NCBI GenBank assembly: GCA_903829945.1
Contig: CAIKRV010000069.1
Coordinates: 1-34,089 of the forward strand
Direction: 5' to 3'
DNA from: an uncultured bacterium
Lineage (GTDB): Bacteria > Bacteroidota > Bacteroidia > CAILMK01
Length of the DNA: 34,089 bases
A program made the position numbers and the translations under genes. Below, piece by piece: positions 1 through 34,089 of this stretch. How positions within the stretch are numbered: position 1 is the stretch's first letter; every line of letters begins with the position of its first letter. The notes beneath the pieces were generated by a model that saw nothing but the letters and a program-made list of their open reading frames with translations, was not told the DNA's origin and did not search any database.

Positions 1-237
1 GGATACCGCTATTGTTTTAATTCATCTTAGGGTTTATTTTAATTAAATCTACCCCTATTTATCAAGTTTTAGTGAACAAATATTAATTATTCTCCAAGGA
101 TTTATTCGTCTTTTAATGTCATTTTTTTCTTAAAGTACGCAATAAAAAAAGTCTTTGTTCTTGATTTTTTTTGTTGTGGGTGGTGTAAAATATTGAATTT
201 TTAATGTGCTGATAAACAGTATTATAACATTTCAAAA

Positions 238-251
238 GTGATAAAAATCAT
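238..251. promoter_or_regulatory. Fnr/Crp-like box 1 upstream of ccoI
   Basis: The sequence GTGATAAAAATCAT has perfect TGAT-N4-ATCA half-sites, matching the core of the Fnr consensus TTGAT-N4-ATCAA. Its centre is 78.5 bp upstream of the ccoI ATG. Control of cco/fix operons by Fnr/FixK/Anr proteins is established in other bacteria. Its action here is inferred, since the regulator is not in the window. Confidence 0.55.
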
Positions 252-259
252 ACCTTTTT

Positions 260-273
260 CTGATTAAGGTCAG
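260..273. promoter_or_regulatory. Fnr/Crp-like box 2 upstream of ccoI
   Basis: CTGATTAAGGTCAG is an inverted repeat (CTGA/TCAG with 6 bp between), sharing the TGA-N6-TCA core of Crp/Fnr sites. It lies 22 bp, two helical turns, centre to centre from box 1, and 56.5 bp upstream of the ccoI ATG. The same-face spacing supports a tandem regulatory array, but no promoter element has been fixed. Confidence 0.45.
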
Positions 274-322
274 ACAAAAATAGGCACTAAGTTCTCAATT
301 TTGCTCGTGAATTACTAAAAGA

Positions 323-2713
323 ATGAAAACAGCGAATAAATCAATCAAAGTGCTTTGTTACCATTGTGGTGATGAATGCAAGGATGATCATCTGCTGTTT
401 AATAACAAAGATTTTTGTTGTCAAGGTTGCAGGGCAGTGTATGAATTATTGAATGATAATGCCTTATGCGATTATTATGATTTTAACAATCAACCCGGAC
501 TTAAACCTAAGGGGTATTCTCCTGAAAAATGGCATTGGTTGGCGGATGAAGAAATTGAAAGAAGTTTGTGTTCTTTTACTGCCCCAAATTTAAATATTGT
601 TAAGCTACATATTCCGGGGGTACACTGTGCTTCCTGTGTTTACCTCTTGGAAAGATTGCCATCCATGCTGAAGGGTATTATTAGTTCTGAGATTGATTTT
701 TTAAAAAAGGAATTAATTGTCCGTTATCATCCCAACCAAGTTAACCTTGAAAAAATTGCAGATTTATTAAGTCGCGTGGGATATGCACCTTCTATATCCA
801 TGCAGGATGGAGAGAAGAAGCAGGAAAATAAAGTTAATCGTTCTTTAATTTATAAAATTGGGGTAGCCGGTTTTTGTTTTGGAAATATAATGATGCTCAG
901 CTTAGCTGAATATTTTGATTGGAAACAATTGCTTACCCCTGAGTTTAATCTTGTATTTAGAACCTTAAATGCCATATTAGCCTTACCGGTAATTTTTTAT
1001 TCAGCAACGGAATACTTTGTACCGGCATGGAAAGCTTTGAAAAGAAAGCATATTTCCATGGAAGTTCCAATTGCGGTAGGTTTGGCAGGAATTATTATTC
1101 AAAGCTATTATGAAATTTTATCCAATCACGGCAACGGATATTTAGATTCATTCAGCGGATTAGTATTTATGCTTTTAGTTGGAAAATTTGTCCAAAGGAA
1201 AACTTTTGCGGCCCTAAATTTTGAAAGAGATTATAAATCATATTTTCCAATGGCCGCTACAAAAATAACCAATGGAAAAGAGACCAGTACTAAAGTCAGC
1301 GCGCTTAAAAAATATGATCGAATTTTAATTCGCACCGGAGAATTAATTCCTGCGGATGCCATATTGGAACAAGATATGGAAATTGATTATTCCTTTGTCA
1401 CCGGAGAAAGTGATCCGGTATTTATTTTAAAGGGCTCTTTGGTATATGCAGGTGGAAGAAATGCAGGTGCAGCAGCCATTATGGTAGTTCATGCGGAAGT
1501 TCAGCAAAGTTATTTAACCAAGTTATGGAATGCAGAATCCTTTAAGAAGGATAAAAAAATGGAATGGGGAAAATGGTCCTCTAATATGGCAGTGATATTT
1601 TCCATTGCAGTTTTAATAATTGCCGGTGCCACGATGTTGTATTGGACTTTTGTTAATCCATCCTTAATTATAAAAACAGTTACTTCCGTTTTAGTTATTG
1701 CCTGTCCTTGTGTTTTAGCACTGACCATTCCTTTTACTTTTGGAGCGGCCCTTGGTGCATTGAGCCGAAAAGGCTTGTATTTGAAAGATGCGGAAAGTTT
1801 AGAGTCTTTAGCTTCTGCCAATACGATCGTATTTGATAAAACAGGAACACTCACTAAATCCGATGCAGCGCAAGTATCTTATTATGGTCAAAATTTATCT
1901 CCGTTTGAAATTAGTTTAATAGCCAGTGCTTGTCAAAATTCCTTGCATCCCGTAAGTAGAATTCTAAAAGAACAATTTAAAGAAACAAGTATTTTAGAAA
2001 TAGACCATATCGAAGAAATAGCTGGAAAGGGCATAGCCGTGGTGATAGGGAAACATATTATTAAAATTGGGAAGGAAGAATATATTAAAGGCTTCCGAAG
2101 CGATATCATGAATGAAAATACCTGGTTGAGTATTGATGCAAACATCAAAGGTTATTTTGAAATTACGCATACCATACGCAAGGGAATGAATCATGTTTTA
2201 ACTGCTTTGAAATCTAAATACGATTTATATGTATTGAGTGGAGATTCAGCTAAGGAAGCATCCTTATTCCCCGGCTTTAATCCAATGCATTTATTTTTCA
2301 ATAAAAATCCACATGAAAAGAGAGAAATGATTCATGCCATGAAAAAAGAAGGCAAGAAAGTAATAATGATCGGAGACGGTTTAAATGATGCCGGTGCTTT
2401 AAAAGAAAGTAATTTTGGCATAACCGTTACTGATGATGTAAATGCTTTTTCTCCTTCTTCCGATGCTATTTTGGATGCTAATTATTTGCACTTGCTTCCC
2501 AATTTTGCGGGCATGGCCAATGCAGTAAGACGCATTATTTACGGCTCATTTATTTTCTCTACTATTTATAACATATTTGGAATAAGTTTCGCAGTTCGCG
2601 GACTTTTAGAACCATGGGTAGCGGCAGTATTAATGCCCATAAGCTCAATTACCGTTGTTTTGTATTCACAGTTAGCCGTGTATTTAGCTGCTAAAAAATA
2701 TAAATTGAAATAA
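323..2713 (+). CDS. ccoI: Cu+-exporting P1B-type ATPase for cbb3 oxidase assembly (CcoI/FixI)
   Basis: This 796-residue membrane ATPase is expected to move copper across the inner membrane for insertion into the cbb3 oxidase. The N-terminus has a Cys-rich metal-binding domain (residues about 11-45, CYHCGDEC and CCQGC), then a heavy-metal-associated domain with GVHCASC (CASC at 102-105). Membrane helices surround the ion-binding CPC motif (461-463). The phosphorylation motif DKTG starts at Asp505 and the hinge GDGLND at 684-689; a final helix pair closes the protein. All P1B-1 hallmarks are intact and the length is normal for CcoI. It is the first gene of the operon, with ccoS starting one base after its stop codon. 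The family assignment is secure; assignment to CcoI rather than a CopA detoxifying pump rests on the N-terminal domain and the cco neighbours. Confidence 0.95.
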   Translation: MKTANKSIKVLCYHCGDECKDDHLLFNNKDFCCQGCRAVYELLNDNALCDYYDFNNQPGLKPKGYSPEKWHWLADEEIERSLCSFTAPNLNIVKLHIPGVHCASCVYLLERLPSMLKGIISSEIDFLKKELIVRYHPNQVNLEKIADLLSRVGYAPSISMQDGEKKQENKVNRSLIYKIGVAGFCFGNIMMLSLAEYFDWKQLLTPEFNLVFRTLNAILALPVIFYSATEYFVPAWKALKRKHISMEVPIAVGLAGIIIQSYYEILSNHGNGYLDSFSGLVFMLLVGKFVQRKTFAALNFERDYKSYFPMAATKITNGKETSTKVSALKKYDRILIRTGELIPADAILEQDMEIDYSFVTGESDPVFILKGSLVYAGGRNAGAAAIMVVHAEVQQSYLTKLWNAESFKKDKKMEWGKWSSNMAVIFSIAVLIIAGATMLYWTFVNPSLIIKTVTSVLVIACPCVLALTIPFTFGAALGALSRKGLYLKDAESLESLASANTIVFDKTGTLTKSDAAQVSYYGQNLSPFEISLIASACQNSLHPVSRILKEQFKETSILEIDHIEEIAGKGIAVVIGKHIIKIGKEEYIKGFRSDIMNENTWLSIDANIKGYFEITHTIRKGMNHVLTALKSKYDLYVLSGDSAKEASLFPGFNPMHLFFNKNPHEKREMIHAMKKEGKKVIMIGDGLNDAGALKESNFGITVTDDVNAFSPSSDAILDANYLHLLPNFAGMANAVRRIIYGSFIFSTIYNIFGISFAVRGLLEPWVAAVLMPISSITVVLYSQLAVYLAAKKYKLK

Positions 2714-2714
2714 A

Positions 2715-2906
2715 ATGCTAATACTTTTTATGTTAATAGCGATAAGCTTAATAGTTGCATTAGTATTCTTAGTGCTATTTATTATTAACGTACGCTCAGG
2801 TCAGTATGATGATATGTACACACCCTCTGTACGAATACTTTTTGATTCACATTTAAATAATTCTGATGATAATGGAAATGAAAAACACTCTAATGAGATC
2901 AAGTGA
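2715..2906 (+). CDS. ccoS: cbb3-type oxidase assembly protein CcoS
   Basis: This 63-residue protein has one N-terminal membrane helix (about residues 2-25) followed by a short polar tail containing the G-Q-Y-D-D segment typical of CcoS. CcoS is needed in other bacteria to mature the CcoN cofactors (haem b and CuB). It begins one base after ccoI ends and its 3' end overlaps the 5' end of ccoNO, so translation is probably coupled. Size, topology and position make the call firm. Confidence 0.9.
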   Translation: MLILFMLIAISLIVALVFLVLFIINVRSGQYDDMYTPSVRILFDSHLNNSDDNGNEKHSNEIK

Positions 2907-5088
2907 TTCCGGAACGGGTTCCGGAGCAGGTCTGTCAAACCTGGGAGGAAGTCCTCCCCTTGAAAAATTCTTTTATGACAACAAAATCGTTCGCGATTTC
3001 GGTATTGCATCTGTATCATGGGGTATTATCTCGCTTTTGGTCGGGGTGCTTATTGCCGTGCAACTATTTATGCCGGAAGCAAACTTAGGACTACCATTTA
3101 CAACTTTTGGTAGGCTAAGGGCCTTACACACTAATGGCGCCATCTTTGCCTTTGTTGGAAATTTAATGTTTATGGGTGTTTATTATTCCTTACAGCGCTT
3201 GTGCAAAACAAGAATGTATAGTGATAAGCTCAGTCGTATTCACTTTTGGGGTTGGCAATTAATTATTGCGTCTGCAGTATTGACTTTGCCTTTTGGTTTT
3301 ACCACTTCTAAAGAGTATGCAGAACTTGAATGGCCAATTGACATTATGATTGCCTTGATTTGGGTTGTTTTTGCCATCAACTTCTTCGGAACTTTGTTGA
3401 CAAGAAGAACCAAACATTTGTATGTCGCCATTTGGTTTTATGTGGCTACCATTGTTACCGTGGCAGTATTACATATTGTCAATTCTATGGAAATTCCGGT
3501 GAGTTTCTTAAAAAGTTATTCCATGTATGCAGGCGTGCAAGATGCCTTGGTACAATGGTGGTATGGACATAATGCAGTTGCTTTTTTCCTTACTACTCCT
3601 TTTTTGGGACTGATGTATTATTTCCTTCCTAAAGCGGCCAATAGACCGGTTTTCTCTTACAGATTATCAATTATTCACTTTTGGTCTTTGATCTTCCTTT
3701 ATATTTGGGCAGGTCCTCACCATTTGCTTTATACAGCATTGCCAGATTGGGCACAAAGTTTAGGAACTACCTTCTCCATTATGCTTATTGCCCCATCCTG
3801 GGGTGGTATGATTAATGGTTTATTAACCTTGCGTGGTGCATGGGACCAAGTTCGTACCAATCCGGTTTTAAAATTCATGGTGGTTTCAATTACTTGTTAT
3901 GGTATGGCTACCTTTGAAGGCCCGATGCATTCATTAAAATTTGTAAATGCATTATCACATTATACCGATTGGATTCCTGCACACGTACATATTGGTACTT
4001 TGGGTTGGAACGGATTTATGTCCTTCGCTATATTATACTGGTTAATCCCTCGTATTTATAATACCAAATTGCACTCTACCAAATTGGCAAATTTGCACTT
4101 TTGGATCGGTACTTTGGGTATGGTATTTTGGACAGTATCCATGTATATTTCCGGCATTATGCAGGGCTTGATGCTTCAAGATTTTACAGCTGATGGAATT
4201 TTGAAATACGGTAATTTTCTTGAAACTACTACACAAGTATTGCCAATGTATATGCTTCGTGCCTTAGGAGGATTATTGTATTTATCAGGTATGGTGATTA
4301 TGGCATATAACTTATTTAAAACCGTTAAATCCGGTGTGTTAATTGCCAATGAAGCAGATGAAGCACCTGCAAGAACGAAAGATTATAGCGAAGAAAAACA
4401 TCTTACCGGTTACCTACGTCACCGTATTATTGAACGTAAACCAATGTTATTATTGGTAGTGGCAGCACTAACTATTTTAATAGGCGGTATTGTAGAATTT
4501 ATACCTGTTTTTACTATACAAAGTAATATTCCTACCATTGCTTCCGTGAAACCATATACACCATTGGAATTGGAAGGAAGAAATATTTATATGAGAGAAG
4601 GATGTTATAATTGTCACTCTCAAATGATACGTCCTTTCAGATCAGAAACAGAAAGATATGGTGAGTATTCCAAAGCCGGAGAATTTGTGTACGATCATCC
4701 ATTCTTATGGGGTTCTAAACGTACCGGTCCGGATTTGCAACGTATAGGAGGTAAATATCCTAATGCTTGGCACTACAGGCATATGTTCAATCCAAGATTA
4801 ACCTCTCCGGGTTCTATTATGCCAAACTACAAATGGCTAAGTACAAATGATCTAGACATCAGTGATACACGTGCATCCATTACCGCTATGCGCAGATTGG
4901 GTGTGCCATATCCTGCCGGCTATGAAGATAGGGCTTTGGAAGATTTGAAACAACAAGCAGTAGCGATCAGTGATAATCTTAAAAAGGATAATATTAAGGT
5001 TGCGGATACTAAAGAAATTGTAGCCTTGATTGCCTATTTGCAACGTATGGGAACAGATATTAAAGGAAATAAAACAGATAATAAATAA
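2866..5088 (+). CDS. ccoNO: Fused cbb3 cytochrome oxidase subunits I and II (CcoN-CcoO)
   Basis: This protein of about 740 residues is the catalytic core of the high-affinity cbb3 terminal oxidase in the inner membrane. The N-terminal CcoN part (to about residue 490) has many membrane helices and the haem-copper ligands: His88 in RALHTNG, His235 in YGHNAV, the HH pair 285-286, and His373/His375 in HVHIGTLG. A linker helix near 510-530 leads into a CcoO-type domain with one haem c motif, CYNCH (Cys580, Cys583, His584), and a later MPNYKWL that may supply the axial Met. In Proteobacteria these are separate genes; fusion is known in Bacteroidota. The start is uncertain: in-frame ATGs at 2866, 2872, 2878 and 2893 all overlap ccoS. 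Residue numbers assume 2866. Confidence 0.95.
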   Translation: MIMEMKNTLMRSSDSGTGSGAGLSNLGGSPPLEKFFYDNKIVRDFGIASVSWGIISLLVGVLIAVQLFMPEANLGLPFTTFGRLRALHTNGAIFAFVGNLMFMGVYYSLQRLCKTRMYSDKLSRIHFWGWQLIIASAVLTLPFGFTTSKEYAELEWPIDIMIALIWVVFAINFFGTLLTRRTKHLYVAIWFYVATIVTVAVLHIVNSMEIPVSFLKSYSMYAGVQDALVQWWYGHNAVAFFLTTPFLGLMYYFLPKAANRPVFSYRLSIIHFWSLIFLYIWAGPHHLLYTALPDWAQSLGTTFSIMLIAPSWGGMINGLLTLRGAWDQVRTNPVLKFMVVSITCYGMATFEGPMHSLKFVNALSHYTDWIPAHVHIGTLGWNGFMSFAILYWLIPRIYNTKLHSTKLANLHFWIGTLGMVFWTVSMYISGIMQGLMLQDFTADGILKYGNFLETTTQVLPMYMLRALGGLLYLSGMVIMAYNLFKTVKSGVLIANEADEAPARTKDYSEEKHLTGYLRHRIIERKPMLLLVVAALTILIGGIVEFIPVFTIQSNIPTIASVKPYTPLELEGRNIYMREGCYNCHSQMIRPFRSETERYGEYSKAGEFVYDHPFLWGSKRTGPDLQRIGGKYPNAWHYRHMFNPRLTSPGSIMPNYKWLSTNDLDISDTRASITAMRRLGVPYPAGYEDRALEDLKQQAVAISDNLKKDNIKVADTKEIVALIAYLQRMGTDIKGNKTDNK

Positions 5089-5092
5089 TACT

Positions 5093-5290
5093 ATGTATAA
5101 AGATTTTATAAAGCAGCAATCCTTGGCAGAATTATATGCTATCGTGTCCTTATGCATATTTGTTGTCTTCTTTTGCATCATGTTAGTAATAGCATTTATG
5201 CAAAGCAAAACAGCTACCGTTGAGGCCAGTTTAATTCCACTCGATACCAACGATGATTACAACACTAAAATTCAATCAAGCAATGTATAA
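5093..5290 (+). CDS. ccoQ: Small CcoQ-like subunit
   Basis: This 65-residue protein (start MYKDFIKQQS) has one membrane helix at about residues 14-36 and a short polar C-terminus. It sits between ccoNO and ccoP, where CcoQ/FixQ is found. The frame is open further upstream inside ccoNO, but ATG 5093 just after the ccoNO stop is the sensible start. CcoQ proteins are poorly conserved, so the name rests on size, topology and position. Its 3' end overlaps the likely ccoP start by a few bases. Confidence 0.7.
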   Translation: MYKDFIKQQSLAELYAIVSLCIFVVFFCIMLVIAFMQSKTATVEASLIPLDTNDDYNTKIQSSNV

Positions 5291-6116
5291 GAAAATAGTT
5301 TTATCAATAGGTGGTTTAGTATTTATAAATGCGGTGAAGGCTGAGACCATCAGTTCTACACAGCTGATTGATGAATATAATCACAATACAAATTTTAATC
5401 ATCCCGGGATAATATATGCAGTACTTATTTTTGCTTTGCTAGTATTAGCCTATGAATATTTCAGTATTAATGCCATTCGCAGGAAGTTGGATCAACAAAA
5501 TTCCGATCCTTCAGCACCTGAGCGTGTAACATGGATGGCATTATTTTTCAGAAAAAGCAGTACCCGTGATGAGCATTTGAAAGATCATACTTATGATGGT
5601 ATTCAGGAGTATGACAATAATCCTCCGGCCTGGTTCAACTGGTTATTTTATGGATCTATTGCATTTGCCATTATTTACTTAATGTATTTCCACGTATTAA
5701 AAATTGGAAAACTTTCAGCAGATGAGTATAAACAAGAGATGGCAGAAGCTCAAGTTTTAGTAGATAAGTCATTAGAACAAGGCATAAAATTAGCAGATGC
5801 GCCAATGTACACTGAGCCGGCAAAACTTGAAGCGGGTAAGGCTGTATTTATGGCCAATTGCTTGGCTTGTCATGGAGATAAAGGACAAGGTTTGGTTGGA
5901 CCAAACTTGACGGATAATTTTTGGTTGCATGGCGGTAGCTATAAAAATGTTTTTGAAACCATTTTTAACGGGGTACCAAATAAGCCCATGCAAAGTTGGA
6001 AAAAGCTTCTAAAGCCGGAAGAAATTCGTGAGGTAGCCTCTTATGTAAAATCACTTAAGGGAAGTAATCCTGCGAATCCTAAGGCACCCGAAGGGGTAGA
6101 AGAGAAAGATAATTAA
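5283..6116 (+). CDS. ccoP: cbb3 oxidase cytochrome c subunit III (CcoP), mono-haem
   Basis: This subunit passes electrons to the CcoNO core. From the ATG at 5283 it has 277 residues: a signal-like hydrophobic start (MYKKIVLSIG), a helix near residues 37-58, a second helix near 116-137 after the PPAWFNWLFYG motif typical of CcoP, and a cytochrome c domain with CLACH (Cys193, Cys196, His197) followed by GDKGQGLVGPNL. Only one CxxCH is present, whereas the classical proteobacterial CcoP has two. The frame is open to an earlier ATG at 5253, which would deepen the overlap with ccoQ; 5283 gives a cleaner N-terminus. ccoG follows after 7 bp. Confidence 0.92.
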   Translation: MYKKIVLSIGGLVFINAVKAETISSTQLIDEYNHNTNFNHPGIIYAVLIFALLVLAYEYFSINAIRRKLDQQNSDPSAPERVTWMALFFRKSSTRDEHLKDHTYDGIQEYDNNPPAWFNWLFYGSIAFAIIYLMYFHVLKIGKLSADEYKQEMAEAQVLVDKSLEQGIKLADAPMYTEPAKLEAGKAVFMANCLACHGDKGQGLVGPNLTDNFWLHGGSYKNVFETIFNGVPNKPMQSWKKLLKPEEIREVASYVKSLKGSNPANPKAPEGVEEKDN

Positions 6117-6123
6117 ATATTAT

Positions 6124-7557
6124 ATGACAACAAACTCACATAATCCCGAAGAAAATGAAAACGTCCACTGGGGTCACGAATCCTACCGTGATTACCTGAC
6201 CACAGTGGACGATGACGGGAAAAGAATATGGATATTTGCCAAAAAGCCAAAAGGTAAATGGCATTTTAACAGGAAATGGGTAGGATACATTCTACTCTTA
6301 TTCTTTTTTTCAGCCCCATTTATAAAAATTCATGGGCATCAAATGCTCCAATTGGACTTTGTCCATCGGAAATTTGTGCTTTTCGGAAGTGTTTTCTGGC
6401 CACATGATTTTTATATTTTCCTGATTGGGTTTATTACTTTTATTGTCTTTATTTTTCTTTTCACTGCTATTTTTGGACGATTATGGTGCGGCTGGGCTTG
6501 CCCCCAAACCATTTTTATGGAATTGGTTTTTAGAAAGGTTGAATATTTAATTGAAGGGGATGCTAGTGCACAAAGAAAACTTTCTTCCTTGCCCTGGACT
6601 ACAGAAAAGATTTTAAAACGAGGCAGTAAATATCTGGTGTTTTATATTATTTCCTTTTTTATTGCCAATATATTTCTATCCTATATTGTAGGTTCGGATG
6701 CGCTTTTAGCTATCGTAAAAGATAATATGGGCAACCATACCAAAGGCTTAATTGCCATTGCCGTATTTTCCGGTGTATTTTTCTTTGTTTATGCCTATAT
6801 GCGCGAGCAAGTATGTACCATTGTTTGTCCTTACGGACGCCTGCAAAGTGTATTGATAGATGATCAATCACTCATTGTAGCGTATGACAATAAACGTGGT
6901 GAACCCAGGGCTAAATGGGGTAGAAACAGGGAAGCCGGGGCCGGTGATTGTATTAATTGTGCCCAATGTGTGGATGTTTGTCCTACAGGGATAGATATTA
7001 GAAATGGTTTGCAGCTGGAATGTATTAATTGTACGGCTTGTATTGATGCTTGCAATAGCATCATGACTAAAATTGAGAAGCCTCAAGGTTTGATACGCTA
7101 TGCTTCAATGCAAGGTATAGTGAAAGGCGAACCTTTTAAAATGACTACCCGTAGAATACTTTATAGTGTTTTATTAACTATATTGCTATCGGTTTTGGTA
7201 ATTATATTAAGTGTAAGATCTCATGTGCAAGCTACTATTTTGCGTTCACCGGGGATGTCTTATACAGAAACCAATGGTAAAGTAATGAATATTTATAGTA
7301 TTAAAGTACTGAATAAAACCTTTACGCCAATAGCCATTACTTTGAAATTGGAAGATATCGATGGCAATATTGATTTGGTAGGTAAAAAAGATATTGTAGC
7401 ACCATCCGAAGATTATGGAGAAGGCATTATAAGAATTTCAATTCCTAAAAAATTGGTTACGGGAATTGATATGAAAGTTAAAATTGGAGTATATAGTGGT
7501 GATGAAAGACTTCAAACCATTAATACGGCCTTTATGGGTCCGGACCCATCATTTTAA
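6124..7557 (+). CDS. ccoG: Cytochrome c oxidase accessory iron-sulfur protein CcoG
   Basis: This is a 477-residue polyferredoxin-type membrane protein of the CcoG/RdxA family. In other bacteria CcoG reduces Cu(II) to Cu(I) during cbb3 assembly. It has N-terminal helices, the WCGWACPQTIF motif, a CTIVCPYGRLQ motif, and two [4Fe-4S] ferredoxin motifs (Cys276/279/282/286 and Cys300/303/306/310). A further helix near residues 345-365 precedes an Ig-like periplasmic C-terminal domain. Length and motif order match the family fully. It lies 7 bp after ccoP and 12 bp before ccoH. Confidence 0.95.
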   Translation: MTTNSHNPEENENVHWGHESYRDYLTTVDDDGKRIWIFAKKPKGKWHFNRKWVGYILLLFFFSAPFIKIHGHQMLQLDFVHRKFVLFGSVFWPHDFYIFLIGFITFIVFIFLFTAIFGRLWCGWACPQTIFMELVFRKVEYLIEGDASAQRKLSSLPWTTEKILKRGSKYLVFYIISFFIANIFLSYIVGSDALLAIVKDNMGNHTKGLIAIAVFSGVFFFVYAYMREQVCTIVCPYGRLQSVLIDDQSLIVAYDNKRGEPRAKWGRNREAGAGDCINCAQCVDVCPTGIDIRNGLQLECINCTACIDACNSIMTKIEKPQGLIRYASMQGIVKGEPFKMTTRRILYSVLLTILLSVLVIILSVRSHVQATILRSPGMSYTETNGKVMNIYSIKVLNKTFTPIAITLKLEDIDGNIDLVGKKDIVAPSEDYGEGIIRISIPKKLVTGIDMKVKIGVYSGDERLQTINTAFMGPDPSF

Positions 7558-7569
7558 AAAAATAAAAAT

Positions 7570-8022
7570 ATGACTAATAAAAAAAGTTATTGGGGATATG
7601 CAATATTTATGGTATTTGTAATTTTTGCCACCTTAATGGTAAGTTTTGCAGTTATTGCCTCACGCAATAAAACAGAATTGGTAGTAAGTGATTACTACAA
7701 GGCAGAAATAGAATATCAAAAAAGAATTGATAAAATTAAAAATTTTAATGCTTTGAGTGAGCAGCCGAAAATGAAGTTTGATTCCATAAAAAATGTAATT
7801 AATATTTATTGGCCGGCAGAAATTAAAACCATCAATTCCGGTAAAATATATTTTTATAAACCGGATCAAAATAATTCTGATTTTGAATATAAATTCAATT
7901 CCGGTACTCCTATAAGTGAATTGAAGGATCAGCGAATTGTTCACGGCAAATGGAAATTGCAAATGGAGTTTAATGCCGGAGGAAAGGATTATTTTACGGA
8001 ACAAGTTATAATGGTAAGATAA
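7570..8022 (+). CDS. ccoH: FixH/CcoH family cbb3 assembly protein
   Basis: This 150-residue protein has one N-terminal membrane helix (about residues 8-28), a VSDYYKAEIEYQKRID segment typical of the FixH family, and a periplasmic beta-rich domain. CcoH associates with the cbb3 complex and aids its stability or maturation in other bacteria. Position directly after ccoG is the classical order. The next gene starts one base after its stop. Confidence 0.88.
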   Translation: MTNKKSYWGYAIFMVFVIFATLMVSFAVIASRNKTELVVSDYYKAEIEYQKRIDKIKNFNALSEQPKMKFDSIKNVINIYWPAEIKTINSGKIYFYKPDQNNSDFEYKFNSGTPISELKDQRIVHGKWKLQMEFNAGGKDYFTEQVIMVR

Positions 8023-8023
8023 A

Positions 8024-8731
8024 ATGGGTTTATTATGGTCTGCATTGGTGCTAGGATTAGCAGGAAGCATGCATTGTGCTGCCATGTGCGGCCCCATCAT
8101 ATTAGGATTTGGGAGGACAGATGCCAAAAGTAGTTTCTTGTATCACGGCGGCAGGATAGGCGCATATGTTTTATTGGGATTATTTTTCGGTATGGCCGGA
8201 AAAGCGCTACATTTGATAGTGTACCAACAAAGTATTTCTATTATTTCAGGCGTATTAATATTTGTAATGCTCATGGCCCGAATGTTTCCTTCTTATTTTA
8301 AAAACGCAAATTTTATTTATCATGTCTGGCAAAAAATCAGAACTTTGTTTTTGCCGTATATAAAAACAATGCCTAAATTCATTACTACGGTATTGATGGG
8401 TACCTTAAACGGGTTTTTACCTTGCGGCTTGGTATATATTGCTGCCAGCGCATCTATGAGTATGGGAAATATTAGCGGCAGTTTGGTGTATATGATTTTA
8501 TTCGGTATTGGTACCTTGCCTATGCTTTTAGGTATTGGCTATTTAGCAAAAATCATAAGTATTAAAAATAGACTTTTTATCAATAAACTAATGCCTGGGA
8601 TGGTATTATTACTTTCCCTATTGTTTGTGGTAAGAGGTTTAGCTTTAAATATTCCTTATTTAAGTCCTAAAATATCCAATGATGGAAAAAAGATAGAAAG
8701 TTGTTGCAAAAACAAAATAAATAAAAATTAA
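8024..8731 (+). CDS. SafE/TauE-type membrane protein linked to cbb3 assembly
   Basis: This 235-residue, six- to seven-helix membrane protein has the motifs SMHCAAMCGP (N-terminal helix) and NGFLPCGLVY (middle), usually annotated as sulfite exporter TauE/SafE family or DsbD-like transmembrane domain. Proteins of this type are commonly found next to ccoGH, where a role in copper or redox delivery to the oxidase is suspected. The Met, His and Cys residues in the first motif and a C-terminal ESCCKNK could bind copper, but that is inference. It lies one base after ccoH and 12 bp before the CoA-transferase gene. Confidence 0.8.
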   Translation: MGLLWSALVLGLAGSMHCAAMCGPIILGFGRTDAKSSFLYHGGRIGAYVLLGLFFGMAGKALHLIVYQQSISIISGVLIFVMLMARMFPSYFKNANFIYHVWQKIRTLFLPYIKTMPKFITTVLMGTLNGFLPCGLVYIAASASMSMGNISGSLVYMILFGIGTLPMLLGIGYLAKIISIKNRLFINKLMPGMVLLLSLLFVVRGLALNIPYLSPKISNDGKKIESCCKNKINKN

Positions 8732-8743
8732 AGTACTCACATA

Positions 8744-10009
8744 ATGAAACATTTTACAACTGCCGAGGAAGCAGTAAAGATTATTAAATCCGGAGATAAC
8801 GTTTATATTCATAGTGTGGCTGCAGCTCCACAATTGCTCATCAAAGCTATGACTGAAAGAGCCGCTGAATTGCAAGCTGTCGAAATATTCCATTTGCATA
8901 CAGAGGGTGCAGCGCCTTATGCCGCACCGGAGTTTAGTAAAAGTTTTCATGTTAATGCACTATTTATTGGTGCTAATGTTCGCGAAAATATACAAAGTGG
9001 GAGGGGGGATTATATTCCAAATTTTTTAAGTGAAGTACCTTCCTTTTTCAAAAAAGGAATTATTCCTATTGATGTGGCATTGATTCATGTTTCTCCGCCG
9101 GATGTACATGGCTTTTGTTCATTGGGAGTATCTGTAGAGGTTACGCATACTGCAGTGCAAATAGCAAAGCACGTCATTGCTCAAGTCAATCCAAATATGC
9201 CAAGAACCTATGGCGACAGCACCATTCATCTTTCCAAATTTGATGCTATCGTAGCTTGTCATGATCCTATTATTGAATCTGAAGTTCCGGAGATCGATAA
9301 TGAATCTATGCAAATTGCAAAAAATGTAGCTTCATTAATAGAGGATGGTTCTTGTTTGCAATTAGGTATCGGTTCTATTCCCAATGCAGTTTTAAAAATG
9401 CTTGACGGGCATAAAAATTTAGGTATTCATTCCGAAATGTTTTCGGATGGAGTGGTGGATTTAGCAGAATCAGGTGTCATCAATGGGAAATATAAAGTAA
9501 TAAGACCTGAAAAAATAGTGGCCGGTTTTGTTATGGGTACCCGGAAAGTTTATGATTTTATTCATGATAATCCTATGGTGGAAATGTTGGATATCAGTTA
9601 TGTAAATGATACTTCCATTATTAGACGTAATCCTAAAACCATTGCCATAAATAGTGCCATTGAAGTAGATTTAACCGGGCAAGTATGTGCCGATTCTATC
9701 GGGAAGAAAATGTATTCCGGAGTAGGGGGGCAAATGGATTTTATCCGCGGTGCTTCTTTATCGGATGACGGGAAACCGATCATTGCATTAAGTTCGCAAA
9801 CGGCCAAAGGGATCTCCAGGATTGTGCCCTTTTTGAAAGAAGGTGCCGGAGTGGTGACTACCAGAGCACACGTGCATTATGTGGTAACGGAATACGGAAT
9901 TGCCAATTTGTATGGCAAAAATTTACATCAACGTGCCATAGCTTTAATTAATATTGCTCATCCGACACATCGAGAACAATTAGAAAAAGATTGTTTTTAT
10001 AAAAGATAA
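8744..10009 (+). CDS. Acetyl-CoA hydrolase / 4-hydroxybutyrate-type CoA-transferase
   Basis: This 421-residue protein belongs to the family I CoA-transferases (acetyl-CoA hydrolase/transferase), which exchange CoA between acetyl-CoA and acids such as butyrate, 4-hydroxybutyrate or succinate. Visible motifs are LQLGIGSIPNAVL (about 206-218), GIHSEMFSDG with candidate catalytic Glu231, GVGGQMDFIRGAS and the C-terminal VTEYGIANLYGKN. Length and motifs are those of a complete enzyme. Substrate cannot be read from sequence. It begins 12 bp after the SafE-like gene with no terminator between, so it is probably the last gene of the cbb3 operon. A terminator follows its stop directly. Confidence 0.88.
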   Translation: MKHFTTAEEAVKIIKSGDNVYIHSVAAAPQLLIKAMTERAAELQAVEIFHLHTEGAAPYAAPEFSKSFHVNALFIGANVRENIQSGRGDYIPNFLSEVPSFFKKGIIPIDVALIHVSPPDVHGFCSLGVSVEVTHTAVQIAKHVIAQVNPNMPRTYGDSTIHLSKFDAIVACHDPIIESEVPEIDNESMQIAKNVASLIEDGSCLQLGIGSIPNAVLKMLDGHKNLGIHSEMFSDGVVDLAESGVINGKYKVIRPEKIVAGFVMGTRKVYDFIHDNPMVEMLDISYVNDTSIIRRNPKTIAINSAIEVDLTGQVCADSIGKKMYSGVGGQMDFIRGASLSDDGKPIIALSSQTAKGISRIVPFLKEGAGVVTTRAHVHYVVTEYGIANLYGKNLHQRAIALINIAHPTHREQLEKDCFYKR

Positions 10010-10045
10010 AAAAATAAGGGCAAGAATCTCTTGCCCTTATTTTTT
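10009..10045. terminator. Strong bidirectional terminator
   Basis: A 17-bp perfect stem (10009-10025 with 10029-10045) and a 3-base loop is flanked by A and T runs on both sides. It ends both the cbb3/CoA-transferase operon on the plus strand and the convergent SDR gene on the minus strand. Confidence 0.93.
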
Positions 10046-10059
10046 ATTTCTGTGCTTGT

Positions 10060-10821
10060 TTAAATAGAGGTATAGCCTCCATCTACTAATAAATGAGTCC
10101 CTGTTACAAAGCTGGCTTCATCAGATAATAACCATAAGCTGGCAGACGCCACTTCTTCTGCTTTGCCCATCCTTTTCATAGGATGTAATGATGCAATGTA
10201 ATTATACAATTCGTTGCCATCCTGAATGCCTGCATTGGTTAATAAGGGCGTTTCGATAAATCCCGGGCAAATGGCATTTACTCTAATGTTTTTAAGCGCA
10301 TATTCAATGGCTGCATTTTTAGTTAAACCTAATAAGGCGTGTTTTGCACTTACGTACCCACTGCTGGAAGCAAAGCCTACATGGCCCAAAATACTGCTCA
10401 TATTTACGATACTGCCCCCGCCGGTTTGCAACATGGCAGTAATTTCATATTTCATGCAATAAAATACGCTATTTAAATTGATGTCCATTATTTTTTGCCA
10501 TCCTTCCAAAGAATAATCGGCTACTAAATTGGATTCACCGCCAACGCCGGCATTATTAATGGCATAGTCTAACTTTTTATAGGTACAGATGGCATGATCA
10601 ATTGCTTTTTTGCAATCCTCTGCTTGAGCAACATCACAATGAATGTAGGAAGCTTTTCCTCCCTGAGCAATAATATTTTTTACGGCTTCTGTAGCGCCAT
10701 GCTCATTAATATCGGCAATGACTACATTGGCGCCTTCCGTGGCCATTCTGGTAGCACATGCTAGGCCAATTCCGGAACCACCGCCGGTAATGAGTACTGT
10801 TTTATTCTCAAAGCGTTTCAT
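10060..10821 (-). CDS. Short-chain dehydrogenase/reductase (classical SDR)
   Basis: A complete NAD(P)-dependent oxidoreductase of about 253 residues. It has the Rossmann motif TGGGSGIG near the N-terminus, a NNAG motif, a catalytic Ser in NMSS, the YVSAK (YxxxK) catalytic pair, and the PGFIETPL segment typical of classical SDRs. Asp in VVIADIN after the second strand suggests NAD(H) preference. The frame is open to an ATG at 10854, but MKRFENKTVLITG at 10821 is the normal SDR start. It is separated from the upstream aromatic operon by a terminator hairpin and a palindrome, so it may have its own promoter. The substrate is unknown. Confidence 0.88.
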   Translation of the reverse strand: MKRFENKTVLITGGGSGIGLACATRMATEGANVVIADINEHGATEAVKNIIAQGGKASYIHCDVAQAEDCKKAIDHAICTYKKLDYAINNAGVGGESNLVADYSLEGWQKIMDINLNSVFYCMKYEITAMLQTGGGSIVNMSSILGHVGFASSSGYVSAKHALLGLTKNAAIEYALKNIRVNAICPGFIETPLLTNAGIQDGNELYNYIASLHPMKRMGKAEEVASASLWLLSDEASFVTGTHLLVDGGYTSI

Positions 10822-10870
10822 AATATATTTATTTATACCCAAAGATACATTCAATTTATTAAATATAGCT

Positions 10871-10884
10871 ATGATTTAAATCAT
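10871..10884. promoter_or_regulatory. Perfect Fnr-like palindrome upstream of the SDR gene
   Basis: ATGATTTAAATCAT is a perfect 14-bp palindrome containing TGAT-N4-ATCA, the core of an Fnr box. Its centre is about 56.5 bp upstream of the SDR start at 10821, the same distance as box 2 of ccoI. Function is inferred from symmetry, position and likeness to the ccoI boxes. Confidence 0.5.
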
Positions 10885-10909
10885 GGTCATATTAAGTTTC
10901 ATTCAGTAG

Positions 10910-10941
10910 AAAAGCCTGTTAAATTACATTAACAGGCTTTT
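10910..10941 (-). terminator. Terminator hairpin after the aromatic catabolism operon
   Basis: A perfect 13-bp stem (10910-10922 with 10929-10941), AAAAGCCTGTTAA and its complement, with a 6-base loop. It lies 24 bp downstream of the dioxygenase stop on the minus strand. The T-tract is short (four T's within the stem), so termination may be partial and allow some read-through into the SDR gene. Confidence 0.75.
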
Positions 10942-10965
10942 AAGTATGAAAAAAAATTAAAGGTA

Positions 10966-11766
10966 TTAATATTTAATTCCTATGCTATCGAGTTTGGAGG
11001 CTACTTCCGAATTTATGGTATAGGAATTGACATTGTTTTGTCTGTTTTGTCTGGCAATACAATTGGCAGAAAACTCATCAGAAAAAGCATTAGGTTTGCC
11101 AAAGCCCATGAATACGGACATTTTATCTTTTACATTATTAAACTTACGCCATTTTTGTAAAATTCCGTAGCTATTATCTGAAGCCTTTCCCCAACGCAAC
11201 ATAATGCGTTCAAATAAATTTGGTTCTTGTCCTACATGGTCCAGTCTTTGATCAAATAATAGGGCATCACCTGCTTTGGTATGCAAATCGATTAATTCGC
11301 CAATCCCGGATGCCCTGCGGGCATGGGAGCCTTTCCTTAATGAAAATCCATTGTTATTATCAATATGATCTTGTAAGTAAAACGCAATTTTATATACGCC
11401 AAAGGATTCATTACCGCTGCGATTTTCCCAAGGGTCTTGTACATATCCGGTAATGTCTTTATGCCATCCGTTAAGCATGTTTAAATGTGCATCACTGTGG
11501 TGCAAAAATCTTACATCATCACCGATACAGCCTTTTAAGACTTCTACAATATTCGGATGATTTAATAAGAAGCGTATCCCCGGGATTCTACTCATGGCAT
11601 CACTTTGTGTTTTGCCACCCATATAGTAAATAAAATTATGACCATTATTAAAGTAATCTAAACATGATTCCCTCAATTTCTGAATGTCCTCAGGACTGAT
11701 AAGGCCCGGAAACAAAGTATATCCATTGGTTTGAAGTTCTTCTCTGTTTTTGCTAAATTTATCCAT
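10966..11766 (-). CDS. Phytanoyl-CoA dioxygenase (PhyH)-like Fe(II)/2-oxoglutarate oxygenase
   Basis: A 266-residue cytoplasmic protein with the PhyH facial triad: His102 and Asp104 in WHKD, His177 in LDHVGQEPN, and Arg187 in FERIMLRWG as candidate 2-oxoglutarate ligand. The N-terminal GYTLFPGLISPEDIQKLR is typical of PhyH domains. The family hydroxylates varied small molecules, and real phytanoyl-CoA activity is not implied. It is the last gene of a four-gene operon, 17 bp after the tryptophanase-like gene, and is the third non-haem iron oxygenase in it. This suggests an aromatic or indolic intermediate as substrate, which is inference. Confidence 0.8.
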   Translation of the reverse strand: MDKFSKNREELQTNGYTLFPGLISPEDIQKLRESCLDYFNNGHNFIYYMGGKTQSDAMSRIPGIRFLLNHPNIVEVLKGCIGDDVRFLHHSDAHLNMLNGWHKDITGYVQDPWENRSGNESFGVYKIAFYLQDHIDNNNGFSLRKGSHARRASGIGELIDLHTKAGDALLFDQRLDHVGQEPNLFERIMLRWGKASDNSYGILQKWRKFNNVKDKMSVFMGFGKPNAFSDEFSANCIARQNRQNNVNSYTINSEVASKLDSIGIKY

Positions 11767-11783
11767 ATTCGATAGTATTAATA

Positions 11784-13184
11784 TTATTTTTGAACCGGTG
11801 TTTTTGATTTTAAAGGTTCGAAATGAGCTGTAAAATGTCTTAGAAATTCGGGTTCGTAAGTAATGCTATAGCCCTTTATTTTGGAACGATCTTTTAATAT
11901 TTTTTCAAAAACCTCAATTACATATTCTATATGGCTTTGAGTATATACCCTTCTTGGAATTGCTAATCTTACCAAATCCATAGGTGCAGGAATGAGTTTA
12001 TGTTTTTCATCGTATTTGCCGAACATTACTGAGCCTACTTCAGCACAACGAATGCCTCCTTTGAGATATAATTCGCATACCAATGCTTGTCCCGGATACT
12101 CGTCCAATGGAATATGAGGATACAAGGCCCTGGAATTAATATATACGGCATGTCCGCCCACCGGCAACATAATGGGTACTCCCATTTTATGTAACTTTTC
12201 TCCTAGATACTCTGTGCTGCGAATACGGTATTTTAAATAATCGGGATCAAATACTTCCTCCAATCCTATAGCAATGGCTTCCATATCCCGACCGGATAGT
12301 CCGCCATAGGTGGAGAATCCTTCAGTAATGATTAAAAGACTCCGGCAAGCTTCTGCCAATCCGGAGTCTTTTACTGCAAAAAAACCACCCATATTCACTA
12401 AGGCATCTTTTTTGGCGCTCATCACTGCACCATCTGCCAGTGAAAACATTTCATGTGCTATATCTCTATAGGATGTATTTTCATAACCGCTTTCACGATG
12501 TTGAACAAAATAAGAATTTTCAGCTATCCTGCAACAATCTATAATAAAAGTTACTCCGTATTTTTTACAAATCGAGGAAATCATTTTAGTATTTGCCATA
12601 CTGACCGGTTGTCCCCCGCCGCTATTATTAGTAACCGTTAAAATAACAGCACCTACATTTTTGGGGTCATATTTTTTAATGAGAACCTCCAATAATGTGG
12701 TATCCATATTCCCTTTGAAAGGATGGATAAGTTCTGGATCCTTCGATTCGGGAATCGGAATATCAATGGCTTCAGCACCGCTAAATTCAATATTGGCGCG
12801 TGTAGTATCAAAATGGGTATTGCTGAAAAAAACCTTTCCTTTTCCTCCTAAATGACTATATAAAATTCTTTCGGCAGCTCTACCTTGATGGGTAGGCAAT
12901 ACATTTTTGAAGCCGGTTAATTCCTGAATGGCTTTTTCCATTTTATGCCAACTTTCAGAACCCGCATATGATTCATCTCCCATCATGATTCCGGCCCATT
13001 GGCGGGCACTCATGGCAGAGGTGCCGCTATCGGTGAGGAAATCTATAATTACCTGTTCTGAGCGCAACTGAAAAGGATTGTAAAATGCTTTTTTTAAGAA
13101 GGCACCACGTTCTTTTTCAGTGCTCATGTAAATCGGTTCTACCGATTTAATTTTAAAGGGTTCTATTATGGTCTTAAATGGCAT
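11784..13184 (-). CDS. Tryptophanase-like beta-eliminating lyase (PLP)
   Basis: A complete 466-residue PLP enzyme of the tryptophanase/tyrosine phenol-lyase family, which splits Trp to indole (or Tyr to phenol), pyruvate and ammonia. Conserved blocks include LLTDSGT-like DFLTDSGTSAMS, PTHQGRAAE, NNSGGGQPVSMAN, and MSAKKDALVNMGG with Lys259 as the PLP lysine. The overall sequence shares blocks with tyrosine phenol-lyase (MSARQWAGIMMGDESYAGSE). Two residues that separate the activities look tryptophanase-like: Asp126 in HFDTT, where the lyase has Thr, and Val383 in CAEVGS, where the lyase has Arg. Tryptophanase is therefore preferred, but indole release must be tested. It lies 8 bp after hppD in an operon of tyrosine breakdown. 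Confidence 0.82.
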   Translation of the reverse strand: MPFKTIIEPFKIKSVEPIYMSTEKERGAFLKKAFYNPFQLRSEQVIIDFLTDSGTSAMSARQWAGIMMGDESYAGSESWHKMEKAIQELTGFKNVLPTHQGRAAERILYSHLGGKGKVFFSNTHFDTTRANIEFSGAEAIDIPIPESKDPELIHPFKGNMDTTLLEVLIKKYDPKNVGAVILTVTNNSGGGQPVSMANTKMISSICKKYGVTFIIDCCRIAENSYFVQHRESGYENTSYRDIAHEMFSLADGAVMSAKKDALVNMGGFFAVKDSGLAEACRSLLIITEGFSTYGGLSGRDMEAIAIGLEEVFDPDYLKYRIRSTEYLGEKLHKMGVPIMLPVGGHAVYINSRALYPHIPLDEYPGQALVCELYLKGGIRCAEVGSVMFGKYDEKHKLIPAPMDLVRLAIPRRVYTQSHIEYVIEVFEKILKDRSKIKGYSITYEPEFLRHFTAHFEPLKSKTPVQK

Positions 13185-13192
13185 GGCTTTTT

Positions 13193-14329
13193 TTATAATG
13201 TTCCACGTCTGGCTTGTTCAGCTTCTATTGATTCGAATAATGCTTGGAAATTTCCTTTTCCAAATGATTTAGCTCCTACGCGTTGAATGATTTCATAAAA
13301 CAAGGTAGGTCTATCTTCTACCGGCTTGGTAAAGATTTGCAGAAGGTATCCTTCTTCATCTCTATCCACCATTATCCCCAGGTTTTTAAGAATGGTTAAA
13401 TCTTCCTTAATTTCACCAACTCTATCCACTACCGTATCATAATAGTTTCCCGGAACGTGTAAAAATTCTACACCGCGCTTACGCATCTCGGTCACCGTAA
13501 AAATAATATTATCAGTAGCTACTGCAATATGCTGACAACCGGGACCATTGTAAAAATTTAAATACTCTTCAACCTGAGAAACTTTTTTGCCTTTGGCCGG
13601 TTCATTAATTGGAAATTTAATTCTTCCATTGCCATTGGTCATAACTTTACTCATTAAGGCAGTGAATTCGGTTGAAATATCTTTATCATCAAAAGTGATA
13701 AGATTTGCAAAACCTAAAACCTTTTCATAAAAACCGGCCCACAAACTCATTTCACCTAGTTCTACATTGCCTACACAATGGTCAACATAAAGTAAACCGG
13801 TACTGCCCGGATTGTATTCAGATTCCCATGCTACGAAACCCGGCATAAAAACGCCTTTATATTTATTTCTTTCTACGAAAATATGATTGGTTTCACCATA
13901 GGTTTGAATTCCTGCTAATTTTATGGTTCCAAATTCATCTTTTAAAACCATTGGCGCCAAACAAGGGTCTGCACCGCGGCTGATGGTTTCATTAAATGAA
14001 TATTCTGCATCCGGAACAGTGAAAGCAATGGTTTTAACGCCATCTCCATGTCTTTTGATATGCTCAGCGATATCGCTATCTTCTACCAAAGGTGTAGTTA
14101 ATACCAAAGTGATTTTATCTTGACGAATGACATAAGAAGTTCTATCTTTACATCCGGTTTCTAAACCTTTATAAGCTAAAGATTGAAATCCAAATGCTGT
14201 TTTGTAGTAATGTGCAGCCTGCTTAGCATTGCCCACATAAAATTCTATATAATCAGTGCCATCTAATGGCAAAAAATCTTTCGCATCGGCGAAAATTTTT
14301 TCAATAACAGGTGATGCTGTTGTTTCCAT
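13193..14329 (-). CDS. hppD: 4-hydroxyphenylpyruvate dioxygenase
   Basis: A 378-residue Fe(II) dioxygenase converting 4-hydroxyphenylpyruvate to homogentisate with loss of CO2, the second step of tyrosine degradation. It has two vicinal-oxygen-chelate domains. The C-terminal one carries the three iron ligands: His184 in YVDHCVGNV, His267 in GCQHIAVAT and Glu346 in FYEIIQR. The closing segment GKGNFQALFESIE is a family signature. It is 8 bp downstream of homogentisate dioxygenase and 8 bp upstream of the lyase gene, so it is part of one transcript. Length and motifs are complete. Confidence 0.96.
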   Translation of the reverse strand: METTASPVIEKIFADAKDFLPLDGTDYIEFYVGNAKQAAHYYKTAFGFQSLAYKGLETGCKDRTSYVIRQDKITLVLTTPLVEDSDIAEHIKRHGDGVKTIAFTVPDAEYSFNETISRGADPCLAPMVLKDEFGTIKLAGIQTYGETNHIFVERNKYKGVFMPGFVAWESEYNPGSTGLLYVDHCVGNVELGEMSLWAGFYEKVLGFANLITFDDKDISTEFTALMSKVMTNGNGRIKFPINEPAKGKKVSQVEEYLNFYNGPGCQHIAVATDNIIFTVTEMRKRGVEFLHVPGNYYDTVVDRVGEIKEDLTILKNLGIMVDRDEEGYLLQIFTKPVEDRPTLFYEIIQRVGAKSFGKGNFQALFESIEAEQARRGTL

Positions 14330-14337
14330 AATATTTA

Positions 14338-15513
14338 TTATTTGTGATTAATTTGTTCAGTACTTATCCAGGATTTATAATAATTCGGAATTCCAATTTT
14401 TAAAGCTTCTTCGGTAATCATTACAGGTTTGAACGGGTCAATCATTACGGCCAATTCATTGGTTGCTTTTTTACCTATACTTCGTTCAATGGCTCCGGGG
14501 TGCGGACCATGAGGAATGCCTCCGGGATGTAAGGTCAGCTGACCGGATTGGATATCATTTCTGCTCATAAAATCGCCATCCACATAGTATAAAATTTCAT
14601 CGGAATCTATATTACTATGATGATATGGTGCAGGAATAGCTTCAGGATGGTAATCATACAAACGAGGTACAAATGAACAAATCACAAAATTATTCCCCTC
14701 AAAAGTTTGATGGATGGGAGGAGGTAAATGAATCCTTCCTGTAATTGGTTCAAAATTATATATTGAAAATGCATAAGGATATTGGTATCCGTCCCATCCA
14801 ACAACATCAAATGGATGATGATCATAAACGATGGAATAAATTAATCCTTGTTTTTTAATTTTTACCTCAAAATCTCCATGTTTATCTATGGTTTCTAATG
14901 CTTCCGGCAATCGTAAATCCCTTTGACAAAATGGTGCATGCTCCAACAATTGTCCATAGGCATTTCTGTATCTTTTTGGTGTTTCAATAGGACTGGAAGA
15001 TTCAACAATTAATAAACGATTATCATTGGTATCCAAATTCAATTGATAAACTGTACCGCGTGGAACAATTAAATAATCGCCTTTGGAAAAATTTATATTA
15101 CCAAACATGGTGCGCAATACGCCGGAGCCTTTATGCACAAAAATCATTTCATCTGCGTCTGCATTTTTATAAAAATAGGAAAATGATTCTGTAGGGGCGG
15201 CCAAACTTATTTGTAGGTCATTATTTAGCATGAGGACTTTCCTGCTTTCTATATAATCCTTGATGGCAGGAATTTGAAATCCTTGAAAACTTAAAGGGCT
15301 TAAATTTTTAGAAATGGCAATGACCGGTTCCACAGAATATGGTTCAGCCATTGATTTGATGGTTGTAGGAGGGTAGAGGTGATACACCAGGGAATAATTT
15401 CCTGCGAATCCTACTGTGCCAAACAATTCTTCTTGGTATAAACCACCTGAATTGTTTTTAAATGTAATGTGTCTTTTACTTGGTATTAATCCTAATTTGT
15501 GATATACGGGCAT
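14338..15513 (-). CDS. hmgA: Homogentisate 1,2-dioxygenase
   Basis: This ring-cleaving Fe(II) dioxygenase turns homogentisate into maleylacetoacetate. It is a cupin-type protein with the family start MPVYHKLGLIPSKRH, a C-terminal PPPIHQTFEG, and the iron-site region YHHSNIDSDEILYY (His and Glu ligands) followed by GGIPHGPHPG (third His). The frame is open to a TTG codon at 15534, but ATG 15513 gives the family's usual N-terminus and 391 residues. It is the first gene of the operon hmgA-hppD-lyase-PhyH. The next enzymes of the route, maleylacetoacetate isomerase and fumarylacetoacetase, are not in this window. Confidence 0.94.
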   Translation of the reverse strand: MPVYHKLGLIPSKRHITFKNNSGGLYQEELFGTVGFAGNYSLVYHLYPPTTIKSMAEPYSVEPVIAISKNLSPLSFQGFQIPAIKDYIESRKVLMLNNDLQISLAAPTESFSYFYKNADADEMIFVHKGSGVLRTMFGNINFSKGDYLIVPRGTVYQLNLDTNDNRLLIVESSSPIETPKRYRNAYGQLLEHAPFCQRDLRLPEALETIDKHGDFEVKIKKQGLIYSIVYDHHPFDVVGWDGYQYPYAFSIYNFEPITGRIHLPPPIHQTFEGNNFVICSFVPRLYDYHPEAIPAPYHHSNIDSDEILYYVDGDFMSRNDIQSGQLTLHPGGIPHGPHPGAIERSIGKKATNELAVMIDPFKPVMITEEALKIGIPNYYKSWISTEQINHK

Positions 15514-15531
15514 ACGTAATTTTTGTTTGAA

Positions 15532-15538
15532 CAAAGTA
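15532..15538 (-). promoter_or_regulatory. Possible -7 element of the hmgA operon
   Basis: On the minus strand this reads TACTTTG, one base shorter than the Bacteroidota -7 consensus TAnnTTTG, about 18 bp upstream of the hmgA ATG at 15513. It falls inside the longer TTG-started reading frame, which supports the downstream ATG as the real start. No clear -33 TTTG is visible. Confidence 0.3.
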
Positions 15539-15582
15539 CGTTAGCCTATCTAAGGTAAAAGTTGACGCACATCACAACTAAA

Positions 15583-15598
15583 ACTGATTTTTGTCAGT
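15583..15598. promoter_or_regulatory. Fnr/Crp-like inverted repeat upstream of hmgA
   Basis: The inverted repeat ACTGA-N6-TCAGT contains a TGA-N6-TCA core (CTGATTTTTGTCAG). It differs from a perfect TGAT-N4-ATCA box at one position and closely resembles ccoI box 2. Its centre is about 77.5 bp upstream of the hmgA ATG. Confidence 0.42.
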
Positions 15599-15664
15599 AT
15601 CGATATGCGCAATTACTTTTTAAGTATGTGATTTTTAGATTTAAACGATTATTAATAAATATCT

Positions 15665-17440
15665 TTAAATCTCATTTATAATTTTACGAATATCTTCATC
15701 CTTGGTTTCTTGGATGCCTGTTTTTTCTCTGAATCTAAACTTTAATTTCCGCATTGAATCTGTAGAAATGGCTAAAATATGAGACATTTGTTTATTATCC
15801 ATATTTAATTTTACCAAAGCAGCGTAGCGACTTTCTGCCGGAGTTAAGTTTGGATATTTTGCAATTAAGCGATTTAAAAATCCGGGGTAGGCTTTATTAT
15901 ATAAATTTTTAAAATATTGCCAATCCTCATCAGTTAATATTTTTATTTCTTGAAGTTTTTCAATTTCATGAATTACACCTTCTAGTTTTTTATCATTATT
16001 AATATCATTTAGGCGATTGGTTAATTGTTCAACCACCTTATTTTGCTCTATTATGGAATTGGTAAATTTTTCTAATTGAATTTGGGCATTTTCTAATTCC
16101 GCTTGCGCACGTTCTTTTTCTTCTTGTAATATTTTTTGCTGGTATTGAAACTTGTTTTTTCGTATTCTAAACATCAACCATCCCAAGAGTAGCATTAAAA
16201 TAATTAAAGTAATAAATAAAAATCTCTCTTCAATTGCTTCTTTTTGGTCTTCTCCAAGTTTAATTAATTGCTCTTCCTGTCTATGTAAATCCTCACTTAA
16301 TTTTAGACTTTGTAAATCATTTTCGAAGGTGTATTTATTGGAGGAGTCGGATGCATTGAAGTATAAATTTGTATATTTAAGTTCATTATTTAAATCTTTC
16401 TTATCCTTATAAAGATTTTTCAAGCTGGCATAAATATTAACTAAGGTAGTAATGTTTAGTTGACTTCTATTTTGCTCATTAAGAAAATCTTTTTGGGCTA
16501 ATAACAAATGCTTTTCTGCGTCATTCCAATTTTTATTTTTTTGGGCAATAGCACCTAATACATAATGTACTTTAGCAGATTCACTCAACCATTTTCTACG
16601 ATAGCTGAAGGTTAAATAATTATTTAAAACCGGAATACATTTTTGATAATCACCTTTATAGAAATCGTTAAAAGCGATATTCCCTTTTATGATAAATTCA
16701 TAAACGCTGTCCTTAGATTCACGTGCTTTTGCGAGGCCTTTATTAAAATAATATTCGGCAGAATCAAAATTTCTTAGTTCCCTATAACAAACACCGATGG
16801 TATTGAGTGCACCAACTTCCATGCTGTAGGTCCTATCCGCAAAATTTAAGGTTTTGCGTGCATAAAATATACTTTCAACAAAATTACCGGTATGATATGC
16901 TAAGCCGGATAATCTAAGAGCAATAGAGTTTACCGGATAATCGTAGGAAAGGAGGGGTTTATTTCCAAATAGTTTTTCTTCACGGATTAAATAAATCATG
17001 GCCATTTTTTCATGACCTGCTCCAATAAGAATACCTGATAAGAGATTAAAACTTTTAAAAACTAAATCCGAATCCTTGGAATGGAGGGCATAATCTAAAC
17101 CTGCTTTAGCATCAGGAATGAGTTTGTTAAAATCGTAAGTATTGCCAAAGGAGGTTAAGGTAACATCGCTCATTAAACGAACAACGTTAATTTTTAAGCG
17201 AGGGTTATTTTCTTTTATGGCCTTTTGATACAATAAATTGGTATTGGTAAACCAAGTAACTGAATCCATGAGAATAAAATTATTTCTAATTTTAATATAG
17301 GTTGCTTCAGATTGGCTACTGGAATCTTTTAAGGATTGAATCCAAAAGGTAAGATCATCCTTTTGAGCAATACAAGGATTATTGGTTAAAAAGTAACAAA
17401 ATAGCAGGACAATAGTCCTAAACACGACACCTTTTCTCAT
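15665..17440 (-). CDS. TPR-repeat, membrane-anchored LuxR-type regulator
   Basis: A 591-residue regulator of a kind common in Bacteroidota. It starts with a signal peptide (to about residue 26, ending IAQ). A periplasmic array of tetratricopeptide repeats follows (about 60-370, with SAEYYFNKGLAKA and DAEKHLLLAQKD units), then a single membrane helix near 407-425 (LIILMLLLGWLMF). A coiled coil (about 435-500) leads to a C-terminal LuxR-like helix-turn-helix (about 535-580, LTPAESRYAALVKLNMDNKQ). It has no kinase or receiver domain, so periplasmic binding is presumably relayed directly through the membrane. It is divergent from the receiver gene at about 17744. An inverted repeat lies just upstream of its start. 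Its target genes are unknown. Confidence 0.85.
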   Translation of the reverse strand: MRKGVVFRTIVLLFCYFLTNNPCIAQKDDLTFWIQSLKDSSSQSEATYIKIRNNFILMDSVTWFTNTNLLYQKAIKENNPRLKINVVRLMSDVTLTSFGNTYDFNKLIPDAKAGLDYALHSKDSDLVFKSFNLLSGILIGAGHEKMAMIYLIREEKLFGNKPLLSYDYPVNSIALRLSGLAYHTGNFVESIFYARKTLNFADRTYSMEVGALNTIGVCYRELRNFDSAEYYFNKGLAKARESKDSVYEFIIKGNIAFNDFYKGDYQKCIPVLNNYLTFSYRRKWLSESAKVHYVLGAIAQKNKNWNDAEKHLLLAQKDFLNEQNRSQLNITTLVNIYASLKNLYKDKKDLNNELKYTNLYFNASDSSNKYTFENDLQSLKLSEDLHRQEEQLIKLGEDQKEAIEERFLFITLIILMLLLGWLMFRIRKNKFQYQQKILQEEKERAQAELENAQIQLEKFTNSIIEQNKVVEQLTNRLNDINNDKKLEGVIHEIEKLQEIKILTDEDWQYFKNLYNKAYPGFLNRLIAKYPNLTPAESRYAALVKLNMDNKQMSHILAISTDSMRKLKFRFREKTGIQETKDEDIRKIINEI

Positions 17441-17452
17441 AAAGTAGAATTA

Positions 17453-17476
17453 TTCTAAATAAAATAATATTTAGAA
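17453..17476. promoter_or_regulatory. Inverted repeat at the start of the TPR-LuxR gene
   Basis: A perfect 9-bp inverted repeat, TTCTAAATA and TATTTAGAA with a 6-bp spacer, lies 13-36 bp upstream of the start codon. A second smaller palindrome, AGAATTATTCT (17446-17456), overlaps it. The symmetry suggests an operator, perhaps for autoregulation; a 5'-UTR hairpin is the alternative. Confidence 0.5.
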
Positions 17477-17578
17477 AATATTTTGAACACAATATGTTAA
17501 AATATTGAAAATCAATTTATATGTAAGTAAGTTAAAGGTAATGCAAGTTTACAACTAAGCTTTGATATATCAATCATA

Positions 17579-17656
17579 TTTGCCACGTTTTTGCCACGAA
17601 GGATATTTAAATATAAGATAATCAATAATATATGATTTATTCTCGTATTTGCCACG
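17579..17656. repeat. Three copies of TTTGCCACG between divergent regulator genes
   Basis: The 9-mer TTTGCCACG occurs at 17579-17587, 17590-17598 and 17648-17656, all in the same orientation. The first two are 11 bp apart, one helical turn. The first and third share the longer TATTTGCCACG. The surrounding DNA is AT-rich, so the GC-containing repeats stand out. A direct-repeat protein-binding site is possible. Confidence 0.5.
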
Positions 17657-17719
17657 CTTGTAAAAAATCAAAAGCTTGTTCTGGACTTAGTTTTGTCGAA
17701 CCGTTTAATATCGATTAGG

Positions 17720-17757
17720 AGCTGCCGGGGCATCTTTTTTATAATGTTCCGGCAGCT
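17720..17757. other. Inverted repeat at the 5' end of the receiver gene
   Basis: A 9-bp GC-rich inverted repeat (AGCTGCCGG at 17720-17728 and CCGGCAGCT at 17749-17757) encloses a 20-base loop that contains the candidate start codon ATG 17744. It has no T-tract, so it does not look like a terminator. It may control translation, or may be residue of an inserted element. Confidence 0.45.
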
Positions 17758-18223
17758 AATTTCGAGCAATAAAATAACACTTGTGGATTTAATAGAAAGG
17801 GAAAAGTCAAGAACTTTATCTTGTATTTTACTTATTGGGGATGATATATCATCCAATTATTTGCATCAAATGACCATTCGGTCCTGTGGATTTGAGCATT
17901 ATATTCATACTTCAAGGTCTGCTGAAGAAGCCTTGGAATTTTTAAGTTTTAATACTGTTTATCAGGTCGGTAATGATTTGCCGAGACCGGGACTTATTAT
18001 TTTGGATGCCAATTTGCCACGTATGGGGGTGAATGATTTTGTTGAGGAATTTAGGAAACTACCTTTCGAAACCCAATCCAATTGTATGATTACTTTAACT
18101 ACTGCTGTTCATGATATTGATAATCATGAACATATCAAACATATTCCGGAAATAACCAAGGTTCTACCTAAGCCATTAAGTAAGGACTTAATAGAAGCCT
18201 TAATTCAAGAGTATCACAAATAA
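17744..18223 (+). CDS. Receiver-only response regulator
   Basis: A stand-alone CheY-like receiver domain with no output domain. Counting from ATG 17744, it shows the acidic pair (ILLIGDD), the phospho-acceptor Asp in LIILDANLPRMG, the Thr in ITLTT and the conserved Lys in VLPKPLS. One acidic-site position holds Gly, giving GDD rather than DDD. The frame is open to an ATG at 17693, but that start would run through the inverted repeat 17720-17757. ATG 17744 is preferred and a GTG at 17783 is possible. No kinase is adjacent; the neighbour is the divergent TPR-LuxR regulator. A strong terminator follows at 18247. Confidence 0.78.
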   Translation: MFRQLISSNKITLVDLIEREKSRTLSCILLIGDDISSNYLHQMTIRSCGFEHYIHTSRSAEEALEFLSFNTVYQVGNDLPRPGLIILDANLPRMGVNDFVEEFRKLPFETQSNCMITLTTAVHDIDNHEHIKHIPEITKVLPKPLSKDLIEALIQEYHK

Positions 18224-18224
18224 T

Positions 18225-18242
18225 TATAAACGGGCGTTTATA
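18225..18242 (+). other. Short hairpin just after the receiver stop codon
   Basis: TATAAAC and GTTTATA (18225-18231 with 18236-18242) form a 7-bp stem with a GGGC loop. It sits between the stop codon and the main terminator and may help protect the mRNA 3' end. Confidence 0.4.
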
Positions 18243-18246
18243 GCTT

Positions 18247-18283
18247 AAAAACGGGTGGAAATTAATATTCCACCCGTTTTTTT
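18247..18283 (+). terminator. Rho-independent terminator after the receiver gene
   Basis: A perfect 14-bp stem (18247-18260 with 18268-18281) with a core of ACGGGTGG, a 7-base loop and a run of seven T's. It ends the receiver transcript and insulates it from the LamG gene downstream. Confidence 0.92.
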
Positions 18284-18293
18284 ATTAATTAAA

Positions 18294-18307
18294 GTGATGA
18301 AAATCAA
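18294..18307. promoter_or_regulatory. Fnr-like box upstream of the LamG gene
   Basis: GTGATGAAAATCAA contains perfect TGAT-N4-ATCA half-sites. With its flanks it matches ccoI box 1 at 15 of 16 positions (AAAGTGATRAAAATCA). The centre is 79.5 bp upstream of the ATG at 18380, almost the same as box 1 to ccoI. Confidence 0.5.
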
Positions 18308-18379
18308 TTAAACAAATGATTAGTGTCATGTTCTCATTAATTTATAAATCGGAATTTTGAGCTATAAAATATATAACTC

Positions 18380-19333
18380 ATGAAATATAAATTTTCTTCT
18401 TTGGTCTTATTGTTTGGAATTTTATTTTTCTCAAACAATATTTTGGCTCAGAAAGTATATAGTTATCAATTTAACAATACTTTATCTTGTATCGGAGGAG
18501 GGCCTGATTTGAAACAAAATTGTACCGGTACTTATTCCACCGATAGTTTAAAACTTATTGGCATTTCCAGACCGGTATATAATTTTGCATTAAACTGCGG
18601 CTTAGTTTTTTATGATACCAATAATTTTATCAGTAATGGTACATACTCTATTGAAACTTATGTTGCTTTGGATGATGCAGGTGGAGGTTTAAGAAAGATT
18701 ATTGATTTTAAAAACCTTACCACAGAAAATGGTTTTTATGACAATGCTAATAAGGTGATATTTAAAAGTCCGGATACCACATCAGGTGAGTTTTTTGATG
18801 ATAAAGTATGGACTTTTGTGACTTTAACTAGAAATGGTACTACTAAATTGACAACCATTTATGCGAATGGTCAGTACGTCTCTAGTTTTAAAGACACTAA
18901 AAATAATTTAGCAGTGTACGATGCTAATAAGAAACTTACCTTTTTTGAGGATGATACTACCAATCAACAACAAGATGCTTCTTCAGGTAAGGTGGCTTTA
19001 ATTAATATTTATAATTATGAATTAGATTCCGTGACAGCAACTGCGAATTTTATAACCTTGTCCAATTTGTTTACAGGAATTGAAACCATTAATCCAATAA
19101 ATACAGGGATACGAATTTTCCAAAATCCGGTTATAAATCTTCTAAAATTGCAAAATTTTGAAAAGCAAGTATTATACGGAGGCATTTATAATATGAATGG
19201 TATTGAATTAAATACACTTACCCTAAAAGAAGGCACCCAGGAAATTAATGTATCTTATCTGCCATCAGGAGTTTATGTGCTTAGGGTGAGCGGTGCGAAC
19301 GGATTTACCCAAAATCTGAAATTCATTAAATAG
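18380..19333 (+). CDS. Secreted LamG-like protein with T9SS sorting domain
   Basis: A 317-residue exported protein. It has a signal peptide (to about residue 24, ending ILAQ) and a concanavalin-A/LamG-like fold (about 25-225, with GTYSIETYVALDD and VWTFVTLTRNGTTKLTTIYANGQ). A C-terminal type A sorting domain (about 240-317) contains IFQNPVINLLKLQ and LPSGVYVLRVSG, which directs secretion through the type IX system. LamG domains often bind carbohydrate or protein, but no ligand can be named. It is probably a single-gene unit: a terminator precedes it and another follows. Confidence 0.82.
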   Translation: MKYKFSSLVLLFGILFFSNNILAQKVYSYQFNNTLSCIGGGPDLKQNCTGTYSTDSLKLIGISRPVYNFALNCGLVFYDTNNFISNGTYSIETYVALDDAGGGLRKIIDFKNLTTENGFYDNANKVIFKSPDTTSGEFFDDKVWTFVTLTRNGTTKLTTIYANGQYVSSFKDTKNNLAVYDANKKLTFFEDDTTNQQQDASSGKVALINIYNYELDSVTATANFITLSNLFTGIETINPINTGIRIFQNPVINLLKLQNFEKQVLYGGIYNMNGIELNTLTLKEGTQEINVSYLPSGVYVLRVSGANGFTQNLKFIK

Positions 19334-19356
19334 GTTTTATTAAATAAATTTTTGAG

Positions 19357-19389
19357 AATGTCCGTGAAACTTTCACGGACATTTTTTTG
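19357..19389 (+). terminator. Rho-independent terminator after the LamG gene
   Basis: A perfect 11-bp stem (AATGTCCGTGA at 19357-19367, partner 19373-19383) with a 5-base loop is followed by a T-tract. It lies 24 bp after the LamG stop codon. Confidence 0.9.
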
Positions 19390-19438
19390 TATGCTTAGTT
19401 CATACCTATTGGGAATGAATAAAATGTAATAATGTGCC

Positions 19439-20146
19439 ATGAATGAATCCGTTCTAAAAATCGATATTTGGTCCGATGTAATGTGTCCGTTCTGTTATAT
19501 TGGGAAACGAAAACTTGAACATGCTATCGAACAATTTCGTCATAAAGATCAAATACAAATTAACTGGCACAGTTATCAATTAGATCCTGAAATAAAGGGA
19601 GAAAATAAAAATATTTATCAATACCTGGCGGATAAAAAGGGGCAATCTTTGGCATGGTCTGTCAAAATGCATGAACAAGTGGTTCAAATGGCTCGGGAGG
19701 TAGGACTGACCTATAATTTTGAGCAATCTTTGGTAGCCAATTCCTTTAAAGCACATCGCTTAATTCAATTGGCAAAAACCCTGCATTTGGATAGTGAAGT
19801 GGAAGAATTGTTATTTCATGCCTATTTTACCGACGGGAAGGATATTAGTAATGAGCAAGAATTAATCTCATTGGGTAAACTTGCAGGATTGCCGGAAGAC
19901 CAATTATTTGCTTTATATCAAGGAAATTTATTTACGGAGGAAGTAAAGCATGACATTAATGAAGCCTATAATATTGGTGTAAATGGGGTGCCATTTTTTG
20001 TTTTTAATAATAAATATGCTGTTTCGGGAGCACAAGTGGAAGCATATTTCCTTCAAGTACTCAATCATTGCGCGGATGAAATGCATTTAATTAGTGAGGG
20101 ATCCGTTGGACTTGCATGCAATACCGATGATGGTGCCAATTGCTAA
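19439..20146 (+). CDS. DsbA-family oxidoreductase (FrnE-like)
   Basis: A 235-residue cytoplasmic thioredoxin-fold protein of the FrnE/2-hydroxychromene-2-carboxylate isomerase-like DsbA group. The active site is CPFC (Cys16-Cys19) in DVMCPFCYIGKRKLE. The cis-proline loop is in NGVPFFVFNNKYAVSGAQ, and an alpha-helical insertion lies between them. No signal peptide is seen, which fits a cytoplasmic disulfide oxidoreductase. FrnE proteins act in disulfide metabolism and oxidative stress in other bacteria. The C-terminal CNTDDGANC adds a cysteine pair of unknown role. It begins 106 bp after the LamG stop, past a terminator. Confidence 0.88.
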   Translation: MNESVLKIDIWSDVMCPFCYIGKRKLEHAIEQFRHKDQIQINWHSYQLDPEIKGENKNIYQYLADKKGQSLAWSVKMHEQVVQMAREVGLTYNFEQSLVANSFKAHRLIQLAKTLHLDSEVEELLFHAYFTDGKDISNEQELISLGKLAGLPEDQLFALYQGNLFTEEVKHDINEAYNIGVNGVPFFVFNNKYAVSGAQVEAYFLQVLNHCADEMHLISEGSVGLACNTDDGANC

Positions 20147-20153
20147 AATCAAT

Positions 20154-20161
20154 TATATTTG
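20154..20161 (+). promoter_or_regulatory. Possible -7 promoter element
   Basis: TATATTTG matches the Bacteroidota -7 consensus TAnnTTTG, 36 bp upstream of the cytochrome c ATG, inside the short gap after the FrnE gene. No -33 TTTG is found at the usual distance, so this is tentative. Confidence 0.3.
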
Positions 20162-20197
20162 CAACCTTAAACCTCCGGGAATACTCCAATATAAATT

Positions 20198-20560
20198 ATG
20201 AAGATCAGTAAACTGTCAGTATTATTTATTTTATTGTTAATGGTGGCCTGCGGCCCTATTATTTTGGCACCCGTTACGCTAGCGGATGTGGAACGAGGTA
20301 AAAACAGATATAAGGATTTAACGGTATCCGACTTGGAAAAAGGAAAAGCCTTATGCGAAAAAATGTGTGTATCTTGTCATAAAATGAAAAGCCCGAACTC
20401 AAAAACTGAAAAACAATGGAGACAAATTATTCCCAGCATGGCCAGGCACGCTATGAAAAAAGCAGGCGGAAAAGTTGTTATTGATGATTCCAGTCAGGTG
20501 CTTATTTATAAATATCTGGTCACGGTAGGACCATTAACCAAAGATAAAAGTATTAAATAA
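20198..20560 (+). CDS. Lipoprotein mono-haem cytochrome c
   Basis: A 120-residue exported lipoprotein: the signal peptide ends in a lipobox (LMVACG) with lipidated Cys18. One haem c motif, CVSCH (Cys57, Cys60, His61), follows, and a Met in SMARHAM may be the sixth haem ligand. It is likely a small membrane-anchored electron carrier in the periplasm. It could feed the cbb3 oxidase encoded elsewhere in the window, but adjacency does not show this. The DinB gene follows 6 bp later, suggesting co-transcription. Confidence 0.85.
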   Translation: MKISKLSVLFILLLMVACGPIILAPVTLADVERGKNRYKDLTVSDLEKGKALCEKMCVSCHKMKSPNSKTEKQWRQIIPSMARHAMKKAGGKVVIDDSSQVLIYKYLVTVGPLTKDKSIK

Positions 20561-20566
20561 AAATAT

Positions 20567-21082
20567 ATGATTAGCAAACCCCTAGGCGAGGATATTCCTC
20601 CATATTACATGAAGTACATTGATTTGTGTCCGGAACAAGATTTATTGGATGCATTAAGAGCCAGTATGAATGATACGCTTGGATTTTTAGCATGTATTCC
20701 GGCAGAAAAAGAAAACTTTCAATATGCTGAAGGAAAATGGACTTTAAAAGAAGTGTTAAATCACATCATTGATACGGAAAGAATTTTTGCCTATAGAGCT
20801 TTACGTTTTTCCCGGAAAGATAATACCGAATTGGCAGGATATAATGAGAATATTTTTGTGCCTAATTCAAATACTTCCGAACGCAATTTGCAAGATATGG
20901 CGAAAGAATATAAAGCTGTTCGCGAAGCTACCTTGGCATTATTTGAGTATATGAATGGAGAGATGTTGGAATTTAAAGGTACAGCAAATAAATTTCAATC
21001 CAGCACTAAAGGCATCGGTTGGATGATAGCCGGACACAATATTCATCATTGCAATGTAATGCGTGAAAAATATCTGGATTAA
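20567..21082 (+). CDS. DinB/YfiT-like metal-dependent protein
   Basis: A 171-residue DinB-superfamily four-helix protein. Histidines in the expected places (His66 in LNHIIDTERIFAYR, and His157/His161 in AGHNIHHCNVMRE) form the usual divalent metal site. KWTLKEVLNHIIDTE is a family hallmark. Members act as thiol (bacillithiol, mycothiol) transferases or hydrolases; the exact substrate here is unknown. It is 6 bp downstream of the cytochrome c gene. Confidence 0.87.
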   Translation: MISKPLGEDIPPYYMKYIDLCPEQDLLDALRASMNDTLGFLACIPAEKENFQYAEGKWTLKEVLNHIIDTERIFAYRALRFSRKDNTELAGYNENIFVPNSNTSERNLQDMAKEYKAVREATLALFEYMNGEMLEFKGTANKFQSSTKGIGWMIAGHNIHHCNVMREKYLD

Positions 21083-21146
21083 TTTTCAGGTACTATAAAA
21101 ATATTTACAAAATTTTAAATCAATTTATTGAAGTTTTAAGATCAGT

Positions 21147-22148
21147 ATGCGTGAACGTAGTAAAATTAAATTCGGGATTTTTTTATTGAGCAGTTTTATA
21201 TTTTCTAATGCGTTATTTGCTCAGGTAACGGACAATGAAAAGAAATTAAGAGAATTGGAATTGGATTCCACTTTGGGTTGGAAAATAAACGGGGTAGCTA
21301 TTATATCCTTTTCCCAGAGCTCGTTTAATAATTGGGCAGCAGGAGGTCAAAATTCTATTTCCGGGAATACTATTATAAGTTTATATGCCGGATATAAAAC
21401 TGCAAAAGCGAGTTGGGATAATACCTTAGATATCGGATACGGTGTAGTAAAGCAAGGCACCATGTCAAAATGGATAAAATCTGATGATAAAATTGATTTT
21501 ACGTCTAAGTACGGACGTAAAGTTTCCGATAAATGGTTTTACGCAGGCCTGGTTAATTTTAAAACACAATTTTCTCCAGGCTATAATTATCCGAATGATT
21601 CTGTAAAAATTTCCAATTTTTTAGCTCCAGCATATGTATTAGCAGCTATTGGATTTGATTTTAAACCCAGCAATGGCATCAGTGCCTTTATTGCTCCGCT
21701 TACCTCTAGAACGATATATGTAGGCGACCAAAAGCTGGCGGATGCAGGTACCGCAGGATTAACTCCGGCTGAAGTAGATGTTAAGGGGAATATTATTTCT
21801 CACGCCGCCATGATTAAAAATGAATTCGGCGGTTATTTGAAATTAGTTTATCGTAAAGAAGATATTGTTAAAAATGTTAACATTATGACAAAAGTGGATT
21901 TCTTCTCTAACTATTTGAAAAATCCGCAAAACTTAGTAGTTAACTGGGAAGCATTAATTGCCATGAAAGTAAATAAAATCCTTACGGTAACTTTTGCAAC
22001 AAACTTAATTTATGATGATGCCATAAAAATACCCACTGGAAAAGACGCGAGTGGAACCATGCATTATATTGGTCCCAGAACGCAATTTAAGGAGGTATTG
22101 GGTGTAGGATTATCTTATAAATTTACCAAAGGCAGAAAAAATAAGTGA
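21147..22148 (+). CDS. DUF3078 outer-membrane-type protein
   Basis: A 333-residue exported protein of the Bacteroidota-specific DUF3078 family. The signal peptide ends near residue 26 (ALFAQ). The mature part begins LGWKINGVAIISFSQSSFNNWAAGG, a family signature, followed by alternating beta strands ending in an aromatic-rich strand typical of a beta-barrel. Its biochemical role is unknown. It is 64 bp after DinB and 30 bp before the next gene, so operon membership is possible. Confidence 0.85.
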   Translation: MRERSKIKFGIFLLSSFIFSNALFAQVTDNEKKLRELELDSTLGWKINGVAIISFSQSSFNNWAAGGQNSISGNTIISLYAGYKTAKASWDNTLDIGYGVVKQGTMSKWIKSDDKIDFTSKYGRKVSDKWFYAGLVNFKTQFSPGYNYPNDSVKISNFLAPAYVLAAIGFDFKPSNGISAFIAPLTSRTIYVGDQKLADAGTAGLTPAEVDVKGNIISHAAMIKNEFGGYLKLVYRKEDIVKNVNIMTKVDFFSNYLKNPQNLVVNWEALIAMKVNKILTVTFATNLIYDDAIKIPTGKDASGTMHYIGPRTQFKEVLGVGLSYKFTKGRKNK

Positions 22149-22178
22149 TGTAGATGAATTTTATGTAAATAAATTCGC

Positions 22179-23111
22179 ATGCTTGAAACGCACTCACAAA
22201 AATCAAAATTAGTTTCCATTACCGAATTTATTTTTTTTGGGAACTACTTTTATGGAGCCTGCGCAGTGGCGCTATCCGTAGAGGCAAGTTTGCAGCAGCA
22301 CTATTTACTTAATTATTGGTATTTTTATGTCTGTTTGTTTAGTGTAACAGTGAGCTATTATACCATTGCTTATATTTCGGATCTGCAAGAATTCACTAAA
22401 AATCCCAGGACCAATTGGTATATTAAAAACAAATATTTTGTAAAAATTAGCCAGTGGATATTAAAATCATTACCGTTTATATTCTTACTTCCGCTGATTA
22501 TATTACATCCCAATTGGTTTTCTTATATACATGTATTGGATTGGCTGCTTATTCTTATTTTTCCTGCTGTAGCGATCTTATACTACGGCTTAAACTTAAA
22601 AACTAATCATACCTTTAATTTACGGACTGTAGGTTGGCTAAAACCATTTGTTATTGGATTTTCCTGGGCGGGTTTGGTTACTTTATATCCTGTGATGTTT
22701 TATAATATCAGTCATGAAAAAGAAATCGCTTTAAATCTGCTTAGTTTCTTATTATTCCTTAAAAACTTTATGTTTATTTCAGTATTGGCCATCATGTTTG
22801 ATATTAAAGATTATGCGATGGATTATAATACTCAACTCAAAACATTTGTTGTGCATCATGGGCTGAGAAAAACAATATTTTTTATAATTATTCCATTATG
22901 TATTTTAGGATTGGGTTCTTTTATCAGCTACGGAATCCTGCATCATTTCAGTATTTATAAAATCACGCTGAATGTATTATCCTTTGTTTTATTGCTAGGC
23001 GTTGCCATGAGCTTACAGAACCGTCATTCAATAATGTATTACCTGATTATTATTGATGGGTTAATGCTGGTAAAGGCGATTTGCGGGATTGTGGCGATGA
23101 TTTATTTTTAA
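22179..23111 (+). CDS. Multi-helix membrane protein, degenerate UbiA-like
   Basis: A 310-residue polytopic inner-membrane protein with about eight hydrophobic helices. Two loops resemble the aspartate motifs of UbiA prenyltransferases. The first is ISDLQEFTKNPRTNW (Asp68, Glu71), comparable to NDxxD followed by NPxTRP. The second is DIKDYAMD (Asp208, Asp211, Asp215). The first motif lacks the usual Asn and last Asp, so activity is uncertain. Bacteroidota have many unannotated membrane proteins of this sort. It is convergent with the SGNH gene 30 bp away, with no clear terminator in the gap. The UbiA link is an inference from motif resemblance only. Confidence 0.6.
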   Translation: MLETHSQKSKLVSITEFIFFGNYFYGACAVALSVEASLQQHYLLNYWYFYVCLFSVTVSYYTIAYISDLQEFTKNPRTNWYIKNKYFVKISQWILKSLPFIFLLPLIILHPNWFSYIHVLDWLLILIFPAVAILYYGLNLKTNHTFNLRTVGWLKPFVIGFSWAGLVTLYPVMFYNISHEKEIALNLLSFLLFLKNFMFISVLAIMFDIKDYAMDYNTQLKTFVVHHGLRKTIFFIIIPLCILGLGSFISYGILHHFSIYKITLNVLSFVLLLGVAMSLQNRHSIMYYLIIIDGLMLVKAICGIVAMIYF

Positions 23112-23141
23112 TCCAACCACAGAGTAAGAAAATATAATTAT

Positions 23142-24044
23142 TTACTTAATAAGTTTAGAAATTATTTCCTGAATTTGTCCGGCCATTTTTATGTCGGCAG
23201 AATCATTCGGATGTCCATCATGAATAGATAAACAATAATAACCATCCGGGGCACTATAAAATAATTCCGGACCATTCATTACTTGGATATATTTTGAATC
23301 TCTTTCCGTGAAATAATTGGTATAATTTTTAAAATATTCTAATCTTTTGGTGAGATTAAAATCAGGCATCAAGTATAAAATAGTATGGGTGTTATGAGTG
23401 ATATTGGTACGGTTTAAAAATACCATGGCAGAATCTAAATCTGTCTTTTTTTCGTGGTAAGCCACTGCTCTGAAATATTGAAAATCACCAATAGGTAATG
23501 GTATTCCCTTCCTGCGTAAGGTGTTTTGTAAATTGGAGCTGACAAAATCAATTAACTTGGATGAATTATATAAGCTATGAACGAAGGCTTGTAATCCATG
23601 TGCTTTTTCTTTCTTTTCAGCTTTGCTGATTATATTATTTTTAGCATTGGAATCCGGATGAATAATTTTGGTGATGAGACCTTTTTTAAAGTTAACATCA
23701 TTCCAATTAACGCCTATAACTATAAAATCATTAGGCTGTAATTGCTGATCCAAGCTTTTAATAATGCGAATATAATCTGACCAATTATCTCCGGCTTGGC
23801 TGGAATCAATTACGATATAACCCGGTACATTTATTCGATTTGCAATTCTGTTTTCTTTTTTAACACCCAGTCCTTTGGTATAAGAATCTCCAAGTAAATA
23901 TATTTTACCTCCGCTGATGGGGTTAGTATTGCCTTCTTTAGTTTTTTGAATATCCTTGATTTCATTTACACCCAGGCGAACGTGTATTTGGAAGATGATT
24001 TCTCCAATAATTAAGAATGCTAATATTTTTAAAAATACTTTCAT
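23142..24044 (-). CDS. SGNH-hydrolase-like partner of MBOAT O-acyltransferase
   Basis: A 300-residue protein with one N-terminal membrane helix (about 5-22) and an extracytoplasmic SGNH-type domain: block I LLGDSYTKG with the nucleophile Ser, an Asn block in GVNWNDV, and the catalytic block DGHPND near the C-terminus. In AlgI/AlgJ, PatA/PatB and similar systems the SGNH protein takes the acyl group from the MBOAT channel and puts it on a polysaccharide or other surface target. It overlaps the MBOAT gene by a single base (TAATG), so the two are translationally coupled. The substrate is unknown. Confidence 0.82.
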   Translation of the reverse strand: MKVFLKILAFLIIGEIIFQIHVRLGVNEIKDIQKTKEGNTNPISGGKIYLLGDSYTKGLGVKKENRIANRINVPGYIVIDSSQAGDNWSDYIRIIKSLDQQLQPNDFIVIGVNWNDVNFKKGLITKIIHPDSNAKNNIISKAEKKEKAHGLQAFVHSLYNSSKLIDFVSSNLQNTLRRKGIPLPIGDFQYFRAVAYHEKKTDLDSAMVFLNRTNITHNTHTILYLMPDFNLTKRLEYFKNYTNYFTERDSKYIQVMNGPELFYSAPDGYYCLSIHDGHPNDSADIKMAGQIQEIISKLIK

Positions 24045-25468
24045 TAGAATTGGAAATATATAAATTTAACGGCATCTCCTCCAAAGGATCTTAAAATCAC
24101 CAGCCAGACTAAAATTGAAATAATTATAAAATTAAATAATTTTGGCGACAAATGTCTTTCATCTCTTCTTAATATCCAATCACCGATTAAAAGTGCACCT
24201 ATCGGTAAAAATATTTGATCAATATTCAAAATATCATGAAGCTGAAAAGAACTGCTGAATATTCGTTTGATGTACTTTAAAGCAATAGCGATATTAGGTG
24301 CCCTGAAGAAGATCCAAGCCAAGGTTACAAAGGCAAAAGTGCTGAGCATTTGCCATACTTCTTTAAGACTTGGTAAGGCGCTTTCCTGTGCTACCACAGA
24401 GGACACATGTTTTCTATTTTTATTTAAAAGTAACAAAGGCAAGAATCCACAGGCATGAATAAATCCCCAGGTAATAAAATTCCAACTGGCACCATGCCAA
24501 AATCCACTCACTAAAAATATAATAAAAGTATTTCTGACGGCTTTGGCCTTCCCATTTTTTGATCCTCCTAATGGGATATATAAATAATCTCTAAACCATG
24601 AGGAAAGAGAAATATGCCAGCGTCTCCAAAACTCAGCTATATCTCTGGAAAAATAAGGGAATTTGAAATTACTTAATAATTCAAAGCCCATTAATTTGGC
24701 GGTTCCTAATGCAATATCTGTATAGCCGCTAAAATCACCATAAATTTGAAAACTATAGGCAATGGCACCAAATAATAATGTTAGTGAATGTTGTGATTGA
24801 TAGGTCCCAAAAATTTGATCAACGGTACCTGCAAGGGTATCTGCAATGACAATTTTTTTAAATAAACCCCACAATATTAATTTGCATCCATCCCAAAATT
24901 GTTTTTTATCATACCTTCTTTTTTGCTGAACCTGCGGTAATAAATGATGGGCTCGTTCTATAGGACCGGCAACCAATAGCGGGAAAAAGCATACAAAAAC
25001 AGCATAATCAATAAAGTTTTTTACCGGTTTTTGTTGTCCTCTGTAAATATCAAAAACGTAGGACATTCCATGGAAGGTATAAAATGAAATACCGATGGGT
25101 AAGGCCACTTGTAACAAAAGGGGATGGGTTTGTATGCCAATTGAACTGAAGGCCGCCTGAAACTGGGTTGCAAAAAAGTTGTAATATTTGAATACCGCCA
25201 GGATGCCTAAATTATTCAATACACTAAGCCAAAGGAAGAATTTTGCCTTGCTCTTTACGGAAGATGCTACACCAAAACCATATGCAAAATCAAGCAGGGT
25301 ACTGAGGATAAGCAGTCCCAAAAATTGGTAGCTCCACCAGCCGTAAAAGAAATAACTGGCAAGTAAAATTAATACGTTTTGTAATCGTAAGGATTTGTTA
25401 AATACAAACCAATACAAGCACAATACCACCGGTAGGAACAGTAAAAATTCGAAGGAATTGAATAACAC
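24044..25468 (-). CDS. MBOAT-family membrane O-acyltransferase (AlgI-like)
   Basis: A 474-residue membrane protein with about ten helices. The N-terminus MLFNSFEFLLFLPVVLCLYW is typical of this family and here starts with GTG (25466-25468). Hallmarks are QIYGDFSGYTDIALG, EFWRRWHISLSSWFRDYLYIPLGGS and the catalytic His325 in SGFWHGASWN. It moves acyl groups, usually acetyl, from cytoplasmic acyl-CoA across the membrane to its SGNH partner. It is the first gene of a two-gene operon. No capsule or exopolysaccharide genes are adjacent, so the acceptor cannot be told. Confidence 0.9.
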   Translation of the reverse strand: MLFNSFEFLLFLPVVLCLYWFVFNKSLRLQNVLILLASYFFYGWWSYQFLGLLILSTLLDFAYGFGVASSVKSKAKFFLWLSVLNNLGILAVFKYYNFFATQFQAAFSSIGIQTHPLLLQVALPIGISFYTFHGMSYVFDIYRGQQKPVKNFIDYAVFVCFFPLLVAGPIERAHHLLPQVQQKRRYDKKQFWDGCKLILWGLFKKIVIADTLAGTVDQIFGTYQSQHSLTLLFGAIAYSFQIYGDFSGYTDIALGTAKLMGFELLSNFKFPYFSRDIAEFWRRWHISLSSWFRDYLYIPLGGSKNGKAKAVRNTFIIFLVSGFWHGASWNFITWGFIHACGFLPLLLLNKNRKHVSSVVAQESALPSLKEVWQMLSTFAFVTLAWIFFRAPNIAIALKYIKRIFSSSFQLHDILNIDQIFLPIGALLIGDWILRRDERHLSPKLFNFIIISILVWLVILRSFGGDAVKFIYFQF

Positions 25469-26008
25469 GTTCTGGTAAAAATTTTATATTATGCAGATTA
25501 TTAACTACTTATAATTGAAAAAATGCATAAGTGCCACAAAAATAGGCATTTTCTTTAATTTATTTATTAGGATAATTTAAAGGCCTAAAGGAATATCAAT
25601 TTTTTGAAATCAAATGGTTTAGCATCTTTTCTTCATGGGCGGGCCTAAAAGTTTTGATGGCGATGTGATAAAGATTATGCTAATAAATGTTATTACCAAC
25701 CATTGTTTATAATTAATTAGATTTAGGGATTCTCTGAGCAAGATTATTTCCAAATTAAGGATGGGTTAAATATTCGTCTACTCCCTAAATAAGTTAAATC
25801 CTTTTTAAAAAAAATAATATGTTTGAAGAACGATTTAAAAAGTGTTCCTTTTTTTAGCACTTAATTTTAAGTTTTAAGGTACATTTATTGATTTTTTAAT
25901 TTTTGGCAGATATCAATTTTGTTTTGATGTATTATATTTGTTAATTGATATCTTCTTTCAGCCTATAAACTAGATATTGATTTTAAAAAAAACTAAAAAC
26001 CGGATCGT
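25469..26008. other. Intergenic region between divergent MBOAT and receiver operons
   Basis: 540 bp of AT-rich DNA with no convincing gene. Seen here: weak inverted repeats near the MBOAT start (TTATGCA at 25489-25495 with TGCATAA at 25524-25530; ACTTAT/ATAAGT at 25507-25512 and 25527-25532), a TGTGATAAAGATTA segment at 25665-25677 that only half-matches a Crp/Fnr box, an ATCAA/TTGAT inverted repeat at 25912-25928, and a possible -7 element at 25933-25940. Confidence 0.5.
25933..25940 (+). promoter_or_regulatory. Possible -7 promoter element of the receiver-FIST-kinase operon
   Basis: TATATTTG matches the Bacteroidota -7 consensus TAnnTTTG and lies 68 bp upstream of the receiver ATG. An inverted repeat ATCAA-N7-TTGAT (25912-25928) abuts it. 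There is no TTTG at the ideal -33 spacing, so the call is tentative. Confidence 0.3.
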
Positions 26009-26512
26009 ATGGGTATTCCTAAACTTAACTTCCTTTTAATCGACGATGATGAAGTTTTTAACTACTTGAACAAAAAATCGGTTACAAAATCCGAACATTC
26101 AAAAGATGTTGAAATATTTTTAAGTGCTGCAAATGCCTTAGAATATTTACATGAATTAATAAAATCTAAAAAAGAGTTCCCGGATATTATTTTATTAGAT
26201 ATAAGTATGCCTGTAATGAATGGCTTTGATTTTTTGGAAGCATTTGAAAAATTACCGGTTAAATTCAAGACCAAAACCAGTATTTATATGCTTTCATCTT
26301 CCATGAATGATGAAGACGTAAAAAGTGCAGGCAATTTCACGTCAGTGATAGGTTATTTATGCAAGCCGTTAAATTTGAAAAAGGTTGACGAAATCTGCAA
26401 TGAAGTTCTCAGCTTAAAGAAAACTAAAAAAAAGAACATCAATACTAAAGAAAATTCAAATGAAATCTATACAATACCTATGGAGAGAAAAACAGGGTTG
26501 GCAAACTTGTAA
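26009..26512 (+). CDS. Receiver-only response regulator of the FIST-kinase operon
   Basis: A 167-residue protein with one complete receiver domain: acidic residues Asp12-Asp13 in LLIDDDEVF, phospho-acceptor Asp64 in ILLDISMPVMNG, Ser at 96-97 in MLSSS, and Lys119 in LCKPL. A Lys-rich tail (about 134-150) follows, but there is no DNA-binding or enzymatic output domain. It is first in a four-gene operon with FIST, histidine kinase and DUF1801 genes, and is the probable phosphorylation partner of that kinase. Its last 53 bases overlap the start of the FIST gene. Confidence 0.88.
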   Translation: MGIPKLNFLLIDDDEVFNYLNKKSVTKSEHSKDVEIFLSAANALEYLHELIKSKKEFPDIILLDISMPVMNGFDFLEAFEKLPVKFKTKTSIYMLSSSMNDEDVKSAGNFTSVIGYLCKPLNLKKVDEICNEVLSLKKTKKKNINTKENSNEIYTIPMERKTGLANL

Positions 26513-27614
26513 TCCCGAACAAGAGGAAAACTTTGTGCCGAATGTTTTATTTGTTTTTGGTAGTTCTGCATTGCTAAAAGATAAACAAAATATTATTGGA
26601 ATCAAGGAAAAATTTAAGAATGCTATTTTATTCGGTTGCACCACAGCAGGTGAAATTGTAAATAATAGTGTTTATTACGATAGCATTATTGTTAACGCAT
26701 GTTTATTCGAAAAAACAGAAGTGAAATTTAATCAGGTTCCAATTAATAACAGGGTAGATAGTTTTAATGCAGGGTCAGCTTTAGCATCAAAGTTTGACCA
26801 AGAAAATTTACGATATATATTTGTATTATCGGACGGACTTAATGTCAACGGTTCGGAGTTAATTCGGGGATTACAATCTGAATTTAATGAAAATATTCCT
26901 ATTTCCGGAGGTTTGGCCGGGGACGGGCCTAATTTTAATGAAACTTTTTTATTTAGTGAACAAGGAAATGTTGAATCTAAAATTATTACGGCTTTAGGTT
27001 TTTATGGTGATCATATTAAAATTGGTAATGCAAGTTTTGGAGGATGGGATTCCTTTGGCATTGATAGAACCGTTACCAAGGCCATTGATAATGTATTGTA
27101 CGAAATAGATGGACAACCTGCTCTTGATTTATACAAGTACTTTCTAGGGGAGGAGCAATCTCTAAATTTGCCGGCCTCAGGGTTACTATTCCCTTTATCC
27201 ATGCGCAATGATGCGAGTGCTCGTCCTGTAGTTCGAACTGTTTTAGCTGTAGATGAAGCAAGCAAGTCTATGACTTTTGCAGGGGAAATACCCAGCGGTT
27301 CAGTGGTACGCTTAATGAAGGCAAATTTGGATCATTTAATAAATGGTGCCATTACGGCCGCCAATACTTTACAAAATGATTATTTTAATGATGAAACCAT
27401 AGATTTTGCTTTATTAATTAGTTGTGTGGGTCGAAAAATGGTGCTCAAACAAATTGTAGAAGAAGAAATAGAAGGAGTCAGCAATATCTTAGGCGCTATG
27501 ATAAATATTTCCGGCTTTTACTCTTACGGAGAAATTGCTCAATTTGATAAAAATTCTAAATGTGAATTGCATAATCAATCAATGACCATTACAGCATTTA
27601 AAGAATTAGTTTAA
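26460..27614 (+). CDS. FIST domain sensor protein
   Basis: A 384-residue soluble protein with FIST N and FIST C domains. It shows the N-terminal LFGCTTAGEI segment, ISGGLAGDG near the middle, and the C-terminal CVGRKMVL... ISGFYSYGEIA characteristic of FIST_C. FIST domains are thought to bind small ligands, perhaps amino acids, for signal transduction. No membrane segment or signal peptide is seen. The start MKSIQYLWREKQGW resembles the family, supporting the 53-bp overlap with the receiver gene. The kinase gene begins within its stop codon (TAATG). It is likely the sensory input of the adjacent kinase, which is an inference. Confidence 0.9.
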   Translation: MKSIQYLWREKQGWQTCNPEQEENFVPNVLFVFGSSALLKDKQNIIGIKEKFKNAILFGCTTAGEIVNNSVYYDSIIVNACLFEKTEVKFNQVPINNRVDSFNAGSALASKFDQENLRYIFVLSDGLNVNGSELIRGLQSEFNENIPISGGLAGDGPNFNETFLFSEQGNVESKIITALGFYGDHIKIGNASFGGWDSFGIDRTVTKAIDNVLYEIDGQPALDLYKYFLGEEQSLNLPASGLLFPLSMRNDASARPVVRTVLAVDEASKSMTFAGEIPSGSVVRLMKANLDHLINGAITAANTLQNDYFNDETIDFALLISCVGRKMVLKQIVEEEIEGVSNILGAMINISGFYSYGEIAQFDKNSKCELHNQSMTITAFKELV

Positions 27615-28618
27615 TGTCCGAAATACAATTTCATCGCTTACTGAAAAGACAGCTGAATAAGTTCTTTCCAAACTATGCGGCACAACCGCAACTGCAGGAT
27701 TTTTTGGAGGCCGTAAATAATGCGTATAAAGGTTCTGATGAGGAATATGCAAATTTGGAAAGAATCCTTGAACTTAGCTCTCAGGAACAATTTAAGCTTA
27801 ATCAAGAACTTAAAAAATTTAGTTCTAATTTAGAAGAAATTGTAAAGGAACGCACAGAGGAATTATTGCAAACCAATAATGCCCTGCAAAGTGAAGTGGA
27901 AGTTAGAAAATTGGCTGAAGAGAAATTGCAATTTTATACTGAAGATTTAGAAAAACGAAATAAGGAATTAGATAAATTTGCCTATATCGTTTCACATGAT
28001 TTAAAATCACCTTTAAAAGCCATCAAAGGACTTGCCTTATTGATGCAGGAAGATCTTGAAGAAAATATAACGGATGATCTGACGTATAAAATTGAACTGA
28101 TTTTGGAAACATCTGAAAAGATGAGCAATTTAATTTCTGGAATTTTGCTTTATTCCAAAGCCGGAAGAATCAGTGGCGAAAAAGAAGAGTTTAACAGCTT
28201 TGATTTGGTTAGTGATATCGTGAAATCATTTAAATTGGTAGAATCTTTCAAAATAAATATATCAAAGCATTTACCAAGATTGAAGACTTATAAAATTGCT
28301 ATTGAGCAAATTTTTACAAATTATATTTCAAATGCCATTAAATATACAAATTTAGGGGCACCTGAAATTAGTATTAATTATTTTCAAACCGATACCCATC
28401 ATGTTTTTGGGGTTACGGATAATGGAGAGGGAATAGATCCAAAACATCATGAATCCATCTTTGATTTATTTCAAATGCTTTCTACTAAAAAAGTAAGCGA
28501 TAGTACCGGAATCGGACTGAGTATTGTTAATAAACTAGCGCATGAGTTGGGTGGTAAGGCTTGGGTGGAATCAAATGTTGGCAGTGGCAGTACTTTCTAT
28601 TTTAGTTTAATGAAATAA
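27614..28618 (+). CDS. Soluble sensor histidine kinase
   Basis: A 334-residue cytoplasmic kinase. The N-terminal segment (1-60) is the helical linker (LLKRQLNKFF... FLEAVNNAY) found in related kinases. A coiled coil spans about 55-120, then HisKA with His128 in FAYIVSHDLKSPLKAIKGL. An HATPase domain follows with the N-box NAIKYT, DNGEGID and TGIGLSIVNKLAHELGG. There is no membrane helix and no PAS or GAF domain, so it has no sensor of its own. It overlaps the FIST stop codon by one base, and DUF1801 follows after 7 bp. Its likely partners are the FIST protein (input) and the receiver (output). Confidence 0.92.
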   Translation: MSEIQFHRLLKRQLNKFFPNYAAQPQLQDFLEAVNNAYKGSDEEYANLERILELSSQEQFKLNQELKKFSSNLEEIVKERTEELLQTNNALQSEVEVRKLAEEKLQFYTEDLEKRNKELDKFAYIVSHDLKSPLKAIKGLALLMQEDLEENITDDLTYKIELILETSEKMSNLISGILLYSKAGRISGEKEEFNSFDLVSDIVKSFKLVESFKINISKHLPRLKTYKIAIEQIFTNYISNAIKYTNLGAPEISINYFQTDTHHVFGVTDNGEGIDPKHHESIFDLFQMLSTKKVSDSTGIGLSIVNKLAHELGGKAWVESNVGSGSTFYFSLMK

Positions 28619-28625
28619 AAAAACA

Positions 28626-29066
28626 ATGGCTGTAAAAGAAGCAAAGTTGGCAGAAAATAAAATCAAACCTACTGCAAATGATGTTTTAGTGTATATCCAA
28701 GGAATTGAGGAGCCGCAAAAGCTTGAGGATAGTTTGGTGTTATTGAATTTATTAAAAGAAATATCTAAAACAGAACCGGTTTTGTGGAGCAATTCTTTTA
28801 TTGGTTTCGGTACAAAGATTCACAAAAGTGTGGCAAGCGGCAGATTATCCGAATGGATGCGCATCGGTTTTGCTGCTCGTAAAGGTAATCTGACATTATA
28901 TTTCGGAACCTATATAAATGAATTAGGAAATAGCCTGGAAAAACTCGGTAAATATAAATCTGGTATGGGATGCCTCTACATTAAAAAACTTTCATATGTA
29001 AATATGGATGTGTTGAAGGAGCTATATATTGCGGCATGGAAGAATGAATTGGGGAGTAATTATTAA
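28626..29066 (+). CDS. DUF1801 domain protein
   Basis: A 146-residue soluble protein with a DUF1801 (YdhG-like) fold: the segment EPVLWSNSFIGFG followed by WMRIGFAARKGNLTLYF is typical. Function of this family is not established. It is 7 bp after the kinase gene with no terminator between and is the last gene of the operon. A 137-bp gap without a clear terminator separates it from the convergent propeller gene. Confidence 0.82.
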   Translation: MAVKEAKLAENKIKPTANDVLVYIQGIEEPQKLEDSLVLLNLLKEISKTEPVLWSNSFIGFGTKIHKSVASGRLSEWMRIGFAARKGNLTLYFGTYINELGNSLEKLGKYKSGMGCLYIKKLSYVNMDVLKELYIAAWKNELGSNY

Positions 29067-29203
29067 ATTAAAATTCACTATAGTTTAACAACAAAACATA
29101 ATTTTAATGTTTCTTTTCTTAAAATTTGAATTGTCATTATAAACATCTTCTACTATTTTTTACATATCCCAAAATTGTTAAGTGATTTGCTATGAAAATG
29201 CTT

Positions 29204-32200
29204 TTATTGTTTAACTATTTTTTTAACGATACTTCCAAGCGTAGATTCAATTTTCAGGAAATATATTCCTTTTGGATAAGTATTCATTTTCATAACAAAT
29301 GTTTTATTGGAACTTGTTTCAATATAGGCAATTTGTTGCCCATATATATCAGATAAGCTAAGTACTTTTTTCCCGTTCGTTAAATTAAAATCTATAAACA
29401 AATCTTCATTGACCGGCTGCGGATAAATATTTATTAATTCCTCACCTGATTTTAAAATATTTCCTGTGGAAGTAACTAAACTAATGGAAACCTCATATTT
29501 TTTATGATAATTGGTGTCTTGTGCTGTAACAAGATAGGTGACCGGAGTGCTGAAATTATTTGCACTGGTATCACTGGATTGTTTGTTTCCGTTTACGCTG
29601 ACTTTGGCAGTATTTGCTGTTTTATAATCGGCTATTAGACTCGTGATATTTGTTCCTACCGGCAATAATACGGTAATGGAATCACCACTTATTTTTCCGG
29701 TGGCGGCCGGTGATTTAATGGCATACTGAATCATTGTACAGGCAGTATCCATATTGATAATTACCCCCACAGTATCCATCATAAATAGAGTGGTATCCTT
29801 TGCAATTATTTTATATACTATGGGATTAGTAAAATTACCAACGCTTACATTGCTGGTTTGTGGTTGATGATTTACAACAGCCATCGAAGTATCACTAAGG
29901 GTGAAATTAGGAATCAATGAATCCTTTCTGCTGCCGTATGGAAGCGTGAATAAGTAATGATCACCGAAGTTTCCTTGACTAAGAGCCTTAGCAATTGGCT
30001 TTACATTCAAATCATAATTTTTAAAACCGAGAAAGAAATAAGTAGAATCTGTTGCCGCTAGATTGGTGCCTCCAAAAAATCCGCTAAAGGCATTTGCATT
30101 TACACTCACTTGAATGCTTTTTCTATTGATGCTTGGATGGATGGTAGCAGCATAATTTAAATCATCTATCTGATGAAAATTTGACATAATAGCATTGGTG
30201 ACTGTTACGTCTGAAGAATCAAAGCCGATGACCGGTTCGCTGAGCTTAAAATTGGCAGTATAACTGGAACTGCTTTGCGCAGGTACAATTACTTTTACCG
30301 TTGGATTTCCGGAATCTATCATGACGGAATATTCTTCTGCTTCCCCATAGCCAAGCGTATCGCAGGGTCCTTTCAAGTTATAAAAATCACTCATCACGCG
30401 CAAGCGTAAAAATGTATCTACAATTTTGGGATGTGCCGGAACCGTAAAAGTAAAGGAGCGACGACCTTTACCCGGACTAATTTTTCCAACCATTTCCCCG
30501 GCATCCGTAAAGCTGCCATTATTATTGTAATCAATATACATTTTTACGTTCTCGTCATTATATATACCGTTGGTAACATACACCGTATATTTATTTCCTG
30601 CGCGTAAAACAGTGGATTGCGAGCAAGTATAATCTTCAACATTTATATAATTATCCGTGCTATACCAAGAGGAATTATCAATGGTATTTAGTTCAAACCT
30701 TGCAATACCGATATAATAACAACAAGGTATTTTCGTATAAGGTAAACAACTTGCCGCAATCGTACTATTTGTTATATTTACGTTTATTGTTTTTAGAGAC
30801 GTTCCTGCAAGATTTCCTACTTTCAGACTGATATAATAGATGCCCGGTTTTGTAAATAATATTTCAGGATTTCTGCTGGCGCTGTCACTGGCATTGATGT
30901 ACCGGAAGCCGGAAGCAGGAGAAATGATCCATTGTCTAGAACTAATGGCACCTTCACTGAGATCATTTAAAATATAGGTATTCGGACAAGGGCTCGAGGA
31001 GCTGCTATTGACGGTGAAATTCGATTGAGGTAATTTGTTAAGATCGCGATAGAGGCTGCTTTGCCATATTCCTCTGCCGAAGGTAGCCACACGAATGCAA
31101 CTTTTGGGTGTGCTGTCATTGTACATTTCCAAATCTGTAATACTTGCAATCGATGGCATAGCAGTAGAAAAAAATATCCATTTTTTTAATTTGGAATTGG
31201 TATAATAAATTCCGTTATACGTAGCGGCATATAATCCGGTATCCGTATCATATTGATCCGCCAAAAATTTTATTATATAAGATCCCGGCAATCCCTTACT
31301 AATATTGACCCATGTTTTACCCTTATTGCGGGAAATATAAATGGCCGTATTCTGCGAAACATAAACGTGATTAACATTAAACGGACTCGCAAGTACTTGT
31401 GTAACGTAGGTAGAATTATCAGGGGGCGTTAAAGTAGTATATTTGGGCTTTACCGCAAGTATATTATCACTGCGAAATAAGCGCCAGTAATAATCGGAAT
31501 AGTATAATAAATTAGAAGAAAATCTTGAAGTGGAAATTGAATTCAAAATAGCAGGAACACTATCGCTGATACTGGTCCATGTTACGCTTGCTGCAGCGGC
31601 ACGGAAGTTTTTGCTTCGTTCCAAATGATAGGTGCCACAATAGGCTACATTGGTATCCGTTTTTGATAATTCCATAATACCCACCGATCCGATATAATCG
31701 ACAGCATATGTATTTGCATTGTGACGATCGGAATAGCGTTCCTCATAATAATAGGAGGTATCCTTCGTGTCAAATACATAATCGTCCGTACCATCACCGC
31801 CTTGTACGGTATAAGTAATATTATTTCTGATCAGATCCACGCCATTATCCTGAAGGCCGCCCACACAAATTTCTCTTCGGGTAAGGCTTTGCCCCAAGGT
31901 ATAAAATTCAGAGGCGGAAAGCCCGTCGCTAATGGTCGTCCAAGTATTACCAGCATCAGTGGATCTATCCACGCCGCCATCATGATTGACGTATAATTCG
32001 TTGCTATTAAATGGCGAAAATTCCATGCCGTGCTTATCCGCATGAACACCATTGACCCAATAGGATTTTAATGTCCAGTTCTTTCCGGAATTAATGGATT
32101 TCCAAATATTGATGGCGCTAATATATACAGTACTTGCATTATTCGGATCCACGGCAATAGCCAAGTTATAGGCACCTTGTCCATCATTGGAAGTACCGTT

Positions 32201-33163
32201 CCAGCTATAGCCAAGTACATTGGGTGTATCAATAATTTTGGTAAAAGTTTTTCCGCTATTGGTGGACTTGAACATACCTCCGAAAAAAGTAGGATTTCCG
32301 TTTTGTCGCCATCCAGCCGCATAAACCACATTGGAATCTGCCGGTGTTACGGCAAGCGCAATACCGGACATGGTATCTTTTGATTTCAGTACTTTTCCGG
32401 TCCAGCTTTCCCCCAAATCATTAGAGTAATAAAAGCTATTAAAAGAACCTGCATAAAGCGTATTATTGCTATTGGGTTTCATCAGTAATTCCCGGAAATA
32501 ATCAACGCTTGATTTTAGTTTCCATGAACTTCCTCCATTAATGCTTTTATAAATTCCATTGGAAGTAGCTGCAATAATTACACCGGTATCATAGGGGCTC
32601 ATCACCATTTTTGAAATGAGATATGAACTTAAAGATTTACCGATAGGATTCCAGGTTTTTCCACCATCGTATGTTTTCCAAACGCCCAAACTGGCATAAT
32701 AATAATTAGGGTCACCGGTGCCCAGATACATGGTATTCGGGTTTTTAGGATTGATGAGCAGGCAGGCGCATCTGGTATAAGGCAGGCCATCGGTTAGTGA
32801 GCGCCAGGTGGCACCCTTATTGATGGAACGCCAAAGACCACCCGAGGAGGAAACAGCGAAAATTATATTGCTATCGGTAGGATGAAATACGATTTGACAA
32901 ACCCTGCCCATCCCTGTGGTTTGTATGCTCGGATCCTGTGGAAACTTTACGGGACCCACTTGCGTAAATGAGGCATTTTGTGCCTGAAGAAAAGATGCAG
33001 TGAAGAACATCCAAACAAAATAAATCGCAATTATTTTCACCGGACGAGTAGCACGAAGCAATCGGAACGGGAGTGATGCTGCTTTCATAAAATAGTTTGC
33101 GAACCTGCCAAGGGGCATATTTTGTCCAAAAGGAGCGTATTTTCTTAAGCTTTTACTGCTCAT
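29204..33163 (-). CDS. Large secreted beta-propeller protein with T9SS sorting domain
   Basis: An exported multidomain protein of about 1,320 residues. A hydrophobic signal segment (VKIIAIYFVWMFFTASFLQAQ) is followed by a long sortilin/BNR-type beta-propeller region (about 650 residues, repeated SxxxGxxW units such as SINKGATWRSL and STNSGKTFTKI). Next come a PKD-like domain, a GEVED domain (MYIDYNNNG... GEAEEYSV), an Ig-like domain, two DUF5018-like repeats, and a type A C-terminal sorting domain (INIYPQPVNEDLFIDF... GIYFLKI). It is probably surface-attached or released by T9SS. The enzymatic or binding role is unknown. The frame opens at 33196; ATG 33163 overlaps the upstream stop (ATGAGCAGTAA) and is preferred, while ATG 33088 gives a more ordinary signal peptide. 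Confidence 0.85.
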   Translation of the reverse strand: MSSKSLRKYAPFGQNMPLGRFANYFMKAASLPFRLLRATRPVKIIAIYFVWMFFTASFLQAQNASFTQVGPVKFPQDPSIQTTGMGRVCQIVFHPTDSNIIFAVSSSGGLWRSINKGATWRSLTDGLPYTRCACLLINPKNPNTMYLGTGDPNYYYASLGVWKTYDGGKTWNPIGKSLSSYLISKMVMSPYDTGVIIAATSNGIYKSINGGSSWKLKSSVDYFRELLMKPNSNNTLYAGSFNSFYYSNDLGESWTGKVLKSKDTMSGIALAVTPADSNVVYAAGWRQNGNPTFFGGMFKSTNSGKTFTKIIDTPNVLGYSWNGTSNDGQGAYNLAIAVDPNNASTVYISAINIWKSINSGKNWTLKSYWVNGVHADKHGMEFSPFNSNELYVNHDGGVDRSTDAGNTWTTISDGLSASEFYTLGQSLTRREICVGGLQDNGVDLIRNNITYTVQGGDGTDDYVFDTKDTSYYYEERYSDRHNANTYAVDYIGSVGIMELSKTDTNVAYCGTYHLERSKNFRAAAASVTWTSISDSVPAILNSISTSRFSSNLLYYSDYYWRLFRSDNILAVKPKYTTLTPPDNSTYVTQVLASPFNVNHVYVSQNTAIYISRNKGKTWVNISKGLPGSYIIKFLADQYDTDTGLYAATYNGIYYTNSKLKKWIFFSTAMPSIASITDLEMYNDSTPKSCIRVATFGRGIWQSSLYRDLNKLPQSNFTVNSSSSSPCPNTYILNDLSEGAISSRQWIISPASGFRYINASDSASRNPEILFTKPGIYYISLKVGNLAGTSLKTINVNITNSTIAASCLPYTKIPCCYYIGIARFELNTIDNSSWYSTDNYINVEDYTCSQSTVLRAGNKYTVYVTNGIYNDENVKMYIDYNNNGSFTDAGEMVGKISPGKGRRSFTFTVPAHPKIVDTFLRLRVMSDFYNLKGPCDTLGYGEAEEYSVMIDSGNPTVKVIVPAQSSSSYTANFKLSEPVIGFDSSDVTVTNAIMSNFHQIDDLNYAATIHPSINRKSIQVSVNANAFSGFFGGTNLAATDSTYFFLGFKNYDLNVKPIAKALSQGNFGDHYLFTLPYGSRKDSLIPNFTLSDTSMAVVNHQPQTSNVSVGNFTNPIVYKIIAKDTTLFMMDTVGVIINMDTACTMIQYAIKSPAATGKISGDSITVLLPVGTNITSLIADYKTANTAKVSVNGNKQSSDTSANNFSTPVTYLVTAQDTNYHKKYEVSISLVTSTGNILKSGEELINIYPQPVNEDLFIDFNLTNGKKVLSLSDIYGQQIAYIETSSNKTFVMKMNTYPKGIYFLKIESTLGSIVKKIVKQ

Positions 33164-33551
33164 TTTTCTTTTTATGATTTTGTTCCCATATTTCAATTTG
33201 CTTGGCCGGACTTAGCACCTTTCCATCCGGACCCACCAAGTTTTTAGCGGATTGCTCCCATGCCTTGAATCGTTTGTATTCATAGGCATATTTTATATTT
33301 TCATTTCCTTCACCTTCAAAGCCTTTTTCATTTTCCTCCTGATCATTTTGAGGTTTGGGTCTATTTTTCCAATAAAGATAAAACGCACGTTCTGCCTTGG
33401 CAAATACCAATGAGGTATCATCCATCATCTTGATCCAATAAGGATAATTGGCTGTATCAGCAGGCATGGGGCTTGCTTTCCTTTGTGCATATATACCTGA
33501 ACTACCCGCAAAAAGGGATATAATAAATAAAAATAAAAGCTTTTTTAACAT
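33153..33551 (-). CDS. Small secreted protein paired with the propeller protein
   Basis: A 132-residue protein with an N-terminal signal peptide (MLKKLLFLFIISLFAGSSGIYAQ) and a charged, helix-prone mature part rich in Lys, Glu and aromatic residues (YWKNRPKPQ, YEYKRFKAWEQ). I do not recognise the family. It overlaps the propeller gene by a few bases, implying translational coupling, so the two may act together, for example as chaperone, anchor or partner. Confidence 0.75.
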   Translation of the reverse strand: MLKKLLFLFIISLFAGSSGIYAQRKASPMPADTANYPYWIKMMDDTSLVFAKAERAFYLYWKNRPKPQNDQEENEKGFEGEGNENIKYAYEYKRFKAWEQSAKNLVGPDGKVLSPAKQIEIWEQNHKKKNEQ

Positions 33552-33572
33552 GTCTCTAATTGATCATCAAGA

Positions 33573-33604
33573 CAAAGTTAATGATAAATAGGGAATTAAG
33601 AAAA
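33573..33604 (-). promoter_or_regulatory. Bacteroidota-type promoter of the small secreted/propeller operon
   Basis: On the minus strand, TAACTTTG (33573-33580) matches the -7 consensus TAnnTTTG, 22 bp upstream of the ATG. A TTTT at 33601-33604, 20 bp further up, stands in for the -33 TTTG. A TTGATCATCAA near-palindrome (33560-33570) lies between the -7 element and the start codon. Confidence 0.5.
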
Positions 33605-33661
33605 TGCGAGGGAGGTAAGGAAAGCTTGGCTCTTTATAATATGAATATGGAGGGTTAAGGG

Positions 33662-33696
33662 AAAAAAAGCCTGCATACTTTCGTATCAGGCTTTTT
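33662..33696. terminator. Bidirectional terminator hairpin
   Basis: A stem AAAAGCCTG/CAGGCTTTT with an inner ATAC/GTAT pairing, one bulged C and a TTTC loop, flanked by A and T runs on both sides. No gene in the window ends next to it, so on the minus strand it may end transcription from a gene beyond the right edge. Confidence 0.75.
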
Positions 33697-33754
33697 CTTT
33701 TTAGTAGCCCGCATTGGACTATTATCGAACCAATTAGGTTTGTAAAAGAAATTA

Positions 33755-33880
33755 GTTAACGTTTTCGGGCTTGGCGAAGGAGGGGACTTTTACCACAAAA
33801 CTAGATTTGAAAAACAAATGTTCGGTTAACCATAAAACTCTCTGCCAGCACTGAACTGCCAATTTCTTAAAGGTGCTGTA
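33755..33880. repeat. Candidate structured intergenic repeat
   Basis: A GC-richer non-coding block that starts near GTTAACG and ends near GGTGCTGTAG. It contains three symmetric parts: ATTTG-A5-CAAAT (33805-33819), the palindrome GGTTAACC (33824-33831) and the stem CAGCAC/GTGCTG (33846-33851 with 33873-33878). It resembles mobile or repeated intergenic blocks of Bacteroidota, but only one copy is in the window, so this is not proven. Confidence 0.35.
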
Positions 33881-33969
33881 GAGGTAGTCATTCTCATGTC
33901 ATTTCGTCTAAAAAACGGTATAGTATATATGGTAATTCTTTTATATACATTATTGATTCTTTTCTAATA

Positions 33970-34089
33970 TTTGGATATACCGGGCAAACTGACCACCTAA
34001 AACCGGAGCAAATTGACCAGTGATTTTGCTGGCGAGATTTACGTTCATTTTAGCTGTTTAGGATGGTTTAAAAAAGTTCATATCATTAC
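33970..34089 (+). mobile_element. Left end of a probable IS21-family insertion sequence (partial)
   Basis: Two imperfect direct repeats, CCGGGCAAACTGACCAC (33980-33996) and CCGGAGCAAATTGACCAG (34003-34020), are spaced by about 23 bp. Multiple AAACTGACCA-type repeats near the tip are typical of IS21-family ends. The istA and istB genes would be to the right, outside the window. The exact outer boundary and target duplication cannot be fixed. Confidence 0.5.

Follow-up and report, generated by a model that had tools for sequence, protein, structure and literature searches.

The four genes at positions 26,009 to 29,066 of the 34,089-nt stretch of DNA analysed here (the window) probably encode a two-component system that has a FIST sensor and operates in the manner of NosP-NosK; its receiver is bare, and its DUF1801 neighbour is not shared by relatives. 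We assign a probability of about 0.7 to the reading that their products form a two-component pathway in the cytoplasm, with FIST as a detached sensor and the DUF1801 protein as a passenger or accessory. In this pathway, whose docking, ligand, phosphotransfer and output steps we infer, the FIST protein would bind a cytoplasmic ligand, with heme carrying NO as the candidate of best precedent, and dock onto a segment of ~65 residues at the N terminus of the kinase, thereby altering autophosphorylation at H128. The phosphate would then pass from H128 of the kinase to D64 of the receiver, and the receiver may either bind a partner encoded elsewhere or shuttle the phosphate. The initial annotation had already proposed that FIST senses and that the kinase phosphorylates the receiver. 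This part is well supported by the linkage of the two genes across the class and by the NosP-NosK and NosP-NahK precedents, whereas the role it gave to DUF1801 did not hold up.

Organization of the operon

The operon and its surroundings comprise the following features:

25469..26008, no strand assigned: AT-rich intergenic stretch preceding the operon, presumably containing the promoter
26009..26512, + strand: single-domain response regulator (167 aa, Pfam Response_reg)
26460..27614, + strand: FIST_N + FIST_C protein, presumed detached sensor (384 aa, Pfam FIST and FIST_C)
27614..28618, + strand: soluble histidine kinase (334 aa, HisKA + HATPase_c)
27626..27817, + strand: conserved N-terminal FIST-partner segment, kinase residues ~5-68 (HMM)
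28626..29066, + strand: DUF1801/YdhG-like protein, last gene of the operon (146 aa, sub-cut-off Pfam match, AlphaFold fold)

The description of four tightly joined open reading frames on the same strand, with a 53-bp overlap, a 1-bp overlap (TAATG) and a 7-bp gap, was borne out in every detail. The response regulator thus lies in the same operon as the FIST protein and the kinase, and the 53 bp that it shares with the FIST gene represent a real overlap, because N-terminal residues conserved among relatives (MKxxQ...GW) confirm that FIST translation can be placed at 26460. The nearest gene upstream (24044-25468) lies on the opposite strand, and scans for sigma-70 sites and terminators returned no more sites than shuffled sequence. 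The divergent stretch at 23142-25468 encodes an MBOAT acyltransferase (474 aa) and, joined to it by a 1-bp overlap, a 300-aa protein without a Pfam match. A T9SS-type sorting tail (Por_Secre_tail) is also encoded near the operon and points to Bacteroidota, and a second, weak receiver-like protein (176 aa, TTG start; 20.3 bits, below the Pfam cut-off) is found at 17693-18223. The draft genome containing the window comprises 2.9 Mb in 97 contigs and is estimated to be 99.99% complete.

Linkage of FIST genes to signalling enzymes

Relatives of the FIST protein are present in 102 of 395 genomes of the same class, and 80 of their loci were retrieved with flanks for a gene-order survey of the kind suggested in the initial annotation. 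A same-strand gene for a kinase or another signalling protein usually lies within about 100 nt downstream of FIST, the partner being a kinase-like or SpoIIE gene in most loci. About one locus in four also encodes a receiver within 6 kb, in most cases downstream of the kinase gene. A bare receiver immediately preceding FIST is specific to the window and was absent from the other 80 loci. The same is true for a DUF1801 gene after the kinase. The linkage of FIST and kinase therefore holds across the class, but that of DUF1801 fails: none of the 80 loci has a homologue within 6 kb of its FIST gene, so that the four-gene set as a whole is not conserved.

Comparable arrangements exist on plasmids from elsewhere. 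The order receiver-FIST-kinase recurs on plasmids of Alloyangia and Sinorhizobium (the kinase frame of the latter being absent from the gene table), and Azospirillum plasmids show the order FIST, PAS kinase, response regulator. FIST-kinase pairs whose FIST proteins are 46-47% identical to that of the window are also found on contigs labelled Candidatus Staskawiczbacteria (L032, L033), reflecting either horizontal transfer or wrong binning. A Legionella anisa plasmid (L138:4476-5642) encodes a FIST protein with 42% identity to that of the window and no adjoining kinase.

The FIST protein and its candidate ligand

The presumed sensor matches Pfam FIST (149.8 bits, 1.1e-43) and FIST_C (114.8 bits, 3.9e-33) over residues 29-361 of 384 and, as expected for a NosP-type protein, carries no further domain. 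A search of the genome contigs with its sequence returned only two loci. Its closest NCBI model is the NosP equivalog of NCBIfam (NF041558), which it matches with 66.2 bits against a cut-off of 450; because it misses this cut-off, we class it as a FIST sensor that probably works like NosP rather than as NosP itself. Searches by sequence yielded no credible relatives of solved structure. In the AlphaFold model (pLDDT 95.3), the protein adopts a FIST fold, with the FIST domain of human FBXO22 as the best PDB match (Z 22.3 over 265 residues; all FBXO22 matches, Z 21.4-22.3 over 258-276 residues), followed by chorismatases and cyclic amide hydrolases (Z 11-15). The predicted fold agrees with what has been published on that of the FBXO22 FIST domain (PMC11185555).

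By analogy, the candidate ligand with the strongest precedent is heme with NO, since all biochemically studied bacterial FIST auxiliary sensors in the literature searched bind both (PMC12570481, PMC8846402). The genome encodes a ferrochelatase (HemH), so that heme can be made. Among 83 relatives, C322 is conserved without exception, C368 and H371 nearly so; H371 is also found in the FIST proteins of Legionella, Azospirillum, Nostoc and Alloyangia and may be a candidate axial ligand. The conservation of these residues is no proof of heme binding, because the identity of the NosP heme ligand was not found in the NosP literature searched. The assumption of heme binding is further tempered by the solved FIST domain of FBXO22, which has no obvious ligand pocket and whose binding of BACH1 is insensitive to heme (PMC11185555). 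A possible alternative, which we entertain only tentatively, retains the detached-sensor circuit but has the FIST protein sense a small organic molecule or the redox state instead of heme and NO. It would accommodate the structural matches to enzymes that bind small molecules, the original proposal (Borziak and Zhulin 2007, as cited in PMC11185555) that FIST senses small ligands, the conserved cysteines and the low NosP equivalog score, but it is at odds with the heme and NO binding of the characterized sensors and with the near-invariance of H371, the candidate axial ligand.

A conserved segment in the partners of FIST proteins

The kinase contains a HisKA (residues 119-183, 2.8e-9) and a HATPase_c domain (residues 228-332, 1.3e-22), with the phospho-acceptor H128 in an H-box of the sequence HDLKS, and the NCBI models that it matches include NahK/ErcS. 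Like the partners of NosP, it is a soluble kinase that adjoins the FIST gene, here with a 1-bp overlap, and has no recognised sensor domain of its own. The claim that it contains neither a sensor nor a membrane part was correct in that it has no membrane-like hydrophobic stretch and no recognised sensor domain, but it overlooked a conserved segment of ~65 aa at residues ~5-68 (FHRLLKRQLNKFF...FLEAVNNAY...LERILELSSQE...N). An HMM built from the N-termini of 73 FIST partners has the approximate consensus HkLLxRQIkKyL...FLxaVsxsYxxyexDxxllERxlelSSxELxxxNxxL, with L10 conserved in 71, Q13 in 72, Y38 in 69 and E58 in 67 of the 73 sequences. The segment is covered by no Pfam or NCBIfam model and has no credible match among solved structures, the weak matches to PPR and M proteins reflecting chance or coiled-coil character.

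When 395 whole genomes of the class were searched with 27 segment queries, 91 matches were obtained in 81 genomes, including that of the window kinase (86.9 bits at 27629-27817). For 74 of the 91, the start lies -1 to 97 nt beyond a same-strand FIST gene. Because 26 of the matches are themselves seed sequences, a fairer count leaves the seeds out and gives 48 of 65. FIST is present in 76 of the 81 segment-bearing genomes (Fisher p 4e-52), and the distances among FIST proteins correlate with those among segments (r 0.74 for 73 pairs, uncorrected for the species tree). The domains behind the segment vary, ranging from HisKA kinases containing as many as six PAS domains through hybrid kinases with a receiver to SpoIIE phosphatases. 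Outside the class, the Azospirillum partner, which starts with MHRLLQSQFKRVLG, reaches 37 bits against the segment profile, and the partners from Nostoc and Alloyangia do not score.

Seventeen of the 91 matches adjoin no detectable FIST gene, and three genomes (G137, G185, G346) contain a FIST gene without an adjacent segment, yet have a segment kinase elsewhere. The neighbours of orphan segments were also scanned for H-NOX or other gas sensors; they encode a histidine phosphatase, a transaldolase, UvrA, MutS and others, with no sensor among them. One segment kinase without an adjacent same-strand FIST gene is preceded at a distance of 2 bp by a gene for a 205-aa protein without a Pfam match (L158:6179-6796), a candidate alternative sensor. 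In a genome of the same family as the window (L146:3302-5781, G003), the segment (262 aa) and the kinase (403 aa) lie in separate ORFs with a receiver 2 kb further on and no FIST gene nearby; the two ORFs possibly represent a single, frameshifted kinase gene.

The simplest reading of this distribution is that the segment docks the FIST protein. Extending this idea, we slightly favour the view that it represents a shared plug-in, i.e. a previously undescribed docking domain of ~65 residues that would allow detached FIST sensors to control enzymes as different as PAS kinases, hybrid kinases and SpoIIE phosphatases. The window kinase would then be the minimal form, with this domain as its sole input. 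Alternatively, the segment could be no more than a linker, for dimerization or as a coiled coil, within a single kinase lineage, with its correlation to FIST explained by adjacency. Its predicted helical character, its continuation into a heptad-like stretch and the existence of divergent partners without it on the Nostoc and Alloyangia plasmids would fit such a linker, but this explanation appears unlikely, given that the segment precedes unrelated catalytic domains, including SpoIIE phosphatases devoid of a kinase domain, and is rare away from FIST in genomes that hold dozens of kinases. Several loci (L048:8001-10204, L053, L061 and similar ones) contain FIST genes followed by genes for SpoIIE-type phosphatases that carry the kinase-type N-terminal segment, an arrangement that may indicate control of PP2C-like phosphatases by FIST proteins.

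The docking reading is of broader relevance. Being almost confined to positions after FIST genes and before varied output enzymes, the segment is a concrete candidate for the site of sensor-kinase contact. Such a role would extend FIST signalling to SpoIIE phosphatases and to organisms without c-di-GMP enzymes. The segment is the main new product of this analysis, making the sensor-kinase contact directly testable, and the window kinase is about the smallest natural example of a FIST partner that bears it.

The receiver and its possible output

The initial annotation was also right in describing the receiver as lacking an output domain, with Pfam detecting the receiver domain only (Response_reg, 49.4 bits, 5.9e-13, residues 9-127). 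Its catalytic residues are intact (acidic pair D12/D13, phospho-acceptor D64, S96 and K119), and the receiver domain is followed by a basic, low-complexity C-terminal tail of ~30 aa. A c-di-GMP output domain on the regulator is usual, though not universal, in NosP systems. Pfam identified none on the regulator of the operon, and such an output is unlikely here, since no GGDEF protein was detected in the genome. Given this improbability, the bare receiver would have to act through protein binding or a phosphorelay. A search of the same genome for NirK returned nothing above the cut-off.

The DUF1801 protein

The last gene of the operon encodes a protein that matches Pfam DUF1801 with 23.5 bits (7.6e-5), below the gathering cut-off of 27.2, and forms one family with relatives at 45-53% identity. 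By sequence, it has no credible relatives of solved structure. Its AlphaFold model (pLDDT 82.6) displays the YdhG/Fra fold, with 9t2w (Z 12.0) and 2oc6 (Z 11.7), over 116 residues at 2.9 A, as the leading matches and the YdhG/Fra structures (Z 12.0, 11.7 and 10.1) standing clear of unrelated ones. The protein has a pI of 9.2, with seven acidic and three basic residues at positions 18-60.

The suggestion that DUF1801 acts as an effector or modulator found no support, and the neighbourhood survey led us to reject it as a conserved part of the system: homologues are widespread in the class, occurring in 132 of 395 genomes, and none was found within 6 kb of FIST in the 80 loci. The nearest homologues, at up to 54% identity, occur in loci without FIST, and a second DUF1801 gene in the genome of the window (G000:C80:18883-19257, L136; 41% identity) likewise lies away from any FIST gene. 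We therefore propose that the gene joined the operon recently, as a co-transcribed passenger or accessory. That the four proteins form a dedicated device, with the DUF1801 protein as effector or modulator, for instance as a frataxin-like supplier of iron or heme to FIST, is improbable. In its favour, the spacing from the kinase gene suggests co-translation, the model has the Fra fold, HemH is encoded in the genome, and Fra of B. subtilis supplies ferrochelatase with Fe2+ and is required for maturation of bsNos, a heme protein (PMC4380498). The protein of the window is, however, basic overall, unlike Fra with its acidic ridge, and unlinked to FIST in relatives.

Comparison with known systems

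The most distant counterparts share only the folds of individual components. The fourth protein resembles bacillary frataxin (Fra/YdhG, DUF1801; 9t2w and 2oc6) in its predicted fold, but differs in its low sequence identity (17%), its basic rather than acidic character and its sub-cut-off Pfam score. The FIST domain of FBXO22, a subunit of a eukaryotic SCF ubiquitin ligase, has the same fold as the predicted sensor, but serves as a substrate receptor in ubiquitination and has no kinase partner. Closer in layout is the H-NOX2/Lpg2458/Lpg2457 set of Legionella pneumophila, a putative pathway in which a detached gas sensor, a kinase and a CheY-like bare receiver are co-encoded (PMC8738867, PMC11237717), with the difference that the sensor is an H-NOX protein and not a FIST protein. 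In the NosP-NahK-NarR system of L. pneumophila and the NosP-NahK system of Pseudomonas aeruginosa, a FIST auxiliary sensor controls an adjacent histidine kinase (PMC8846402, PMC11237717), as we propose here, but NarR has a GGDEF/EAL output, whereas the genome of the window has no detectable GGDEF protein.

The closest parallel is nosRPK of Burkholderia pseudomallei, which shows the same order of receiver, FIST and kinase genes and the same single-protein FIST sensor (PMC12570481). NosP, a FIST-domain heme protein that senses NO and controls the adjacent kinase, binds NosK and controls its autophosphorylation, and NosK phosphorylates NosR (PMC12570481). NosK is, like the window kinase, a soluble protein without a recognised sensor domain and with an unassigned N-terminal stretch, in its case of ~130 residues before the DHp domain (PMC12570481). 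The window differs in that its receiver lacks an HD-GYP output, its kinase has the H-box HDLKS instead of HEINN, its FIST protein reaches 66 of 450 bits against the NosP equivalog and a DUF1801 gene follows. The core idea of a FIST-kinase circuit is thus right, but such circuits are already known from other bacteria.
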